Part shown: one piece after another, positions 1-64,000 of the stretch | Layout of the letters: each line of letters begins with the position of its first letter | How positions within the stretch are numbered: the stretch's first letter is position 1 | Assembly: GCF_014280035.1 (NCBI RefSeq) | Contig: NZ_CP047957.1 | Location: forward strand, 1,426,001-1,490,000 | Reading direction: 5' to 3' | DNA length: 64,000 nucleotides | From: Synechococcus sp. A18-25c | GTDB lineage: Bacteria > Cyanobacteriota > Cyanobacteriia > PCC-6307 > Cyanobiaceae | The notes under the pieces: generated by a model | Told to the model about the DNA's origin: nothing | Database searches by the model: none | The model's input: only the letters and a program-made list of their open reading frames with translations | Position numbers and translations under genes: made by a program

Positions 1-1605
1 CTAATGCGGGCCTTCGCGGCGATGGGCGCCGCTCCCCAAGCCGCCATTCCCAGTCGCATGGCCGATGGTTACGGGCTGAATCCTGGGATGGTGGATGCGT
101 TGCACTCAGCGGGGGTGCGTCTGCTCGTCACTGTCGACAACGGTGTGGCAGCTCATGAGGCGCTCGCCAGAGCCGAAGAACTCAACATTGCCGTGATCCT
201 GACCGATCACCACACATTGCCCGCATCGCGACCCAAAGCCCTGGCGCTGATTCATCCAGCCACAACGCCCGAAGGATCTCCGTACGCAGGCCTTGCAGGG
301 GTGGGACTGGCCTATGTGCTGGCTCGAGAACTCGCCGCCGCAATGAATAAGCCTGAGGCGATCAGAACGGCACGTGATCTGTTTTGCATTGGAACCGTTG
401 CGGACATGGCTCCGCTCACAGGCGCCAATCGCGTCCTCCTCAAAGATGGACTGAAACACCTTCACCGCAGTCGCTGTGCCGGCGTTCAAGCGCTTCAGCA
501 GCTCGCCGGTCTTGGCGATCGGCCACTCCGAGCAGATGACATTGGCTTTCAACTAGCGCCCAGGATCAATGCGGTTGGACGCATCGGCGAACCATCGCTT
601 GTCGTTGATCTGCTGACGGCGGATGATCCCAATCATGCCTTTGAACTGGGGCGTCGCTGCGATGTTTTGAATCGACAGCGCCGGGAGCTGTGTGACGCCA
701 TCGAAGCGGAGGCGATTGCCCTGCTGGACAGTGATCCATCCCCCTTACCGGCATTTTTACTCTTGGCTCAGAGTCATTGGCACCACGGAGTCATCGGCAT
801 CGTTGCGGCTCGCTTGGTGGAGCGCTACCAACGCCCGGCGGCTCTCCTGGCCAGCGATTCCGATGGACTGATGCGGGCCTCGGTCCGAGCGCCGGAGGGC
901 TTTGCGGTTGATCAAGCGCTTCAACACTGCACCGCACTGCTGGAACGCCATGGAGGCCACCCGGCTGCAGGAGGATTCACGGTGCGAATCAGTGCTGTCA
1001 GCGCCCTACACGAGGCGCTCAATGGTCTGGCGGAGGATTGGCTCAGGCATCGCGGTGACGCACTGCTTGTGGAGCCTGAGGCCCTGCTGGAACTTCAGCA
1101 GATCAACCACGCGTTTTGGAAGGATCTCCAACAACTGGAGCCATTTGGTGCTGGTCACCCCAAACCGTTGTTCTGGGCAAGAGGTTGCCGCGTTGCTGAC
1201 CAGCAAGCCCTACGCGGCGGTCACCTGCGTTTGACCCTTGAACAAAACAATGTCGAACGACAGGCCATCATCTGGCGCTGGCCTGATCATGCCGTTCTTC
1301 CACAAACAGTAGATGTGGCCTTCCATCTCACGCAGAACCATTGGCGTGGCGAGACCCGATTCCAGTTGGAAGTCAAATCCTTGCGTGCTCATCACAACGT
1401 GATGGAGTTGCATCGCCCCCAGGGCCGATACCGGGTTGAACGCTTTGAGCCCGATGGCCTCAAGCTTGTCAATCCAAGCGGACAAGTTCTGGTCTGCCGG
1501 GTCAGTCAGGAGGGTGTGCTGGACAGCGACGACAGCCGTGCAGAACACCCTTACGTTGCGGGTCTGTTGAAGGAGGCCTGCGTGGGCCTCGGCTTGCGCC
1601 CATGA
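1..1605 (+). CDS. recJ: Single-stranded-DNA exonuclease RecJ, C-terminal part (cut by window edge)
   Basis: RecJ is a 5'-3' single-strand DNA exonuclease of recombination and mismatch repair. The reading frame is open from the first base, so the N-terminal part of the DHH domain lies outside the window and the internal ATG at 4 is not the start. Visible are the DNG motif near residue 46, the DHH motif near residue 68, and the DHHA1 motif GGHPAAGG near residue 316, followed by a C-terminal OB-like region. The two manganese-binding domains therefore look intact in the visible part. The stop overlaps the start of the next gene by 4 bases (ATGA), which suggests co-transcription with the ClC gene. 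Confidence 0.93.
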   Translation, partial: LMRAFAAMGAAPQAAIPSRMADGYGLNPGMVDALHSAGVRLLVTVDNGVAAHEALARAEELNIAVILTDHHTLPASRPKALALIHPATTPEGSPYAGLAGVGLAYVLARELAAAMNKPEAIRTARDLFCIGTVADMAPLTGANRVLLKDGLKHLHRSRCAGVQALQQLAGLGDRPLRADDIGFQLAPRINAVGRIGEPSLVVDLLTADDPNHAFELGRRCDVLNRQRRELCDAIEAEAIALLDSDPSPLPAFLLLAQSHWHHGVIGIVAARLVERYQRPAALLASDSDGLMRASVRAPEGFAVDQALQHCTALLERHGGHPAAGGFTVRISAVSALHEALNGLAEDWLRHRGDALLVEPEALLELQQINHAFWKDLQQLEPFGAGHPKPLFWARGCRVADQQALRGGHLRLTLEQNNVERQAIIWRWPDHAVLPQTVDVAFHLTQNHWRGETRFQLEVKSLRAHHNVMELHRPQGRYRVERFEPDGLKLVNPSGQVLVCRVSQEGVLDSDDSRAEHPYVAGLLKEACVGLGLRP

Positions 1606-2966
1606 GTCCGGACACACGCCATGAATCCGTTCTGATTCCAGGAACGCTTCCTTATCAGGGACGTCTCCAAGGCGTTGTCAGGCATTTCTTCGGGCTGGTG
1701 ATTGTTGGCGTTCTGATCGGCCTGGCCTGCCTGCCTCTGAATTTGGTTGATCGTGTTCAAGAAAAGCTCTACGCCTTCTTACCGACCACAGCGACGATCG
1801 GCTGGGGATGGCAAGGGCTTCTCATTGCGCTGATGCCTTTGCTGGTGATGCCGGTTTTGCTGCTTCTGCAGCGAGGACCCTGGCAAGCAGGCGCAGGATC
1901 GGGCATTCCATCCACCATGAATTCCCTTGAAGATCCTGCTCGTCTTCCGAAAGCGATGGCTGCGGCTGGAACCGTTCAACGTGGTGTGCTGTGGTCAATC
2001 GCCACGGTGGCGATGTTCCCACTGGGACGCGAGGGCCCCGTTGTTCAGTTCGGAGCTGCCGTGGCTCGAGCCTGCCATCGTCGATTCGGCGCCTGGTTGC
2101 CATCACTCAGCGAGCGTCAAATGGTGGCAATCGGCGGAGGAGCAGGACTCGCCGGTGGATTCAATACACCGCTGCTGGGAGCCGTTTTCATGCTGGAGGA
2201 ACTGACGGCTGATTACGCCATCGTCACGATCTGGCCAGCCTTGGTAATCAGCGTGGCAGCCGCTGGTTTTTCCAACATTGGTGGTGAACCCATGTTTGGC
2301 CTAGGAGTGCTCAACATCGCTGCACCTGAAGCGGAACAACTGCTGATGGCCATCCCGATCGGGATTGTATGTGGCCTGATCGGCGGTTTGTTCAACAAAG
2401 GCCTGGTGTTGCTGACAAGGCGTCTTGCACCGCTGGTCCGTCAACGCCCTCTTCAAACAGGGCTCTGCCTTGGAGCCGGATTGAGTCTTTTGGCCCTCCT
2501 GAGCTGGGGCACCTCGACATCCGACGGTGAGGCGCTGGTGCGTCAATTGATCGATCAAGGCATGCCGAATGCCTTTTCCGATGATCAAAAGCTGGTCAGC
2601 GGCGTGACATCCCTTTGGATCACCGTTGTTCGGGTGGTTGGACCGATGCTGGCTCTCAGCCCAGGTGTGCCAGGAGGACTGATCGATCCATCACTGACAT
2701 TCGGAGCCGTTCTTGGGTACACAATCTGCGCCGTAGTCGGTGTGAGCACTCAGCTCGGCATCGGCCTGGGTCTGGCTGCAGGACTGTCGGGAGCCACACA
2801 ACTTCCTTTGGTCTCGATCATTTTTTCCTGGAGGCTTGCCGGAGACCAACAGCTGTTTGCAGGTGTGGTCTTGGCCGCTGTGCTGGCCGCTTACACCGGA
2901 CGCCTGGTGTGCAGGGATCCGGTGTATCACGGTCTTAGCAAGCTTCAGAGCGCGCCGCGCTTGTAG
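1602..2966 (+). CDS. ClC-family voltage-gated chloride channel or H+/Cl- antiporter
   Basis: Integral membrane protein of 454 residues, the usual size for bacterial ClC proteins. The selectivity motif GSGIP is at residues 99-103 and the gating-glutamate motif GREGP at 142-146, both intact. Many hydrophobic segments follow, including the [15 protein letters not shown] helix. The intact gating Glu is compatible with H+/Cl- exchange as in E. coli ClcA, but channel and antiporter cannot be told apart by eye. The start overlaps the recJ stop by 4 bases. The last 22 bases overlap psb30 on the other strand. Confidence 0.93.
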
Positions 2967-3052
2967 AACAGAATGAAGATCACTGCCGGACCGGCAAGTG
3001 TGATCAGGGCCAGCGCCGCGAAGTTGGCGATCAGGTGGAAATCAAGACCCAT
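2945..3052 (-). CDS. psb30: Photosystem II protein Psb30 (Ycf12)
   Basis: A 35-residue reading frame beginning [10 protein letters not shown] and ending ILFYKRGAL, with one transmembrane helix ([16 protein letters not shown]) between. This matches the conserved Psb30/Ycf12 subunit, a single-helix protein at the edge of photosystem II near PsbJ and cytochrome b559 in the thylakoid membrane. Its stop codon lies inside the 3' end of the ClC gene on the opposite strand, giving a 22-base convergent overlap. Its promoter is expected between 3053 and 3187. The match covers nearly the full length of the family. Confidence 0.93.
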
Positions 3053-3187
3053 GGATGGAAAGCGGATGAGCGGCATGATGCTTGGTCAAGGCTACGGGTC
3101 TTCAAGCCCAGGTGGCTGGATCCGTGCCGTCCACTGTGATGGCTTGTCACAGCCAACACCCGTTTTGCTGAAGATCGAGGCTGTGTC

Positions 3188-3559
3188 ATGACACGACCAA
3201 CTTCCACTTGGTCGTGCATGAACCATTGCGGAGCGTGTTGCCGTCTGGCCCCAGAAGAGCGGCCTGAGGCTCTTGCAGCCTTAAGTCCCGAGCAGCGGGA
3301 GTTGTATCTGAGCATGGTTGGCCCCGATGGATGGTGCCTTCATTTCGATACAGGATCCCGGCGTTGTCGGATCTATGAGAAGCGACCTGATTTCTGTCGC
3401 GTCGATAGCCTTTGCAGCTTGTTTGGTATCGACGATGCGCATGCTGATGCATTTGCGATCAGCTGCTGCCGACAGCAAATTCGCTCAGTGCACGGCGGCC
3501 GCAGCCGGGAACTGCGTAAGTTCGAACGCCAGATCCGATCTCCGCGAACCGTGCGATGA
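3188..3559 (+). CDS. YkgJ-family cysteine-cluster protein
   Basis: A 123-residue soluble protein with an N-terminal cysteine cluster (HCGACCRL, residues 13-20) and further Cys residues in GWCLHF, RRCRIYEKRPDFCR and ISCCR. This spacing is the YkgJ (COG0727) pattern, thought to chelate zinc or an iron-sulphur cluster; the biochemical role is unknown. The stop overlaps the ATG of the next gene (ATGA), so it is probably translationally coupled to the two TMEM165-like genes that follow. Confidence 0.8.
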   Translation: MTRPTSTWSCMNHCGACCRLAPEERPEALAALSPEQRELYLSMVGPDGWCLHFDTGSRRCRIYEKRPDFCRVDSLCSLFGIDDAHADAFAISCCRQQIRSVHGGRSRELRKFERQIRSPRTVR

Positions 3560-3885
3560 CTGAAGCCGGTAATTCCCAACGTCCAGGCTTTTCAGCGATT
3601 CTGGTGACGACGTTCACCACGGTCTTTCTCGCAGAACTCGGTGACAAAACACAGCTGGCAACTCTGTTGCTGTCAGCACAATCCGGTGAGCCCTGGCTGG
3701 TGTTTGGAGGGGCAGCTCTCGCCTTGATTTGTTCCAGCCTGGTTGGCGTTCTGGTTGGACGCTGGCTGTCCAAGGTGATTCCACCGGAACGGCTGGAACA
3801 GATGGCAGGTCTACTGATGGTGGGATTGGGACTGTGGCTTGGTTCGCAAGCGTTGCAGTCACTCCTCAAGGCATCAGCAGCCTGA
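3556..3885 (+). CDS. TMEM165/GDT1 (UPF0016) family half-size transporter, copy 1
   Basis: A 109-residue membrane protein carrying the family signature AELGDKTQLAT near residues 31-41 and about three hydrophobic helices. Full-length GDT1/TMEM165/Mnx proteins carry two such E-x-G-D-K/R-T/S motifs; this protein has one, so it should work as a pair with the next gene. Family members export Mn2+ or Ca2+; in cyanobacteria they protect against cytosolic Mn2+ and supply Mn to the thylakoid lumen. Start overlaps the upstream stop by 4 bases, and copy 2 begins 40 bases downstream. Confidence 0.88.
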   Translation: MTEAGNSQRPGFSAILVTTFTTVFLAELGDKTQLATLLLSAQSGEPWLVFGGAALALICSSLVGVLVGRWLSKVIPPERLEQMAGLLMVGLGLWLGSQALQSLLKASAA

Positions 3886-3925
3886 TGGCACCCGAATCAT
3901 CACTCTCGTCCTCCACCATTCCCCA

Positions 3926-4231
3926 ATGAATTTTGCGCTGCTGATCTCCACATTCGTCACGGTGTTTCTGGCGGAACTCGGAGACAAAACACAGTTGGCA
4001 ACCGTTGCCATCAGCGGCACATCAGACCGTCCGCTGGCGGTGTTCATTGGTTCGTCGAGTGCTCTTGTTCTGGCGAGCCTGATTGGTGCCTTAGCCGGGG
4101 GATCCCTCTCAACGGTGGTGCCTGCTGATTGGCTGCAATTTGCAGCATCCCTCGGTTTCTTGATCATTGGCATCAAGCTGCTCTGGCCGATGCTGAGTGG
4201 TAATGGCTCATTGGCATCACCGGAAGAGTGA
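3926..4231 (+). CDS. TMEM165/GDT1 (UPF0016) family half-size transporter, copy 2
   Basis: A 101-residue membrane protein with AELGDKTQLAT near residues 15-25, nearly identical over this motif to the preceding gene. The start at 3926 (MNFALLIST) is preferred over an upstream in-frame ATG at 3839 because it places the first helix at the N-terminus as in copy 1 and avoids overlap. The two proteins presumably form a heteromer equivalent to one full-length two-motif transporter for Mn2+ (family knowledge plus inference). Confidence 0.88.
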   Translation: MNFALLISTFVTVFLAELGDKTQLATVAISGTSDRPLAVFIGSSSALVLASLIGALAGGSLSTVVPADWLQFAASLGFLIIGIKLLWPMLSGNGSLASPEE

Positions 4232-4322
4232 GGCTCTCTGGTTCACTTCCACCGGCCCGTAAACTGATTAGATCGTGAGACAGCGCGGTCCTTCGCTGCA
4301 CGCGCTCGAACGATCCCCCCTC

Positions 4323-4343
4323 CCGGTCCTGAAGACCGGTTTT
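4323..4343 (+). terminator. Hairpin plus T-run between the transporter pair and the RNB-like gene
   Basis: CCGGTC and GACCGG form a perfect 6-bp stem around a CTGAA loop, followed by TTTT. It could end the transporter operon. It also sits only 13 bases before the ATG at 4357, so it may lie in the leader of the next gene and act as an attenuator. Confidence 0.55.
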
Positions 4344-4356
4344 CATTTCCGTTCCG

Positions 4357-6738
4357 ATGAAATTCACGGTCGCCGATCTGCTCGACCAGGTTCCTGCTGA
4401 GGGAAGTCTGGACAAAGCCAAGCTCGAGAAGATTCTGCGCCTGACCAACCGTTCAGAAAAACAAACCCTTGATTTGGCTCTCCATGGGTTGGATCGCCTC
4501 GGAATTCTGAACGTTGATCAGGAGGGAGGGGTCAGTCGCGGCGATTCCGATGACCTCGTCGAAGCGAGACTGCGCTGCAGCAGCAAAGGGTTTTGCTTTG
4601 CGATCCGCGACGACGGTGGTGATGACATTTATATTCGCGACCATCAGTTAAACCATGCCTGGAACGGCGATCGTGTGCTCGTGCGTTTGACGCGAGAAGG
4701 AGGTCGACGCCGTTCGCCCGAGGGTGGTGTTCAGTGCATCCTCGAGCGCTCCACGACAAGCCTCTTGGCTTCTGTGGAACAACAGGATGATCGTTTGATC
4801 GCGGTTCCTCTCGATGATCGCCTGCTTGCGTCAATCGAGTTGTCATCAGATGACGCCTCCCATGCCGACAGCGAGAAGGGGCCTTCCGTTGCTGAAGTAG
4901 TGCTCGACCGCTACCCGGTTGCCCAGTTCCCTGCACGCGGTCATGTTGCGCGATCTCTGCCCCTCGACGGAGGCCATGAGGTCGATCGCGAGCTGATGCT
5001 CACCAAGGCCAACCTTCACCAGCGTCCCGCTCCACCTAGGGCCAGCCTGAAAGCGCCATCAGCGAAAAAGCGGGTCAATCTCATCGAGCAACCCGCTCTG
5101 TTGTTGCGTGGCTGGACTGCTGATGATGCTCCGTGTCTGCCGGCCATTCACGTCACTCCCCATAACGGTGGAACCCGACTTTGGATTCACGCGCCTGCGC
5201 TCGCTGAACGTCTCACGCCGGGCAACAACCTCGATCAATGGCTGATGAATCAGTCGGAATCCGTTTGTCTCGGTGATCAGTGGTTGCCCTTGCTGAGTTC
5301 GCCATTGATCAAAGCCAGCAGCTTCAACGTGGGCGAAGAGCAGGATGCGGTTTCACTGCGTCTTGATCTGGGAAGCGATGGTGATTGGCGGGATTGGGAA
5401 TTCTGTTTGAGCAGGATCAAACCGATCGCCGAAGTGGGTGGGAAAGCACTGCAAGCACTGGATGGCCGAAAACCAAAGTCACGTGCAATCCCAGCAGCAC
5501 TCAAATCGTTCAAAGACCAGATCGGTCAACTGGAAACTGTGGTGTTCTGTGCCCGCACACTGCATCAGGCTGAGCGGGTTGAAGGGAGGATCGAACTTGA
5601 TCTCCAGCCCCCACAGATCAATCGTCTCGCGGATCTGAATTCGATCTCACCAGACGGTGACGGTCAGCGTTGGACCACACCTTTGAATCCAGCCTGTGCT
5701 CACTCCTTGCTGTCGGTCTTCATTCGTCAGGCTCACCGCGTTTGGGAAGACCATCGTCGATCACTGGGGCTTCCGGCGATTGTTCTTGACGCTGCTCAGC
5801 CCGAGGAGTCGGCACTGAATGATGTCGCTAAGGCTGCCATCGCACTCGAGGTCCCCCTTGAGTTGGATGAGGACGGAGCACCATCAGCATGCGAACTTGC
5901 CACTGCATTGTCAGGGCTTGACTCAAGCAGAGTGCTCAGCCTTCAGTTGCGTCAGGCTCTTCCGGAGAGCTCTTACTCACTGGCTTGCGAAACCAGTGTC
6001 GAGAGCTCGGCTGATCTGGATATCAGCTCCTTATCAACCAAACCGGAAGCCTCCGAAGACGATCCTGGAACCAGCGGTGAGCTGGTTGCAACAACCGCCG
6101 TGACCAACGCGATAGACCGGCTGACACCTCAGGTACCTTGGTGTTGCCCAACTCTGCATCAGGCTGATCTGATCAATCAGCACGTGCTCTGCCAACTTCT
6201 GAACGAAGGCAAAGACAGACCGACCGTTCGTCAAAAGGAAAAAGCTCAACTGGGGCATCGCGGCGCTGCTTCAACGGTTGACTGGCCCTTGTTCACCCCG
6301 TCTCAGGAACAAAAACTGTTGGATGTGTTGCGGGAGCGCACCGTGCAACGCTTAAACGCTCGTCGTCGCCAGGTTCATGATCTCAAGCGTGACGTGGTTG
6401 CCATGGCCAAGGCCCGAAGCGCCGAACCGATGATCGATCAGGTGCAGGCCGGAATCATCAGTGGAGTTCAGAGCTATGGCTTTTTCGTTGAGATACCGCC
6501 ATCCATGGTGGAAGGACTCGTGCATGTCAGCTCCCTGAACGACGACTGGTATGAATACCGATCGAGACAAAACCGACTGGTGGGCCGTCGCAGCCGGCGT
6601 GTGTATCAACTCGGTGATCCCGTGGATGTGAAGGTGCTCAAAGTGGATGTATTGAGGAATCAGATTGACCTTGAGGTGGTTCCTTCTGAGACCCCAGCAG
6701 AGGCTGAGGCACTTCCTGTGGCCGTCAGCGAGGAATGA
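4357..6738 (+). CDS. RNase II/R (RNB-domain) family protein with C-terminal S1 domain, catalytic residues apparently lost
   Basis: The 793-residue protein has the RNase II/R order: an N-terminal helix-turn-helix/cold-shock-like part (1-110), an RNB-like region (about 240-640) and an S1 RNA-binding domain (about 695-775). Around residues 253-290 the frame of the RNB active site is recognisable (AIHVTPHNGG, then IHAPALAERLTPGN matching the usual IADV...PG), yet the D-x5-D-x-DD metal-binding aspartates are replaced by APCLPA. The later S/T-P-I-R-R-Y motif is also gone (VTNAIDRLTP, 582-591). It is therefore probably not an active exoribonuclease of the usual type. It may bind RNA through S1. The stop overlaps the ubiX start. 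Confidence 0.8.
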   Translation: MKFTVADLLDQVPAEGSLDKAKLEKILRLTNRSEKQTLDLALHGLDRLGILNVDQEGGVSRGDSDDLVEARLRCSSKGFCFAIRDDGGDDIYIRDHQLNHAWNGDRVLVRLTREGGRRRSPEGGVQCILERSTTSLLASVEQQDDRLIAVPLDDRLLASIELSSDDASHADSEKGPSVAEVVLDRYPVAQFPARGHVARSLPLDGGHEVDRELMLTKANLHQRPAPPRASLKAPSAKKRVNLIEQPALLLRGWTADDAPCLPAIHVTPHNGGTRLWIHAPALAERLTPGNNLDQWLMNQSESVCLGDQWLPLLSSPLIKASSFNVGEEQDAVSLRLDLGSDGDWRDWEFCLSRIKPIAEVGGKALQALDGRKPKSRAIPAALKSFKDQIGQLETVVFCARTLHQAERVEGRIELDLQPPQINRLADLNSISPDGDGQRWTTPLNPACAHSLLSVFIRQAHRVWEDHRRSLGLPAIVLDAAQPEESALNDVAKAAIALEVPLELDEDGAPSACELATALSGLDSSRVLSLQLRQALPESSYSLACETSVESSADLDISSLSTKPEASEDDPGTSGELVATTAVTNAIDRLTPQVPWCCPTLHQADLINQHVLCQLLNEGKDRPTVRQKEKAQLGHRGAASTVDWPLFTPSQEQKLLDVLRERTVQRLNARRRQVHDLKRDVVAMAKARSAEPMIDQVQAGIISGVQSYGFFVEIPPSMVEGLVHVSSLNDDWYEYRSRQNRLVGRRSRRVYQLGDPVDVKVLKVDVLRNQIDLEVVPSETPAEAEALPVAVSEE

Positions 6739-7343
6739 ATCCTTATGTGATCGGGATCAGCGGTGCGTCTGCTCAGCAGCTTGCTGAGCGAACGCTTGAG
6801 TGGTTGATGCGCCGAGACCGCACGGTGCACGTCATCATGAGCCGCGGTGCTCATGAGGTGTGGCGTGCTGAGCGGTCGATTGCCGTTCCCGTAGATCCCA
6901 AACTTCAAGAGCAATTCTGGATAGACCGATTTCAAATCGACACCGGAACCCTGATCTGCCATCGATGGGACGATCAGTCGGCGGTTGTTGCCAGCGGCAG
7001 TGTGGCCACCAGTGGAATGGTTGTGGTTCCGTGCTCGATGGGAACAGTCGGCCGACTGGCGGCTGGACTGGCGGGTGATCTTCTCGAACGCTGTGCTGAC
7101 GTGCATCTCAAGGAAGGTCGCCCGCTCGTGATCGCACCCAGGGAAATGCCCTGGAATTTGCTTCACTTGCGCAACCTCACGACCCTTGCAGAGGCCGGTG
7201 CCAGGATTGCTCCACCGATTCCTGCCTGGTACACCCAACCAAACAGCATTGATGACATGCTCGATTTCCTAGTGATGCGGTTGTTCGACTCACTGGGTGA
7301 ATCCCTTACGGATCAACAACGTTGGCAGGGTCCTCGCCGATGA
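6735..7343 (+). CDS. ubiX: Flavin prenyltransferase UbiX
   Basis: A 202-residue flavoprotein with the N-terminal FMN-binding motif IGISGASAQQLAERTLEWL, the MSRGAHEVW segment, the central PCSMGTVGRLAAGLAGDLLERCADV block and the C-terminal RPLVIAPREMPWN block, all diagnostic of UbiX/Pad1. UbiX attaches a dimethylallyl group to FMN to make prenylated FMN, the cofactor of UbiD-type decarboxylases; no ubiD is visible here. The start overlaps the upstream stop by 4 bases (ATGA), and its own stop overlaps the next start the same way. Confidence 0.93.
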   Translation: MNPYVIGISGASAQQLAERTLEWLMRRDRTVHVIMSRGAHEVWRAERSIAVPVDPKLQEQFWIDRFQIDTGTLICHRWDDQSAVVASGSVATSGMVVVPCSMGTVGRLAAGLAGDLLERCADVHLKEGRPLVIAPREMPWNLLHLRNLTTLAEAGARIAPPIPAWYTQPNSIDDMLDFLVMRLFDSLGESLTDQQRWQGPRR

Positions 7344-7852
7344 CACCTCTCCAACGTCTTCTGCTGATCCCCTGCCTGTCCCCTCTGCTGCTCACGCTGC
7401 TGGTTGGTGGACTGAATCTGGGTAAATCAGGCAATCTTCGGATCCTCACCTGGGAGCTGCCTGCTTTGCCCATTGGTGTGTGGATGACCGTTGCCGCGAC
7501 CACGGGCGCCGTGCTTGGTTCAGGCGGTGCACTGACGGCCGTCTCTGGTGCGAGTCGACGTCCATTGCAGCGTGAAGTCCGCCGTCCCTATGGAGCAGCG
7601 CCAGAAACGGCCCCCCAGGGAGAGGAACGCCAACCCTTTGAGGAACCAACCACAGTTCTTTGGCCCGAAAGAGATGTGCGTGAACCAGCACCCACTGTGT
7701 CGGTTCCTTTCCGTGTCATCCGCACTGGAACGAGCGGCCCCAATCACAGCACCGCCAACTCGAAGGCAGCGTCGAATGACGCCAACGCTCAAGCGGTCAG
7801 CAAGACCATGGACCTCGATGACTGGGATCGACCTCTGTCCGATGAATGGTGA
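7340..7852 (+). CDS. Hypothetical membrane protein with two N-terminal helices
   Basis: A 170-residue protein with two hydrophobic segments (about residues 5-24 and 41-67) separated by a short polar stretch, then a long polar, Pro/Thr/Ser-rich tail ending DDWDRPLSDEW. The ATG at 7340 overlaps the ubiX stop, which favours it over the upstream TTG at 7322. The acidic, tryptophan-containing C-terminus is the only distinctive motif. I do not recognise a function. It probably belongs to the rnb-like/ubiX transcript. Confidence 0.65.
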   Translation: MTPLQRLLLIPCLSPLLLTLLVGGLNLGKSGNLRILTWELPALPIGVWMTVAATTGAVLGSGGALTAVSGASRRPLQREVRRPYGAAPETAPQGEERQPFEEPTTVLWPERDVREPAPTVSVPFRVIRTGTSGPNHSTANSKAASNDANAQAVSKTMDLDDWDRPLSDEW

Positions 7853-7906
7853 AGTTGGTGAGGAGCACCCGAGGATGACTACAGTCCGGCCAGCGATCGA
7901 CGTCCG

Positions 7907-8383
7907 GTGAGCGAAACCCCCGAGAAATCTGCCAAGGCAAGCAAATCATCTCAAGCAGCCCAGCCTGCCGCGACTGACAAAGCCAATCAGGCAGCCAAAC
8001 CTGCAAAACCAGCACCGAAGCCCAAACCAGAGGACAAACCCTTCTCGGCGTTTATCAACGACGATCTTCTTCCTGCTTTGCAGCGATCACTCTCAGAGCG
8101 CAATCAAACCCCGATCACCCTGGAGCTGGTCGAAGGAGACCGTCCCGTTGTCGGCGGAAATTGCTGGATGATCCAGGCCGTGCTTCCGTCCGACCGCCGG
8201 TTCTGGCTGTGCTTTGAAACCGACTCCATTACCTCGGGGAAAACCATTGCCCTGGCTGAGACCGGAAGTGATCCCAGTCTGCTGGAGTCTTTCTTGATCG
8301 ACGAAAAACGAATCAACCTGGCACTGCTTGAGTCGAGATTGCTGCAGCGCCTTAACGGACAAAAGTGGTTTGGAGGCAACTGA
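7907..8383 (+). CDS. DUF2996 family protein
   Basis: A 158-residue protein starting at GTG, with an N-terminal Ala/Lys/Pro-rich disordered segment (about residues 1-45) and a compact C-terminal domain starting FSAFINDDLLPALQ. The domain contains WMIQAVLPSDRRFWLCF and ends LLQRLNGQKWFGGN, which matches the cyanobacterial DUF2996 family. The function is unknown. It lies 72 bases upstream of acsF in the same direction. Confidence 0.75.
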   Translation: MSETPEKSAKASKSSQAAQPAATDKANQAAKPAKPAPKPKPEDKPFSAFINDDLLPALQRSLSERNQTPITLELVEGDRPVVGGNCWMIQAVLPSDRRFWLCFETDSITSGKTIALAETGSDPSLLESFLIDEKRINLALLESRLLQRLNGQKWFGGN

Positions 8384-8455
8384 ACAGCTGCGTTACAGCA
8401 GTCCCAAAGCAGCCACCGAGGCACTTACGATGTTCTGCAAGACACGCTAGATCCG

Positions 8456-9538
8456 ATGGTGCCTCCCACTGCCGTCACTGACGCGAAACCCGCAGACTCA
8501 GCCGTCGCAGTGAAGGACCCGGTCAAGGACACAATCCTCACCCCCCGCTTCTACACAACTGATTTCGAAGCGATGGCCGCGATGGACCTCCGTCCGAACG
8601 AAGCGGAACTGGAAGCCATCTGCGAGGAATTCCGCAAGGACTACAACCGCCACCACTTCGTTCGCAACGACGAATTTGAAGGCGCAGCTGACAAGCTCGA
8701 CCCAGACACACGCCGTGTGTTTGTTGAGTTTCTTGAGCAAAGCTGCACATCGGAATTTTCAGGCTTTTTGCTTTACAAGGAGCTGAGTCGCCGGATTAAA
8801 AACACCAACCCTCTGCTGGCCGAGTGTTTTGCCCATATGGCCCGTGACGAAGCTCGTCACGCAGGCTTTCTGAATAAGTCCATGAGTGATTTTGGGCTTC
8901 AGCTCGATCTCGGTTTCTTAACTGCCAATAAGAAGTACACCTTCTTCAAACCGAAGTTCATCTTCTACGCAACCTACCTGTCGGAAAAGATTGGTTATTG
9001 GCGTTACATTGCTATTTTCCGTCATCTCGAGAAGAATCCCGACAGCAAGATTTTTCCAATCTTTAATTTCTTCGAAAACTGGTGTCAAGATGAAAATCGA
9101 CATGGAGATTTCTTTGACGCATTGATGAAATCTCAACCCGATACCGTGCGCGGACTTCGTGCCAGACTGTGGTGTCGCTTTTTCTTGTTGGCTGTTTTTG
9201 CCACCATGTACGTTCGTGATGTGGCTCGGAAGGAGTTTTATGAAGCTCTTGGTCTCGACGCACGTGAGTACGACCGCATGGTGATTGATAAAACCAACGA
9301 AACGTCAGCTCGGGTGTTTCCTGTGGTTCTGGACGTCAAGAATCCACGTTTTTACGATGGCCTCGAGAACCTTGTAACAAATAACGCCGCGCTCGAAGCG
9401 GTCGATGAGAGCTCAGCTCCAGCTCCACTCAAGTTTCTGCGCAAACTTCCCCATTGGATTGCCAATGGCGCACAGATGGCATCGCTATTTGTGATGTCAC
9501 CAGTGCGCAGTGAGAACTATCAGCCCAGCGTGCGCTGA
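8456..9538 (+). CDS. acsF: Mg-protoporphyrin IX monomethyl ester oxidative cyclase (aerobic), AcsF/ChlE
   Basis: The 360-residue di-iron oxygenase forms ring E of chlorophyll, turning Mg-protoporphyrin IX monomethyl ester into protochlorophyllide with O2. Iron-ligand motifs are visible: a Glu in the [15 protein letters not shown] helix, DEARH near residue 137, and the second Glu/His pair in CQDENRH. The hallmark [31 protein letters not shown] block is present in order. Length and N-terminus ([10 protein letters not shown], disordered) fit cyanobacterial AcsF. Its accessory protein Ycf54 is encoded at 39247-39567. The stop overlaps the tldD ATG (TGATG). Confidence 0.97.
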
Positions 9539-10986
9539 TGCAAACCATCAATCGGAATTCCATGGCCTTGTTCACTGATCTGAACCCAGGCCACAACGCC
9601 TGGCGCAATCGTCTCGAAACGTTGCTTAATTTTGGTGTCCGCTCAGGGGCTGACCTCGTCGAGATTTTTCTTGAACGAACTGATCATCTCGGTGTTCTGG
9701 CAGAACAGGACAAAATCACGAGTGTTAGTCCCGCTTTCGGGATGGGTGCAGGAATTCGTGTGTTTCGTGGAGGCCAGGACGGCTTCGTCAGCACCAACGA
9801 CCTCAGCGATCAAGGTCTTCACCAGGCATTGGAGCAGGCTTTAGCCATGCTTCAGCTGAACACCACGTCGCTTGTTGCTGAACGAGGGTTCGATGGCCTT
9901 GGCCAACTTCGTGATTACGGCCAGAGCAAAGAAGATTGGCTCAGTCAAACTCCTGAACTCGACACCATTACCCAGCGCCTGCTCGAAGGAACCCAAAGTT
10001 TGCAGCAACGCGGTCAACATTTAGAGGTTCGGCGCGGGAACTTCTCACGTGATTGGCAGGAGGTTTTGGTGGCTGCAAGCGATGGAACGTTTGCCAGAGA
10101 TATTCGTCTCCATCAATCGTCCGGCCTCAGTGTTCTCGCTGCTGACGGAGACCATCGTTCGAGCATCTCCCGTCGTTACGGCACTTCTGATCGTCCCCAT
10201 GATTTGCGCCATTGGGACATCAACGCTTCCGCCGATGAAGTCTGTGAAAGCGCAGCCACCATGCTCCGGGCCGATTACGTCGATGGAGGCCAGATGCCGG
10301 TTGTCCTCGCGAACCGCTTTGGCGGTGTGATTTTTCATGAGGCCTGTGGACACCTCCTGGAAACCACTCAGGTGGAGCGTGGATCAACACCCTTTGCTGA
10401 AAGCATCGGTGAGTGCATCGCTCATCCTGCAGTGACAGCGATCGACGAAGGCCTGAGCGAAGGAGCCTTCGGATCCCTCTCCATGGATGACGAGGGCATG
10501 GAACCTCAGCGCACTGTTCTCATTGAAAACGGTGTGTTGAAACGATTTATCAGTGATCGCGCGGGTGAAATGCGAACAGGCCATGCGCGCACTGGCAGCG
10601 GTCGGCGCCAAAACCACGGTTTCGCTGCTGCCAGCAGAATGCGGAACACCTACATCGCGGCAGGTCCCCACAGTGTTGATGATCTGATCAGTTCAGTGGA
10701 AACGGGCCTGTATTGCAAATCCATGGGTGCCGGTAGCGTCGGCGCAACTGGCCAATTCAATTTTTCTGTTGAAGAGGGTTATTTGATTAACGACGGAAAA
10801 CTTGGACAACCGGTTAAAGGTGCAACCTTGATCGGTGATGCCAAAGAAGTGATGCCGAAGATCTCGATGTGTGCTGATGATCTTGATCTCGCTGCCGGTT
10901 ACTGCGGATCTGTCAGTGGCAGCGTCTTCGTGACCGTCGGTCAACCACATGTGAAAGTTGATTCCATCACTGTGGGAGGCCGTTGA
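9538..10986 (+). CDS. tldD: Metalloprotease TldD
   Basis: A 482-residue protein of the TldD/PmbA family. The zinc site HEACGH (in [12 protein letters not shown]) and the Gly-rich C-terminal region ([14 protein letters not shown]) are present. With TldE it forms a heteromeric protease that degrades unfolded peptides and, in some bacteria, trims leader peptides of RiPPs such as microcin B17. The start at 9538 overlaps the acsF stop; an alternative ATG at 9562 (MALFTDLN) is also reasonable. TldE follows 3 bases after the stop. Confidence 0.93.
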
Positions 10987-10988
10987 TC

Positions 10989-12356
10989 ATGTCCAACGCT
11001 CCGCTCAACGTTCAAGCTCTACAGGATCAGCTCACCGCATTAGCGCAACGCGAAGGGATCTCTCAGTGGGATCTCGGTGCCAGCCGCAGCAACAGCGCTT
11101 CAGTCCAGGTCGACCGCGGGGAACCGAAGCAGCTCAAGGCATCACAACGGAGCTCCATCACGGTTCGTGTGTGGAATCAGCAAGGACTGGTTGGAATCAC
11201 CAGCACGTCCGATTTATCGGAGTCAGGACTCGAGAAAGCACTGATGGGAGCGCATGAAGCCAGTGCTTTCGGGAATCCCGATGATGTTCCAGGGTTCTCC
11301 CCTCTGGCCAAGGAGGCAACGCCCGAGCTGGATCGGCCCATGAAGGAGTCTCAAGGCATTCAGATCTTGCTCGAACAACTGCTTGATGCAGAAAAAGATT
11401 TGCTTGGACGCCATCCGGCCATCAACACGCTTCCCTACAACGCACTCAATGAGGGAAGCAGTGAGCGGATCTATCTCAACAGCGAAGGAGCAGTCCGACA
11501 AGCACAACGCACTCAAGCCACTGTTTATTTGATGGCTCGTGCCGAAGAAAGTGGTCGGAAACCGAGGAGCGGTGGTGCTGTTCGGGTTGCATTGGGAAGC
11601 CGTGAGCTCGATCTGAGTGGTTGCATTGATGAAGCTGCAGAGCGCACAATCAGCCATCTGAATTACCAACCAATCGACACAGGTCGTTATCTCGTTTGTT
11701 TCACTCCAGAGGCGTTTCTCGATCTGGTCGGTTCGTTCAGCAGCATGTTCAATGCTCGAGCCGTTCTGGATGGTGTCAGTCTCAGCAAAGCAGACTCCAT
11801 CGGTGATCAACTCGCCGTTCCGTTCTTCAATCTCACAGACAACGGATTGCATCCAGCACACATCGGGGCGATGCCGTTCGACGGAGAAGGAACACCCACG
11901 CAATCCTTGCCGTTGATCGGAAATGGTGAGCTGAAAAACTTCCTTCACTCCGAAGCTACGGCCCGCCGTTTTGGAGTGAATCCAACCGGTCATGCTGGCA
12001 TGGGAGCCAAGGTCTCTGTGGGTCCCGATTGGTTTGAAATCGCGCGCACACCCGGTTCGACGACAGACGCAGAACATCTCGATCACACCACAACATCAGA
12101 CGCATTCGTGCTGGTTGAAAGCCTCAATGCACTGCACGCAGGCGTGAAAGCAAGCCAAGGGGCGTTTTCACTTCCATTCGACGGCTGGCTTGTCAACAAT
12201 GGAGATCGCACCTCCATCGAGGCAGCCACAATCGCGGGTGATATTCGCAATGTTCTCAAGTCGATTGTTCAGATCGAGCACACGCCCGTCGTCACACATG
12301 AAGGAGTCTGTCCTCACATCTGGGTGGATGGTCTTGCCATCACGGGTGACGCCTGA
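10989..12356 (+). CDS. tldE: TldE/PmbA family protein, partner of TldD
   Basis: A 455-residue TldE/PmbA homologue (MSNAPLNVQALQDQL...). It lacks the HExxxH zinc motif, as expected for the non-catalytic partner, and has family blocks such as GMGAKVSVGPDWFEIARTP and WLVNNGDRTSIEAATIAGD. It lies directly behind tldD and most likely forms the TldD/E complex with it. Given the Nif11/ProcA-like precursors further along the window, a role in peptide maturation is possible but only inferred. Confidence 0.92.
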   Translation: MSNAPLNVQALQDQLTALAQREGISQWDLGASRSNSASVQVDRGEPKQLKASQRSSITVRVWNQQGLVGITSTSDLSESGLEKALMGAHEASAFGNPDDVPGFSPLAKEATPELDRPMKESQGIQILLEQLLDAEKDLLGRHPAINTLPYNALNEGSSERIYLNSEGAVRQAQRTQATVYLMARAEESGRKPRSGGAVRVALGSRELDLSGCIDEAAERTISHLNYQPIDTGRYLVCFTPEAFLDLVGSFSSMFNARAVLDGVSLSKADSIGDQLAVPFFNLTDNGLHPAHIGAMPFDGEGTPTQSLPLIGNGELKNFLHSEATARRFGVNPTGHAGMGAKVSVGPDWFEIARTPGSTTDAEHLDHTTTSDAFVLVESLNALHAGVKASQGAFSLPFDGWLVNNGDRTSIEAATIAGDIRNVLKSIVQIEHTPVVTHEGVCPHIWVDGLAITGDA

Positions 12357-12383
12357 CCAAGAGCTTCCGGTTGCAACGCTGCG

Positions 12384-13394
12384 ATGAAGATCCTCTTCTG
12401 GGGCACTCCCACCTACGCAGTGCCCACACTTGATGCTCTTTGCTCAGCTGGTCATGAGATTGTCGGCGTTGTCACCCAACCCGATCGGCGTCGAGGGCGC
12501 GGAAAGCAACTCATCCCTTCACCGGTGAAGCTCAAGGCGATCGAACTGGGAGTTCCAGTGTTCACGCCCGAACGGATCCGAAAAGACCTGCCGTGTCAGC
12601 GGGATCTGGCTGAACTGGGTGCAGATCTGTCTGTGGTTGTGGCGTTTGGTCAGATCCTCCCAAAGAGTGTTCTTGAACAACCCCCGAGGGGATGCTGGAA
12701 CGGCCATGGCTCACTGCTACCCCGATGGCGAGGCGCTGGACCCATCCAGTGGGCGCTGCTTGAAGGCGATGAACGCACCGGTGTTGGTGTGATGGCCATG
12801 GAGGAAGGCTTGGACACAGGACCTGTACTGCTTGAGCGTGCTGTTGAAATCGGCCTGCTTGACAATGCCCAGGTTGTAGCCAATCGGCTGAGCGATCTCA
12901 CGGCATCGTTGATTGTGGAAGCCATGCCATTAATTGAATCGGCTGGCTTGGGCTGTGAATCAGAACGCTTTGCAAAGCTCAACGTCCGCCCACAAACCGA
13001 TGACCATGCAAGCTACGCGCGCATGCTCAAGAAAGAAGACTTTGCTCTGGATTGGTCGGATTCAGCACTCTCTATCCATCGAAAAGTGATGGGTTTGTAT
13101 CCAGGAGCAGTCACGCAATGGCAAGGAAAGCGTCTGAAACTAATGGCCACAGAACCATTGATTGCACGCCTGAAATCACAACTCACCGACGATGCCCAAG
13201 CACTGATTGGCCGGTGGACAACAGGTCAACACAAACCCGGCGAAGTTCTGGATGTGAGCGCGGCTGGTGTTGTCGTCAGCAGCTCAGGTTGTCCTCTGTT
13301 GATCCGCGAAGCGCAATTGGAAGGGAAAAACAGGAGCGTTGGTCTAGCCCTTTGGCAACAACTGAACGCCAGACCTGGCGACCAGATGGGCTGA
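12384..13394 (+). CDS. fmt: Methionyl-tRNA formyltransferase
   Basis: A 336-residue enzyme that formylates initiator Met-tRNA using 10-formyl-THF. The N-terminal Rossmann-like formyltransferase domain starts MKILFWGTPTYAVPTLDAL. It carries the catalytic region NGHGSLLPRWRGAGPIQ (usual form N-H-SLLP) and the conserved EGLDTGPVL motif, followed by a C-terminal OB domain for tRNA binding. The first residues before SLLP read NGHG instead of the more common NVHA. The length is slightly over 310 but within the family range. It is convergent with the helicase gene, 2 bases apart. Confidence 0.95.
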   Translation: MKILFWGTPTYAVPTLDALCSAGHEIVGVVTQPDRRRGRGKQLIPSPVKLKAIELGVPVFTPERIRKDLPCQRDLAELGADLSVVVAFGQILPKSVLEQPPRGCWNGHGSLLPRWRGAGPIQWALLEGDERTGVGVMAMEEGLDTGPVLLERAVEIGLLDNAQVVANRLSDLTASLIVEAMPLIESAGLGCESERFAKLNVRPQTDDHASYARMLKKEDFALDWSDSALSIHRKVMGLYPGAVTQWQGKRLKLMATEPLIARLKSQLTDDAQALIGRWTTGQHKPGEVLDVSAAGVVVSSSGCPLLIREAQLEGKNRSVGLALWQQLNARPGDQMG

Positions 13395-13396
13395 AA

Positions 13397-14689
13397 TCAG
13401 CGACGTCGTTGTCGAGATGAGGAGGGCGAAGAGCGTCGATTGGCACTCAGTCCTGCGCGGCGTCTTGGAGTGTTGCCGTGGTTACGGCGTCCACCACTGA
13501 GATCCAATGGAGGCGCAGAGAGGACCGTGGGTTCAAATCCTTTGACTGGTTCCTTGCGTAGGACTTCACCGGTCAAACGCTCAATCGCCTTGAGCAACAG
13601 GGCTTCTTCAGCTGCCACCAGCGAAATGGCATGGCCTGTCTCACCAGCCCGACCTGTGCGTCCAATGCGATGCACATAATCCTCAGCGACATTGGGGAGG
13701 TCAAGGTTCACGACATGGGGCAGCTGCTGAATATCGATGCCTCGAGCGGCAATATCCGTCGCAACGAGAACGCGCACATCCCCTTGTTTGAAACCCTGCA
13801 ATGCTCGGGTACGCGCGCCTTGACTTTTGTTGCCATGAATCGCAGCAGCCGCCAATCCCTCTTTATTCAATCGATCGGCGACTCGATTCGCTCCATGCTT
13901 CGTACGAGAAAAGACAAGCACCTGTTGCCAATCACCGGAACGAATCAGGTGACTGAGGAGATCAGGCTTCCGCTTCATATCGCATGGATGCACAACCTGA
14001 TCAACTGAACGGGCTGTCTGATTTTCAGGAGCGACTTGAATTTGCACAGGCTTGTGAAGCAAGCCAGTTGCAAGCTTGCGAATGGGTGCACTGAATGTCG
14101 CTGAAAATAAGAGAGTTTGACGATGCTCAGGTAGGAAGCGAATCAACTTGCGGATATCGTGGATAAAGCCCATGTCGAGCATGCGATCGGCTTCATCCAA
14201 AACAAGCGATTCAAGCCGGTCAAATATCACCATCCCTTGTTGATGAAGATCAAGCAACCGGCCAGGAGTGGCCACAAGTACATCAACCCCATCTTGAAGA
14301 CGGGCAATTTGTGGATTGATCTTCACTCCACCGAACACCACATCGCTGCGCAATGGCAAGTGACGGCCATAGGCACGCACATTTTCAAGCACTTGCGCAG
14401 CCAGTTCACGCGTTGGCGTCAGCACCAACACTCTCACTTGCCGACGCGAGGCGCGTCGCCCATGCCGCAACCGTTCCAACAAAGGGAGCGTGAAGCCAGC
14501 TGTCTTGCCAGTGCCCGTCTGTGCTGCCGCCATCACATCGTGACCTTTGATCACTGCAGGGATTGCCTGCTCCTGAATCGGTGAGGGGCGGCTGTAACCC
14601 TTCTCGCGTAAAGCTTTGAGCAGGGGCTCACCCAACCCAAGGTCATCGAAACAGGCCTGAGCGGGTGTGGCGATAGGGGCTTGGCTAAT
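13397..14689 (-). CDS. DEAD-box ATP-dependent RNA helicase (RhlE type), probable ATT start
   Basis: A DEAD-box helicase with all motifs: Q motif (GYSRPSPIQ), [21 protein letters not shown], and HRIGRTGR, plus a basic C-terminal tail ending SSSRQRRR. Role: RNA unwinding in ribosome assembly or RNA decay. The first common start codon is a TTG at 14635, but that would remove the conserved Phe upstream of the Q motif, which is present in frame as [10 protein letters not shown]. Between that Phe and the upstream in-frame stop there is no ATG, GTG or TTG. An ATT at 14689-14687, with GGAG seven bases before it, gives [18 protein letters not shown]. Confidence 0.9.
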
Positions 14690-14735
14690 CGTCGTGCTCC
14701 GGAATCGTTCACCCTAGGAGTCGGCCCCGACGCGG

Positions 14736-14960
14736 TTAATGAGAGCCATAGAGAGCGTGAGCCTGATGCCAGACGTGGTCAAGCTGCTCATCGGTGAGAA
14801 CCAGAGACTGTGGATGCATCACAGACAGCCACTCACGACGCTGTTGACGATCGTTGTTGGCAAAAAAATCCTCTTCAGCTGCGAGCACCCTGAACTTGAG
14901 AAACTCAAGCAACACAGCCTTCGCCCGCGCTTGAACAGTCGTGGTTGGCGTCGACGGCAT
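14736..14960 (-). CDS. Small conserved hypothetical protein
   Basis: A 74-residue, mostly helical soluble protein (ARAKAVLLEFLKFRVLAAEEDFF, then RREWLSVMHPQSLVLTDEQL). No signal peptide or membrane segment. I do not recognise a family with a known role. It is the last of three same-strand small genes (with 14961-15221 and 15182-15526), and its start directly abuts the stop of the preceding gene, so an operon is likely. Confidence 0.6.
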   Translation of the reverse strand: MPSTPTTTVQARAKAVLLEFLKFRVLAAEEDFFANNDRQQRREWLSVMHPQSLVLTDEQLDHVWHQAHALYGSH

Positions 14961-15221
14961 CTAGTTGATTTGCCAAACCGCATCGTCAGGAATGGCTGGA
15001 GCTGCGTGAAGGTCGACAGGCTCTTTCTGGGTGATTCGCCATTCAGGAACCCTTGTGTCGCGATAACTGCCGTGTTGGATCAACACGCCTTCTTGATCAT
15101 CCGTGGTGGCGTAAAACCCACCCACCCAATGCGAGGTTTCGTTCAAGCCTCCTCGGAACCAAACCCAGCAGCGCTCGCGCTTCATGGATGCACAGAAGTC
15201 CAATGCGTGCAACGTTCGCAC
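14961..15221 (-). CDS. Hypothetical protein, 86 residues
   Basis: Begins MRTLHALDFCASMKRERCW and contains a Trp-rich stretch around GGLNETSHWVGGFYATTDDQEG. It overlaps the end of the upstream 114-residue gene by 40 bases and abuts the start of the next, an arrangement typical of a compact operon. No domain recognised. An internal ATG (MKRERCW, near 15183) would remove the overlap and could be the true start. Confidence 0.5.
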   Translation of the reverse strand: MRTLHALDFCASMKRERCWVWFRGGLNETSHWVGGFYATTDDQEGVLIQHGSYRDTRVPEWRITQKEPVDLHAAPAIPDDAVWQIN

Positions 15222-15526
15222 GGACCATCCGGGAGAACAGCACAGCGAATCAGTGGGCTACGTGCATTGAAGCGGCAACTGGGATCGCCGATCACCCAAC
15301 CATGACGAAACCACCGGGCATCTTCGGGCTGAACCTGAGCTTTCACCATCAGGATCACCGAACTCAATTGGTAAGACCCCGAGTGCAGCCGGTAACGATG
15401 CCGCCGCTGCATTACGAAATAGCTGGTCTCACCATGGAGAAACCAACGGCCAGGCTGGGGCGGCTCATCCAGCTCGACACGATCCAAAACGAGCTCGCTT
15501 CCGGATTGCCGAATTTCCACCAACAT
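15182..15526 (-). CDS. DUF6464-like conserved cyanobacterial protein
   Basis: A 114-residue protein with the pattern VMQRRHRYRL, then WVIGDPSCRFNARSPLIRCA and VLPDGPCERC near the C-terminus. This Cys-containing ending (C-R-F-N-A-R-S-P-L-I-R-C-A ... G-P-C-x-x-C) resembles cyanobacterial DUF6464 proteins, from memory. The four cysteines could bind a metal. It lies 3 bases behind the TerC-like gene on the same strand. Confidence 0.65.
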   Translation of the reverse strand: MLVEIRQSGSELVLDRVELDEPPQPGRWFLHGETSYFVMQRRHRYRLHSGSYQLSSVILMVKAQVQPEDARWFRHGWVIGDPSCRFNARSPLIRCAVLPDGPCERCTHWTSVHP

Positions 15527-15529
15527 CGT

Positions 15530-16249
15530 TCAAACCTCCTCTGCCGGCAAGGAATCTCGACGTGAAAAACCCCAAATCAACAGGGACATGACAGACAGAA
15601 AAGTAAGCAACTCCGATGGATGCAGGGTTGGCAGAGCGAGCAACACCAGAAGCTTCAGCCCCACGAAACCGACGGCAAGAAAGCCTGCTGTTTCAAGACG
15701 CGGATAGATCTGCAACCACCGGATGAACATGCCCGAAGTGAACCTCAACGCGACCACTCCAATCAGGGCCCCGGTCACGACCAACAAGATCTGATCACTG
15801 ATGGCGACTGCAGCCGCAACACTGTCAATGGAAAAGGCCAGATCCGTGATGGCCAAGGTCAGCACAGTCCGACCAAAACTCACACGTGGCGTCGTGTTGA
15901 CTTGTTCAGCACCAGTGGGCGGGGCTGAATGGTTCTGGAAATAACGAACACTGAGCCACAGCAGATAGAGGCCTCCCGCGAGCTGAATGGGAGGAAAGGC
16001 AAGAACCAATTGGGCCAAGAGGATCAATGCCACCCGCAAGACAAAGGCCATGCCAATGCCGAGATTGAGGGCACGTCTCTCCAAGCTTGGATCCTGCTGA
16101 CCACGCGCGATCGCCGCTAAAGCGATGGCATTGTCTGCAGAGAGAAGAAGCTCCAGACTGACCAGCACAGGCAGCAGCGGAAGCAGCTCACTCAGCTGAT
16201 CGACACCGTCCATCCAGGCGGTGAGAGAAGGGAGAGCAGCTGTATCCAT
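15530..16249 (-). CDS. TerC-family integral membrane protein (YkoY-like)
   Basis: A 239-residue protein with about seven hydrophobic helices and the TerC motifs SLELLLSADNAIALAAI (residues 31-47) and LAITDLAFSIDSVAAAVAI (about 132-150). The acidic residues in these helices are conserved in TerC/Alx transporters, several of which export Mn2+. In cyanobacteria and plastids TerC also affects thylakoid membrane protein insertion. The window thus holds two possible Mn2+ export systems (see 3556-4231). It is first in an apparent operon with the small genes down to 14736. Confidence 0.88.
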   Translation of the reverse strand: MDTAALPSLTAWMDGVDQLSELLPLLPVLVSLELLLSADNAIALAAIARGQQDPSLERRALNLGIGMAFVLRVALILLAQLVLAFPPIQLAGGLYLLWLSVRYFQNHSAPPTGAEQVNTTPRVSFGRTVLTLAITDLAFSIDSVAAAVAISDQILLVVTGALIGVVALRFTSGMFIRWLQIYPRLETAGFLAVGFVGLKLLVLLALPTLHPSELLTFLSVMSLLIWGFSRRDSLPAEEV

Positions 16250-16286
16250 TGCTGCAGCCTAGAAATGATGGACCATCAACAGCGGC

Positions 16287-17126
16287 ATGCAGACCCAAGC
16301 GAAGCTTTGCCATCTCGACCAGGACCGATGCGTTGTGCTGGTCGAAGGATTTGAAGGAGATCGGTCTTTAGGAAGCGCCCTGGCAGAAGGTGTCACCGTG
16401 ATGGATGCCGAGGATTTAGCCATCGCGCGTTTGCAAAAACGTTGTGCTGGAACACCAGCGTTGATCGGCGAACGTCCAAAGCCAACAAAGCCCTCAGCCC
16501 AGTCTGCGAGTGAACTTGATGGGCAACAAGAGATCAGAACGACCCCGATCGTGAGACAGCCCTCTGTAACAGCAGGAGACGCACAGCACACCAGCTCAGC
16601 GACGACCTCAGAGATGCCCAAACAAATGCCTGATCCTGAACGACGTGTGCAACAGCCCAGGCCAACGCCGCAGGGGAATCAAGCGGTTGAATCTTCAAGC
16701 CAAATGCCGCCAAGTGAAGCGCCAACCGATCCAGACGACTGGAGCGAAGAACTCACCGCCATCGACCTCGAACTGCAACGGATCGGTTGGGACAGGGAGA
16801 AGGAACGGATCTACCTGGAGCGAGCCTTTGGCCATGGCAGCCGGCATCGACTGACGCGATTCAACGATTTAGTCGCCTATCTCAAACGCTTGCGTGAGCT
16901 ATCAGCAGGCAGTGATCCACAACAGACGTCAGTACCGCTGCGGCGATCCGATCTTGTGAACCAAAGTGATGAAATCCTTCAACGGCTGAATTGGCAACAA
17001 GAGCAAGCCAGAGAGTTTCTTCACCAAAATTTCCAGGCCACATCGAGACAACAATTAAGTGATGAGCAATTACTTACGTTTAATATGCTTCTCGAGGAGC
17101 AGTTGGTTGCTTTACCAAGCCAATAA
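16287..17126 (+). CDS. Hypothetical protein with two C-terminal helical repeats
   Basis: A 279-residue protein. Residues 1-55 form a small ordered N-terminal part, about 60-150 is a Gln/Pro/Ser-rich linker, and the C-terminal 120 residues hold two related repeats: IDLELQRIGWDREKERIYLE and, about 65 residues later, SDEILQRLNWQQEQAREFLH, each followed by a F/Y-x-x-x-SRxxL-type helix. I recall similar W-x-x-x-x-x-x-x-F/Y-L helical units in other cyanobacterial proteins of unknown role. It is divergent from the TerC gene. Confidence 0.7.
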   Translation: MQTQAKLCHLDQDRCVVLVEGFEGDRSLGSALAEGVTVMDAEDLAIARLQKRCAGTPALIGERPKPTKPSAQSASELDGQQEIRTTPIVRQPSVTAGDAQHTSSATTSEMPKQMPDPERRVQQPRPTPQGNQAVESSSQMPPSEAPTDPDDWSEELTAIDLELQRIGWDREKERIYLERAFGHGSRHRLTRFNDLVAYLKRLRELSAGSDPQQTSVPLRRSDLVNQSDEILQRLNWQQEQAREFLHQNFQATSRQQLSDEQLLTFNMLLEEQLVALPSQ

Positions 17127-17482
17127 TATTGTCGATAATCGACTGCATCAGATGGGTGAATGACATCCACAAGCAATCGGCTGGTCTCCTGAGCGCCATA
17201 AGCGGGTATGGGCATGCCAACAATCACCGAATGAACCTACGGATTGGGATACATTCACGCTATTTTTGATATGAAACTATCCACGATACTGTCGCCAACA
17301 CAAGCACAAGCACAAGCGTATCGATAATGTTGCATCGTCCCATCACCGGTAGCGAGAATCAGAGACTTATGGGCAATCAAAAAGCCCCTTAAGACTCTGC
17401 CAATGACAAAAAGTATAGTGTGTTAGATGAGAACTTGAGGCGCAAAAGTTCGATTAATAAGATCAAAAGGATTCAAACATTC
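17127..17482. other. Gene-free stretch
   Basis: About 350 bases between the two-repeat protein and a convergent small secreted protein. GC is lower than its neighbours. A short CACAAG triplet repeat lies near 17301-17318. I see no convincing gene, RNA or terminator. Confidence 0.5.
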
Positions 17483-17713
17483 TTAATCCCACTTGACGGT
17501 GCAGGTGTAAGCCGTTTCTGCGCCAACCTCTTGTGAGCGGCAAGATAGATCTGTCGGCGTTGAGCCTTGGGGGACTTTGGAGAGAGCACGATTCTTAGCT
17601 ACCTCCTCATTCATCGCTTGGACGGTAGCGGAGCCAGACTCTGCGATAGCAACTCCACTCATTGCGCTCAAGAACAGCGCGGCAAAAAAAAGAGAGGTCC
17701 TGACTTTGATCAT
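17483..17713 (-). CDS. Small secreted protein with two Cys
   Basis: A 76-residue protein with a clear signal peptide (positively charged start MIKVRTSLFFAALFLSAMSG, cleavage after VAIA near residue 24). The mature part is about 52 residues with two cysteines (LSCRS and YTCTV), probably forming a disulphide in the periplasm or lumen. It ends VKWD. Function not recognised. Stand-alone, divergent from 17738-17977 by 24 bases. Confidence 0.7.
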   Translation of the reverse strand: MIKVRTSLFFAALFLSAMSGVAIAESGSATVQAMNEEVAKNRALSKVPQGSTPTDLSCRSQEVGAETAYTCTVKWD

Positions 17714-17737
17714 GATCCTGAAAACATCAGTCAGACC

Positions 17738-17977
17738 ATGACTAGCAAAGGATTGGATTCCTCACAAAACAAATCAAGACCGAAGCAGATCGATCATTCC
17801 CGCATTCGCTTGTCGGAGTTGCACTTCAGCCAGGACCGAATCGCCAAGCGTTTAGAGGTTGTTCAGCGTTGCAATCAGCGCACTCGCAGCCTGAGACGAT
17901 CCTTCTCCTCGTTGATCAAAACCATTTGTACGGCAGTGCCACCCAAAGCTGCGTGGCGTTTGCGTGCCAGCGCTTAA
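17738..17977 (+). CDS. Small basic hypothetical protein
   Basis: A 79-residue Arg/Lys-rich protein (MTSKGLDSSQNKSRPKQIDH, then RIAKRLEVVQRCNQRTRSLRR). The basic helices could bind nucleic acid, but this is a guess from composition. The start at 17738 is chosen because upstream in-frame sequence overlaps the divergent secreted protein gene. Ends just before a convergent gene at 18002. Confidence 0.4.
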   Translation: MTSKGLDSSQNKSRPKQIDHSRIRLSELHFSQDRIAKRLEVVQRCNQRTRSLRRSFSSLIKTICTAVPPKAAWRLRASA

Positions 17978-18001
17978 CAGACGGTGACAGTTTCTTGTGA
18001 G

Positions 18002-18244
18002 TCACAGGGCTTTGGTGCGGTCCTGAATGACTCGTTCGCAACATTGCTCGCAGGGCTGACCGTACAGGACGGTGCAGGTCAGGTCAGTGGCAGAGTATTC
18101 AGCCTTGCCCATCCCCTCGAGTGCAGCATTCACTAGCGCGATTGTGACTTCGCCAATGCCTGGGAGGCGAGTCCACTCTCGATTTTTTGTCAGCTGCTCA
18201 ATGGTTCTGATTCCTTGGCGCTTGAGACGCACATAGACGCCCAT
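18002..18244 (-). CDS. Small helix-hairpin-helix-like protein with Cys cluster
   Basis: An 80-residue protein starting MGVYVRLKRQGIRTIEQL. RLPGIGEVTIALVNAAL resembles a helix-hairpin-helix DNA-binding motif, and the C-terminus carries PCEQCCERV, a CxxCC cluster. A TTG at 18277 could add 11 residues. It is divergent from the Coq4-like gene at 18281. Function unknown. Confidence 0.5.
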   Translation of the reverse strand: MGVYVRLKRQGIRTIEQLTKNREWTRLPGIGEVTIALVNAALEGMGKAEYSATDLTCTVLYGQPCEQCCERVIQDRTKAL

Positions 18245-18280
18245 GATCAGCGGTACGGTTACGCCATAAAGAAACAAAAC

Positions 18281-19249
18281 ATGTTCTTAATCCACAACTC
18301 CCCCAAACAAGCCTTCCTTTTGGCTTCTGCGTTGGTTGATGTCCACCGACCCAATGGCACCTGGTATGTACAGAGCCAAGAAGCACTAGCCCATGCTCTG
18401 TTTTTAAAGCTTCTTGATGCTGACATCGACTTCAATACACACCCCGCGGTAGATGCCGCTGGTGCAGCAGCTCAGCTTCATAGCTCCAACGAGAAAAAAG
18501 AGCTGCTTGAGTTGCTGATCGCCTTTGAAATGCTTTGCAGTCCAATTCCCAAAAGTTTGAGCAATGCCATTGATGAATGGTCTCAAGTACTGGAATGCGA
18601 CACCGAGCTGCTGAAGCTTTCACGAGAGCTGGCCAACAATGCCATTACACAAGCAACATCAGATTTTTATCGGCATAACTGGATTGGAGAGGGCAATCAT
18701 CAAGATGACCCAGTATTCCAGAATCTTATCCGAAAATACGGCGACCACGCCTATGGATTATGCGTTCAAGAAGATCCCGACGAATATTCAAAATGGGACA
18801 ACTTAAAAAACTTCCCACAAGGGAGTCTGGGACGGCAATTATGGGACTTTTACCAAACAAGAGGATTTAAACTTCCTGGGGAGCTTGGTGCTGGCAATTC
18901 CTCCCTGGCACACCATGACTGGATTCACTTAATCGCTGGCTATGACACCACCCCAGTTGGAGAATTAGAAGTGACAGCATTCATGGCTTCTTCTAGTCAA
19001 TTTCCTGGAGTCACACTGGGATTTATTGGTGCGATCAGTATTTTAGAAACTGGCCTACTCCATTCCTTTTATGGAGCTGACAAGTTTGGCAAGGCTCTCT
19101 CATCAGTTGATGGCATCGACAGAGTTGCCCAGGCTATTCAACGAGGCAAATCCTGCATCGTTGACCCATTACTGGATATTGACTACTTCGCCATTGCCGA
19201 AACCCCCCTTGAAGAAGTCAGGGCATCTTGGTGGTCAGTATCAGCTTAA
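18281..19249 (+). CDS. Coq4-like protein with intact H-D-x-x-H-x11-E motif
   Basis: A 322-residue protein whose C-terminal half contains H212-D-W-I-H216 and E228, exactly the HDxxHx11E metal-binding signature of Coq4, followed by VTAFMASS. In mitochondria and some bacteria Coq4 acts in ubiquinone synthesis (oxidative C1 decarboxylation). Cyanobacteria make plastoquinone, so the substrate here is open. The N-terminal 130 residues are helical with no recognised domain. The ATG at 18281 (MFLIHNSPKQ) is preferred over 18215, which overlaps the divergent gene. Confidence 0.75.
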   Translation: MFLIHNSPKQAFLLASALVDVHRPNGTWYVQSQEALAHALFLKLLDADIDFNTHPAVDAAGAAAQLHSSNEKKELLELLIAFEMLCSPIPKSLSNAIDEWSQVLECDTELLKLSRELANNAITQATSDFYRHNWIGEGNHQDDPVFQNLIRKYGDHAYGLCVQEDPDEYSKWDNLKNFPQGSLGRQLWDFYQTRGFKLPGELGAGNSSLAHHDWIHLIAGYDTTPVGELEVTAFMASSSQFPGVTLGFIGAISILETGLLHSFYGADKFGKALSSVDGIDRVAQAIQRGKSCIVDPLLDIDYFAIAETPLEEVRASWWSVSA

Positions 19250-19472
19250 GCCTGCCTGAGTCAGTTTTAACTGGTTGCCATCAAGGTGTAGCTGTTCCTG
19301 AAGATGCCAAGTGGAATTTCACAGGTAAGTTTTCGATCTGGACCGTTCCCCTTACTGGCCAACCCCTGGGGGTCGATAATTGTGGTACCACCCTGCTCTT
19401 CGGTTTCCGAGGTTGTGAGTGGTGGCTGACCCTCTCGGGACAGCGAGTCTTCTCTGCTCGCTGAGATCCAAG
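19250..19472. other. Gene-free stretch with a hairpin
   Basis: No coding signal seen. At 19441-19463 CAGCGAG and CTCGCTG form a perfect 7-bp hairpin just 3' of the tRNA-Pro gene (on its strand). It has no T-run, so it may be a processing structure rather than a terminator. Confidence 0.4.
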
Positions 19473-19546
19473 TCGGGGCGACAGGATTCGAACCTGCGAC
19501 CTAGTGCTCCCAAAGCACCCGCGCTACCAAGCTGCGCCACGCCCCG
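19473..19546 (-). tRNA. tRNA-Pro (anticodon UGG)
   Basis: Full cloverleaf on the minus strand: acceptor CGGGGCG pairs with CGCCCCG, D arm GCGC/GCGC, anticodon stem GTGC/GCAC with loop TTTGGGA (anticodon TGG), and T arm with GGTTCGAATCC. The discriminator is A and CCA is not encoded. A partial, diverged copy of a tRNA-Pro lies at 26639-26681 on the same strand. Confidence 0.95.
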
Positions 19547-19773
19547 CTACCGCCACATAGTAGGCGTTGAAGGGGATCTGGCCGAAACCAGCTGCTGCGA
19601 TGGGTTTCCTTCGTGTGTCAGACATTCCGTTGGCACTGGTTTGTCACTCCCTACGTCAGTCGCCTCCAATGCCAAGCCATAGACACGCAGCTAAGTAGGC
19701 GAGAGGACTGAGAACCAGCTCAGGGTCACGGTGGGGACCGCCTACCGGATGAACGAGCAGCGGCAGTTTGCCC

Positions 19774-20229
19774 TTAGCGAAGCCATGTCTGGCTTGTCTT
19801 AGCTTGATGTTGTTCTGGTACTGAAAAATTTCTGCCAATCGCCCTGATACCGAGGGTTGTCTTATCTCGAACAATCCACTGGGCAAAAGTATTGCTATTC
19901 GGGCCTGGCCAGTATCTGTATCGATCAGTAAAAGGATAGGTCCATGGAGACGTTTCAACTTTTTCAATAATCGACAAAGCCTGGTCGTCTCTCCATTGTT
20001 GAATACATACAGACGAACCATTTCCCACTCCTTGATATGGAGGCAGAAGATTCTTGTGAAGATGCCCCCAGCAAGTTTTGTTCTGATTGGCTTGTTGCCA
20101 CACCTCCCACCTGTCACATTTTTGAAGCTGGCTACCGTCAACAGAACGAAATACCAGCAGCCAATAGTGATCAGCGAAGATTCCTACAAGGCTTGGAATC
20201 TTTGCTGCACGAAGCTCAACTTTGACCAA
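19774..20229 (-). CDS. DUF3750-like protein, possibly shortened at the C-terminus
   Basis: A 151-residue protein. It starts VKVELRAAKIPSLVGIFADH and contains YPFTDRYRYWPGPNSNTF, the central signature I know from DUF3750 proteins (WPGPNSNTF followed by R-AIG). DUF3750 members are usually longer, with a C-terminal part after the AIG motif; here the frame stops 23 residues after it. A second frame continues open to 19656, so a frameshift is possible. Function of the family is unknown. Confidence 0.6.
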   Translation of the reverse strand: MVKVELRAAKIPSLVGIFADHYWLLVFRSVDGSQLQKCDRWEVWQQANQNKTCWGHLHKNLLPPYQGVGNGSSVCIQQWRDDQALSIIEKVETSPWTYPFTDRYRYWPGPNSNTFAQWIVRDKTTLGIRAIGRNFSVPEQHQAKTSQTWLR

Positions 20230-20319
20230 GAATTACTCGCCTCCCAGCACTCGTGACTCGGGTCGAATTCCACGACTACGTCAGCATGGCACTGTTCGAG
20301 CACAGCTGGGAAATGGTCT

Positions 20320-20616
20320 ATGCGCCTTCGATCCACTGCAATTGTTGCTCTTGCCCTTGTTCCGCTTGCCTGCGCTCAGCAGCCAAACGCCAAGGATCTT
20401 GTCTGGCCTTCTGATGAAGAGGTGTTTGACATTGAACCTGGCGGAACCATCAGAGCCACCGGCATGAAACAGCTGATGGACGAGTGCAGATCGCTTCAGT
20501 CAGGCAAGATGCCGTTGGACCCTGAAGAGGACAAGTCCTGCGTGCAGCTGCACACGTTGTTGATGGCAGTCCTGGAAGACAAAAAGAGTGGAGGCAATGT
20601 CGTTGGTGGGCCTTGA
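20320..20616 (+). CDS. Small lipoprotein
   Basis: A 98-residue protein with a lipoprotein signal (MRLRSTAIVALALVPLAC; lipobox LVPLAC, Cys18), so it is expected to be anchored in a membrane facing the periplasm. The mature part contains DLVWPSDEEVFDIEPGG and two more cysteines (DECRS, KSCVQ). Not recognised. The next small gene begins 9 bases downstream. Confidence 0.7.
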   Translation: MRLRSTAIVALALVPLACAQQPNAKDLVWPSDEEVFDIEPGGTIRATGMKQLMDECRSLQSGKMPLDPEEDKSCVQLHTLLMAVLEDKKSGGNVVGGP

Positions 20617-20625
20617 CCAAACCGG

Positions 20626-20856
20626 GTGGCTGAACTGTCGCCGCATCAGGGCTACAACGGAGTCACGCTGCTGACTGAACTGCTGCTTGCGCTGCGAGCC
20701 AATGACCCGAAGGGGTTCAAGACACTGCTGGAGATGGGGCTTGATGAGCTGGGGCTGGACGTGGTTGACGAGCTGACAAGGGATTTCCTGATGCCACTAC
20801 TGAGCGAGGAGGAAGCAGATCGGATGGTGGGCTGGAACTGGGGAGTGAGTCTTTGA
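20626..20856 (+). CDS. Small hypothetical protein, GTG start
   Basis: A 76-residue acidic, Leu-rich helical protein (TLLTELLLALRANDPKGFKT, then LGLDVVDELTRDFLMPLLSE). Ends WNWGVSL. No domain recognised. It probably shares a transcript with the lipoprotein gene upstream, and is followed by about 150 bases before the acidic-protein gene. Confidence 0.55.
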   Translation: MAELSPHQGYNGVTLLTELLLALRANDPKGFKTLLEMGLDELGLDVVDELTRDFLMPLLSEEEADRMVGWNWGVSL

Positions 20857-21013
20857 AACCGAGTCATTGCAGTGCTTTTAAAACCCTGTGACCAAGATCA
20901 CAGAAGCCTTCGAGCCAGGTCATCGAGTCGATCGGTGTTTCCGGTGATGGTGTGTGCATCGGAGGACTTCTTCCGAACAAAAAGCACACTTGACATCACA
21001 AAAGGACAAAACA

Positions 21014-22114
21014 ATGAAATCCTTCTCAACCAAAGAGTCCATTGAAATCAAGGACGGCATCACCACCGCATATGAAACCAGCGACAGCTCTAAAGCTGTT
21101 GACTTGTTTGTGGATTCCAGCGAAGCCTCAACTGCTCAACAAATTAATCAGTCCGCTCTTGATGGCGTTGATCTAAAGGTCGATCCCAAGGAAATCGCAA
21201 ACATTGATGTAAATCAGGAATCAATTATCCAAGAAGCAGCTGTAGGTGAGTTGCTTAACCCTGACAGTATCTCTGAACTGTACGCAACCCCAGACAATCA
21301 TGCAAGCCACATTCGAGAGCGTGCAGCCGGAGCCAATGGTGCAAATGGAGATCCTGATTGGGAAAACATGACAGACGAGGAGAAAGAGGAATTTGCTAGG
21401 AAGTTTGTCGAGGATCTATATAGTGGAGTAGATTCGGGCCTGCTGGATCCGGATGAGCCACCAGTTAGCCAGAAAGTTCTTGATGCCTTCGACGGTAAAC
21501 GAGGGCAAGAATCAGACGAGTCAGAAGGTCAGAACGATCCAGCTGATCAGGGTGGAAGCAACGAACCGGAACCTGGTACAGATGATGGTACTGGTAATAA
21601 TGACAACAATACGGAAAGCGAAGATGGCGAGGGAGGCTTCTGGGATTGGCTGAAGAGCTTATTTGGTGGTGATGATGATAATGGAGGGGACGGGGCAGAA
21701 GGTAATGGCTCCGGAGCCGAAGAAAGCTCAGAAAACCCAATGAATGAGCACCAAGGTGAGGGGGATTCTGAAGGCGACACTTCGCTTGAAGAGGTTGATG
21801 CAGACATCAACTTTGGCGAAGAGGGACAAAATGGTGGATCACTTGAAAGAGATCTAGGTGGCTTTGAAGCCGGCGACCCAATTACCAACTGGGGCCCTGA
21901 CGGCAAATCTGGTGGTGCTGGTAACGAGCTAAGTATTGGCATTGGCCTTGATGATCCTCATACAAACTGGGGTGGCGAGAATAATGGCGAGGTATATGTT
22001 GAATCCGACTTGATTGAGGCCCTAGGCGACATCAATCCGGAAATCAATGGATCTAACGACATCAACTCGCAATTCGTACAGTCCATGACAACAGTCGGAG
22101 ATGATTTCTTTTGA
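21014..22114 (+). CDS. Very acidic low-complexity protein
   Basis: A 366-residue protein starting MKSFSTKESIEIKDG. The centre and C-terminal half (about residues 150-300) are rich in Asp, Glu, Gly, Asn and Ser, broken by a Trp-containing segment GGFWDWLKSLFGG. Near the C-terminus two short related motifs occur, DPITNWG and DPHTNWGG, 31 residues apart. No signal peptide. The start at 21014 is preferred over 20954 because GGACA precedes it and the extra residues look unstructured. A strong terminator follows. Possible Ca2+-binding or surface role is only a guess from composition. Confidence 0.6.
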   Translation: MKSFSTKESIEIKDGITTAYETSDSSKAVDLFVDSSEASTAQQINQSALDGVDLKVDPKEIANIDVNQESIIQEAAVGELLNPDSISELYATPDNHASHIRERAAGANGANGDPDWENMTDEEKEEFARKFVEDLYSGVDSGLLDPDEPPVSQKVLDAFDGKRGQESDESEGQNDPADQGGSNEPEPGTDDGTGNNDNNTESEDGEGGFWDWLKSLFGGDDDNGGDGAEGNGSGAEESSENPMNEHQGEGDSEGDTSLEEVDADINFGEEGQNGGSLERDLGGFEAGDPITNWGPDGKSGGAGNELSIGIGLDDPHTNWGGENNGEVYVESDLIEALGDINPEINGSNDINSQFVQSMTTVGDDFF

Positions 22115-22170
22115 TTTGAATGGTTGATGACCACTAATCTTGTCGCTGTCCATTTCCCGACAAAACACGC

Positions 22171-22197
22171 ACCCCGTCGCGAGGCGGGGTTTTTTTA
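22171..22197 (+). terminator. Rho-independent terminator after the acidic protein
   Basis: ACCCCG and CGGGGT form a 6-bp stem around an 8-base loop, followed by a run of seven T. It lies 57 bases behind the stop of the acidic-protein gene. Confidence 0.85.
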
Positions 22198-22259
22198 TTG
22201 CTTGCAGCTGAAGCCGCTGACCCAGATGACTAAAAAGGGGTAACGCTGCAGGTCCGCTG

Positions 22260-22388
22260 ATGGCAACCCTGGAAGAGTTCAAGGCAATGTGTGATGCGAT
22301 GCCCGCTGAGGTGCAGGGTGAGCTGTATAGCCTGCTTATCTCAGAGCCTGCTGTGACCTTGCAAGCGAATGGAGGAGATTGCTCCTGA
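22260..22388 (+). CDS. Possible small protein
   Basis: A 42-codon frame starting MATLEEFKAMCDAMPAEVQG with helical character and ending NGGDCS. It has no recognised relatives and only a weak ribosome site (AGGTCCGCTG). Listed as a low-confidence candidate. Confidence 0.25.
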   Translation: MATLEEFKAMCDAMPAEVQGELYSLLISEPAVTLQANGGDCS

Positions 22389-22506
22389 AAACGACAATCT
22401 CACAGCTGTCGAGGAGATGAACGGTTTTCTCAGGCTGATGGATGAAAGGCGCTTTTGCATATCGTTGAATCATCTTTTCTCTGAGCAACAAAATTGGCAG
22501 CATTGT

Positions 22507-23634
22507 TTAAGTATAAAATGTCTCAGATGTGGCATTGACATATGTTTTTAGCTTGGGGCGGGAGTCAAGCGGGAACTCAATTTTATAATGACTTAAAGTA
22601 GCGGCAATAGAATATATCCTTTCGTCTTTACAGCCAGGAATAGAATGGCCACCGGGAATGCGTCTATGACCTTTTGGTAATTCTTGATGCAAATTTATTG
22701 CATTATGGACGCTTGACTGTTCTAATTTGAATTTATCTTGCAAGAGATATAGCAGCTTGTGACTTCTTGCCTCTTTTACCCCTGATGCAGGGAAAATTTC
22801 GACGCAAAAGCGCGGTGAATCAAGGCATTTAATAAGGTCCAAGTCTAAACACAATCGAAAGCTAATATCAGGTATACAATTAAATTCATTAATTATTTGC
22901 CTGAAGTTTTCTACAAAGTTTTGCGAGAAATATTGAAGTAAACACTGACAATAATTCTCCGATTTCTCCTGCCATACGGTTGTATCTATAGATTTATAGA
23001 CAAGCTTGATCAGCTCCCCTCTGCCAACCATCAATCCAAGCTGGACAGGGAGGCCAAGGATCTTAGTTAGCTGTGCTAAGTGCATGTCGACCAACTCATC
23101 ACGAAACTCGGATCCCGTGAACCCAGGCGAACGATCCAAGATTTGAAAAAAGTAGAAATCATCAAATTTATTATCATCGCCTATTCGTTCAATGCGCTGA
23201 AATATACCCCCCAGCTCAACTGAATTGCCTTGCAAATCGAACTCAAGAAAATGATCGTATGGCAAGCGGTAAGGCAGTGGTTCATGACATCTATCGTCGT
23301 GCTCAGTGATTTTTATAATATTTCTAGACTCGCAAGAATTAACAAATGAATTCCTATTCGTGTGATCGCAATTTTCAAGATAAGCGGACCACCAAGTCGG
23401 CAATTCTATGGCTGACATTGATGATAAAGTTGACATGATATGAAATGATAGATCAACTCTTGGCGGCAGGAGGTGATGAAATTCGAGCATACAGCTATAT
23501 TTATTTATTTTTTCGTCGGGAAAAATCTTTGAGGACAAGCATTCGCAAGGTTCGATGATCTGTCGAGGAAGATCTGCGTAAATCTCTTTAAAAACCCACT
23601 TAACCATGGAGTAAAATATAGAATGTCTTGCCAA
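22507..23634 (-). CDS. Unrecognised AT-rich 375-residue protein next to the Nif11 cluster
   Basis: A 375-residue soluble-looking protein with no signal or membrane segment, many Cys (about 12) and His, and AT-rich codon use unlike the GC-richer core genes, which suggests recent acquisition. Recognisable stretches are RLPYDHFLEFDLQGNSVELG, GLPVQLGLMVGRGELIKLVY and FRLCLDLDLIKCLDSPRF; they do not match any family I know. It sits directly upstream of, and divergent from, the first Nif11-like precursor gene. It could be a tailoring enzyme for these peptides, but the only argument is position. Confidence 0.55.
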   Translation of the reverse strand: MARHSIFYSMVKWVFKEIYADLPRQIIEPCECLSSKIFPDEKINKYSCMLEFHHLLPPRVDLSFHIMSTLSSMSAIELPTWWSAYLENCDHTNRNSFVNSCESRNIIKITEHDDRCHEPLPYRLPYDHFLEFDLQGNSVELGGIFQRIERIGDDNKFDDFYFFQILDRSPGFTGSEFRDELVDMHLAQLTKILGLPVQLGLMVGRGELIKLVYKSIDTTVWQEKSENYCQCLLQYFSQNFVENFRQIINEFNCIPDISFRLCLDLDLIKCLDSPRFCVEIFPASGVKEARSHKLLYLLQDKFKLEQSSVHNAINLHQELPKGHRRIPGGHSIPGCKDERIYSIAATLSHYKIEFPLDSRPKLKTYVNATSETFYT

Positions 23635-23706
23635 GGAGAAATCAACTTTTTAGAATTGTAGCCTGGCCTGTTGTTAAGGGCTACAGGAAGTCCGTTTATG
23701 AGTTGC

Positions 23707-23772
23707 TAATAGTTGGCGCCATCGCTTGCACTCAGCGGGCGTTTTAGTATTTGCAGACACCGCAGCCGATCG
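23707..23772 (+). repeat. Intergenic module of the Nif11 tandem family, copy 1
   Basis: Contains TGGCGCCATCGC, then a GU-containing hairpin CGCTTGC/GCGGGCG followed by TTTT, then GCAGCCGATCG. Related sequence precedes the genes at 24725 and 25203. Confidence 0.6.
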
Positions 23773-23773
23773 C

Positions 23774-23782
23774 TGCTATAAC
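23774..23782 (+). promoter_or_regulatory. Extended -10 element TGCTATAAC before Nif11 gene 1
   Basis: TGCTATAAC followed by CAGGCTGTAGCTCC, 24 bases before the ATG. The same block precedes three other members of the family at the same distance, which marks it as a conserved promoter and leader rather than chance. Confidence 0.65.
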
Positions 23783-23806
23783 CAGGCTGTAGCTCCAAGC
23801 CCTTCA

Positions 23807-24073
23807 ATGTCAGAAGAGCAACTCAAAGCCTTTCTAGAAAAGGTCCAAGGAGACACCAGCCTTCGGGAAAAGCTCAATGCAGTAACCACTCCTGAAGCCG
23901 CCATTGAAATTGCTAAAGACGCAGGTTTTGCAATTACCGCAGAAGATATTCAATCAGTGCAATCGGTAGAATTGTCAGACGAGGAGCTGGAAGGTGCAGC
24001 TGGGGGGCAGAGAGGAAATCGAACTGGCATACAAACGTGCAATGTCCGTCCCTATGAAGACTGCATATACTAA
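23807..24073 (+). CDS. Nif11/ProcA-like RiPP precursor peptide 1
   Basis: An 88-residue precursor. The Nif11-type leader starts MSEEQLKAFLEKVQGDTSL, includes AIEIAKDAGFAITAEDI, and ends SDEELEGAAGG, the double-Gly cleavage site. The core after GG is 21 residues with two Cys and Thr residues (TGIQTC ... EDCIY), so lanthionine rings as in prochlorosins are possible. Length and leader match TIGR03798-type leaders. Start at 23807 is set by MSEEQ, shared by all family members. No modifying enzyme lies alongside. Confidence 0.85.
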   Translation: MSEEQLKAFLEKVQGDTSLREKLNAVTTPEAAIEIAKDAGFAITAEDIQSVQSVELSDEELEGAAGGQRGNRTGIQTCNVRPYEDCIY

Positions 24074-24105
24074 GGCTACGCCCTAAAAGCCCCTGCTTGA
24101 CAGGA

Positions 24106-24164
24106 GTTTTTTATTGCATCAATAATCTGACTAATTCCACAAATCAGCCTCCGATACCTGGCAC
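24106..24164 (+). repeat. Intergenic module of the Nif11 tandem family, copy 2
   Basis: TTTTTTATTGCATCAATAAT, then CTGACTAAT and CAGCCTCCGATACCTGGCAC. The same words recur at 24579-24636 and, more diverged, at 25059-25115. This copy lacks the hairpin and good promoter box that follow in the others. Confidence 0.65.
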
Positions 24165-24263
24165 TTAATATTATTCAAATCTGCTCATCAAGCCAATTGT
24201 GTCCTTAGGAACTTCACCTGACTACTAATGCTGCTATTCATGGCACATACACCCTCCACACCA

Positions 24264-24491
24264 ATGTCAGAACAGCAGCTCAAGGCTTTCTGGGAAGCTA
24301 CTCAGGCGGATCCAGCGCTTAAGCAAAAATTGCAAGGGGTCTCAGACCTTGGTGGGGTTGTGGACATTGCCAAGGAAGCGGGATTTACGATTTCTGTTGA
24401 GGAGCTAGAGAAAGCTCAAGCTGAGCTTTCGGAAGATGAACAGCTGAGTGGTGCGGCTGGCGGCATTTGTGTTATTTTCACTCACCGTTAG
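24264..24491 (+). CDS. Nif11/ProcA-like RiPP precursor peptide 2
   Basis: A 75-residue precursor with leader MSEQQLKAFWEATQADPAL and IAKEAGFTISVEELEKAQAEL, ending SEDEQLSGAAGG. The core is only 8 residues, ICVIFTHR, with one Cys and one Thr. Its leader is closer to that of the gene at 26246 (both have FWEA and QKLQGV) than to genes 1 and 3, so at least two leader sub-types exist. The promoter box upstream is degraded (GCTGCTATTC) but at the same spacing. Confidence 0.82.
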   Translation: MSEQQLKAFWEATQADPALKQKLQGVSDLGGVVDIAKEAGFTISVEELEKAQAELSEDEQLSGAAGGICVIFTHR

Positions 24492-24578
24492 GATGCTTAG
24501 GGAGTGCAGGCATATAAATACAAACAAATATCACCCAGTAAGGTACAGTAGTGAAGCGGTAAATTCATTCTACTGCAG

Positions 24579-24650
24579 TGTTTTTATTGCTTCAATCGTC
24601 TGACTAACCCGATCAATCAGCCTTCATACCTGGCACCATCGCCCGCATTT
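24579..24650 (+). repeat. Intergenic module of the Nif11 tandem family, copy 3
   Basis: TTTTTATTGCTTCAATCGTC, CTGACTAAC, ATACCTGGCACCATCGCC, then the hairpin TCGCC/GGCGA with GCTTTTTT at 24637-24663. It shows that gene and flanking control DNA were duplicated together. Confidence 0.7.
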
Positions 24651-24691
24651 GGCGAGCTTTTTTATTAGATACAGACACTGCTGCCGACTAT

Positions 24692-24700
24692 TGCTATGAC
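24692..24700 (+). promoter_or_regulatory. Extended -10 element TGCTATGAC before Nif11 gene 3
   Basis: TGCTATGAC followed by CAGGCTGTAGCTCC, 24 bases before the ATG at 24725, the same layout as before gene 1. Confidence 0.65.
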
Positions 24701-24724
24701 CAGGCTGTAGCTCCGTGCCTTCCC

Positions 24725-25000
24725 ATGTCAGAAGAGCAGCTCAACGCCTTTCTAGAGAAGGTCCAAGGTGACACCAGCCTTCAGGAAAAGCTGAAAGCGG
24801 CTGCTGACGCCAATGCTGTTGCTGCGATTGCGATAGATGCTGGGTTTAGTATTTCTGCTGATGACTTGAAGAAGGCTCAATCAGAGATTTCTGATGAGGA
24901 GTTGGAAAATGCGGCGGGAGGGAAGCCTTTGGGGACTCAGACCTGCGGAGCCCTGGTAGGTCGTAGGTGCTGGAATAATAATAGACCTGTAAGTGTGTAA
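24725..25000 (+). CDS. Nif11/ProcA-like RiPP precursor peptide 3
   Basis: A 91-residue precursor. Leader MSEEQLNAFLEKVQGDTSL with AAIAIDAGFSISADDLKKAQ, ending SDEELENAAGG; this is the most prochlorosin-like leader in the set. The 25-residue core holds two Cys (TQTCGALVGRRCW) and Thr/Ser residues, and ends NRPVSV. The first 19 leader residues differ from gene 1 by one residue, so the two are recent duplicates, while their cores differ almost completely, apart from a shared G-x-QTC word. Confidence 0.87.
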   Translation: MSEEQLNAFLEKVQGDTSLQEKLKAAADANAVAAIAIDAGFSISADDLKKAQSEISDEELENAAGGKPLGTQTCGALVGRRCWNNNRPVSV

Positions 25001-25056
25001 GTTTTTAAAGCTGGAGCTTTTGAACTTACACACTCAAACCCCGACAGCCGCAGAGG

Positions 25057-25146
25057 ACTTTTATTGCTTCGATCACCATCAAAAGTCAACAAACCAACCT
25101 CCAATAGCTGGCACCATTAGCCCCACATAGCAGGCTTTTTTATTGA
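25057..25146 (+). repeat. Intergenic module of the Nif11 tandem family, copy 4
   Basis: ACTTTTATTGCTTCGATCA, AACCTCCAATAGCTGGCACC, then a GCC/GGC hairpin followed by TTTTTTATTGAAATC. A diverged copy of the module at 24579. Confidence 0.6.
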
Positions 25147-25169
25147 AATCAGATACGTTTTCCAACCGT

Positions 25170-25178
25170 TGCTATAAC
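25170..25178 (+). promoter_or_regulatory. Extended -10 element TGCTATAAC before Nif11 gene 4
   Basis: TGCTATAAC followed by GAGGCAGTAACTCC, 24 bases before the ATG at 25203; it matches the element at 23774. Confidence 0.62.
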
Positions 25179-25202
25179 GAGGCAGTAACTCCACTCCCTC
25201 TC

Positions 25203-25367
25203 ATGTCAAAAGAACAATCTAATCAGCAGAAATCAAAGTCAGACCTAATACAGCCAGAGCAGCTCAAGGAAGAGTTGAGTAAGGAGGACCTAGAGGGAAT
25301 ATCTGGAGGAGTTTCTGGAGAGGTCGCAGGCGACCTGGCGCGTCCACGAGGAACCTATACCCCCTGA
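25203..25367 (+). CDS. Nif11-derived precursor 4 with shortened leader
   Basis: A 54-residue peptide starting MSKEQSNQQKSKSDLI. The central helices of the Nif11 leader are missing; what remains is PEQLKEELSKEDLEGISGG followed by an 18-residue core ending ARPRGTYTP, without Cys. The conserved promoter box and start context are kept, so it is probably expressed. It marks the change from full leaders (genes 1-3) to the strongly shortened ones that follow. Confidence 0.65.
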   Translation: MSKEQSNQQKSKSDLIQPEQLKEELSKEDLEGISGGVSGEVAGDLARPRGTYTP

Positions 25368-25412
25368 GGCATAACGAGCCTTTAATAAACTTTTGGAAAG
25401 GTATTTGTCACC

Positions 25413-25556
25413 ATAGGAGAGAAGGAAAGTAAAAACGAAGATATTTCCGAAGAGGAACTGGAAAGTACCACTGGTGGTCTCCGCCATAGGGATAGAGAAA
25501 TCCCTGAAAGGACTCGGCAAAGGAATAGAGAGGTGCAAGGAAGGTTTCGGGTATGA
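25413..25556 (+). pseudogene. Shortened-leader Nif11-like copy whose start codon is ATA
   Basis: The frame GEKESKNEDISEEELESTTGG followed by a 25-residue Arg/Glu-rich core (LRHRDREIPERTRQRNRE...) matches the functional copy at 25629 residue for residue around the leader. Where that copy has CCAATGTCAGAAGAG, this one has ACCATAGGAGAG, so the start codon has become ATA. An in-frame TAA at 25386 leaves no ATG, GTG or TTG upstream, and there is no promoter box. Probably a dead or barely translated copy; ATA initiation is rare but not excluded. Confidence 0.6.
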
Positions 25557-25594
25557 ATGAGAGAGATTCCAGGTGATGAAAAAGAAGTGTTCGG

Positions 25595-25603
25595 TGCTAT
25601 GGT
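25595..25603 (+). promoter_or_regulatory. Extended -10-like element TGCTATGGT before shortened copy 5
   Basis: TGCTATGGT lies 25 bases before the ATG at 25629, the same spacing as in the other copies, though the leader words after it have diverged. Confidence 0.45.
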
Positions 25604-25628
25604 TTCACTAATCCTCACAGCACCACCA

Positions 25629-25778
25629 ATGTCAGAAGAGAAGGAAAGTATCATTAAAAACACTTCTGATGAGGAATTAGAAAGCGTCAGCGGTGGAACT
25701 GAGGAGACATTCAGAAGTCGTCGCATCAGAGAAATAAAGGATAGGGAACCAAGACAAAGAATTTTGAGGAGGAGGTAG
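25629..25778 (+). CDS. Short-leader Nif11-derived peptide with Arg-rich core (copy 5)
   Basis: A 49-residue peptide: a 23-residue leader MSEEKESIIKN + TSDEELESVSGG, then a 26-residue core rich in Arg and Glu (RSRRIREIKDREPRQRIL). The helical Nif11 domain is gone and only the start word MSEE and the S/D-E-E-L-E-x3-GG cleavage box remain. The core shares the word RRIRE with the next gene. No Cys, so no lanthionine. Start 25629 rather than 25557 because it keeps the family start and promoter spacing. The stop lies 2 bases before the next ATG. Confidence 0.6.
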   Translation: MSEEKESIIKNTSDEELESVSGGTEETFRSRRIREIKDREPRQRILRRR

Positions 25779-25780
25779 AG

Positions 25781-25963
25781 ATGATGGAAGAGATCAAGAA
25801 CACCAAGGACGACATTTTTGATGAAGAACTGGAAAACTCGACTGGCGGAAGCGGCGAGACAGATCGAGAGCGCCGTATCAGAGAACTTGCGAAGTGCAAT
25901 CGACCGATCCTTCCGAGGAGATTAAGAACTGACCGATCGATGCCGCCATTGCCGGGAGAATGA
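25781..25963 (+). CDS. Short-leader Nif11-derived peptide with Arg-rich core (copy 6)
   Basis: A 60-residue peptide: leader MMEEIKNTKDDIFDEELENSTGG, core of 37 residues starting SGETDRERRIRELAKCNRP and ending MPPLPGE. It has one Cys. The ribosome site GGAGGAGG lies inside the last codons of copy 5, only a few bases before this start, so the two are translationally coupled. The second Met (25784) may be the actual start. The RRIRE word in the core is shared with copy 5, unlike the hypervariable cores of genes 1-3. Confidence 0.55.
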   Translation: MMEEIKNTKDDIFDEELENSTGGSGETDRERRIRELAKCNRPILPRRLRTDRSMPPLPGE

Positions 25964-25993
25964 GAACTGATTGAAGCCTCTAAGATCACCTAA

Positions 25994-26202
25994 GACGACG
26001 AACCAGAGCAGCTCAAGGAAGAGTTGACTGAAGAGGTGTTAGACAATGTTGATTTGTATCTGGTATTAGGGATGGTGGTGGTGAGTATGGTGCGACAGAA
26101 GGGGGTCCAAAGTGCCCAAGTGTTCAGGGGCGTTGCCTTGGCATGCGAAATAAGGCGCGAGTGGCTGTTTGGTGGCTCATCCCTCACCGTTTGAGTCGTT
26201 GA
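25994..26202 (+). pseudogene. Degraded, frameshifted Nif11-like precursor
   Basis: Right after an in-frame TAA the frame reads DDEPEQLKEELTEEVLDNVD, matching PEQLKEELSKEDLEG of gene 4. The match then moves to another frame reading VSGIRDGGGEYG and GGPKCPSVQGRC, so a frameshift lies near 26045-26065. There is no start codon. The core region keeps two Cys. A dead copy of a gene-4-type precursor. Confidence 0.55.
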
Positions 26203-26245
26203 AGCCGATCGTGACTATCAAAAGGCTGTAGCTCCACGCCCTCTC

Positions 26246-26473
26246 ATGTCAGAAGAGCAACTGAAAGCATTCTGGGAGGCCATTCAGTCAGACCCAACAC
26301 TTCAACAAAAACTTCAAGGCGTCACCGATCCCAACACCATTGTGGACATTGCCAAGGAGGCAGGCTTCACAATGTCTGCAGAAGAGATAGAGAAAGCCCA
26401 AGAAGAGATTTCGGATGAAGAGCTGAACTCATCAGCTGGAGGGCGCTCTGGGGTGGGGTGCGCCTGTACGTGA
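26246..26473 (+). CDS. Nif11/ProcA-like RiPP precursor peptide 7
   Basis: A 75-residue precursor with a complete leader: MSEEQLKAFWEAIQSDPTL, IVDIAKEAGFTMSAEEIEKA, ending SDEELNSSAGG. The core is 9 residues, RSGVGCACT, with two Cys, one Ser and one Thr. AGGCTGTAGCTCC and the start context match genes 1 and 3, but the -10 word is altered (TGACTATCA). Closest leader in the window is gene 2 at 24264. Confidence 0.85.
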   Translation: MSEEQLKAFWEAIQSDPTLQQKLQGVTDPNTIVDIAKEAGFTMSAEEIEKAQEEISDEELNSSAGGRSGVGCACT

Positions 26474-26638
26474 GCACCAAATACAGGGTGACCATTCTCC
26501 GCGCCAAGGGTTGGGCACCGAGTTCTCAGTCAGCCCAGGGTGAAGTGATATTGAATGAATTCTCGACTGCTGTCGCCCGCTAGGTCGCTGAACAGGGGTG
26601 ATATTCAGGCGATGAGAGGGCTTGGCATTGTGTCAGAG

Positions 26639-26681
26639 AGTGCTCCCGAAGCACCTGCTCTACCCAGCAGTTCCACACTCC
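26639..26681 (-). pseudogene. Partial tRNA-Pro copy (5' half)
   Basis: Read on the minus strand, 43 bases align without gaps to bases 2-44 of the tRNA-Pro at 19473-19546, with 34 identical by my count. D-arm core (GGGTAGA) and anticodon arm GTGC-TTCGGGA-GCAC are kept, with anticodon CGG instead of TGG. The T arm and 3' acceptor strand are absent. A broken tRNA at the edge of the Nif11 region. Confidence 0.6.
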
Positions 26682-26766
26682 AGCTTTGATCTTGTAGAGC
26701 TTCATGAGCTAGCGCGTAGTTGAGTTGGCTTTGAATGCCTAGTCTGGGACGAAAGGGTCGCTCTCG

Positions 26767-27144
26767 ATGGATTGGACGCCTGGTGCAGTTGCAGCTCTAC
26801 GTGAGTGTCACGACCTCCCCTTCATCAGGGCAGATTCAAACGGATTAGTCGTTGAATTCAATCATCGTTTTAAGGTGATTTATGGATGGGATGATGCGCT
26901 GATCGGTCAAACCATTGGATTAATCTTACCTCAGCAGTTCAGAGAGCTGCATCACGCTGGATTTGCGCGTTTCAAACTGACTGAGACTTCAGAAGTTGTT
27001 AATCATCCCTTGGAATTAGCAACAATATGCGCCAATGGCTCAGTCATTAAGAGTGAACATTTTATTGTTGCTGAAAAAGATGATCAAGATGGTTGGAGTT
27101 TTGCTGCAACCCTGAGGCCCTTGGAGGGCCCCTATGGCTGCTGA
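26767..27144 (+). CDS. Stand-alone PAS-domain protein
   Basis: A 125-residue protein consisting of one PAS domain: FIRADSNGLVVEFNHRFKVIYGW, then IGQTIGLILPQQFRELHHAGFARF and a final WSFAATLRPLEG. PAS domains sense small ligands, light or redox state. It ends inside the start of the kinase gene (11-base overlap), so the two are translationally coupled and the PAS protein probably provides the input, or part of it, for the kinase. No transmitter domain of its own. Confidence 0.82.
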   Translation: MDWTPGAVAALRECHDLPFIRADSNGLVVEFNHRFKVIYGWDDALIGQTIGLILPQQFRELHHAGFARFKLTETSEVVNHPLELATICANGSVIKSEHFIVAEKDDQDGWSFAATLRPLEGPYGC

Positions 27145-28336
27145 TCAACCCGATAACAAGAATCGCGAACCCAATGAACTTGTTGTGCAATTGCGCCAGT
27201 CTTTGGGCCTACTTCGCGTGGCCTTTGATGCTACTGAAGAAGCCATGCTCATTCTTGATGAGCATCACCATGTTCGCTGGGTAAATCGTGCTGCTGCTCA
27301 ATGTTTCGGCAACGGTCTAGCACTGAGGGTTATTGGAAAGCGATTCCAACAGGTCGCTACTTTTCGACATCCCGATCAACGAGATTTGCCCCAAGAAGAT
27401 TACCAACACCCGCTATCCCAAGCCAAGCTTGGTGACGGCCAGATGCTGCTGCTAATTCAACCTTTGCTAGTCAATGATTCATCTCTATCAACAGCTGTGC
27501 AGCGGATGGTGAGCTGGAAACCAATCACCGAGCTCAATGAGCCGTATCTTTTAATTGTGTTCCGTGACTTAGATCCGCTTGAGAAAGCATTGCAGCAACA
27601 GAGGTCCTTCATTAATAAACTCGCTCATGAGTTGCGCACTCCTCTAGCAATTATCAGTGGAAACTTGAAACGGCTTTCACGCTTCTCTAAGCTCGACGAT
27701 GCGATGCTCCGCCCTCTTGAGGATGTTCGCTCGGAAACGAAGAGAATGGTCGGCTTAGTCGACAAGCTTGTTGTTCTTTCTGAACTTGACACCGACCAAT
27801 TTGCATGGTCATTCGAACGCCACCCTTTCCAAGTTTTTATTGAGCTATGGCTTGATTCTCTCGATCAAGAAAAAAGAAGTTTGATTCAGCTATCAATATC
27901 AGAGCAATGCATGGCTCGTGAGGTTGAGCTTGATCATTCAGCTTTTGGCAGAGTGATGAATAACTTATTCGACAATAGTCAGCGTTTCACCAGCGGCACG
28001 AATCCATTTATGATTCATGGATCGTTTCATCACGACTGCATTGATCTGCTCGTGACTGATGGTGGCACCCTTGCAGTTGACGATTCTCGCCTTACAAATG
28101 TATTCGATCGATTCAGCAAACTTGAAGAAAACAGGAATCCCACTTTTGGGGAGGGGAGTGGCCTGGGGCTAGCTGTTGTGAAAGCACTTGTGGCGGGAAT
28201 GAACGGAACGGTTAAAGCCAGCCTGGAAAACAATCATGACTCTGAAAAGAGCCGCGGTATCAAAATCTCAATCATCTTCCCGAGCCCTAATGTAATAAAC
28301 GCTGATATTAGCTCCGACCTGGAAGATATTGATTGA
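27134..28336 (+). CDS. PAS-containing sensor histidine kinase
   Basis: A 400-residue kinase without membrane segments. Residues about 20-150 form a PAS-like domain (EEAMLILDEHHHVRWVNRAA). The phosphorylated His is His165 in AHELRTPLA. The ATPase part has an N box MNNLFDNSQRF and a G box GEGSGLGLAVVKALV; the usual DxGxG (G1) box reads VTDGGTLAV and is weak. It is cytoplasmic and probably paired with the PAS protein upstream and with the response regulator encoded convergently at its 3' end (29-base overlap). Confidence 0.88.
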   Translation: MAADQPDNKNREPNELVVQLRQSLGLLRVAFDATEEAMLILDEHHHVRWVNRAAAQCFGNGLALRVIGKRFQQVATFRHPDQRDLPQEDYQHPLSQAKLGDGQMLLLIQPLLVNDSSLSTAVQRMVSWKPITELNEPYLLIVFRDLDPLEKALQQQRSFINKLAHELRTPLAIISGNLKRLSRFSKLDDAMLRPLEDVRSETKRMVGLVDKLVVLSELDTDQFAWSFERHPFQVFIELWLDSLDQEKRSLIQLSISEQCMAREVELDHSAFGRVMNNLFDNSQRFTSGTNPFMIHGSFHHDCIDLLVTDGGTLAVDDSRLTNVFDRFSKLEENRNPTFGEGSGLGLAVVKALVAGMNGTVKASLENNHDSEKSRGIKISIIFPSPNVINADISSDLEDID

Positions 28337-28706
28337 GAAGGTCTGGCAATCGTTCAAAGAGATCTGGCTTCAAAATATATTCCGATGCACCATGGTTCAT
28401 CACTTCCTCGCGCTTGATCTCGTCACTCAAGGCTGTGACAACGAGGATGGGGACCCCGCACGATATGCCTTCAAGAGCTCTTAAACAACTCATGCCATCC
28501 ATGCCTGGCATCATCAAGTCAAGAAGAATCAGATCAATCTGATCCTGTTTGATTAGTTCGAGAAGCTCTTCTCCTGAAGTGCATGGAATCGGCAGCACAC
28601 CTTCATCGATGAGTTCTTCCTGAATCAGGGTTCGCAGGCGGTGGTCATCGTCAACGACAGCAACACGTGCTTGGCCGTCCATCAGCGAGGTGAGAGTTCC
28701 CTCCAT
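28308..28706 (-). CDS. Single-domain response regulator (receiver only)
   Basis: A 132-residue CheY-like receiver with all key residues: acidic pocket VVDDDH (19-21), phospho-acceptor Asp63 in LLDLMMPGMDG, Thr in VVTALS and Lys in LKPD. There is no output domain, so it acts by protein contact or in a phosphorelay. The gene runs against the histidine kinase and overlaps its 3' end. An alternative start is at 28682 (MDGQARVAVV). Confidence 0.88.
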   Translation of the reverse strand: MEGTLTSLMDGQARVAVVDDDHRLRTLIQEELIDEGVLPIPCTSGEELLELIKQDQIDLILLDLMMPGMDGMSCLRALEGISCGVPILVVTALSDEIKREEVMNHGASEYILKPDLFERLPDLLNQYLPGRS

Positions 28707-28728
28707 GATGGGCGAAGGACTAAAAGAA

Positions 28729-28800
28729 TGGGTCGCCTGAGATTCGAACTCAGGACCAATCGGTTAAAAGCCGAGTGCTCTACCGCTGAGCTAGCGACCC
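28729..28800 (-). tRNA. tRNA-Lys (anticodon UUU)
   Basis: Minus-strand cloverleaf: acceptor GGGTCGC/GCGACCC, D arm GCTC/GAGC, anticodon stem CTCGG/CCGAT with loop CTTTTAA (anticodon TTT), T arm CTGAG-TTCGAAT-CTCAG. Discriminator A; CCA not encoded. Confidence 0.96.
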
Positions 28801-29117
28801 TCCTGCACTATGGAACAACGTTCCACGTCAGGTCATGCCGTCAGGCACACCTGAAACGTATCACCCAGGCGAGCCCTCTTCCAAGTGAATCCTCACTGAA
28901 TGATTTGGCGCCGATGCTCGACACTCCCTTGGAAGGCCCTCCCGACGGTTTTCCTCGGCTTGCTGCTTGGGGTGACATCCAGCGAAATGAAAGTTTTTGA
29001 ACTGATTCAGCGTGTCGGGCATCACACTGTTCAATTCCAGTGATCATCGGGGATTGGTCCCGCAGGGTTGTCAGCCCTCCCTTGGATCCTCTTTTGCAGT
29101 CAAGGTCCGTCCTTCCC
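28801..29117. other. Gene-free stretch
   Basis: About 317 bases between tRNA-Lys and the gamma carbonic anhydrase gene. A 51-codon minus-strand frame starting MPDTLNQFKNFHFAG exists near 29015 but has no support. The tRNA-Lys promoter should lie just right of 28800. I see no other feature. Confidence 0.45.
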
Positions 29118-29651
29118 ATGACCGTTCCACCAGCGCGAGCCGGGTTTCTGACCGCAACACCGCGCATCGATCCCACGGCTTGGATAGCGGATTCCGCTGT
29201 TGTCATGGGCGACGTGCAGATGGCGGCAGGATCCAGCCTTTGGCCAACAGCAGTTGCCAGAGCAGACATGGCTCCTATCAAGATTGGTCCACGCAGCAAC
29301 GTGCAAGACGGGGCAGTACTGCATGGCGATCCTGGCCAACCTGTGCTGATTGGCTCTGATGTCACTGTTGGTCATCGTGCTGTGGTGCACGGATGCACGT
29401 TGCGAGACGGTTGCCTCGTGGGGATCGGCGCGGTTGTGCTGAATGGCGTCACGGTCGGGGAAGGATCCCTCGTTGCGGCTGGCGCTGTTGTGACCCGCGA
29501 TGTTCCTCCTCGTTCACTCGTTGCTGGGGTACCAGCAACAGTGAAAAGGGTTCTCACAGACCAAGACGTGAATCACCAGCGCGCCCATGCAGCGCACTAC
29601 GCCGAATTGGCTGAAGCTTGGTCAAAATTGCTGCAAAACCAAACGGTCTGA
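29118..29651 (+). CDS. Gamma carbonic anhydrase-like left-handed beta-helix protein
   Basis: A 177-residue hexapeptide-repeat protein (PTAWIADSAVVMGDVQ..., then IGPRSNVQDGAVLHGD and VTVGHRAVVHGC). The His residues in VLHGD, VGHR and VVHG are the zinc ligands of gamma carbonic anhydrases. A C-terminal helix (RAHAAHYAELAEAWSKLL) packs on the helix as in CamH/YrdA proteins. Likely a CO2/HCO3- enzyme or a related acyl-CoA-less homologue. The start at 29118 (MTVPPARAG) follows the family length; upstream in-frame sequence is unrelated. Confidence 0.85.
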   Translation: MTVPPARAGFLTATPRIDPTAWIADSAVVMGDVQMAAGSSLWPTAVARADMAPIKIGPRSNVQDGAVLHGDPGQPVLIGSDVTVGHRAVVHGCTLRDGCLVGIGAVVLNGVTVGEGSLVAAGAVVTRDVPPRSLVAGVPATVKRVLTDQDVNHQRAHAAHYAELAEAWSKLLQNQTV

Positions 29652-29711
29652 CCCTGACCGTCGTGAGCGGTGCTCGCAGTCTTTAAGATCACCCCACCAA
29701 CCCCACAAACC

Positions 29712-29834
29712 ATGGATCTTCGGCTCGTCCTCGTGGCATCCCCCATCCTTCTGGCACTGGGCTGGGCAGCCTTCAACATCAGCAGGGCTGCTGTGGGCCA
29801 GCTTCAAATGATGCTGAAGCGCAGCCGCGCCTGA
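29712..29834 (+). CDS. psbY: Photosystem II protein PsbY
   Basis: A 40-residue frame starting MDLRLVLVASPILLALGWAA and ending AVGQLQMMLKRSRA, with one transmembrane helix. The sequence matches PsbY, a small peripheral subunit of photosystem II next to cytochrome b559. It lies 60 bases behind the gamma carbonic anhydrase gene and 42 bases before trmFO. Confidence 0.93.
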   Translation: MDLRLVLVASPILLALGWAAFNISRAAVGQLQMMLKRSRA

Positions 29835-29876
29835 ATTCAGGTCTCTGTCTCGACCGATCGATAGGGTTGAGATTGA

Positions 29877-31268
29877 TTGTCATTGCTCGCTTTGGACGAA
29901 GCTTCCGTTGTTGTTATCGGTGCCGGTCTTGCTGGCACTGAAGCAGCGTGGCAAGTCGCACAATCTGGAGTGCGTGTTCGTCTTGTCGAGATGCGCCCAC
30001 TGAGGCGATCACCGGCACATCACAGCAGTGAATTTGCAGAGTTGGTCTGCAGCAATAGCTTCGGGGCCTTAAGCAGCGATCGAGCCGCTGGCTTGCTTCA
30101 GGAGGAGTTACGACGCCTGGGGTCTCTAGTCATCACGACTGCTGACGCACACGCTGTTCCAGCTGGAGGCGCTTTGGCTGTAGACCGCGGGCGTTACAGC
30201 GCTGCCCTCACCTTGGCTCTCGAGCAGCACCCGCTTGTGACCGTCGAAAGGCGTGAACAGATGACTTTGCCGGAGTCGGATCAGATCACGGTGCTGGCTA
30301 CTGGACCGCTCACGAGTGAAACCCTTGCCGAAGACCTGCGTGCCTTCACAGGTCGTGATGACTGTCATTTCTTCGATGCAGCCAGCCCAATCGTTGATGG
30401 TGAAACCATTGACATGGAAAGGGCATTCCGCGCCAGTCGATACGACAAAGGCGATGCGGACTACATCAATTGCCCGATGAATGAGGCTGAGTATCACGCG
30501 TTCCGTGATGCACTGCTTGCTGCTGAGCAAGCTGAACTGAAGGATTTCGAGAAGGACAACGCCACGTTCTTCGAGGGATGCTTACCGATCGAAGAACTCG
30601 CCCGACGCGGTGAGGACACGATGCGGTACGGACCGCTCAAACCGATTGGCTTGTGGGATCCACGCTGGGGTGACGTCAATGATCGTGATGTTCGGCGAGC
30701 CAAGCGTGCCTACGCCGTCGTTCAGTTACGGCAGGAAGACAAGGACGGTCGTCTTTGGAACCTTGTGGGTTTTCAGACGAATCTCAAGTGGGGAGAGCAG
30801 AAGCGTGTGCTCCGCATGATTCCAGGCCTTGAACAGGCAGAGTTTGTTCGCTTTGGAGTGATGCATCGCAACACGTTTCTGGAAGCTCCAGAACTGCTGC
30901 AGCCAACGCTTCAGTTCAGGCGTCGAGAACGTCTGCTTGCTGCCGGACAGATCACAGGCACCGAGGGGTACGCCGCAGCTGTTGCTGGTGGCTGGCTGGC
31001 TGGCACCAATGCTGCGCGGCTGGCCAAGGGTCAAGCAACCATCGACCTTCCACCGACCTGCATGATTGGCGCATTGACCCATTTCATTAGCGAAGCACCA
31101 TCTGGCAAGTTTCAACCAATGCCTCCAAATTTCGGCCTCCTACCCGCGTTGCCGGAACGCATTCGCGATAAGAGGCGTCGCTATGGGGCTTATCGGGATA
31201 GAGCGCTGCAGGATCTTCAGTTAGCCGCGGACCAGCACAATTCCGCTCTTGTCGCCTGTCCGGTTTGA
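29877..31268 (+). CDS. trmFO: Methylenetetrahydrofolate-tRNA-(uracil-5-)-methyltransferase TrmFO
   Basis: A 463-residue FAD-dependent enzyme that makes ribothymidine at position 54 of tRNA. N-terminal FAD motif [18 protein letters not shown], then [49 protein letters not shown] and [19 protein letters not shown], all classic TrmFO blocks. The start is a TTG at 29877, since no ATG or GTG gives the conserved N-terminus. Complete in length. Confidence 0.95.
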
Positions 31269-31383
31269 GGATCGTTGGATTGAGCGTCGCTCTCTCCAGA
31301 TCGGCGTTCTTGTCAGTGCACTGATTCACTCCTTGTGCTGGTGGTATTGCGAGAGCCTCTTCGAGGATTCACCTCGGCCCTGA
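31249..31383 (+). CDS. Possible small hydrophobic protein
   Basis: A 44-codon frame from a TTG inside the end of trmFO: polar start [16 protein letters not shown], a hydrophobic stretch [17 protein letters not shown], then an acidic end. It has the layout of a one-helix membrane peptide, but the start is weak and I do not recognise it. Confidence 0.25.
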
Positions 31384-31487
31384 GTCAGGCTGCAGGCGCA
31401 TCAGCGGAAGAAGAGATCCTGACGGCAACACCGCCCATCACAGCTGCTGGGGCCTCCTAGGGTTTGAAGCTCAGATAGAGCTGACGC

Positions 31488-33038
31488 GTGACCGTGAGTG
31501 CGAACCCTGAATGGGATGTGATCGTGATCGGGTCCGGAATTGGAGGACTGGTCACCGCCTCCCAATTGGCCGCCAAAGGGGCCAAGACGCTGGTTCTCGA
31601 GCGCTATCTGATCCCTGGAGGTTCCGGAGGCAGCTTCAAGCGCGATGGCTTCACGTTTGATGTCGGCGCTTCAATGATCTTTGGCTTCGGCGAGCATGGC
31701 CACACCAACCTGCTTACGCGCGCGCTTGCGGATGTGGGGCAGTCGTGTGAAACCATTCCTGATCCTGTGCAACTGGAATACCACTTGCCCAATGGGCTCA
31801 CCATGGCTGTGGATCGGGATTACGACGGCTTTATCGCCCGCATGAGCGATCAATTTCCTCATGAAGCCGTTGGCATTCGAGCTTTCTACAACACCTGCTG
31901 GCAGGTCTTCCGCTGTTTGGATGCCATGCCTTTGCTGTCACTAGAAGATCCGGCTTATCTCGCCAAAGTGTTCTTCAAAGCTCCGCTCGCCTGCCTCGGC
32001 CTGGCGCGATGGTTGCCATTCAATGTTGGCGATGTGGCACGCAAACACATCCGTGATCAGGAGCTGCTGCGCTTGATCGATATGGAGTGTTTCTGTTGGT
32101 CTGTGATGCCGGCTGATCGAACGCCGATGATCAATGCCGGCATGGTCTTCTCAGATCGCCACGCCGGTGGAATCAATTATCCAAAGGGCGGTGTCGGCAA
32201 AATCGCTGAGAAGTTGGTTGCAGGGCTGGAAGCTCACGGCGGATCAATTCGCTACGGATCCCGTGTCACTGACGTACTCGTGGAGAACGGAAGGGCTGTT
32301 GGTGTACGGCTCGCCGACGGAGACACCATCCAGGCAAAGCGCATCGTTAGCAATGCCACCCGCTGGGACACCTTTGCCGGAGAAGGCTCTCCCCAACGCA
32401 CCCTGGTCAACCGCGAACACACCCCCAAAGCTGAATCCACTTGGCGCAAGCGCTACCAACCATCGAGCTCGTTTCTTTCACTCCATCTGGGTGTACGTGC
32501 CGATGTCATTCCTGACGGGTTCCACTGTCACCACTTGCTGCTTGAGGACTGGGACAATCTTGAAGCTGAGCAGGGGGTGATCTTCGTGTCGATTCCGACG
32601 TTGCTCGATCCTTCGCTTGCACCTGACGGCCGGCACATCGTTCACACCTTCACGATGAGTGACATCCAGCCATGGTCAAAGTTGTCACCGAGGGACTACA
32701 AGCGCAAAAAAGAACAGGATGCTGCGCGTTTGGTCAAACGCCTTGAAGCCATCCTTCCGGGTCTTGGAGACGCGATTGAGCTCCAGGAAATTGGGACACC
32801 ACGCACACACCGCCGTTTCCTTGGCCGGATGGGTGGAACCTATGGACCGATCCCGGCTTCGCAATTGCCCGGACTACTGCCCATGCCATTCAATCGAACT
32901 GGTTTAAGCGGTTTGTATTGCGTTGGTGACTCTTGTTTCCCCGGTCAAGGCCTCAATGCTGTTGCCTTCAGTGGTTATGCATGCAGCCACCGGATTGGAG
33001 CTGATCTCGGCCTCAACGCCTGGGCGCTTCCGGCCTAA
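31488..33038 (+). CDS. crtH: Prolycopene (carotenoid) isomerase CrtH/CrtISO
   Basis: A 516-residue FAD protein that turns poly-cis lycopene into all-trans lycopene. FAD motif VIVIGSGIGGLVTASQLAAKG, then the CrtISO block RYLIPGGSGGSFKRDGFTFD and FDVGASMIFGFGEHG, and the C-terminal GLYCVGDSCFPGQGLNAVAFSG. These separate it from CrtP/CrtQ desaturases. Start is GTG at 31488. Apparently transcribed alone, with two small genes following. Confidence 0.93.
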   Translation: MTVSANPEWDVIVIGSGIGGLVTASQLAAKGAKTLVLERYLIPGGSGGSFKRDGFTFDVGASMIFGFGEHGHTNLLTRALADVGQSCETIPDPVQLEYHLPNGLTMAVDRDYDGFIARMSDQFPHEAVGIRAFYNTCWQVFRCLDAMPLLSLEDPAYLAKVFFKAPLACLGLARWLPFNVGDVARKHIRDQELLRLIDMECFCWSVMPADRTPMINAGMVFSDRHAGGINYPKGGVGKIAEKLVAGLEAHGGSIRYGSRVTDVLVENGRAVGVRLADGDTIQAKRIVSNATRWDTFAGEGSPQRTLVNREHTPKAESTWRKRYQPSSSFLSLHLGVRADVIPDGFHCHHLLLEDWDNLEAEQGVIFVSIPTLLDPSLAPDGRHIVHTFTMSDIQPWSKLSPRDYKRKKEQDAARLVKRLEAILPGLGDAIELQEIGTPRTHRRFLGRMGGTYGPIPASQLPGLLPMPFNRTGLSGLYCVGDSCFPGQGLNAVAFSGYACSHRIGADLGLNAWALPA

Positions 33039-33096
33039 GCGGACATCGCATCCTGGCAACTGGTCTGTTTAAGGTTTCGACGTCAGATTGAACGTG

Positions 33097-33381
33097 ATGG
33101 CTTCGGCACCGCAACCCAGTTCTGCTGATCTAGCCCGCTACCTGGAAAGTCGTGGCGAGCTGAGCAAGCCCTGGATGCTACAGATGCTCCGCCTCACCAA
33201 GCTCAAAGAGTCACGCGATCAGATGCCACCGGAGCAATACCTTCGAGCTTTGCAGGAAGCGCATGCCGATCTGATGCGTCTCGGTGAATTTTGGAAAGGT
33301 CGAGAAGCCGAAGTTTTCAATGGCGACTACCGGCCGAATGAGGTGATCGAGCCTCAACCAGGCTCCCCGGAGGATCGCTAA
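33097..33381 (+). CDS. Small conserved hypothetical protein
   Basis: A 94-residue helical, charged protein starting MASAPQPSSADLARYLESRG with LSKPWMLQMLRLTKLKESRD in the middle and an Asn/Pro/Glu-rich end (YRPNEVIEPQPGSPED). I recall such a short protein next to crtH in marine Synechococcus genomes but know no function. A TTG at 33088 could add three residues. The next gene starts 3 bases after the stop. Confidence 0.7.
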   Translation: MASAPQPSSADLARYLESRGELSKPWMLQMLRLTKLKESRDQMPPEQYLRALQEAHADLMRLGEFWKGREAEVFNGDYRPNEVIEPQPGSPEDR

Positions 33382-33384
33382 TCC

Positions 33385-33945
33385 ATGAACGAATCTGTGC
33401 GAGAACGATTTCAACTTTCACTATTGATTCGTGGAACCTTGGTCTGTGTATATCTAGCCCTGGTGTTCCCTTTACCCCTGATGGCCCCTGAGGATCTGCA
33501 GCCCCTGCTTTGGATTGCAGCCCCCGTTGGTTTGGCCTTGGTGTTGGCCATGCTCAGCGAACAGGTCTCAGTTGATCAATCAGGGATTCAAGTGGGGCAT
33601 CCTGATTGGTGCCGTTGGCTGCTGCGTCGTGGCTGGTCGCTGCCATGGAAAGACGTCAAACGCTTGGTGCCTGTCGGCACCAGCCAGGGAGGAACTGTTT
33701 ACTACATCAAAACTGTGGGACATGGCCACCGACTGCTTCCACAGCGACTGGAACGATTTGATCGATTCCTGTCGATTGTTCAGCAGCAAACAGGTCTTGA
33801 CACGGCATCGATTGGACGGCTGACACCTCCTTGGACGTATCAGTTGTTGTTCAGTCTCTCCTTGGCAATGTTCGTGATCGAAGTGGCCGTTGCGATAGCC
33901 CTTCAGCAGAGATGGTTGGTGATTCCCATGGGCGTTCCAGGCTGA
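33385..33945 (+). CDS. Hypothetical membrane protein
   Basis: A 186-residue protein with two hydrophobic helices near the N-terminus (LVCVYLALVFPLPLM, LLWIAAPVGLALVLAML), a soluble middle part resembling a small beta domain (VSVDQSGIQVGHPDW, then LPWKDVKRLVPV), and a C-terminal helix (LLFSLSLAMFVIEVAVAIAL). The layout resembles bacterial PH-like membrane proteins, an impression only. Likely co-transcribed with 33097-33381. Confidence 0.68.
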   Translation: MNESVRERFQLSLLIRGTLVCVYLALVFPLPLMAPEDLQPLLWIAAPVGLALVLAMLSEQVSVDQSGIQVGHPDWCRWLLRRGWSLPWKDVKRLVPVGTSQGGTVYYIKTVGHGHRLLPQRLERFDRFLSIVQQQTGLDTASIGRLTPPWTYQLLFSLSLAMFVIEVAVAIALQQRWLVIPMGVPG

Positions 33946-33973
33946 TCAAGCCAATGCTGGATACAACACCTGC

Positions 33974-34276
33974 TCAGTCATCGATTGCGTGCTTGCGCTC
34001 ATGCAGCCCATCAAGGCTGTGCAGGATATGGCTGACGAGATCAGCGTTCACCCAGCGGATCATCCCGTCGTCAACGTCGATGATCTGGAAAAGGTTGTGG
34101 TTGTTGGGGTTTCTCGCGCCACCCGTGCAATGGAGAACCTGGCCCATCCACCAATCTTGACTGCACTGAGACCCAGGCGTGGCCTCGTTCTGGACAATCA
34201 CCAGCTGACCTGGCCTGACATTCAGAAAGACAGGTTCCGGCGCCGGGTTGCCTGAAAAAGACTGAGCGAGCATCAC
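33974..34276 (-). CDS. DUF3104 family protein
   Basis: A 100-residue protein with VRPGQLVIVQNE, then CSQDWWMGQVLHCTGGAR and LFQIIDVDDGMIRWVNADLVSHIL. This is the pattern of DUF3104, a small family I know from marine Synechococcus and Prochlorococcus. The beta-rich pattern with a Trp pair looks like a small SH3-like fold. Function unknown. Confidence 0.78.
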   Translation of the reverse strand: MMLAQSFSGNPAPEPVFLNVRPGQLVIVQNEATPGSQCSQDWWMGQVLHCTGGARNPNNHNLFQIIDVDDGMIRWVNADLVSHILHSLDGLHERKHAIDD

Positions 34277-34488
34277 TCCATTGCCAATACATTTGTTCTA
34301 GCCGTGGTCATCGGGCATGGCAAGTACATGGCGAGCCACTGCCTCAACCTCCGTTGATGGTGATGAACGGGCGCGGATTGAACTTGATCCGCGACAACAA
34401 GACCAATCGGAAGCGGATGAGGTGTCATCCCGAGAGACCAATCCTCATCAGGTCCTGCCTCACCCAGCAGGAGGCAGCAAAAGATCCG

Positions 34489-35253
34489 CTACTCCGGCAA
34501 ATTGTCGAGGCTGAATCGATAGCCCTGCTGGCGGACTGTGGTGATTCCGCCACCTTCACCGAGGCCAGCCTGCTCGAGCTTGCGACGCAGCGTCAGCACT
34601 TGGGTATCCACAGATCGGGGTCCACCACTGAACGGAGGCCACGCCATGCGGAGGAGTTCTTGACGACTGCGCACCATCCCCGGCGGCATCAAGAGGGCAC
34701 AAAGCAAGGCGAATTCGCGGGGGCTGAGTTCAACGGGCTGCTCTCGCAACGTGACTTGTCGAAGCAGCAGATGCACTTCCAGGGGCCCCACAGTCACGCG
34801 CTCCTGCAGACCACTCCGCCCGCGCTTGAGAAGCGTGCGACAACGGGCTGCAAGCTCTTCTAGACCAAACGGCTTGCGGAGAACGTCATCGGCTCCATCG
34901 TCCAGGAGGCCAACGACCGGTTCAGCTCCGCTTCTTGCTGTCAGAACAATCACGGGGCAACGCAATTGCTGACCCAGCCTGAGGGCTGAGCTGTGTTCAA
35001 GCAACTCAGCGCTCACCAACAGGTCTGGAGCTTGTTCTTGACAAAGCTCAAGCGCTTCTTCGCAGGATGAAACGGCAGCCGTGAGATGACCATCTTGGCG
35101 AAGGCGCTGAACGAGCACCGTTCGTAGGGTCGGGTGGGGTTCGACCACAAGAATCCGTGCCGGCTCACGTGCAGCGAGTGAAGCCGTGCTTTGCTGCTGC
35201 ACTGGAGCCTGACCGGATCCATGAACGAGAAGATCGTGGGAGGAAGAGGTCAC
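34489..35253 (-). CDS. OmpR/PhoB-type response regulator with degenerate receiver
   Basis: A 254-residue regulator: receiver domain about residues 33-145 and a winged-helix DNA-binding domain about 152-250 (VELSPREFALLCALLM, SVDTQVLTLRRKLEQ, TTVRQQGYRF). In the receiver the acidic pair is replaced by Glu38-Pro39 (VVEPHP) and the phospho-Asp position by Ala82 (DLLVSAELLEHS), while Thr105 and Lys127 are kept. It should therefore not be controlled by standard phosphorylation. An N-terminal extension of 30 residues is Ser/Gln-rich. Confidence 0.88.
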   Translation of the reverse strand: MTSSSHDLLVHGSGQAPVQQQSTASLAAREPARILVVEPHPTLRTVLVQRLRQDGHLTAAVSSCEEALELCQEQAPDLLVSAELLEHSSALRLGQQLRCPVIVLTARSGAEPVVGLLDDGADDVLRKPFGLEELAARCRTLLKRGRSGLQERVTVGPLEVHLLLRQVTLREQPVELSPREFALLCALLMPPGMVRSRQELLRMAWPPFSGGPRSVDTQVLTLRRKLEQAGLGEGGGITTVRQQGYRFSLDNLPE

Positions 35254-35330
35254 ACAGCGTTTGAAAACCGCTTTAGGCTAGAGCCATTATTCTGGCACGC
35301 TGGTAGCAGAGGCTGCCGTCCTCAACAAAG

Positions 35331-35600
35331 ATGACATCCCTTCAGCACCCGGAAGCAATTCGTCACTTCCAGGCTCTGTGTGATGCCTGTCAGGAGTTGA
35401 CCACGCGCTACCACGGTCCGTCAGAACTTCGGCTCTACGCAGACGGCTATCTGCATGCATTGCGTCGGTCTGGGGATCTCGATCCAAGAGAGATGACCAA
35501 GTTGGAGATGTTGATTGAGCGTTGGATTCTTGATCCATCGAGCTTCATTGGCCCGGAAGGAGATGTCAGAACCTTGTATCAACATCCCAATCAGTACTAA
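35331..35600 (+). CDS. DUF6761-like small cyanobacterial protein
   Basis: An 89-residue helical protein with HFQALCDACQELTTRYHG, YADGYLHALRRSGDLD and IERWILDPSSFIGPEGDV, ending YQHPNQY. I associate this with cyanobacterial DUF6761. No function known. Divergent from the degenerate response regulator with 77 bases between them, so both promoters share that gap. Confidence 0.72.
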   Translation: MTSLQHPEAIRHFQALCDACQELTTRYHGPSELRLYADGYLHALRRSGDLDPREMTKLEMLIERWILDPSSFIGPEGDVRTLYQHPNQY

Positions 35601-35614
35601 GACCTGGTCTCGGC

Positions 35615-36505
35615 ATGGCCATCAATCGCCATTCGCTCGAACAGGTTCAGCGCATCCCAGTTCAGGGCGGTGATGTTGAGATTCGCCTCTACCAGCCCCA
35701 TGGGGAGCCAGAACGGACACGAACACCCCTGCTGGTGACCCACGGAGGACCTGGTGGTTCCAGCGTCGGTCTCTATGACGCTTTGCACGCACTGGCAGAC
35801 CAAAGGCCTTTGATCTTTTACGACCAACTCGGATCGTTCTCATCCCCGGCAGAACTGCTGCCTGAGCAAAGAACACTGGAGCGGTTTGCTTTTGAGCCAT
35901 TACAGATTCTCAATCGGCTCGAGATTGAACGCACCTCACTCCTGGGTCACTCCTGGGGTGGAAGTGTGATGACGCAGTTTTGTCTGAATCATCCAGAGCG
36001 CGTCAGTGCCTTGGTGCTCTCATCGCCACTGTTGTCGACACGACGATGGATTGAAGACTGCAACGCGTTGGTAGACAAAATTAAATCTGATTTGGGAAAG
36101 GTTGCTGATATCGATGCTGAGTTTGAACGTCGACATTTTTCAAGAAACAATCAATTCATCAACACACTGCTTGCTGAACGTAGGCGATCCAACACAACTC
36201 TCTACAATCAGATGTGGGGATCTAGTGAATTTGAGCATTCGGGTGTACTTGGAAATCTCGACTTTTTTCCAAGCCTCAACCAAATTTCAATTCCGACCCT
36301 CTTGATTTGCGGTGAATATGACACAGCAACACCAAGAACTCTGCAAGAAGCAAGGGATCAAATTGGGACCAACGCACAACTCAAAGTGTTGCTCGATGCA
36401 GGTCACAAAACCTACATCGATAATAATGCTGACTACATCGAGGTCGTCAAGACATTCTTGGATTCAGGGATCAGCTTGCAAGAGCGATGTCCAGCTTTTC
36501 TTTGA
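35615..36505 (+). CDS. Alpha/beta hydrolase, proline iminopeptidase-like
   Basis: A 296-residue hydrolase with the oxyanion motif HGGPGGSS and the nucleophile elbow GHSWGG (Ser), plus an acid/His pair in ICGEYDTATP and DAGHKTYID. HGGPGGSS and WGG point to the proline iminopeptidase-like group. The N-terminal half has GC content like its neighbours and the second half is more AT-rich. The 3' end overlaps grxD on the opposite strand by 35 bases. Confidence 0.85.
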   Translation: MAINRHSLEQVQRIPVQGGDVEIRLYQPHGEPERTRTPLLVTHGGPGGSSVGLYDALHALADQRPLIFYDQLGSFSSPAELLPEQRTLERFAFEPLQILNRLEIERTSLLGHSWGGSVMTQFCLNHPERVSALVLSSPLLSTRRWIEDCNALVDKIKSDLGKVADIDAEFERRHFSRNNQFINTLLAERRRSNTTLYNQMWGSSEFEHSGVLGNLDFFPSLNQISIPTLLICGEYDTATPRTLQEARDQIGTNAQLKVLLDAGHKTYIDNNADYIEVVKTFLDSGISLQERCPAFL

Positions 36506-36794
36506 GAGTACCGTCGTTGTACATCTCAATCAAGATGTCAGAGCCACCCATGAATTCTCCCTGCACATAAACCTGAGGGATTGTTGGCCAATCTGAAAAC
36601 TCTTTAATACCTTGGCGAATCTCCATGTCGGAGAGAACATCAAAGGTTTCAAAACTCACACCCAATGCATTGAGGATCTGCACCACATTGTTTGAAAATC
36701 CACATTGCGGCATCAGCTTGGTCCCCTTCATGAAAACGAAGACCGGGCTCGACTTAATTAGGCTTTCGATTCGGGTTTGCGTCTGAGTGTCCAT
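36471..36794 (-). CDS. grxD: Monothiol glutaredoxin GrxD (CGFS type)
   Basis: A 107-residue glutaredoxin with the CGFS active site (MPQCGFSNN), preceded by VFVFMKGTKLMPQ and followed by the glutathione-binding WPTIPQVYVQGEFMGGSD. CGFS glutaredoxins bind and pass on Fe-S clusters and act with BolA proteins; the BolA gene lies directly upstream (26 bases). Expected role: Fe-S trafficking and iron sensing in the cytosol. Confidence 0.95.
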   Translation of the reverse strand: MDTQTQTRIESLIKSSPVFVFMKGTKLMPQCGFSNNVVQILNALGVSFETFDVLSDMEIRQGIKEFSDWPTIPQVYVQGEFMGGSDILIEMYNDGTLKEKLDIALAS

Positions 36795-36820
36795 TTTTGA
36801 AAATTTCAGGGTTGGAAAAT

Positions 36821-37054
36821 TTAGGAAGGTGTGGAAGTGTTTAACGCCAAGGCATGAATGGCTTCCGAAGCAAGCTCTTCCTTCAGAGCCCGATACACCA
36901 ACTGGTGCTGACGGATTTTGTTCAGACCATCAAATGCCGTAGAGACCACACTGACCTGGAGGTGGTCACCGCCACCGGTGAGGTCCTCAACGCTCACTTG
37001 AGCGTCGGGAATGGCACGACGGATCGCGGAGCAGACGGCGTCCGGCTGGACCAT
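36821..37054 (-). CDS. bolA: BolA-family protein
   Basis: A 77-residue BolA homologue ([31 protein letters not shown], then [21 protein letters not shown] and HALALNT). The conserved GGGDHLQ and RHQLVY-type words are present; here IRQHQLVY. With GrxD, directly downstream on the same strand, it forms the usual Grx-BolA [2Fe-2S] pair. Confidence 0.93.
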
Positions 37055-37111
37055 GAACTCATGGAGTGAACTGACCCGATGCTGGCAGATGGAGGCAGAT
37101 GCCGGCTGGCA

Positions 37112-37660
37112 TCACTCCAAAGCACTGGCCCCACGGTATGGGGTTTCGACGAATCCAAGTTCGATCAAGCTCTGATAGGCCTTTTGACCTTCCGGCTTAG
37201 CGGGAGTCATCAGACGAACAACCTCCACCAGTACCGGAACAGCGATTTCCGGCTGACCTTGGCGGCGGAACAGGGCTGCAAGACGAAGATTGGTCTGGGC
37301 CAGAAGCACGAGCGCTTCGCGTCCTTTGGTGTCCATCTCGCGAGGAATTCGGGCATCAAGGCCACGGAACGCGCCGGACAGATCGCGATAAAACGCCAGC
37401 AATTGCTTAGAAGCTGTTCTGGCGTTGTCGTAATCCTTTTTGGCTTGCACAAGGTTGCCTGCTGCCACAGCGGCGTCACCGCGCTCGATCAGAGACTCAA
37501 CAGCTGAAACGTTGAAACCAGAACCGCTTGACGCCAGAACCTTGGTGGCTGCACTGGGGGACTCTGACGCCGACTGAGCCATGGCTGGACTGGCGATCAA
37601 GCCTGCCGTCAGGGCTAACGCTGAACAGAAGAGGCGTGAACGCATGGAACCAGGTTTCAT
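37112..37660 (-). CDS. Conserved secreted/lumenal cyanobacterial protein
   Basis: A 182-residue protein with a signal peptide (MRSRLFCSALALTAGLIASPAMAQS). The mature part is helical, with ESLIERGDAAVAAGNLVQAKKDYDNARTA and TNLRLAALFRRQGQPEIAVPVLVEVVRLM, which resembles tetratricopeptide-like helices. I recall it as a cyanobacterium-specific conserved protein. Start at 37660; an alternative is 37645. Ends 58 bases before bolA on the same strand. Confidence 0.75.
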   Translation of the reverse strand: MKPGSMRSRLFCSALALTAGLIASPAMAQSASESPSAATKVLASSGSGFNVSAVESLIERGDAAVAAGNLVQAKKDYDNARTASKQLLAFYRDLSGAFRGLDARIPREMDTKGREALVLLAQTNLRLAALFRRQGQPEIAVPVLVEVVRLMTPAKPEGQKAYQSLIELGFVETPYRGASALE

Positions 37661-37670
37661 TGCGCGGACT

Positions 37671-38456
37671 TTACGTGCAATGGAGTGGTCGATCGATACA
37701 TTCCCGGGCCGCTTGTTCAGCCGTATGCATGCTGGCGGCCAGTTCATGGTTAAAACGAAGAGTTTCGTCTTTGCCTTTTCCTTGAACCGACAGTGCAGGA
37801 GCGAAGCAAATGGCCGAACGACTGCGAGGACCAGGTCGGGCTGGGTTGTAGGCAAGTCCCACTGGAACAACTTGCACATTCACGCCATGTCGATGCGCCA
37901 GCTGCGCAAGACGCACCAAACCCTGTTCGAGTTTGATCGGATCATCTGTGCGGTTGATCCGGCCTTCAGGGAACACCACCAGTTGTTGGCCACTTTCAAG
38001 CAAATCCAACGCGAAACGCAGGGTGGTCAACGACGGTTTCTGTTGATCAACAGCAAAGCAACCAAGCCGGTGCAGAAACCATCCCTGCAGGCCTGACATC
38101 TCGGTGCGGGTGACCATGAAGCGGCAATCACGACCCGTCACACGACGACCAGCGGCCATCGGGATCATCAGCGCGTCCCAACGGGCTCGATGGGTGGGCG
38201 CCAGAAGGACGGGGCCTTGTTTGGGAAGATTTTCAGCACCAAGCACCGTGCGGCCACGCAGGTAATGCAGGGCCACGTCTTGGGTGAGGATCATGGCCAA
38301 GGGTGCCCAAAACGGATTGATATCCGTTTCAAGAGCTGATGCACGTGTCGCCAGGGTGCTGGACACCGCCTTGGTCCGAACTTCCACTTCCAAGAAAGTA
38401 CTGGTGAGAATCCGACTGAATCCGTTCGGCTGGGCAGTTGATCCTTCGGCCGTCAC
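37671..38456 (-). CDS. 1-acyl-glycerol-3-phosphate acyltransferase-like (PlsC family)
   Basis: An acyltransferase with the H-x4-D motif in THRARWDALM, the FPEGRINRT glycerol-binding block, and a late conserved VVPVGLAYNP. It joins fatty acids to glycerol-3-phosphate derivatives in membrane lipid synthesis, or belongs to a related subfamily. The start is uncertain: a GTG at 38456 (261 residues) avoids overlap with pdxJ, which starts at 38501 on the other strand; an ATG further in (MILTQDVALHY) is also possible. Confidence 0.82.
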   Translation of the reverse strand: MTAEGSTAQPNGFSRILTSTFLEVEVRTKAVSSTLATRASALETDINPFWAPLAMILTQDVALHYLRGRTVLGAENLPKQGPVLLAPTHRARWDALMIPMAAGRRVTGRDCRFMVTRTEMSGLQGWFLHRLGCFAVDQQKPSLTTLRFALDLLESGQQLVVFPEGRINRTDDPIKLEQGLVRLAQLAHRHGVNVQVVPVGLAYNPARPGPRSRSAICFAPALSVQGKGKDETLRFNHELAASMHTAEQAARECIDRPLHCT

Positions 38457-38500
38457 ACGGGTTGAGCTGAATAGGATTCGAGCTTCGTTGAGACCGTGTT

Positions 38501-39241
38501 GTGGCCAGCCTTGGCGTGAATATTGACCACATTGCCAACGTGCGCCAAGCCCGGCGCACCGTTGAACCTGATCCAGTTCCAATGGCCCTCTTGGCGGAAC
38601 TGGGTGGAGCTGATGGAATCACCGTTCACCTGCGTGAAGATCGGCGCCACATCCAAGACAGGGACGTTGAACTGTTAAGGCAAACGGTTCGAAGCCGTTT
38701 AAACCTGGAGATGGCTGCAACAGAGGAGATGGTCTCCATTGCCCTGCGGATCCAACCCGACATGGTGACGCTTGTGCCGGAACGGCGCGAAGAGGTCACC
38801 ACCGAAGGCGGCCTCGATGTGGCAATGCAGCAGGGAACGCTGAGCGACATGATTCAGCGGCTGCAGGCTGCTGGTATTCCCGTCAGCCTGTTCGTTGATC
38901 CCGATCCAGCTCAACTCAAAGCCTGTGCAGACTCAGGGGCGCGTTGGGTTGAACTCCACACAGGCACTTATGCGGAAGCTGACTGGCAACATCAACCGCA
39001 GGAACTCGCCAGGCTGACGGAGGCCACGGCGTGGGCTCGATCGATGGGGCTGAGAGTGAACGCCGGGCATGGCCTCACCTACCAGAACGTGGAGCCCATC
39101 GCGGCCATTGAGGGGATGGAGGAGTTGAACATCGGTCACACCATCATTGCCAGGGCGTTAGCCGTCGGCTTGAAAGCTGCTGTGAGTGAAATGCGCGCTT
39201 TGGTACAGAATCCCCGGCGTGAGCCCTTGTTTGGAAGCTGA
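38501..39241 (+). CDS. pdxJ: Pyridoxine 5'-phosphate synthase PdxJ
   Basis: A 246-residue enzyme that closes the ring of vitamin B6 from 3-amino-1-hydroxyacetone phosphate and deoxyxylulose phosphate. Family blocks: [67 protein letters not shown] and [11 protein letters not shown]. Complete in length, start GTG at 38501. Divergent from plsC; ycf54 follows after 5 bases. Confidence 0.95.
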
Positions 39242-39246
39242 GCGCC

Positions 39247-39567
39247 ATGACCGTGTACCACTTCGTTGCTGCAAGCGAGCGCTTTCTGACCCAAGAGGAG
39301 CCGCTTGAGGAGGTTCTCAAAGAACGCCGTCGCCACTACGCCGAAGAGAACAAGGACATTGACTTCTGGCTGGTTCGGCAGCCCGTGTTTCTTGACAGCC
39401 CAAGCCTGTCTGACATCAAAGGCCAACTGCCCCAGCCTGCTGCAGCGGTGGTTTCCACTGACGCCAAATTCATTACCTTCTTGAAGCTGCGACTTGAGTT
39501 TGTCCTCCAAGGGACATTCGAGGCACCCACGGATGTGATCCCCGATCCGCTGGCATCAGCCAGCTGA
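39247..39567 (+). CDS. ycf54: Ycf54, accessory factor of the Mg-protoporphyrin ester cyclase
   Basis: A 106-residue protein with YHFVAASERFL, EEPLEEVLKERRRHYAEENK, IDFWLVRQPVFLD, PAAAVVSTDAKFITFLKLRL and the end VIPDPLASAS, the full Ycf54 pattern. Ycf54 binds AcsF (here at 8456-9538) and is needed for ring-E formation in chlorophyll synthesis. Close behind pdxJ (5 bases). Confidence 0.93.
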   Translation: MTVYHFVAASERFLTQEEPLEEVLKERRRHYAEENKDIDFWLVRQPVFLDSPSLSDIKGQLPQPAAAVVSTDAKFITFLKLRLEFVLQGTFEAPTDVIPDPLASAS

Positions 39568-39702
39568 ATCTTTGCCCATCTGGCGCTGTGACGCTCAACA
39601 TGCTGCGTTGGATGCGCCCATCCATGGGCTTGACGCAATCACAACAAGGGCCAACACAGGACAAATGATCTGACCAGAGCTAAAAAAGCTCGGTGTTGAT
39701 TA

Positions 39703-39858
39703 ATGACCATGGAGTCTCGCGACGAACAGGACAACACGGTTGAACTCAGCCCTGAACTAGTGGCGGTGCTGGACAAGCGACAGCGTGAGTGGGGCACCAA
39801 CAGCAGAGGTGAAGTGGTGGAGATGCTTTTGGGGTGGATGAAAAAAAAGGCGAGTTGA
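39703..39858 (+). CDS. Small ribbon-helix-helix-like protein
   Basis: A 51-residue protein starting MTMESRDEQDN. VELSPELVAVLDKRQREWG + TNSRGEVVEMLLGWM has the beta-helix-helix pattern of small ribbon-helix-helix (CopG/Arc-type) DNA-binding proteins. Ends MKKKAS. Too short for firm assignment; a regulator or an antitoxin-like protein is possible, but no toxin gene lies next to it. Confidence 0.5.
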   Translation: MTMESRDEQDNTVELSPELVAVLDKRQREWGTNSRGEVVEMLLGWMKKKAS

Positions 39859-39951
39859 CATCAGGCACGCCAATTCCCAGGGTGCTTGAAGGGAACCATC
39901 GAGATCCGCCACTCCAAGACATCCTGAGAAAGCTCGCTGCAAAATGGCAGT

Positions 39952-40146
39952 ATGAACAAAACATTTCGGGCACCGATCCACTCGATTGCCGTAGCTCTGC
40001 TGTCGATGGCTGTGATTGTTTTAGCCATCAAAGAGCCGAAGGACTGCGTGAACAACTCCAACGAAGGAGTGGTACCAAGTGCTCCGTCAGCACCAACTTC
40101 AACAGGAACAAGTTCAGCTGGACAGCGGGAATTGCGGAAATTCTAA
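39952..40146 (+). CDS. Small membrane-anchored or secreted protein
   Basis: A 64-residue protein with a single N-terminal hydrophobic segment (SIAVALLSMAVIVLAI) and a Ser/Pro/Thr-rich tail with one Cys. No recognised relatives. Confidence 0.45.
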   Translation: MNKTFRAPIHSIAVALLSMAVIVLAIKEPKDCVNNSNEGVVPSAPSAPTSTGTSSAGQRELRKF

Positions 40147-40690
40147 TCAGTGAAAAGATCATCGACTGACGATCAATACCTGAGGCTTTTTGGCAATCGA
40201 TAATGGCATATAAAACGCATTTATCCTTTCAATCTGGAAAACAAAATCTGCCCACTAATCGCCACTTCTCGAGAATCTTTTCAGTGGCACACACTCAATG
40301 GCAATGAATGACAAGACCATCGCTCCGGCGTAATAAGTTGAATTGGCAACCATCAACGAGCGCCAGCTTATGCAACGATCCTTCTCGGAAGTAGCCCGAA
40401 TCGAGCTCCATTCGTCATTCTTTTGATTAAATCAAGGATTGATTTGTTTCATTCCTGACAACCCGTGGGAATTGACACTAGAAAGACCAGGAATGATTGA
40501 ATCAGTTGTACTTTCTTCTCCTCCTGGCATTGCTGGGTCCAAAGAGTCTGAGATCGTGGATCATGAACGAGCGTTGAGATGATCAGATGGTCATAAAAAC
40601 GGCAACCGTTGCTTCTGATGATCACGACGCTTTGACCCTTTGGGTAAAATATTCTTTGCAATGAGCTTGAATCAACTCAAAACGGTCGCT
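40147..40690. other. Mostly gene-free stretch
   Basis: About 540 bases. A 70-codon minus-strand frame at 40449-40661 (MQRIFYPKGQSVVIIRSNGC...) is the only sizeable one; it has no recognisable domain and I rate it at about 25 percent. No terminator, RNA or repeat is obvious. Confidence 0.4.
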
Positions 40691-41179
40691 TCACTCTTTA
40701 GCAGGCGGATTCACCAACGCAGAAGGAACCTGCCCAGCACAGGCTAAACATCCTCCGTTGATTCGATAAGGAGCCAGATGATTGCGAAGACAACGAGTCC
40801 CCCGGAAGAAGTGAAGTTCTCCCAACTCTCGAGCATGAGCATCGGTGAATGGCATCCTCAACCAGGCATCAGGCACTTGGCCGACCAGCCGTTCTCGATT
40901 CTCTTTAGCCTGATTGCGTCGTTCAACCTCCTCGCGATCATTCTTCGCGTAGACGCCTTCAACCTGCAATTCCTTTGAACATTCGAGACAAGCCGTCACC
41001 ACTGGCTTTCGTCGAGTTGTGTTGTGCGAAAGCTTGTCACTCGGAACTTCTCTTTCTCGACCACAAACACAACGACACCACCAATACGCATTGCCACTCT
41101 TGGTTCTGCGTTCAGACGACCTCACAACAGTGAGACGTCCATAGACTTCTCCGACACGATTTCTTGGCTTTGATGGCAT
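40691..41179 (-). CDS. Cys-rich zinc-ribbon-like protein
   Basis: A 162-residue basic protein. VGEVYGRLTVVRSSERRTKSG + WWCRCVCGREREVPSDKL resembles the G-x-x-Y-G-x-L-T-V N-terminal domain of phage and mobile-element DNA-binding proteins (often linked to HNH or AP2 domains). Four to six cysteines in CRCVCG, CLEC and CLACAG could bind zinc. The C-terminal half (PFTDAHARELGELHFFRGTRC) shows no nuclease motif that I recognise. Possible remnant of a mobile element. Confidence 0.6.
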   Translation of the reverse strand: MPSKPRNRVGEVYGRLTVVRSSERRTKSGNAYWWCRCVCGREREVPSDKLSHNTTRRKPVVTACLECSKELQVEGVYAKNDREEVERRNQAKENRERLVGQVPDAWLRMPFTDAHARELGELHFFRGTRCLRNHLAPYRINGGCLACAGQVPSALVNPPAKE

Positions 41180-41222
41180 CAGAGACTCTCAATCAAGGAC
41201 ATAGGAGACAGTCACATCACTC

Positions 41223-41753
41223 TTAAGGCTCGATCGAACGACGCCCCCAATGCTGTGGCCAAAGAACGACGACACCAAAGGCAATCATTGAACCAATGCA
41301 TGACTCAGCCAATCGAAGCAGGGCATTGACCATGGGATTCAGTGCTGAATCCAAACTTGCTGTCACCATCACAACAAGAACAGTGATGGCTGACAGTCGG
41401 CTGAAATTTGGACAATTCAAACTTGTGCAGATCAGTCCTGTGATGAGAACAGACAACCCAAGCCCGATGGCACTGAATTTGAACAATGTGAGATAAAGAC
41501 CACTGACCAAAGCACCAATAGCGGAACCGACAATCCTAAGAAACGCAGAGCTGGTGGTTTCACGCCGAGTTGCCTGAATCACAACAACCACTGAGATGGC
41601 AGACCATAAACCACCGATCTTCGGTAAATAGTCAGGAAATAAAGCAGTAAAACGAAAGCCAACCGAGTAAGCCAGTAAAGCCCCAAGTGCCAATTGCGCT
41701 GACAGAATCAGTTGTTCGTGTCGGTTTTGTCGCTTTTTTGTTGGATTAGCCAC
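41223..41753 (-). CDS. FUSC-like membrane protein
   Basis: A 176-residue protein with five or six hydrophobic segments (LALGALLAYSVGF, GLWSAISVVVVIQATRRET, IVGSAIGALVSGLYLTLF, LSAITVLVVMVTASL and a last one near LRLAESCIGSMIAFGVVVLWP). The RLAESCIGSMIA/WP end and the RETTSSAFLRIVG loop are typical of the membrane half of FUSC/aromatic acid exporter proteins. There is no soluble half, so it is a short version. Confidence 0.75.
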   Translation of the reverse strand: MANPTKKRQNRHEQLILSAQLALGALLAYSVGFRFTALFPDYLPKIGGLWSAISVVVVIQATRRETTSSAFLRIVGSAIGALVSGLYLTLFKFSAIGLGLSVLITGLICTSLNCPNFSRLSAITVLVVMVTASLDSALNPMVNALLRLAESCIGSMIAFGVVVLWPQHWGRRSIEP

Positions 41754-42044
41754 CTAGCACTCCAGCGATCAGGATCACAACGATCAAATCAACGTTAAGG
41801 CAAAATTCATAGGTGAACAACAGATTTGTCTCAGAGCACCAAGTGTGACCGTTTAGCGCACAGCAAAAGGCTGCAACGGTGAGACAACTGATTCAGTGAG
41901 TCATTGGAAGCAACAAAACACATCAAAACGCTTGTCCGGAAGCCCGTGCGCCTTGTGTGGTCAGTGGGAACCAATGTGAATCAGTGGATTAATTTCACGC
42001 GGAAGTCAAATCGCTGATCCAATTTCAATGCCTGTTTGAGCAAC

Positions 42045-42254
42045 ATGTCAGGTACGAATCCAGTGACCAACAACTCAGCCACCGCAGCAAACGACAGTCT
42101 GAGCAGTAACAGTTGCAACGGCACAACGTTGGATGAAACCGTGATGATCTCTTATCGCTCAGACACCATGGAAATCCTCACTGCTTTAGCCATCCTTCCT
42201 TTCCTTGCAGCTCTTGTCGTGGGAGCCCGTGAAGCGGAAGACGAGCAGATCTGA
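42045..42254 (+). CDS. Small one-helix protein
   Basis: A 69-residue protein: a Ser/Asn/Thr-rich N-terminal part, then one helix (MEILTALAILPFLAALVVGA) and an acidic end REAEDEQI. The Met at the start of the helix could also be the true start, giving a 28-residue membrane peptide. Not recognised. Confidence 0.4.
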   Translation: MSGTNPVTNNSATAANDSLSSNSCNGTTLDETVMISYRSDTMEILTALAILPFLAALVVGAREAEDEQI

Positions 42255-42309
42255 GCTGTGGCCCCAATCGCTGCGCCATGGCTATGCCTGAAGTGCGATT
42301 TCCACTGGC

Positions 42310-42675
42310 ATGCGTTGCTTCCTGGTCTTCTTTGGACTTGCGTTCACCAGCCTGATCACTGCAGCCACTGCTGAGACGCTGTCACCCGACCTCAAGCAAG
42401 GTCAGTCGATTCTCCACGCTGATCAGACACTGACAGCTTCGGGTTGGGAACCTGACCCAGAGGATCAAGCCCAGCCTTTTGAATATGTGCTCGCTGGGAA
42501 CAGCCTGTCGTCATTGGCTTCTTGCTCCGGAACTGGGGTTGGTTTCTGTCGATATGACTATCGGCTGAACAATCAAAAGTTGATCGTCGTCACCATTCCC
42601 TCCAATCATCCAGCACATGCTGGACGTGTGTACCGCTGGTGGATGGAGACACTTCCGATCAACCAATCACGTTGA
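42310..42675 (+). CDS. Secreted hypothetical protein
   Basis: A 121-residue protein with a signal peptide (MRCFLVFFGLAFTSLITAATA). The mature part has two Cys (SSLASCSGTGVGFCRYDY) likely in a disulphide, and ends VVTIPSNHPAHAGRVYRWW. The C-G-F-C-R-Y layout recalls other small cyanobacterial secreted proteins. The 3' end overlaps the gene on the other strand by 17 bases. Confidence 0.65.
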   Translation: MRCFLVFFGLAFTSLITAATAETLSPDLKQGQSILHADQTLTASGWEPDPEDQAQPFEYVLAGNSLSSLASCSGTGVGFCRYDYRLNNQKLIVVTIPSNHPAHAGRVYRWWMETLPINQSR

Positions 42676-42895
42676 TCAAGCGAAGAGTGCCCCACAAATC
42701 GAAAATACAGAAAATCAAACCGATGACGATCAGATCCCAGGCTCGATGCCGCAGAGCCCAGGGGGCCAGAAACACTTCAGCGACACCGTGAAGGGCTGTC
42801 CCCAATGCAATGTGCTCTAACACCAGCAGACCATGAGCGATCAGAAAGAGCCCGCTTGCGATGAAGCGCATCGTCACGGACCAGGGGACTGACAC
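42659..42895 (-). CDS. Small two-to-three-helix membrane protein, paralogue of 63013-63237
   Basis: A 78-residue protein with RFIASGLFLIAHGLLVLEHI, LHGVAEVFLAPWALRHRAWDLI and VIGLIFCIFDLWGTLRLI. The gene at 63013 has the same layout with RVVGSGLVIAAYFI, YFIKSKAWDVVM and RLITAAF, so they are paralogues, sharing a basic-AWD-hydrophobic block. Function unknown. Start may be the internal Met at 42871. Confidence 0.65.
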   Translation of the reverse strand: MSVPWSVTMRFIASGLFLIAHGLLVLEHIALGTALHGVAEVFLAPWALRHRAWDLIVIGLIFCIFDLWGTLRLINVIG

Positions 42896-43004
42896 TCAAC
42901 TCATCGAAGAATCTGCTCATTTTATCGGGTTCACTTTTCATTGCCTCCGGTGATCGTCCACCCGACCATGCGCCTCCTCTGGACCACACCCCCCTGTTCC
43001 TCAG

Positions 43005-43028
43005 TCTCAATAGTGCTTACTATTGAGA
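43005..43028 (+). promoter_or_regulatory. Perfect palindrome, probable Fur-family operator
   Basis: TCTCAATAGT-GCTT-ACTATTGAGA: 10-bp arms that are exact reverse complements. It ends 4 bases before the Fur-family ATG, so binding would block its own promoter or ribosome site. Confidence 0.65.
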
Positions 43029-43032
43029 AACG

Positions 43033-43500
43033 ATGCTTCCGCTCTCCATGTCGCCAGCAAGCTCACCGGCTGAAGCGAATGGAACCCTGAAAAAGGGTCT
43101 GCACCAAGACGGGAGACGCATGACCCCACAGCGTCGGTTGGTTCTAGATCTGTTCGAACAGATTGGCAGTGGCAGTCACCTCAGTGCAGAAGAGGTCCAT
43201 CGCCAATTGGTGGATCAACAATCGAAGGTGTCGCTGGCCACTATCTACCGGACACTGCGGTTGCTGGTGGAGATGGACTTCCTGCAGGAGCTGGAGCTGC
43301 GCGAGGGAGGCAGTCGATTTGAACTGGCTGACGCGGAGCACATCCATCACCACCACCTGGTGTGCGTCCGCTGCGGTCGAACAGAAGAGTTCGAAAGCGA
43401 GGCGGTGCTTCAAGCCGGTCGTGACGCCTGTGGTCAATTCGATTTCGAACTGATTGATTCCAGCCTGAATGTGCGGGGCATCTGTCGAGATTGCCGTTGA
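43033..43500 (+). CDS. Fur-family transcription regulator
   Basis: A 155-residue regulator with the winged-helix part (MTPQRRLVLDLFEQI, SLATIYRTLRLLVEM) and the metal-binding part with HIHHHHLVCVRCGRTEEF and the C-terminal CRDC. CVRCG/CRDC form the structural zinc site. The His-rich stretch does not settle between Fur, Zur and PerR. A perfect palindrome precedes the start. The first residues (MLPLSMSPASS) are unconserved; the true start could be 43048. Confidence 0.88.
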   Translation: MLPLSMSPASSPAEANGTLKKGLHQDGRRMTPQRRLVLDLFEQIGSGSHLSAEEVHRQLVDQQSKVSLATIYRTLRLLVEMDFLQELELREGGSRFELADAEHIHHHHLVCVRCGRTEEFESEAVLQAGRDACGQFDFELIDSSLNVRGICRDCR

Positions 43501-43504
43501 GGTT

Positions 43505-43972
43505 CTAGCGATGGTCTGCTGGATGTTCTGAGCATGCCATCCAGTGACTGCCCATCTGATGCACACCTTCACAGCCAATCAACTTCGCCTGCGACTCCGC
43601 TTCAGCGCGGGTGGGGTAGGCCAAGAAGCGCGGATCCTCTGAACGGACTGAACCCTGATGGGAGCTGTGGTCATGACCTTGGCCCTGTCCACCCAAACGG
43701 ACGAGACCCATGCTCATCGGACCGGCTGTCCAGACACCCATTGTGTTGACACCAACCGCCAACAACCCCATTCCGACGATGGCCAGGTTGATCACTCCCA
43801 TCGCGACCACACCGATAGAAACCACGCCCATGGGCACCACACCAATGCAGATGACGCCCATCGGGACGATGCCGATGGAGACCGTTCCTAGTGGAGCAAT
43901 CCCAACCGCGAAACGCTTGGGCTTACTACCGCAGTGCGCTGGTGAGGGATCAGGTGTTGCAGGTTCAGTCAT
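43505..43972 (-). CDS. Gly-rich repeat protein with C-terminal DUF3721-like domain
   Basis: A 155-residue protein. Residues about 20-95 carry repeats with a period near 10 (G-x-V-P-M-G-V-x-x-I), predicted membrane-associated beta or helix segments. The C-terminal domain (AYPTRAEAESQAKLIGCEGVHQMGSHWMAC) is the DUF3721 pattern, the same domain found at 53454-53699. Function unknown. The gene is convergent with the Fur-family gene, whose stop lies 4 bases away. Confidence 0.68.
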   Translation of the reverse strand: MTEPATPDPSPAHCGSKPKRFAVGIAPLGTVSIGIVPMGVICIGVVPMGVVSIGVVAMGVINLAIVGMGLLAVGVNTMGVWTAGPMSMGLVRLGGQGQGHDHSSHQGSVRSEDPRFLAYPTRAEAESQAKLIGCEGVHQMGSHWMACSEHPADHR

Positions 43973-44027
43973 GGGCGCATGATGACGCTTTGTGCAGCCG
44001 GACTCAAAGATTGGCAGGCTGTCATTG

Positions 44028-44288
44028 ATGAATCCTCAAGCTGCCAACGGTTCGCACACGTTCACGCTGATCTGTCCTCATTCCATCGATGAAGGCATGT
44101 CAGCCGTCTTGGCGGTGCGTGGACAACAGAGCGTGGTGCTTGATCTGAGCCACATGGACGCCATTACAGCTCAACGGACTGCTGATTTCGTTTCAGGTGG
44201 CGTTCGCGCCCTTGACGGACAGGAGTATCGGTTGGGTGAGCTGGTGTTCCTGTTCACCCCAGCCACCACGATGGTCACCCAGAGCTGA
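44028..44288 (+). CDS. Short SepF-like protein
   Basis: An 86-residue protein with VVLDLSHMDAITAQRTADFVSGG and GQEYRLGELVFLFTPA, the core of the SepF/YlmF fold that cross-links FtsZ to the membrane at division. SepF is normally about 150-190 residues with an N-terminal amphipathic helix; this protein is only the core domain, so it is either truncated or a separate paralogue. The 3' end overlaps arsS on the other strand by 14 bases. Confidence 0.72.
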   Translation: MNPQAANGSHTFTLICPHSIDEGMSAVLAVRGQQSVVLDLSHMDAITAQRTADFVSGGVRALDGQEYRLGELVFLFTPATTMVTQS

Positions 44289-45282
44289 GGGCACCCCCGC
44301 AGGAGGAACCACCTCCAGCAGTGCAACCAAAACAGTGATCAGCCACAGCGATGGGCTGCTCGATCAATCCATCTTCGGTATGGAGCAGATCGATCAGTTG
44401 ACGAGCGGTTCCAGCGGTCGGTAGATCGAGTTGCTGATTGAAATCACAGTCGAAGAGTGAGCCTGTCCAATTGACGCTGATCAAACTCCGGCACATCACT
44501 TGACTCAGGTTGTCGGAACGATGAGCTGCCTTGAGGCTCGACATGTAACTCTCCAGAGCACCCTGATGCTGGAGATCCCTCGCAAAGCGCTGGATCGGCA
44601 TGTTGGTGATTGTGAGCAGATGGGAGAAGCGAATCCCATGGGACTGCAGCAAAGCCTCTCGATACTGCTTCTCCAACGCCGCTTGCGGGGGAGGCAGTGC
44701 AGGGCCCAACGGATTGAACACCAAATCCAGCTCCAGCGAGGAATCAGGCTGGGCATAGCCAAGCTGATTCAACAGCTTGAGCCCGGCAATACTGCGTTCA
44801 TATACCCCCTGTCCACGCTGCTGGTCCACGCGTTCCTGCTCATAACAGGGCAGTGATGCCACAACACGAACACCTTCATCAGCAAGAAAACGAGCCAGAT
44901 CCTCTTGGCCGGGTTCGCTGAGAATCGTCAGATTGCAGCGATCAATCACGGTCACGCCCAAAGCACGCGCGGCGGCAACAAGCCACCGGAACTGAGGGTG
45001 AAGTTCCGGAGCCCCACCAGTCAGGTCCAAGCAGGCCAAATTCTGAGCTGCAAGCACCTCAGGAATCAGCTCAATCAAGTCCGGGGCCATCATTTCCTGA
45101 CGCCAGGGGCCTGCATTCACATGACAATGACTGCAGGACTGGTTGCAGCGATATCCCAGATTCACCTGCAGGGTCGACAAACGCTGACGACGAAGCGGGG
45201 GAAAAGACAACGATTCAGAATTGAACGGTGGCGTTGATGTGACCAGCTTTGAGGAAGCAGCTGATGTTGATTCTGCCGACAT
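44275..45282 (-). CDS. arsS: Arsenosugar biosynthesis radical SAM protein ArsS-like
   Basis: A 335-residue radical SAM enzyme: CxxxCxxC site NQSCSHCHVNAG, Gly-rich SAM site LDLTGGAPELHPQF, and a Cys-rich C-terminus (FDCDFNQQL, HCFGCTAGGGSSCGG). This is the ArsS pattern, proposed to make arsenosugars from dimethylarsenite. Its ATG (45280-45282) shares a base with the stpA stop, so the two are coupled. No arsM is visible in the window. Confidence 0.85.
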   Translation of the reverse strand: MSAESTSAASSKLVTSTPPFNSESLSFPPLRRQRLSTLQVNLGYRCNQSCSHCHVNAGPWRQEMMAPDLIELIPEVLAAQNLACLDLTGGAPELHPQFRWLVAAARALGVTVIDRCNLTILSEPGQEDLARFLADEGVRVVASLPCYEQERVDQQRGQGVYERSIAGLKLLNQLGYAQPDSSLELDLVFNPLGPALPPPQAALEKQYREALLQSHGIRFSHLLTITNMPIQRFARDLQHQGALESYMSSLKAAHRSDNLSQVMCRSLISVNWTGSLFDCDFNQQLDLPTAGTARQLIDLLHTEDGLIEQPIAVADHCFGCTAGGGSSCGGALSSG

Positions 45283-46493
45283 CAACGGCCTAGGCACGCC
45301 ATGCTTCGTGCTTGCGCCATCCCGATGAACCACGCCACATATTGATTTGGGCCTCCCGGGATGCAGACGTCAAATTGGAGCGGATCGTCCGGGTCACTAA
45401 TTCCTTCGAACGTTCCATCCGAGAATGATGGTCGATCCACTTCACCGCCACTGCTGTCAACAAGCACCACACGATTGGATTGTCCGAAGGTCTCTCCCAG
45501 TTCCTGGAGAAGCGTGAGGAAGCCTCGATCACTTCCGCCTCTCAACCACCCTTCACCGGATGAGCAAGGTGTGGATGTGACCGTGTCACCGACGCCAACC
45601 AGATGGGGCATCTGATCGCGAGGGATTCGCTCCTTGCAGAGTTCGATTAGGGAGTTGTGGTCGTGAGGTGCGGTGCGGACGTTGAAGTGATCCCCCAACG
45701 GGGCTGTGCCCGTGCGAGCGGCAATATGGCGATTGATCAACACGAGCAATCCCACCTCCTTGATCGAACCACGCAGCATGAATTGAATATCCGTACTGCC
45801 GACATCACCCTGCGTTGCGGGTTTCAAACGCTCTTTCCCTTGCGCATCACGGCCCAAGTTCGGAGCGACATGAAGGAAGAATGACTCCGACAACCCCTGG
45901 TCCGCAGCCATCGCCATCAACTCCTGCATCACGCTTTCCAACATCGCCTGCAGCGAACGCTGACGAAGCACGTTTCCAGGAACCCTGGAATAAAGGCTGT
46001 TGAGATTGATCGTTGGTGCCACCTGCATGTCGAGAATGGCGCGATCAATTTCGGTGTGAAGCTCATCACGGCTGAGCTCGGGCATCCGATCCGGCAAAAC
46101 CTGAGCGAGCAGGGTTGCCAGATGCTCCGGAACTGCGGCGAGAAACGCCATTTCTTCATCGCTGACCCCTGGGTGGGACAGGCAACCAAATTCGTCTTGG
46201 AGCTGAACACCACCGGCCGCCAACCCTGGGAGATACAAGCCATCCCGCCGCGCCTGACCAGGATCATCCAACCCCTGCTCAACGAGGCGATTCACGCCGC
46301 GTCGACCTTCGTGCTCACCATTGGTCAGCACCGAGAAACTGCCACGCAAGCGCGACGCGGCCTTCACGTAGTCCGCCGGCAGCTGGCGGGTAAGTGGATC
46401 CCGCACTAAGGGCATGCAGACACCATCGAGGTCTTGAACAATCAAGAGATCTGGGCTGGAGACCAGCTCCTGATGCAAAGCGTCAAGATCCAT
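45282..46493 (-). CDS. stpA: Glucosylglycerol-phosphate phosphatase StpA (GgpP)
   Basis: A 403-residue phosphatase that removes phosphate from glucosylglycerol-phosphate, the last step for the salt protectant glucosylglycerol. The HAD-like start LIVQDLDGVCMPLVRDP, SVLTNGEHEGRRGVN, and the late VGVGDTVTSTPCSSGEGWLRGG block match the StpA family. The start at 46493 (MDLDALHQEL) fits the family; the upstream in-frame part is basic and unlike a coding region. The synthase gene ggpS is not in the window. Divergent from the dehydrogenase-like gene at 46760. Confidence 0.88.
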   Translation of the reverse strand: MDLDALHQELVSSPDLLIVQDLDGVCMPLVRDPLTRQLPADYVKAASRLRGSFSVLTNGEHEGRRGVNRLVEQGLDDPGQARRDGLYLPGLAAGGVQLQDEFGCLSHPGVSDEEMAFLAAVPEHLATLLAQVLPDRMPELSRDELHTEIDRAILDMQVAPTINLNSLYSRVPGNVLRQRSLQAMLESVMQELMAMAADQGLSESFFLHVAPNLGRDAQGKERLKPATQGDVGSTDIQFMLRGSIKEVGLLVLINRHIAARTGTAPLGDHFNVRTAPHDHNSLIELCKERIPRDQMPHLVGVGDTVTSTPCSSGEGWLRGGSDRGFLTLLQELGETFGQSNRVVLVDSSGGEVDRPSFSDGTFEGISDPDDPLQFDVCIPGGPNQYVAWFIGMAQARSMACLGR

Positions 46494-46759
46494 CAGTGTT
46501 CTGTCATGCCAGCGATGGTGTTCACCATCCCATGCACGCCCTGGATCGCCAATCACTTCAGACCCATTACACGCCGGTAGGCAGGGCGAGCATGGGCGCG
46601 ATCTCGGGGTACAGCAGAAGCGAAGAGGCCGAGTGGGCCTGCGTAGCACCATCAACAGCCTCCCAGCAGTGAGCGATCAAGGGACGATCGGGTGGGTCGA
46701 ACTCGTGAAGCAGACTGGAAGCACGACCACGATCCACTCACACCCATCCGGTTGCGGCA

Positions 46760-48301
46760 ATGAGTCTCAGCTTTTCTGAGCAAATGCAATCCAACGGCTT
46801 CTTCCCGCGCAGCCTGGATCGTGATCAGGTCCGTCAACGGGTCTGGGAGTTGGAGCGGGGCAAGGTGGGGTTCTACAGCGTGGGCCTTTATCCGGCATCC
46901 CTTGCTTACAACTGCGCCATGCAGCAAAGGGATGAAGACAATCTCCTGCTCGCTCCACGCCCAGGACGAGATCTTCTCGGAGCCTTTCCTCAATCCGCTC
47001 TCGACGGAATGGATCCTCAACATGTTGCCTCCGTGGAGAGGATGGGATCGCATGCCCACGAAGGCGGGCGCCGCGCCAATTCACTGGCGGATCTGCTGAG
47101 GCGCTGTGAGCTGGTGGTGCTGAGTGCCAACAGCAACCATGTGGAAGAGGATCTTCAGGAAGCCTGTCGCTTACGGGAAGAGCTTGGCCGGCAGCACGTG
47201 GTGTTGGCCTGTCTCGCGGGATCGTTCGGCCATGACAACATCGCCAACGAGTCTTATGTGCTGTGCGAAAAGGTGCCCAGCCTGGGATTTTTCTCCGGAT
47301 TCCATCGGCACGGAGCTCTGCGCAATCCCCTCGACAGTTTCACGGCCAATTTCTGTCATCCCAATGCCCTAACAGCACTGTGGGGAGCTCGCATGCTTGA
47401 CCGCCTATCCCCGAACATTCAGGTGTCTGCAGGGGTCCACAACGTTGAAGGTCAATACATCAAGGCCGCCAAGAACATGTCCTCAGTGTTCGCTGGATTC
47501 GGGTACGCCTATCACCAGGACAATCCCGGTGTCTTGCCGACCTTGCTGACGCTTCTGCTGGATCAGTGTCTGGACCAGGCTGCCACCGTGTCGATGGCCC
47601 GTCGTAACAGACAGAGCCTTTACAACCGCCAGCCTTTTGCCCTGACGGAACTGGGTTACGGAGTGCAGCGCATCGAAGCTGCGTTGGTGCGCGGTGGAGA
47701 CATGGAAAAAGTACGCGACCACACCTTTGCCCAACTCACCGCCATGGTTGCCGATGTACGCGGCAGCATGATGCAGCCCGTCTCGGGCAAACCCACCCGG
47801 AATTTCCAGGCCGGACAAGTCATGGCAGAGCAGATGCGCAGGGAACAACGCTGCCCGCACTCCATGGAGGAACTGGAGCAATGGTGTGAAAATGAGGGGC
47901 TTCGGAAAGGCGGCTTGGAAGGCCTAAAAGCCTTGCGATATTGGCCGCAGATTGCGCGCAAATATGCGATTCCTGTTCACGATGCGTCCATGGTGAATCT
48001 TCTGTACATGGCCATTTACGGAAACTCAGCAACGAAGGATGTGGCTTTTTCCGTGATGACAGAAAGCCGCGAATTATCGAACTATTGCCAGGAATCCGTG
48101 CGACCAACCCACAGCCGCCGCTACGCCGAAGCACTTCAGAATCTCGATCAAAATGAAGCGATGGATCTTCTGGTGAACGCCGTTGTTGCTGACAATGCAC
48201 GACGTCTCATCGGGGATGACAATGGCCTTGAAGAACAAGATGGCGACAATAAAACCCCTGCTTATCTCAAAGCCATGAATGTGATAGAAAACGCACTTTA
48301 A
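46760..48301 (+). CDS. Rossmann-type dehydrogenase-like protein, possibly related to glycerol-3-phosphate dehydrogenase
   Basis: A 513-residue protein. The start has a nucleotide-binding-like strand-loop (VGFYSVGLYPASLAYNCA) and a following hydrophobic strand VVLSANSNHVEEDLQEA. Further on SAGVHNVEGQYIKAAKNMSS and FALTELGYGVQR resemble the KN and GlG blocks of NAD-dependent glycerol-3-phosphate dehydrogenase. The Gly motif is not standard. Its place next to stpA fits glycerol-3-phosphate supply for glucosylglycerol, but this is inference. Unknown in detail. Confidence 0.6.
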   Translation: MSLSFSEQMQSNGFFPRSLDRDQVRQRVWELERGKVGFYSVGLYPASLAYNCAMQQRDEDNLLLAPRPGRDLLGAFPQSALDGMDPQHVASVERMGSHAHEGGRRANSLADLLRRCELVVLSANSNHVEEDLQEACRLREELGRQHVVLACLAGSFGHDNIANESYVLCEKVPSLGFFSGFHRHGALRNPLDSFTANFCHPNALTALWGARMLDRLSPNIQVSAGVHNVEGQYIKAAKNMSSVFAGFGYAYHQDNPGVLPTLLTLLLDQCLDQAATVSMARRNRQSLYNRQPFALTELGYGVQRIEAALVRGGDMEKVRDHTFAQLTAMVADVRGSMMQPVSGKPTRNFQAGQVMAEQMRREQRCPHSMEELEQWCENEGLRKGGLEGLKALRYWPQIARKYAIPVHDASMVNLLYMAIYGNSATKDVAFSVMTESRELSNYCQESVRPTHSRRYAEALQNLDQNEAMDLLVNAVVADNARRLIGDDNGLEEQDGDNKTPAYLKAMNVIENAL

Positions 48302-48325
48302 AAACCAAGTGCTGCGCGTTTGGAA

Positions 48326-50989
48326 CTACAGCGAGACCACGTGATCAGCAATCTCAACATAGGGATCAGGATCACAACTCAAGACCACCACTTGAAGGCC
48401 AAGGTCCACAGCCTGACGCAACATGCGCTTCACAAGCTCCAGACGCCTTGGGTCTGTGTTGGTGAAAGCATCATCGAACAACAAAGGCAAACAACCATCG
48501 TGGGCCTCAGACAGAGTGTGTGCCATGGCCATCCGAACTGCTGCATTCAATTGTTCTTTTAGGCCTCCACTGAGCTGGGCAAAATCCATGCTTTGGCCCG
48601 AACGCTGCAAACGCAGATCACTGAACCCCTCCTTTGCATCAAACCGCAGTTCGGAACGATCGCCGGACTCCTGAAGCAATGGAGCCAGGAAGCCATCAAT
48701 GCTGTTGCTCAGCGGAGCGGAATAACGCTGTGACAAGTCTGACCTGGCCGACTGAAAACGCTTTAACAGCAACACGCGCGCATCCACAAGTTGTGTCTCC
48801 TGCTGTTCTGCCTGAACAGCAACCTCCTGCCGCTGAATGGCTTCCTCCAACTCAGCATGAAGCTCGCGGTGACCAAGCCGCTCGCAACGCTCCAAGAGAG
48901 CACCGCGTTCGCGGTTGAGATCCGCGAGTTGTCGATTCAAGCGTTGTTCTCGGTCATCCAGTGCAACCAGCGCCTGCGAAGCATCGAGACCTGGGGCCAA
49001 CCCGCTGGCCTCACACACCTGATCCAGTTTCTGTTGAAGCTGCTCACACTCCTGCGTGACGGCCTCAAGGCGAGTGCGGATCTGATCGGGTGATCCCTGC
49101 CGCTCCTCAATCGCCCCTTTTTGATCCATCTTTTGGCGATGCTCGACCACCAGCAGCTCCAGGTGCAGTCGGTGCTGCTGCAACTGCCGCTCCTTGCGCT
49201 GATGGGCTTGATCGGACTGGTCCAGGCGCTGTTTCAAGGTGCGCAGTTGCTCCTGCGCAGCTCGATATTGCTGACGGCATTCTTCGAGCGCTTGATCAAA
49301 ATCAACGATCTCCGCTGGCAAGTGCTCGGGCTCAAACGCGGCGGCCTGCTGCTGCAGAGCATCCAGCTGGGTCTGCAGTTTCTCCAGAGCTTCAGAGCTC
49401 TCAGATGGGCCGTCTTGCTCTACTAGTTGACGCAACCGTGCATCGATCAACGACAACGCCTGTTGTTGCTGGTCACGGCTTCGACACTGAGCTTCAGCAG
49501 CATCCACACTGTCAACGCCCCAGATCGTCAGAGCGGCCTGCAATTGCGTTCGCGCACGCTCCTGTTCGTCAATCAGTTCTGAACAGCCTGTGCCTTCACC
49601 AGGACTCACTACGAGCTCGACACCATCTCCAACGACGACACGAAAGGCGCCTGCCCGGTGAACCGCCTCTCCGGTGGCGACGGATTCGCCATCCACAGTC
49701 ACCCCGAGATCAGTTGTGATCACCTCAATGCGCGACGCCATGCTCTGAAGTCGGATCTCCAGCTCACGCAGTCGACGATGCTGGGTTTGGAGTTCAGACA
49801 ACGCTTTGGCATCCCCACCGGGCATCGTCCGCAAACCACGGCGGAGCTCAGCCTGCTGATGTTCCAGTTTCAGTTGTTGCTCACGGCGGCGTTGAATCTG
49901 ATCAATCCTGGCCCGTAGACGTTGTTGATCCTGACCTCGCCGAAGGAATTGGCCGCGTTCTTCGAGGCTCAGCCGCTCTCGATCCTGTTGATCAAGCAGC
50001 GTCTGCTGTTTCTCCAAATCTTGAATGCGGTTCTGAGAAGCCTGAACCTGAATCTCCAATGCACGGCGTGCTTTAACCATGGCCGTTTCTGCAGTTTTGA
50101 TGGCGTTGTTCAGATATCTCAGACCGTTGAGTTCCTGCTGCCACTGCTGCTGTTGAAGGCGCAAGGGAGCCAGACGCTGTTGAAGATCCTTCAGATCCGT
50201 GTGTTGCTGACGAAGACGCTGCAGTTCAGGAGCTTGCCGCTCGAGTTCAGCAAGAGCTTGTTCATTGTCATCCAAGTCTCGGCAGGCTCGCTCGTAGGTC
50301 GCCAGCCTCTCTTCGGCTTCGTTTCGCTGCTCGATCGCTTGCTGGAGTTCCTGTCGCCGCTTCCAAAGTTCGCTGTTTTGCTTGACCCCTCGACTGGTCA
50401 GGCTTGCCGCGACTAACGACTCAAGTTGTTCGTAGACATGCTGATCCAATGGCGACTGCAGTGACTCTTCCGCTTGGGTTTCCAGCGCTGCAATCAACCC
50501 ATTCAAGTCGTAGTACTTGGCATCCAGATCAAGCAGGTTTCTGCCGGCAAGTCCCTGCATCACCCACAAATGGGACCAACGCGTCGGAAGCATTCGGTTC
50601 GCCTGGCGGCTGCCGATGGTCTCGTCGACACCCAGCAAGCTGGCCAAGTGATCTTCTGCATCAGCGCCCAGAAAAGCCTCCTGCCCAGCTCGACTGAGTC
50701 GGCTGGTGCCACTAGCCCCGCGAAAGCACTTCTGCAGAGACCAACAGTGCCCCTTGGCCTCAAAAGTGAGCTCCACCTGGGGGTATCCGGCATGGGTCAA
50801 CGAGCGAAGGTCCCTGATAGCGGCTCCAGTGGCAGTGGCTTTGACGAAGAGCGCGCGATGCATCGCCTCAACCAATGAACTCTTGCCGGATTCATTGGAA
50901 CCACCGACCAACGTCAATCCCGTTGCAAAGCTCAGCTCCAACACACGATGCCGGCGAACGCTCTCCAGTCGGCAGCGAATCAAGCGCAT
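48326..50989 (-). CDS. SbcC/Rad50-like ATPase without a recognisable zinc hook
   Basis: An 887-residue SMC-type ATPase: Walker A GGSNESGKSS at residues 29-38, long coiled coils (Gln/Leu/Glu/Arg-rich), signature LSGGLKEQLNAAVRMAMAH and Walker B LPLLFDDAFTNTD near the C-terminus. Rad50/SbcC normally have a CxxC zinc hook mid-coil; here the middle has a beta-like insert (TTDLGVTVDGESVATG, then VVVGDGVELVVSPGEG). Expected to work with the SbcD-like nuclease upstream (10-base overlap) in DNA end processing. Closest to the YhaN-like group by impression. Confidence 0.83.
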   Translation of the reverse strand: MRLIRCRLESVRRHRVLELSFATGLTLVGGSNESGKSSLVEAMHRALFVKATATGAAIRDLRSLTHAGYPQVELTFEAKGHCWSLQKCFRGASGTSRLSRAGQEAFLGADAEDHLASLLGVDETIGSRQANRMLPTRWSHLWVMQGLAGRNLLDLDAKYYDLNGLIAALETQAEESLQSPLDQHVYEQLESLVAASLTSRGVKQNSELWKRRQELQQAIEQRNEAEERLATYERACRDLDDNEQALAELERQAPELQRLRQQHTDLKDLQQRLAPLRLQQQQWQQELNGLRYLNNAIKTAETAMVKARRALEIQVQASQNRIQDLEKQQTLLDQQDRERLSLEERGQFLRRGQDQQRLRARIDQIQRRREQQLKLEHQQAELRRGLRTMPGGDAKALSELQTQHRRLRELEIRLQSMASRIEVITTDLGVTVDGESVATGEAVHRAGAFRVVVGDGVELVVSPGEGTGCSELIDEQERARTQLQAALTIWGVDSVDAAEAQCRSRDQQQQALSLIDARLRQLVEQDGPSESSEALEKLQTQLDALQQQAAAFEPEHLPAEIVDFDQALEECRQQYRAAQEQLRTLKQRLDQSDQAHQRKERQLQQHRLHLELLVVEHRQKMDQKGAIEERQGSPDQIRTRLEAVTQECEQLQQKLDQVCEASGLAPGLDASQALVALDDREQRLNRQLADLNRERGALLERCERLGHRELHAELEEAIQRQEVAVQAEQQETQLVDARVLLLKRFQSARSDLSQRYSAPLSNSIDGFLAPLLQESGDRSELRFDAKEGFSDLRLQRSGQSMDFAQLSGGLKEQLNAAVRMAMAHTLSEAHDGCLPLLFDDAFTNTDPRRLELVKRMLRQAVDLGLQVVVLSCDPDPYVEIADHVVSL

Positions 50990-52152
50990 GGGTCAGCAGC
51001 GCAAAGACGATGCAGTTCGATCAGAGCCTGCTCGGCGACGGGATCAATGGCTTGCTCAAGCTCCTCCTGGAGGTCTCTCGCGATCGCATTCACCAAAGGA
51101 CTTTCCAAGCGATCCAAAAGCTGGTCACGCTCAAGAGCCGTCTGGAGGCGATGCAACTCCCCTCGCAGACGTAAATGGAGCAACTGCTCCCGCAAATCCT
51201 CCAATCGATTCTGAAGAGTCTGGTGAGCCGACCAACCCAGCTGTCCATTCAGTTCAAGACGCAGCAAATCGCGCCCTACACGTCGGCCGATGCAGTCGCT
51301 CAAGCATTGCTCCAGCCTTGCCAAATCGCCATCACCATTGAGCGTCATCGTGATGCGATGCCACTGAAACCGACCTGTCGCGTGAGGTCTGACTTCAGCT
51401 GGGAGGTTGCGGGCTAAATCAACCAACAACACTTGTGAACGGTTGTCATCAGGACCATTGGGGAAGCGATCTGGTTCGGGCGTTCCGGGGTACCAGGCCT
51501 TGCGATCAACCGACATCAATCCATGCCAATCACCGAGTGCCACATAATCAATTTCATCCGACGGCAATCGATCCAAGACCAACCGATTGACGGAATCTTC
51601 GTTACCAAACCCCTGAACCGAGCCATGGGCCAGAACCACCCTGGGGGCTGACGGATCGAGCGTCTGCCAATCGAGTTGTTCAAGCCAGAGCAATGGGTTG
51701 CGGCTTTCGTGCTGTCGCAACAATGGGCACGGCAACACGGTGATTCCCGCCACCAAGACCGGCTCGGAAGCGAGAAGGAGCTGAAGATTGGTCGCACGAT
51801 CTTGCATCTGACGCTGAAGGTCTTCACGTCGCCAGATCCCTCCGACACCCCCGTGATCGTGGTTCCCAGGGATTACAAGAACAGGGCAGGACATGGACCC
51901 CACCACCTCCAACACCTCCATCACCGTGGCTGCAGGAACGGTGCTGGAATCAAACAGATCCCCTGCCACCAAGACCGCGTCAACATCCTCCTGACGCGCA
52001 ATCTCGGCAATTCGCCCGACCGCCTCTACGCGCTCCTGCTGCAGGCGTGCTTGTTTCTGGCCATCATCGATCCACCGATAAGGCTTGCCGATCTGCCAAT
52101 CAGCCGTGTGGAGAATCCTTGGCACCAGTGCCGTTGAGTGATCGGAACCCAT
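50980..52152 (-). CDS. SbcD/YhaO-like metallophosphoesterase (exonuclease subunit)
   Basis: A 390-residue calcineurin-like phosphoesterase with all metal motifs: HTADWQIG (D-x-H), VLVAGDLFDS, VIPGNHDHGG, and LAHGSVQG and ALGDWHG. Together with the coiled-coil ATPase whose start it overlaps by 10 bases it should form a Mre11/Rad50 (SbcCD)-like nuclease that cuts hairpins and DNA ends. Start set at 52152 (MGSDHSTALV); the upstream in-frame part is unconserved. It is divergent from the kinase at 52270. Confidence 0.88.
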   Translation of the reverse strand: MGSDHSTALVPRILHTADWQIGKPYRWIDDGQKQARLQQERVEAVGRIAEIARQEDVDAVLVAGDLFDSSTVPAATVMEVLEVVGSMSCPVLVIPGNHDHGGVGGIWRREDLQRQMQDRATNLQLLLASEPVLVAGITVLPCPLLRQHESRNPLLWLEQLDWQTLDPSAPRVVLAHGSVQGFGNEDSVNRLVLDRLPSDEIDYVALGDWHGLMSVDRKAWYPGTPEPDRFPNGPDDNRSQVLLVDLARNLPAEVRPHATGRFQWHRITMTLNGDGDLARLEQCLSDCIGRRVGRDLLRLELNGQLGWSAHQTLQNRLEDLREQLLHLRLRGELHRLQTALERDQLLDRLESPLVNAIARDLQEELEQAIDPVAEQALIELHRLCAADPCA

Positions 52153-52269
52153 GCTGCCGCCTTCCCGGCTGATTGACCGCACACTGCGTTCTGTCAGGCA
52201 CACCAAAAGGCGCGATGTTTTGCCTTGAGACCCATGCGATTGGACGTGTCTGCATCCGCTTCAGGTTCC

Positions 52270-53421
52270 ATGTCGATCCTGCAGACCATTGCTGGGCTTT
52301 TTCATCCGCCTGACCAGATCGCTGAAATCCAGCAGCTTGGATCCGGCAATGTGAATGACACCTTTCTGGTGACGCTGGCCGAAAATGCCCCACGCCAGGC
52401 CTTCGTGATGCAACGCCTGAACCGGGAGGTGTTTGAACAACCCGAGCTGGTGATGCGCAATCTTCTACGCCTGGGTGATCACGTCGAGCAAAAGCTGGCC
52501 GCACAACCCCCGGAACTCACAGGCAGGCGTTGGGAAGTCCCGAAAGTGTTGCCCACCCTCGATGAGGAGGCCCACTGGGTTGAACATCAAGGCGAATTTT
52601 GGCGGTCCATCACGTACATCGGAGCGGCCACCACGAGTGATGTGATTGAAAACGCTACCCAAGCCCGTGAACTGGGCTACGGCTTGGGAATGTTCCACCA
52701 CCTGATCAGTGATTTGCCAACCAAGGAATTGGCAGACACCCTGGAAAACTTCCATGTCACGCCCACCTATCTGTCGGAATTTGATGCCGTTTTGGCGACC
52801 GCGAAGCCCAACACCGACGAGCAGCTGAACGCAGCTCTGGACTTTGTGAACGCACGACGGCAAGGCCTTGATGTGCTTGAGAAGGCTTGCGAATCAGGCG
52901 TTCTGCACCGGCGTCCGATTCACGGGGATCCAAAGATCAACAACGTGATGATCGATGACGTCAGCGGTCAAGCCGTTGGCCTGATTGATCTCGACACCGT
53001 GAAGCCAGGGCTTGTGCACTACGACATTGGCGACTGCCTGCGTTCAGGCTGCAACCGACTCGGGGAGGAAACACTGACGCCCGACCGGGTGTCGTTTGAT
53101 CTCCAGCTGTGTCGGGCGATTCTCGAGGGCTATCTCAGCATCGGGCGTTCTTTTTTGACGCCGGAAGATTTCCACTATTTGCCGGACTGCATCCGATTGA
53201 TCCCTCTGGAACTGGGCCTGCGCTTTCTCACGGATCACCTCGCAGGCGATCGTTATTTCCGAACGGATCGGGCCAACCAGAACTTAGATCGCGCGAGAGT
53301 TCAGTTTGCGTTGACCGAATCAATCGAAGCCCAGTGGTCTGCCATCCAGACTCTGATCGGTGAGCTCTCTCAACAGCGCAAAAACCACCACGTGGTTACC
53401 GGTCCTCCTCAAGATGGATGA
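52270..53421 (+). CDS. Phosphotransferase (aminoglycoside/hexosamine kinase fold)
   Basis: A 383-residue kinase-like protein: LGSGNVNDTFLV at the nucleotide-binding loop, HGDPKINNVMI (the HGDxxxxN catalytic loop) and LIDLDTVKPGLVHYDIGD (the IDxD metal site). This is the NahK / homoserine kinase-like fold, with sugar or amino-sugar substrates in known members. The substrate here is not known. Start at 52270 (MSILQTIAG) is preferred; an ATG at 52234 would add 12 disordered residues. Confidence 0.8.
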   Translation: MSILQTIAGLFHPPDQIAEIQQLGSGNVNDTFLVTLAENAPRQAFVMQRLNREVFEQPELVMRNLLRLGDHVEQKLAAQPPELTGRRWEVPKVLPTLDEEAHWVEHQGEFWRSITYIGAATTSDVIENATQARELGYGLGMFHHLISDLPTKELADTLENFHVTPTYLSEFDAVLATAKPNTDEQLNAALDFVNARRQGLDVLEKACESGVLHRRPIHGDPKINNVMIDDVSGQAVGLIDLDTVKPGLVHYDIGDCLRSGCNRLGEETLTPDRVSFDLQLCRAILEGYLSIGRSFLTPEDFHYLPDCIRLIPLELGLRFLTDHLAGDRYFRTDRANQNLDRARVQFALTESIEAQWSAIQTLIGELSQQRKNHHVVTGPPQDG

Positions 53422-53453
53422 CTGCTAGTAACACTTCAGATCGCAGACAATCC

Positions 53454-53699
53454 ATGACCTCTCCCATCCATCTGCTGATTGTCACCGGCACCACCATTCT
53501 CAGTTTGTTGACGGCTTCGGCCGTTGCTGCAGAGGATGAATTCGGATATGCCACCGAGGCAGAGGCTCTATCCAAAGCCCAGGAGCTTGGCTGCGAAGGT
53601 GCCTATGAATGGGAAGGGATCTGGCTCCCCTGCGAAGAAGACAACATCGGCAGCGATGACCACAGCGGCCATGATCACAGTCACGGCCACCAACACTGA
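53454..53699 (+). CDS. Secreted DUF3721 protein with His-rich tail
   Basis: An 81-residue protein: signal peptide (MTSPIHLLIVTGTTILSLLT... cleavage after AVAA), DUF3721 domain (YATEAEALSKAQELGCEGAYEWEGIWLPC), and a His/Asp tail (DDHSGHDHSHGHQH) that looks like a metal-binding site. The same domain ends the repeat protein at 43505-43972. Function unknown; metal handling in the periplasm is a fair guess from the tail. Confidence 0.8.
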   Translation: MTSPIHLLIVTGTTILSLLTASAVAAEDEFGYATEAEALSKAQELGCEGAYEWEGIWLPCEEDNIGSDDHSGHDHSHGHQH

Positions 53700-53907
53700 A
53701 CCAGGATCTCAAGATCTGGACCCGTTGAGGCCTGATCGCTAACGGACCGTGAGGAGGAGTCAACGACGCGTCCCTTTCCGCATGGCGCCAGGGGGAAGCA
53801 GCTTTGTTTTGGTTGGAAGGACAGGCATGCAGAGAGCGTCTGCTGATGGACGGATGGCCCGAACAAAACCGTGACTCCCTGGGGTTATCCATGCCTTGCG
53901 GCAACCC

Positions 53908-54150
53908 CTATCCAATCGGAGGAAGCAACTGCCAGGACCATTGGATGAGCCAACCGATCACAGCGGCGTGGAGGATGTAGGGAAATTGCTCAGTCGCACG
54001 AGGCCAGGATCGCCGATCCCCCCGAGGCTCTTCAACGTTCTGAGTCAAAGCCAGATGCGCGCCCCAGTTCAGCACCAGCCAGGCAGACAACCATTCCAGG
54101 AGGAAATATTGATCGAGCCCATCAATCATTTGCAAGCTCCGCAAGTGCAT
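53908..54150 (-). CDS. Possible small hydrophobic protein
   Basis: An 80-residue frame (MHLRSLQMIDGLDQYFLLEW, then WLVLNWGAHLALTQNV and YILHAAVIGWLIQWSWQLL). Two hydrophobic, Trp-rich segments suggest a membrane protein. No relatives recognised, so only moderate to low confidence. Confidence 0.35.
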   Translation of the reverse strand: MHLRSLQMIDGLDQYFLLEWLSAWLVLNWGAHLALTQNVEEPRGDRRSWPRATEQFPYILHAAVIGWLIQWSWQLLPPIG

Positions 54151-54249
54151 CGGGGAAACTCTTACAGAAACAACCGATCAGATGGCCGGTCAGTCATTCA
54201 TTCGAAGCAATGACCCAGCCAAGGATTTCACAGCTTTAAACACACCAAA

Positions 54250-54561
54250 TCAGTTGCTTGCATCAATCAATTGGTAGGCAACGCTGAAGCGAAGGAGCGC
54301 ATTGGCTGCATGCAACAGACCCACCAAAGCCCATTGAATCGGTGCCGTCACAACGTGCTCCAACGAAGGCGGTTCATCCTGCAGACAGGTTGAACGGGTG
54401 GTGCTGATGGAGGGAAGGGTGCACACTGCCCATGACCACCCAGGTCCAGGCGAGATCTTGATGCAGGCCAGCGCGATCACAGCAGGGACCTTGAACCATG
54501 GGTAGACACCCCGTGATGGTGAGGCAGGTCTGCAGGCTTTATCCATTTGAGTCGGATCCAA
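54250..54561 (-). CDS. Possible small protein, doubtful
   Basis: A 103-residue frame with a hydrophobic end (APIQWALVGLLHAANALLRF). Its 5' part overlaps the DOMON-like gene on the other strand by 64 bases, which weakens it; a start nearer 54500 would fit better. Listed as a candidate only. Confidence 0.25.
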   Translation of the reverse strand: MDPTQMDKACRPASPSRGVYPWFKVPAVIALACIKISPGPGWSWAVCTLPSISTTRSTCLQDEPPSLEHVVTAPIQWALVGLLHAANALLRFSVAYQLIDASN

Positions 54562-55082
54562 AACCTTCGCTGCAAATGGTTGCTGAAGTGCTCTGGTTGG
54601 AGACGGGTTTGCTGGAACTGACGTTTAATCTTCAGACCAATCTCGACACCGAGACCCTCCAAGACCTGAAAATCACATCTGCTGACGCGTCCGGCAGCGA
54701 AGCAAGAGAAAAGAGGCACGACAATCTCTGGAAGCACACCTGCTTCGAGGCCTTTTTCGGCAAACCAGACTCGGAACAGTATTGGGAACTGAATGTGGCG
54801 CCTTCAGGACACTGGAATCTCTATCAGTTCGATGCGTATCGCAGCGGAGGAAAGGAAGAGCCTGATACTGATATCCCGACGACGTCCTGGAAACAGAGTG
54901 ATCGGAAGTGTTGCTGCAGCATCACCCTGAACCTGTCACCTTGGTGGGAAGGTTTACAACTTCCAGAGCTGGCCATCTCCGCTGTTTTGGAAACCCAAAC
55001 AGGCCGTCTCAGTTATTGGGCTTTGCAACATCCCGGGGACAAACCAGACTTTCACGATCGCAGGAGCTTTTTGAAGTGGTGA
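54498..55082 (+). CDS. DOMON-like domain protein
   Basis: A 194-residue protein with WKHTCFEAFFG + YWELNVAPSGHWNLYQFDAYR, the typical core of DOMON-like (heme/sugar-binding-like) domain proteins in cyanobacteria, and a final WALQHPGDKPDFHDRRSF. No signal peptide, so it is probably cytosolic. Its stop overlaps the next start (TGATG). Function unknown. Confidence 0.78.
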   Translation: MGRHPVMVRQVCRLYPFESDPKPSLQMVAEVLWLETGLLELTFNLQTNLDTETLQDLKITSADASGSEAREKRHDNLWKHTCFEAFFGKPDSEQYWELNVAPSGHWNLYQFDAYRSGGKEEPDTDIPTTSWKQSDRKCCCSITLNLSPWWEGLQLPELAISAVLETQTGRLSYWALQHPGDKPDFHDRRSFLKW

Positions 55083-56071
55083 TGGCTCATCCACCACCAT
55101 CCAAAAACTGGATGCCTGTGCTGCTGGGATTGCCCCTCTTGCTTTCACCACTCACGGTGTCTTGCCAGACGTTGGAAACCAGAGGTCAGCCCGGAGCACT
55201 GCCGCAGTCCACGAACGTGGCTAGAGGGCTGCCAACGCGCGACGATCTGCCTCTGGCGCCGAATGGCCGGCACTATCCAGTCGTGCCAACACAGCCAAGG
55301 GAGATTGCCGACCTCATCGCGCTTGTGGAAACGGCTGCTGTCGATCCCAACATCACATCAGAAACCGTTGCAGTTCTGGCTCATCAACAGCAAGTGATCT
55401 ACAGGGCCTTGTCGCGTGACCCCAGCATGAGTAGGGCGGTGCGCAATCAACTCTCCCCTAAATGGCACTGGGTGTTTGATCACCACATCGCAGCTCGCAG
55501 GGAATTTCTAGCGATGCATCGTGGACCAGCGTCAAGCCTGCTTCCTGCCTGGCGTATCCAAGCTCCAGCATCAGTTGATGAACTGCTCAATGCTTACCGC
55601 AGTGCATCATCCGCCACGGGCATCGACTGGGAAGTTCTGGCAGCCGTGAATCTGGTGGAGACCGGGATGGGGCGCATTGACGGCGTTTCTGTGGCCAATG
55701 CCCAAGGCCCGATGCAGTTCTTGCCCACCACGTGGACAGAACCCGGCATCGGTCAGGGCGGGGACATTCGAGATCCCTGGGACTCCATTCATGCAGCAGC
55801 GCGCTACCTCGTCCGCAGAGGAGGCCTCGATGACATCCGCAAAGGATTGTGGGGCTACAACAACAGCGATCACTACGGCAAGGCCGTCCTCCACTACGCA
55901 GCTCTGCTCAAGCAGAACCCCCTCAGGTATCGCAGCTTGCATCAATGGCAAATTCATTACGCCTCGTCAGCTGGTGACCTCTGGCTAAACGAGGGCTATG
56001 CCAGTGATCAGCCGATTGCCGTTGAGGACTATCTCGAACAGCACCCCCACAGCGCGCCGCCAAACCCTTAA
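55082..56071 (+). CDS. Lytic murein transglycosylase-type lipoprotein
   Basis: A 329-residue protein with a lipoprotein signal (lipobox LTVSC near residue 24). The catalytic part AAVNLVETGMGRIDGVSVANAQGPMQFLPTTW carries the transglycosylase Glu and the GPMQFLP motif, and the WGYNNSDHYGKAVLHYAAL segment follows. It cleaves peptidoglycan glycan strands, forming 1,6-anhydro ends, at the envelope. The ATG overlaps the upstream stop. Confidence 0.9.
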   Translation: MAHPPPSKNWMPVLLGLPLLLSPLTVSCQTLETRGQPGALPQSTNVARGLPTRDDLPLAPNGRHYPVVPTQPREIADLIALVETAAVDPNITSETVAVLAHQQQVIYRALSRDPSMSRAVRNQLSPKWHWVFDHHIAARREFLAMHRGPASSLLPAWRIQAPASVDELLNAYRSASSATGIDWEVLAAVNLVETGMGRIDGVSVANAQGPMQFLPTTWTEPGIGQGGDIRDPWDSIHAAARYLVRRGGLDDIRKGLWGYNNSDHYGKAVLHYAALLKQNPLRYRSLHQWQIHYASSAGDLWLNEGYASDQPIAVEDYLEQHPHSAPPNP

Positions 56072-56157
56072 CCGTCACCCCGGTGGATGGACCATCCACG
56101 CAGCATCGTTCAAACCTCTGCCATCTACGCTTCTGGGGACAGGACTGAACGAGCTGC

Positions 56158-56835
56158 GTGGCTAAGGAACTGACCCATCGTGCCGATGAACTCGCTGGTC
56201 TCGGCTGGTCTGCAGACGATGTAAATCGCTACGCGGAACTCTGGGACTACCGGCAGCGGTGGGGTGCGATGAATCTTGAACGGGAAGATCGCCTGTTCCT
56301 GCGGAAGGCAGAGGCGGCCTTACCAGCCTTGGTCACCGGAAAGGCTGCGGCTAAGAAAAGCACTCAGGACAAGTCTTACTACCGTTGGTTGCGCTTCCAC
56401 CTGGATGCCATGAGGGAGGCCGAAGCTGCCATGGAACTGAAGGATGGTGGACAAGGTGCATGGCCGATTTTGCTTGAAGAAGAACTCCGGCTCCTGGATT
56501 ATTTCGAACCGGTGCTTGGCTTGCCTGACACATTGAAAGCAAAAGCCTTCGACAATTTCCGCGCCCAAATGTCTGCACAAGCTGCAGCTCTACCAGCCGA
56601 TCAGATGCAAGCGTGCAGCTACGACTTTAAGGCGGCCCTAACGGCGCTGAAAGAAAAGGAAAACAGCAAGTGGCGGCACCTGGTCGAAGACAGTGGAGAT
56701 CAGTCCTATCCCGTACTGCTCGGAACCACCGCTGAATCGTTTCGAAACGACGTTCGCGATCAGCTGACGCCACTGCTGCGGCAAACGCTTCCATCGCTCG
56801 CCGACAGCGAAAAACCAGATCCTGGTGCTGCTTGA
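56158..56835 (+). CDS. Conserved hypothetical protein
   Basis: A 225-residue helical protein with GTG start. AGLGWSADDVNRYAELWDYRQRWGA and YYRWLRFHLDAMREAEAA are the most distinctive parts; the C-terminus is Pro/Asp-rich. I recall similar proteins in marine picocyanobacteria but no function. It lies 55 bases before metY and may be in its transcript. Confidence 0.65.
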   Translation: MAKELTHRADELAGLGWSADDVNRYAELWDYRQRWGAMNLEREDRLFLRKAEAALPALVTGKAAAKKSTQDKSYYRWLRFHLDAMREAEAAMELKDGGQGAWPILLEEELRLLDYFEPVLGLPDTLKAKAFDNFRAQMSAQAAALPADQMQACSYDFKAALTALKEKENSKWRHLVEDSGDQSYPVLLGTTAESFRNDVRDQLTPLLRQTLPSLADSEKPDPGAA

Positions 56836-58218
<1,383 letters not shown>

Positions 58219-58221
58219 TGA

Positions 58222-58230
58222 TAAGGAGGT
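58222..58230 (+). promoter_or_regulatory. Strong ribosome-binding site for metA
   Basis: TAAGGAGGT, a full match to the anti-Shine-Dalgarno end, 8 bases before the ATG at 58239. Most neighbouring genes have weaker sites. Confidence 0.75.
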
Positions 58231-58238
58231 ACAACTGA

Positions 58239-59132
58239 ATGGCACTGATCCTGCCACCTAATTATCACAAGATCACCGCAGTCGAGAGGAATAGAATCTC
58301 CTGGATCAAACCAGAACAAGCGGAAAGGCAAGACATACGACCATTGCGAATCGGTATCCTGAATATCATGCCTTTAGGAAAACAATATGAATTTAATTTG
58401 CTGCACCCCCTCGGTCTATCAGTGCTCCAGATTGAACCAATCTGGATTCGTCTACAGTCCCATGCCTACAAGAGCTGGGACCAATCTCATCTCGATGAGC
58501 TTTACGTGAGTTGGGAAGCTGCCAATGCAGAACGCCCTTTGGATGGCCTAATCATCACCGGTGCACCTGTTGAGCACCTGGAATTTGAGGACGTACGCTA
58601 CTGGCCAGAACTGGTGAAACTCATCAACGAAGCAAAAGAAATGTGTGCAAGCACACTGGGCTTATGTTGGGCAGGATTTGCCATGGCGTACATGGCAGGT
58701 GTCAATAAGATTGCACTGGATAAAAAATTATTTGGTGTCTTTCCGATGCGAAGCCTAGTCCCAGGTCATTCATTGATGGGGACGCAAAATGATCAGTTTC
58801 TGTGTCCACAAAGTCGGCATGCAGCTCTACCAGATACAGCCATGGAAGCCGCAGAGCGACAAGGAAGACTACGATTGCTAGCCCATGGTGAGTCAGTTGG
58901 ATACACCATTTTCGAGACCCCAGATCAACGACAGCTGATGCATCTTGGACACCCGGAATATACAGTGGGCAGGATTGTGGCGGAAATGGAGCGCGACAAG
59001 GCTCGTGGTGACGTACCGCCTCCTGAAAACTTCAACGCAGATCATCCGCAAACATTGTGGAGATCCCACCGCAATTTGTTATTTCAGCAGTGGCTCTGGT
59101 TCTGCTATCAACGCGTAAGCTTCCAAGCCTAA
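58239..59132 (+). CDS. metA: Homoserine O-acyltransferase MetA
   Basis: A 297-residue class-I glutamine-amidotransferase-fold enzyme: RIGILNIMPLGKQYEFNLL at the start, the nucleophile Cys in LGLCWAGFA (Cys142 type), the catalytic His/Glu in MHLGHPEYTVGRI. MetA acylates homoserine (succinyl- or acetyl-CoA; the two are not told apart here). It is paired with metY, which prefers O-acetylhomoserine, so acetyl-CoA use is likely. Complete length. Confidence 0.93.
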   Translation: MALILPPNYHKITAVERNRISWIKPEQAERQDIRPLRIGILNIMPLGKQYEFNLLHPLGLSVLQIEPIWIRLQSHAYKSWDQSHLDELYVSWEAANAERPLDGLIITGAPVEHLEFEDVRYWPELVKLINEAKEMCASTLGLCWAGFAMAYMAGVNKIALDKKLFGVFPMRSLVPGHSLMGTQNDQFLCPQSRHAALPDTAMEAAERQGRLRLLAHGESVGYTIFETPDQRQLMHLGHPEYTVGRIVAEMERDKARGDVPPPENFNADHPQTLWRSHRNLLFQQWLWFCYQRVSFQA

Positions 59133-59141
59133 AACTCAGGA

Positions 59142-59396
59142 ATGAATCACCCTCTACAACTTTTTGATCAATGGAGACGATCCATCAGCAAATGGATCCC
59201 GATCAAGCCTCGTTGGGATCGATCAGCTAAAGACATAGCACCAAACGCAAGTGAAGATTGGCTTCTTGAACCTCTCAATGAGTGTGAAGCAGTGGAGCTT
59301 TTCCCACATTTAACAAGGGAAAAGGCTATTATCCAATATCAAAAACTCAGACTTCAAATGCGATGTGAGGAGGATCGAGGTTTTGAACAAATTTAA
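59142..59396 (+). CDS. Small conserved hypothetical protein
   Basis: An 84-residue protein starting MNHPLQLFDQWRRSISKWIP and ending RCEEDRGFEQI. Two short helices with Trp and Glu. It follows metA by 9 bases and may be in the same transcript. Function unknown. Confidence 0.6.
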   Translation: MNHPLQLFDQWRRSISKWIPIKPRWDRSAKDIAPNASEDWLLEPLNECEAVELFPHLTREKAIIQYQKLRLQMRCEEDRGFEQI

Positions 59397-59425
59397 TCAA
59401 TTAAATAATTATCAAGGGCTTATTA

Positions 59426-59602
59426 TTACCTGAACTTGGTCTGACGCTTTGAATGACTGTGCTTCGAAGACAGATGCAAAAGACACGATGCATTAGCCTG
59501 CTCCTCCACTCTTGACAGACGAGTGACAAGAACAAATGTGTCCTGAGCAGACATCTCTCCATCGGCCTCCCACTTTAAAGATGACAGATCAAAAGGGGAC
59601 AT
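59426..59602 (-). CDS. Small protein of a two-copy family, copy A
   Basis: A 58-residue frame: MSPFDLSSLKWEADGEMSA + QDTFVLVTRLSRVEEQANA, then a basic tail. The first 35 residues match the frame at 62705-62872 (MCPPDLSSLKWGDDGELSP + NDTLNLVERLSKAEE) in order and spacing, with the word DLSSLKW identical. Two independent conserved copies argue that both are real genes. It may be a small soluble helical protein; function unknown. Confidence 0.62.
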   Translation of the reverse strand: MSPFDLSSLKWEADGEMSAQDTFVLVTRLSRVEEQANASCLLHLSSKHSHSKRQTKFR

Positions 59603-59911
59603 CGATGACGGACGAGAGCAACTAAGATAGCTTTAATTAATGAAAGGTTGAGGCGCGGAGTCAATGCATCTATCTTAAATAATTTGAAAAAAGTTACGGA
59701 TGCAACCAAATCGCATGAAAGAGCTGTTTTACCTCTGCCGTCACTAAGCCTTAGATGGAACACGCAAACGCTCGCGCTCTTACCCAACCAAGATCGGCGT
59801 AAAGGAGGGTCTTCCGATGGACGAATAGTGGTTACCAGCCATCAAAACGTCGGCCTTGTGACAAAAAAACTAGGGCTAACGCGATAAAGTTACAAAATAT
59901 AAGGTTTTGGC
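59603..59911. other. AT-rich intergenic stretch
   Basis: About 309 bases with no convincing gene. Frames of 70-79 codons exist on both strands but overlap each other and have no family features. Possible promoters for the divergent small genes at both ends. Confidence 0.4.
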
Positions 59912-60106
59912 GTGAAGTACACACCAACACAAGAGCATCTTGCTCATCAAATCCCTGAAGTGGTTAAATCCATTAATCAGCTTTTGGAAGGTCTTAAGCA
60001 AGATATCGGCGTTGATGACCGCTATATCTCTCTTTTGCTGGATGCCATGGCCGAAGAACGCGTTCGGTTGCACAGGAATTCAGAAACAAACTTCAGCTAC
60101 CGCTAG
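59912..60106 (+). CDS. Small helical protein
   Basis: A 64-residue protein starting MKYTPTQEHLAHQIPEVVKS with GLKQDIGVDDRYISLLLDAMAEE in the middle; two or three helices, no membrane segment. No recognised family. Upstream AT-rich leader. Confidence 0.5.
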   Translation: MKYTPTQEHLAHQIPEVVKSINQLLEGLKQDIGVDDRYISLLLDAMAEERVRLHRNSETNFSYR

Positions 60107-60330
60107 TTACACCAGAAACAAACGACAAAACATCGAGCAATGATTGGATTGGTTGATAACCGCAGAACATAACGATCTAAGATCCGAGGAAAATTCAAAT
60201 TGAAAACACATCAAAGTTAGGGCAAAGGTCAAAGACCAATTGAGCGATCAAATAAATTTGTTCATTGAATCCCCCAAGTCGAAGCAGAAACCTAAGAAAC
60301 ACCTATATTGAAGGAAGCGATTCTCAGACG

Positions 60331-60801
60331 ATGCTAATTCGCAGCCTTGACTTTCACGGACAAATGGGGCGAAGAAGTTACTTCCTCTCATTCATTACAC
60401 GCATCTTGATTATAGTACTGATCTTGTTGGCGGGAAATATAATCGTATATGGCATTGAATATCTGACGACAGGGCAAATCAATGGGATGACATTTGATGA
60501 TTGGAGTCAGTTTGACGGTGATTTAGAGCCATCAATACTCGAACAAATGATCACAGCCATACTTGGCCTGATAGCAATATCGCCGATTGAGATACGACGT
60601 GCGAACGACCTTAGTATCAATTGGAAGTGGATTGTCCCAACATTTCTATCGCATTTTGTTGTATTCGCACCCTCAACCGACCTGTTTTTCGTCAATGGTC
60701 TAATAGTTCTCCTCAATGTCTATACGTTTGTGATTGCTTTAATCCTGTTGTTTAAACCTGGTCAAAAATATAAAGATTGGGTTAGAAGCGGTAAACCATA
60801 A
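60331..60801 (+). CDS. DUF805-like membrane protein
   Basis: A 156-residue protein with three to four hydrophobic helices (ILIIVLILLAGNIIVYGI, MITAILGLIAISPIEIRRAND, FLSHFVVFAPSTDLFFVNGL and VYTFVIALILLF) and the short N-terminal word FHGQMGRRSYFLSF typical of DUF805 (F-x-G-R-x-x-R). RANDLS after the second helix and KPGQKYKDWVRS at the end also fit. The start at 60331 keeps the motif at the N-terminus. Confidence 0.75.
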   Translation: MLIRSLDFHGQMGRRSYFLSFITRILIIVLILLAGNIIVYGIEYLTTGQINGMTFDDWSQFDGDLEPSILEQMITAILGLIAISPIEIRRANDLSINWKWIVPTFLSHFVVFAPSTDLFFVNGLIVLLNVYTFVIALILLFKPGQKYKDWVRSGKP

Positions 60802-61355
60802 ACGAACTTTCGTTGGTTTATCGTATTAACGATCAAGATCAGTGCCTACATTCACCAAAAGAATTACAATCGTGCAAAAGATTCGGAATAACACATTAGA
60901 AATAGATCAATGATTGATCGCTAAACCTTATCAGCCTGTCATGAAGGACTCGTTCAATTAATGACTAGCGATGTCAACGACCTGATTCTCCATCACGCTT
61001 AGAACCCAAAATCAGTCGCAGAGCCACAATGAACATCAGCCATTGACTAGATTGTCGGTAGGAAATCTAGATTCATGATCCCTGAACCCCACCAGCCGTT
61101 TGATATTGATAACGGACCAGACAAGTTCTTTTTGATAGGAACCAGCTTTATCGTAATCTTCTTATTTTTGCTTTGACGCATTCAATCCAAAGCAAATGCC
61201 TGGCGATGTTCATAGCTCTTTTGAGATAATTTATAGAAACAACTTAAAAATAGCATTTTAAATTTTAATTTACGATACTCTATTCTTGATATCCAATACT
61301 TCTATTCATTGTAGATTAAGCGATCTTAGATGTGAGCACACAAAGATAATCAGGG
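60802..61355. other. AT-rich stretch with one very small candidate gene
   Basis: About 550 bases, mostly without coding signal. The frame at 61075-61176 is listed separately. No repeat, terminator or RNA is obvious. Confidence 0.4.
61075..61176 (+). CDS. Possible 33-residue membrane peptide
   Basis: Starts MIPEPHQPFDIDNGPDKFF and ends with a hydrophobic helix LIGTSFIVIFLFLL. GGAAA precedes the ATG by 8 bases. The polar head plus single C-terminal helix is a common layout of small membrane peptides, but no family is recognised. Confidence 0.35.
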   Translation: MIPEPHQPFDIDNGPDKFFLIGTSFIVIFLFLL

Positions 61356-61793
61356 TTACAAGTTGTCGATCGGTCGGCCTCTCCACGATTGGTCAGACAT
61401 CAATGTTCTTAAACAAGTCAATGCTGAGTCCATTGATTCATTCCAATGGTCCTGTTTAATTCTAATCAAATATTCATGTTGAACACCTGACCCCCTTTGT
61501 CTCGCTGCAACAATCGAAACGTCGTCATATCCAATAGGAAATAAGTCTGCAATTGGCCATCCAAGGATTCCTTCAGAAACAAAGAGTAAAAAATCAAAAA
61601 TCACAGGATTGAAATATTCTTCATGCTCCATCAAATCACCACAGGCAATCATCTGCTCTTTACTTTGAGGTGTATAAGTTACAAACGAAAAACATAGTGA
61701 ATGGGCTGTATTTTGAAGATACAAACCAGGAAAACGTTGAAGATACATCTTTTTTATTAAATACGAAGTAGATCCATAGAGGTCCGTTAGCAA
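61356..61793 (-). CDS. Hypothetical protein
   Basis: A 145-residue protein of normal amino-acid composition (MLTDLYGSTSYLIKKMYLQR, FVSEGILGWPIADLFPIGYDD, VQHEYLIRIKQDHWNESM), low GC. No signal peptide. Not recognised. It is the largest frame in the AT-rich tail besides the DUF805 gene. Confidence 0.5.
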   Translation of the reverse strand: MLTDLYGSTSYLIKKMYLQRFPGLYLQNTAHSLCFSFVTYTPQSKEQMIACGDLMEHEEYFNPVIFDFLLFVSEGILGWPIADLFPIGYDDVSIVAARQRGSGVQHEYLIRIKQDHWNESMDSALTCLRTLMSDQSWRGRPIDNL

Positions 61794-62704
61794 ACCAAAA
61801 TTAATTTCCTAAGTAGGTACTATGAATCATAGACGAAATGACAACATACCGACGTCGAGTGACCAGTAACAAGACAAATGAAATAAAGCAATGAAGTTAA
61901 AGTCAAATGAAAGACAGTGTATTCACGATTAACATCAAGAAAGAAACTGTAAATAAAGAGTTTGTCGCAGTAGCCCAGTAGCCAATCACTATGCAACAAC
62001 AGCAGAGGTGCATGAAGACTTCTTCAGGCCCAAAAAAACGAGTTTATGATTGACGAAAATCATACATAAGCAGATTAAAGACTATCTTACAACAACCAAT
62101 CATGGAGAATTGAATATCAATATAACAATTATGCTGACAGTTGCTTCTACCGAGAGATTGATTCTTAACCTCCAATTTCAGACAAGCCCCACATATTATA
62201 ATGGAAATCATTATACCCTAACGTCAGCCTTCAGTAGATGCTTAGAGCTGCGGGAAATGGAGATGAAGTGACATCAATATCAAAACCGACCGGCTATCTG
62301 ATAACCGGTGATGCCGTAGGGACAGCTCCATCAGAACTATTTGAAAGCGAATGAAAACGCTTCACTGGTGGACTAGACAGTCCGACACAAGGTTTTTATC
62401 AAGTTTATACCTGAAGACTATGAGAAAAGGTAATTCATTGGAACGAATAAAATCTTTTATAAGCTCATCTGTAGTTGTCGTGAAGATCAACGATAGACAA
62501 AAAGAGTAGATAGTCTCAGCCATCTCACGGCGTAAGAAGACGTCCAACAGGCGGCTGCGAAGAAACAATAATGATGTACAAGTAGGCCCTAAGGCCCAGT
62601 CGACTTGCCTTCAAAAAGATACGAGCCATAAGGTAAACAACACCTCTTCAAGTCAACGAGACCGTACAGGCCAGCTAATTCTATTATGGGCGCAAAGGAC
62701 AGAA
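61794..62704. other. AT-rich stretch without clear genes
   Basis: About 910 bases. Frames of 68-73 codons exist at 62050-62271 (+, non-ATG start) and 62362-62568 (-), without recognisable features; each is at most a weak candidate. A palindrome at 62289-62309 is listed separately. Confidence 0.4.
62289..62309. repeat. Inverted repeat (possible operator)
   Basis: ACCGGCTATC and GATAACCGGT form 10-bp arms with one mismatch around a single base. It is GC-richer than the DNA around it. Confidence 0.4.
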
Positions 62705-62872
62705 TCAGTCTGATTCTTCCACAAGTATGGAACTTGAATTAAGTGTCGACTCGCCCTGCGGCCTTAAACCTTCTTCTGCCTTACTTAACCTCTCAACCAA
62801 GTTCAATGTATCGTTCGGAGACAACTCCCCATCATCCCCCCACTTGAGACTGGATAAGTCAGGAGGGCACAT
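62705..62872 (-). CDS. Small protein of a two-copy family, copy B
   Basis: A 55-residue frame starting MCPPDLSSLKWGDDGELSP and containing NDTLNLVERLSKAEE. It is homologous to copy A at 59426-59602 over the first 35 residues (word DLSSLKW identical), with an unrelated Ser-rich tail ending LVEESD. Conservation against an AT-rich, drifting background supports coding. Function unknown. Confidence 0.62.
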   Translation of the reverse strand: MCPPDLSSLKWGDDGELSPNDTLNLVERLSKAEEGLRPQGESTLNSSSILVEESD

Positions 62873-63012
62873 GAAACGAACATATCAGTTAAACGAAACT
62901 AGAGTATTTCAAGCCATAGTTGCACTAGTACGTTTCGAAGTGATATGAAAGAAATTATAAACAATGTATACCCATGATACTAAACGCAAACAAAGGGTGT
63001 TAAAACTGCCTG

Positions 63013-63237
63013 TTAAGAAAACGCTGCTGTAATGAGTCGGCCAGTCCCAATTGTCATCAGAAATATCATCATCATGACGACGTCCCATGCTTTTGATTTG
63101 ATGAAATAGGGAACTGAGATTGTCATTGCAGTTAGGTGAACGATGACACCAGTCACAACATCAAGATGCAAAGTAATAAAATAGGCTGCAATGACAAGAC
63201 CGCTGCCAACCACCCTCATTCGCTGGAACAAATCCAT
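63013..63237 (-). CDS. Small membrane protein, paralogue of 42659-42895
   Basis: A 74-residue protein with SGLVIAAYFITLHLDVVTGVI, PYFIKSKAWDVVMMMIFLMT and GRLITAAF. It shares the RxxxSGL start, the basic-AWD-hydrophobic block and the final RLI with the protein at 42659. A good ribosome site (GAGAGGAG) precedes the ATG. Function unknown. Confidence 0.62.
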   Translation of the reverse strand: MDLFQRMRVVGSGLVIAAYFITLHLDVVTGVIVHLTAMTISVPYFIKSKAWDVVMMMIFLMTIGTGRLITAAFS

Positions 63238-64000
63238 TACTCCTCTCTTTATAGTGATGAAAATCTAAAGACTCAGTTCAAAGACTGCGGATAGGGATAA
63301 CCGGCAATACATCCATCTTGATTCAAGATAAATTATCTTGGAGCGATCATTCAGAGCTCAATAACTGAAGCCACACTAAAATTAGATTGATAAGTTATTA
63401 CACGACTATAAACAGTGACACAGACCCACATGCAGGGATGTATCCAATATCGATTAAGCCGGCATACAGTCAAATAATCAGAAACTATAATCAACTAAAC
63501 AAGATATTTTCAAGAGAACTTATTGCACATAATTAACTAAATTATTCATATCAAAATCTTATTCGCAAACAAGGGCACTCTGCGGCAGCGACGAGGTGGC
63601 GCATAGGATCCATACACGAGTTGACTGCATTTTTATCAAAATTCTACAAGAAAATAAAAATAGAAAGCGATTAAACAGATGCGACGATAGATATCATCAC
63701 CACTAAGAAGCACAAAAACAACAAACGAGAGGCAGACAATATCGAGTAACATTGATTAGCAATGATTAGAATCAATAAAATCTCAAACCAAACTTGGCGT
63801 AAGGATACGCCTGAGAAGATGCATTTTCGTGTATCCAGGAGGACAACGATGACGAGATTCGGAGTGATTGCTGAGTGGATAGTACTTTCTGCGATCAGTC
63901 ATCACTAGGTCATACAATTTCTAGATTAGCCTATTAGACAAGATAGAGATTGCAAGATTGTGTCGATCTAAGGATGAAATACAGCAGTAGAGCTAGGCAC
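63238..64000. other. AT-rich stretch at the right edge, no genes seen
   Basis: About 760 bases with no long frame, no RNA gene and no clear repeat. The base composition is far more AT-rich than the core of the window. Confidence 0.5.

Follow-up and report, generated by a model that had tools for sequence, protein, structure and literature searches.

The layout of a short double-glycine leader followed by an unmodified core is that of the class II bacteriocins and microcins. Among cyanobacteria, 150 of 290 precursors lie outside NHLP, Nif11 and two further families (PMC3140520, Table 2). The C39 peptidase LahT150 cleaves a peptide in which a ProcA leader is cut down to its final 13 residues, and needs a hydrophobic residue at -4 (Thr is tolerated), Leu-7 and Leu-12 (PMC6363468). 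The short-leader ORFs described here, which lie among procA-like genes of Synechococcus sp. A18-25c, are, by the evidence of their sequences, probably a separate family rather than Nif11 precursors with a lost leader.

The window, the 64,000-nucleotide stretch of A18-25c DNA that was analysed, has its short-leader ORFs between the procA-like genes at 23807, 24264, 24725 and 26246 (Table 1). A sequence-only reading had pointed to short ORFs with a cleavage box at 25203-25963; the copies at 25203, 25629 and 25781 are intact, with the cores that it had quoted and with a leader of 22-36 residues ending in a [DE]-x-L-x4-GG box, but the copy at 25416 is without a start. The start word it had proposed, MSEE or MSKE, is present in 25203 and 25629 and absent from the other copies. 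ORFs that begin with ATG and carry the box at the right spacing number four in the window (one of them the procA gene at 26246), against 0.025 expected per 64 kb from dinucleotide shuffles, and chance ORFs were ruled out by this comparison. The start of precursor 4 at 25781 lies two bases past the stop of precursor 3.

The copy at 25416-25556, which has its box at 25416-25478, is probably a pseudogene because it has no in-frame ATG, GTG or TTG and carries a premature TGA where its intact paralogue reads AGA; with the start codon missing, the idea that it is a fourth functional gene was rejected. Of the five copies in the stretch, two are decayed: this one and the remnant near 26000, whose shifted frame still encodes GGGEYGATEGGPKCPSVQGRCLGMRNK, a Cys-containing former core. 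The short-leader genes are small enough for annotation to miss and are covered by no Pfam family. An Rfam search over the window recovered two tRNAs and nothing else, and a PHROGs search gave no match. The AlphaFold model of the 25203 product, built with 12 homologues, has a mean pLDDT of 60 (low confidence) and two short helical turns around positions 18-30, and is uninformative. Beside the procA cluster, a 375-aa ORF (22507-23634, - strand) has no Pfam, NCBIfam or PHROGs match, and its AlphaFold model, made without homologues (pLDDT 34), is meaningless; a 386-aa ORF at 20954-22114 is very rich in Asp, Glu, Gly and Asn and has no confident family match.

Table 1. Features of the short-leader genes and their surroundings, in positions of the window; a slash separates leader from core.
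Feature	Position	Strand	Description
procA-like precursor, Nif11 leader (neighbour)	23807..24073	+	PF07862; TIGR03798 6e-26
procA-like precursor (neighbour)	24264..24491	+	PF07862 5e-16
procA-like precursor (neighbour)	24725..25000	+	PF07862 3e-17
procA-type upstream cassette of 25203 gene	25104..25202	+	terminator-like end, TTGCTATAAC box, 5' UTR; direct repeat D2, 71% to 24626-24738
Short-leader precursor 1	25203..25367	+	36-aa leader; MSKEQSNQQKSKSDLIQPEQLKEELSKEDLEGISGG / VSGEVAGDLARPRGTYTP; family search E=8e-14
25-bp patch in core 1	25327..25351	+	96% identical to G000:851450-851474 (-); E=4.8e-4, 0.0016
Decayed copy 2	25413..25556	+	..GEKESKNEDISEEELESTTGG / LRHRDREIPERTRQRNREVQGRFRV; ATG->ATA, TGA in core; aligned with intact paralogue L049:7291-7461
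Short-leader precursor 3	25629..25778	+	23-aa leader; MSEEKESIIKNTSDEELESVSGG / TEETFRSRRIREIKDREPRQRILRRR
Short-leader precursor 4	25781/25784..25963	+	22-23 aa leader; (M)MEEIKNTKDDIFDEELENSTGG / SGETDRERRIRELAKCNRPILPRRLRTDRSMPPLPGE
30-bp patch, end of core 4	25933..25962	+	97% identical to G000:1559445-1559474 (-); E=9.5e-7, 3.2e-6
Frameshifted remnant of another short-leader gene	25997..26165	+	EPEQLKEELTEEVLDNV..; no start codon; repeat D7, 85% to 25254-25294
procA-like precursor (neighbour)	26246..26473	+	PF07862 1e-17; TIGR03798 8e-24

The family leader is conserved over 31-36 residues, as MEDPKNIKDDKKEKESPELKEELTEEELKGVSGG or M(S/T/P)EEQxKK...VKEELTDEELxGVSGG, and is followed by unrelated cores. 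Its forms can be written MEDPKNIKDD.../M(S)EEQxKK...LKEELTEEELKGVSGG, and the leader body has a conserved sequence of its own (MEDPKNIKDDKKEKESPELKEEL) that is present in other species. Homologues in other genomes, on which the earlier proposal had been staked, are present. A DNA search found a stretch of the same genome (G000, 1713311-1713570) that is 84% identical, with short matches in G024, G016 and G015, and family members occur at three more A18-25c loci and in G024, G016, G015, G010 and G018. Among the 400 genomes of the taxonomic family that were searched, eight gave strong matches (E<1e-5); six of them belong to this genus and two to another. One of the eight, G123, carries a related form, MTDPKENEQVNEELSTDELKSVSGG, which has Cys-free cores with PEGSGxGxTxxDW in common; its genes stand in tandem (L144), some of them just above the cut-offs for CCRG-2 and the bacteriocin signal.

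In L049:7291-7461, the intact paralogue of the copy without a start, the sequence reads MEDPKNIKDDISDKELESTSGG. Its 22-aa leader starts with MEDPKNIKDD, as in the 34-aa family; the 22-aa Arg-rich leaders therefore begin like the 34-aa ones, minus the middle, and that of the paralogue looks like an internally shortened version of the 34-aa family leader. This 22-aa Arg-rich subtype was found in the A18-25c genome alone, and G024 carries a shortened leader form of its own, MEDTKNIKVELTEDELKGVSGG. Three relatives, in G024, G016 and G015, have two double-glycine boxes per ORF (L051:2509-2787, L054:4707-4937 on the - strand and L056:763-1008), with the spacer DGVVTDVPGN[PT]LGS shared by two of the three, and could release two peptides. 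G018:C1:1358000-1374000 (L102) carries an array of further short double-glycine precursors, such as MTELNTQAQIIELTDDQLELVEGG, whose cores are hydrophobic or Arg-rich; these form a separate short-leader family within the genus.

The cores are Cys-poor, as the sequence-only reading had stated: Cys occurs in one of the seven short-leader cores of this genome against 26 of its 27 procA cores (p=3.5e-5) and, over all collected loci, in 5 of 18 against 87 of 91 (p=7e-10; the genes are not a random sample). Their description as rich in Arg and Glu holds in part, for the core of 25629 (R+E 0.54, with 0 of 1000 shuffles as high) and that of the L049:7291-7461 paralogue (0.47, p=0.002), but not for 25781, where the value of 0.35 is not significant (p=0.23), nor for 25203, which is not Arg/Glu-rich. 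Pure purine bias was ruled out as the source of this richness for 25629 and L049:7291, but not for 25781 and L049:7507. The word RRIRE is common to two cores, as had been reported (chance about 0.018), and its codons differ at synonymous positions only. The cores are hypervariable and mostly unalignable; the exceptions are two pairs of probable orthologues with conserved cores, G010 and G015 sharing VDLAA[IV]AIPMYSGHEDRA and G024 and G021 sharing FKFH..NPTQVP.

The core of L049:7507-7686 (G000:C1:1713506-1713688) matches the C-terminal tail of ribosomal protein S13 (TIGR03631, E=7e-8; whole precursor E=1.6e-7). A BLAST search of its DNA against the rpsM gene of the same genome gave no match, but direct alignment gave 46 of 60 nucleotides identical. 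Read in the same frame, eight codons differ synonymously and three with a change of amino acid, a level of divergence that points to a capture long ago or to a donor in a different organism. A comparison of 34 A18-25c cores (27 procA, 7 short-leader) with the genome itself found, outside precursor genes, the 30-bp and 25-bp patches only; the matching site of the former is antisense in an EamA-like transporter ORF, and that of the latter, which is moderately significant only, is inside an ORF resembling a potassium channel. Three of the seven short-leader cores, but none of the 27 procA cores, carry an apparent captured fragment (p=0.006); this contrast was drawn post hoc in a single genome, and its three cases differ in strength. 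In at least some cases, short-leader cores appear to gain sequence by the capture of short gene fragments.

At the positions read by C39 peptidases, the short leaders have Leu at -7 in all 22 cases, V, L or I at -4 in 20 of 22 (the others have T and S) and a hydrophobic residue at -12 in 21 of 22; the deviations include Thr at -12 in 25629 and Ser at -4 in 25781, residues that may suit a C39 peptidase less well. The complete 2.51-Mb genome of A18-25c encodes 49 Nif11 matches above the Pfam cut-off, one LanM and four C39 peptidase matches, and LanM (G000:1863853) has a second ABC protein, a C39 ABC transporter and a protein for outer-membrane efflux as its neighbours; a C39 domain lies at G000:1869629. 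One of the four C39 matches is beside LanM and none adjoins the short-leader genes, near which no immunity gene was recognised. We infer that a C39 transporter acts on the short-leader peptides.

On the sequence-only reading, these genes would be procA copies in which an internal deletion removed the helical leader domain and spared the start and cleavage box. A [DE]EL-x4-GG box does end the leader, as in Nif11-leader precursors, and in a profile alignment of the 34-36 aa leaders with 91 procA leaders exactly the last 13 residues aligned (P=6e-7); after removal of the box, just the first 8 residues aligned (P=2e-4). The 22-aa leaders aligned with the end of the procA leaders over 21 columns (P=6e-8), and the procA gene at 26246 is a fourth copy of repeat D3 (60%). 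The cassette upstream of 25203 scored 72 in local alignment to procA upstream DNA, against a shuffled 99% level of 20, and such DNA was found at 25203, at the two other long-leader genes of this genome that were tested and at two G024 genes (scores 46-148; shuffles about 20), the procA promoter occurring with an MSEEQ start in 25203 and several relatives. Against this origin, the leader body between start and box is a conserved non-Nif11 sequence known from other species, and 25203, 25629 and 25781 match neither PF07862 nor TIGR03798. The DNA ahead of the box in three of the four 22-aa leaders is no closer to procA than codon-shuffled sequence (p=0.30, 0.08, 0.53), with p=0.013 for 25784; the 22-aa paralogue shares its MEDPKNIKDD start with the 34-aa family, and MEDPKN-type genes have an upstream region different from that of procA. 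Comparison with family models, with procA leader profiles (box included or removed) and with codon-shuffled DNA gave nothing Nif11-like outside the box, except at the 5' end of one subtype, which limits homology with procA to the last 13 residues and, in that subtype, to the promoter and first codons. A mosaic, in which the procA promoter and start were joined to the short-leader family, fits better and would be the simplest account of this subtype, and the loss of a Nif11 leader is unlikely. The promoter in this account is proposed from conservation only, since promoter and terminator scans of the region gave no score above shuffles.

Less likely again is that the short-leader genes are decaying scraps, broken precursor copies without function that are kept only by recent duplication. 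The absent start and early stop of 25416, the frameshift near 26000 and the hypervariable cores, some of which hold pieces of other genes, would all agree with such decay, yet the short leaders are under purifying selection. Their pN/pS is mostly 0.2-0.3 (from few comparisons, picked after the motif was found and not independent), in keeping with the earlier expectation of a ratio away from one, and Fisher p is about 0.001 per pair for three pairs of 34-aa leaders and 1e-4 pooled for two pairs of 22-aa leaders. The conserved core of the G010/G015 orthologues, with 4 synonymous changes and 1 nonsynonymous change in the whole gene, the intact ORFs in at least six genomes and the retention of the upstream cassette also argue against scraps. 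The least likely of the explanations considered is that the short leaders are still recognised by the resident LanM or another modifying enzyme and the cores modified. LanM co-occurs with the short-leader genes: 26 of the 400 genomes searched in the taxonomic family encode it, against 8 of the 8 that have a strong short-leader match (counts that ignore relatedness), and a few cores contain Cys, for example HEHVEPPCEEGCYKPEPF. Most short-leader cores, however, cannot form lanthionines because they have no Cys, and no other RiPP-modifying gene was recognised beside these genes.

The explanation favoured here, which we hold to be probable with some reserve, is a separate short-leader double-glycine family inside prochlorosin clusters, whose peptides a C39 ABC transporter would cleave and export without modification. 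The module at the leader end (Leu-7, hydrophobic -4 and -12 in nearly all, Gly-Gly) would be read by the C39 peptidase, and the cores would leave the cell unmodified via the C39 ABC transporter as a second core library beside the prochlorosins, with some of the genes behind an upstream cassette common with procA. Core turnover may involve the birth and death of copies and, in at least some cases, the capture of fragments of unrelated genes. The sequence-only reading was largely right in what it observed and probably wrong on origin, and the fate it proposed, a peptide cut and exported unmodified, is the best reading: the retained C39 residues, the purifying selection on the leader and the Cys-poor cores are consistent with a peptide type that could be processed without lanthionine formation. 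A more specific proposal is tentative and rather doubtful, namely that prochlorosin-making picocyanobacteria have a linear second library with a C39-only leader, partly a procA promoter, and cores from captured fragments (S13 RNA-binding tail, antisense transporter DNA); if true, it would give a direct view of the birth of hypervariable secreted peptides. It would be guesswork to say that the secreted peptides serve in interactions with other microbes.

These results bear on how prochlorosin-type systems make hypervariable cores and on the purpose of the peptides. The short-leader genes offer a natural comparison, a sister family with the same export box, the same neighbourhood and partly the same promoter, whose cores are mostly unable to become lanthipeptides; the features common to both families point away from lanthionine chemistry and towards export and ecology. 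Where donors can be traced, as for the S13 tail and the transporter antisense DNA, the origin of new cores would be open to direct test.

Among known families, the CTB family bacteriocins (NF038167) show a weak box-level likeness (14.5 bits for 25629 against a cut-off of 32), with unrelated cores. The CCRG-2 family RiPP leader (NF033456) is reached by the G123 relative (24.5 against 24 bits), a box-only match over 16 residues, and leaves the window genes unmatched at E<=10; it differs in that the short-leader cores are without Cys. The 'other' double-glycine precursors of PMC3140520, defined there by exclusion only, are likewise outside NHLP and Nif11 and occur in LanM clusters too (15 in group IV). 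Prochlorosins and synechococsins (procA/syncA; TIGR03798/PF07862) have in common with the short-leader genes the neighbourhood, the C39 box, a conserved leader with a hypervariable core, decayed copies and, in part, the promoter and first codons. The short-leader genes differ from them in having no Nif11 domain and Cys-poor cores mostly unable to form lanthionines; the Cys plus Ser/Thr that define a prochlorosin core are not a feature of the short-leader cores (Cys in 1 of 7).

The closest likeness in layout is to class II bacteriocins and microcins, in the short GG leader with hydrophobic -4, -7 and -12, the expected C39 ABC export and the core, here predicted to be unmodified. The bacteriocin-signal model TIGR01847 (cut-off 15.7 bits) gives 13.8 for 25203 and 16.6-16.9 for the G024 and G123 relatives, and the G010/G015 gene passes TIGR03949; the window genes are below both cut-offs. 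In view of this layout, of PMC3140520 and of the members that reach NCBIfam bacteriocin-signal cut-offs, the earlier statement that no described family has this layout was too strong. Class II systems differ in that the genes described here have no recognised transporter or immunity gene alongside and are instead multicopy, with hypervariable cores, in prochlorosin clusters and partly behind a procA promoter cassette. Known double-glycine peptides already show this layout; the novelty lies in the family itself, in its attachment to prochlorosin clusters and in cores that appear to be captured gene fragments.
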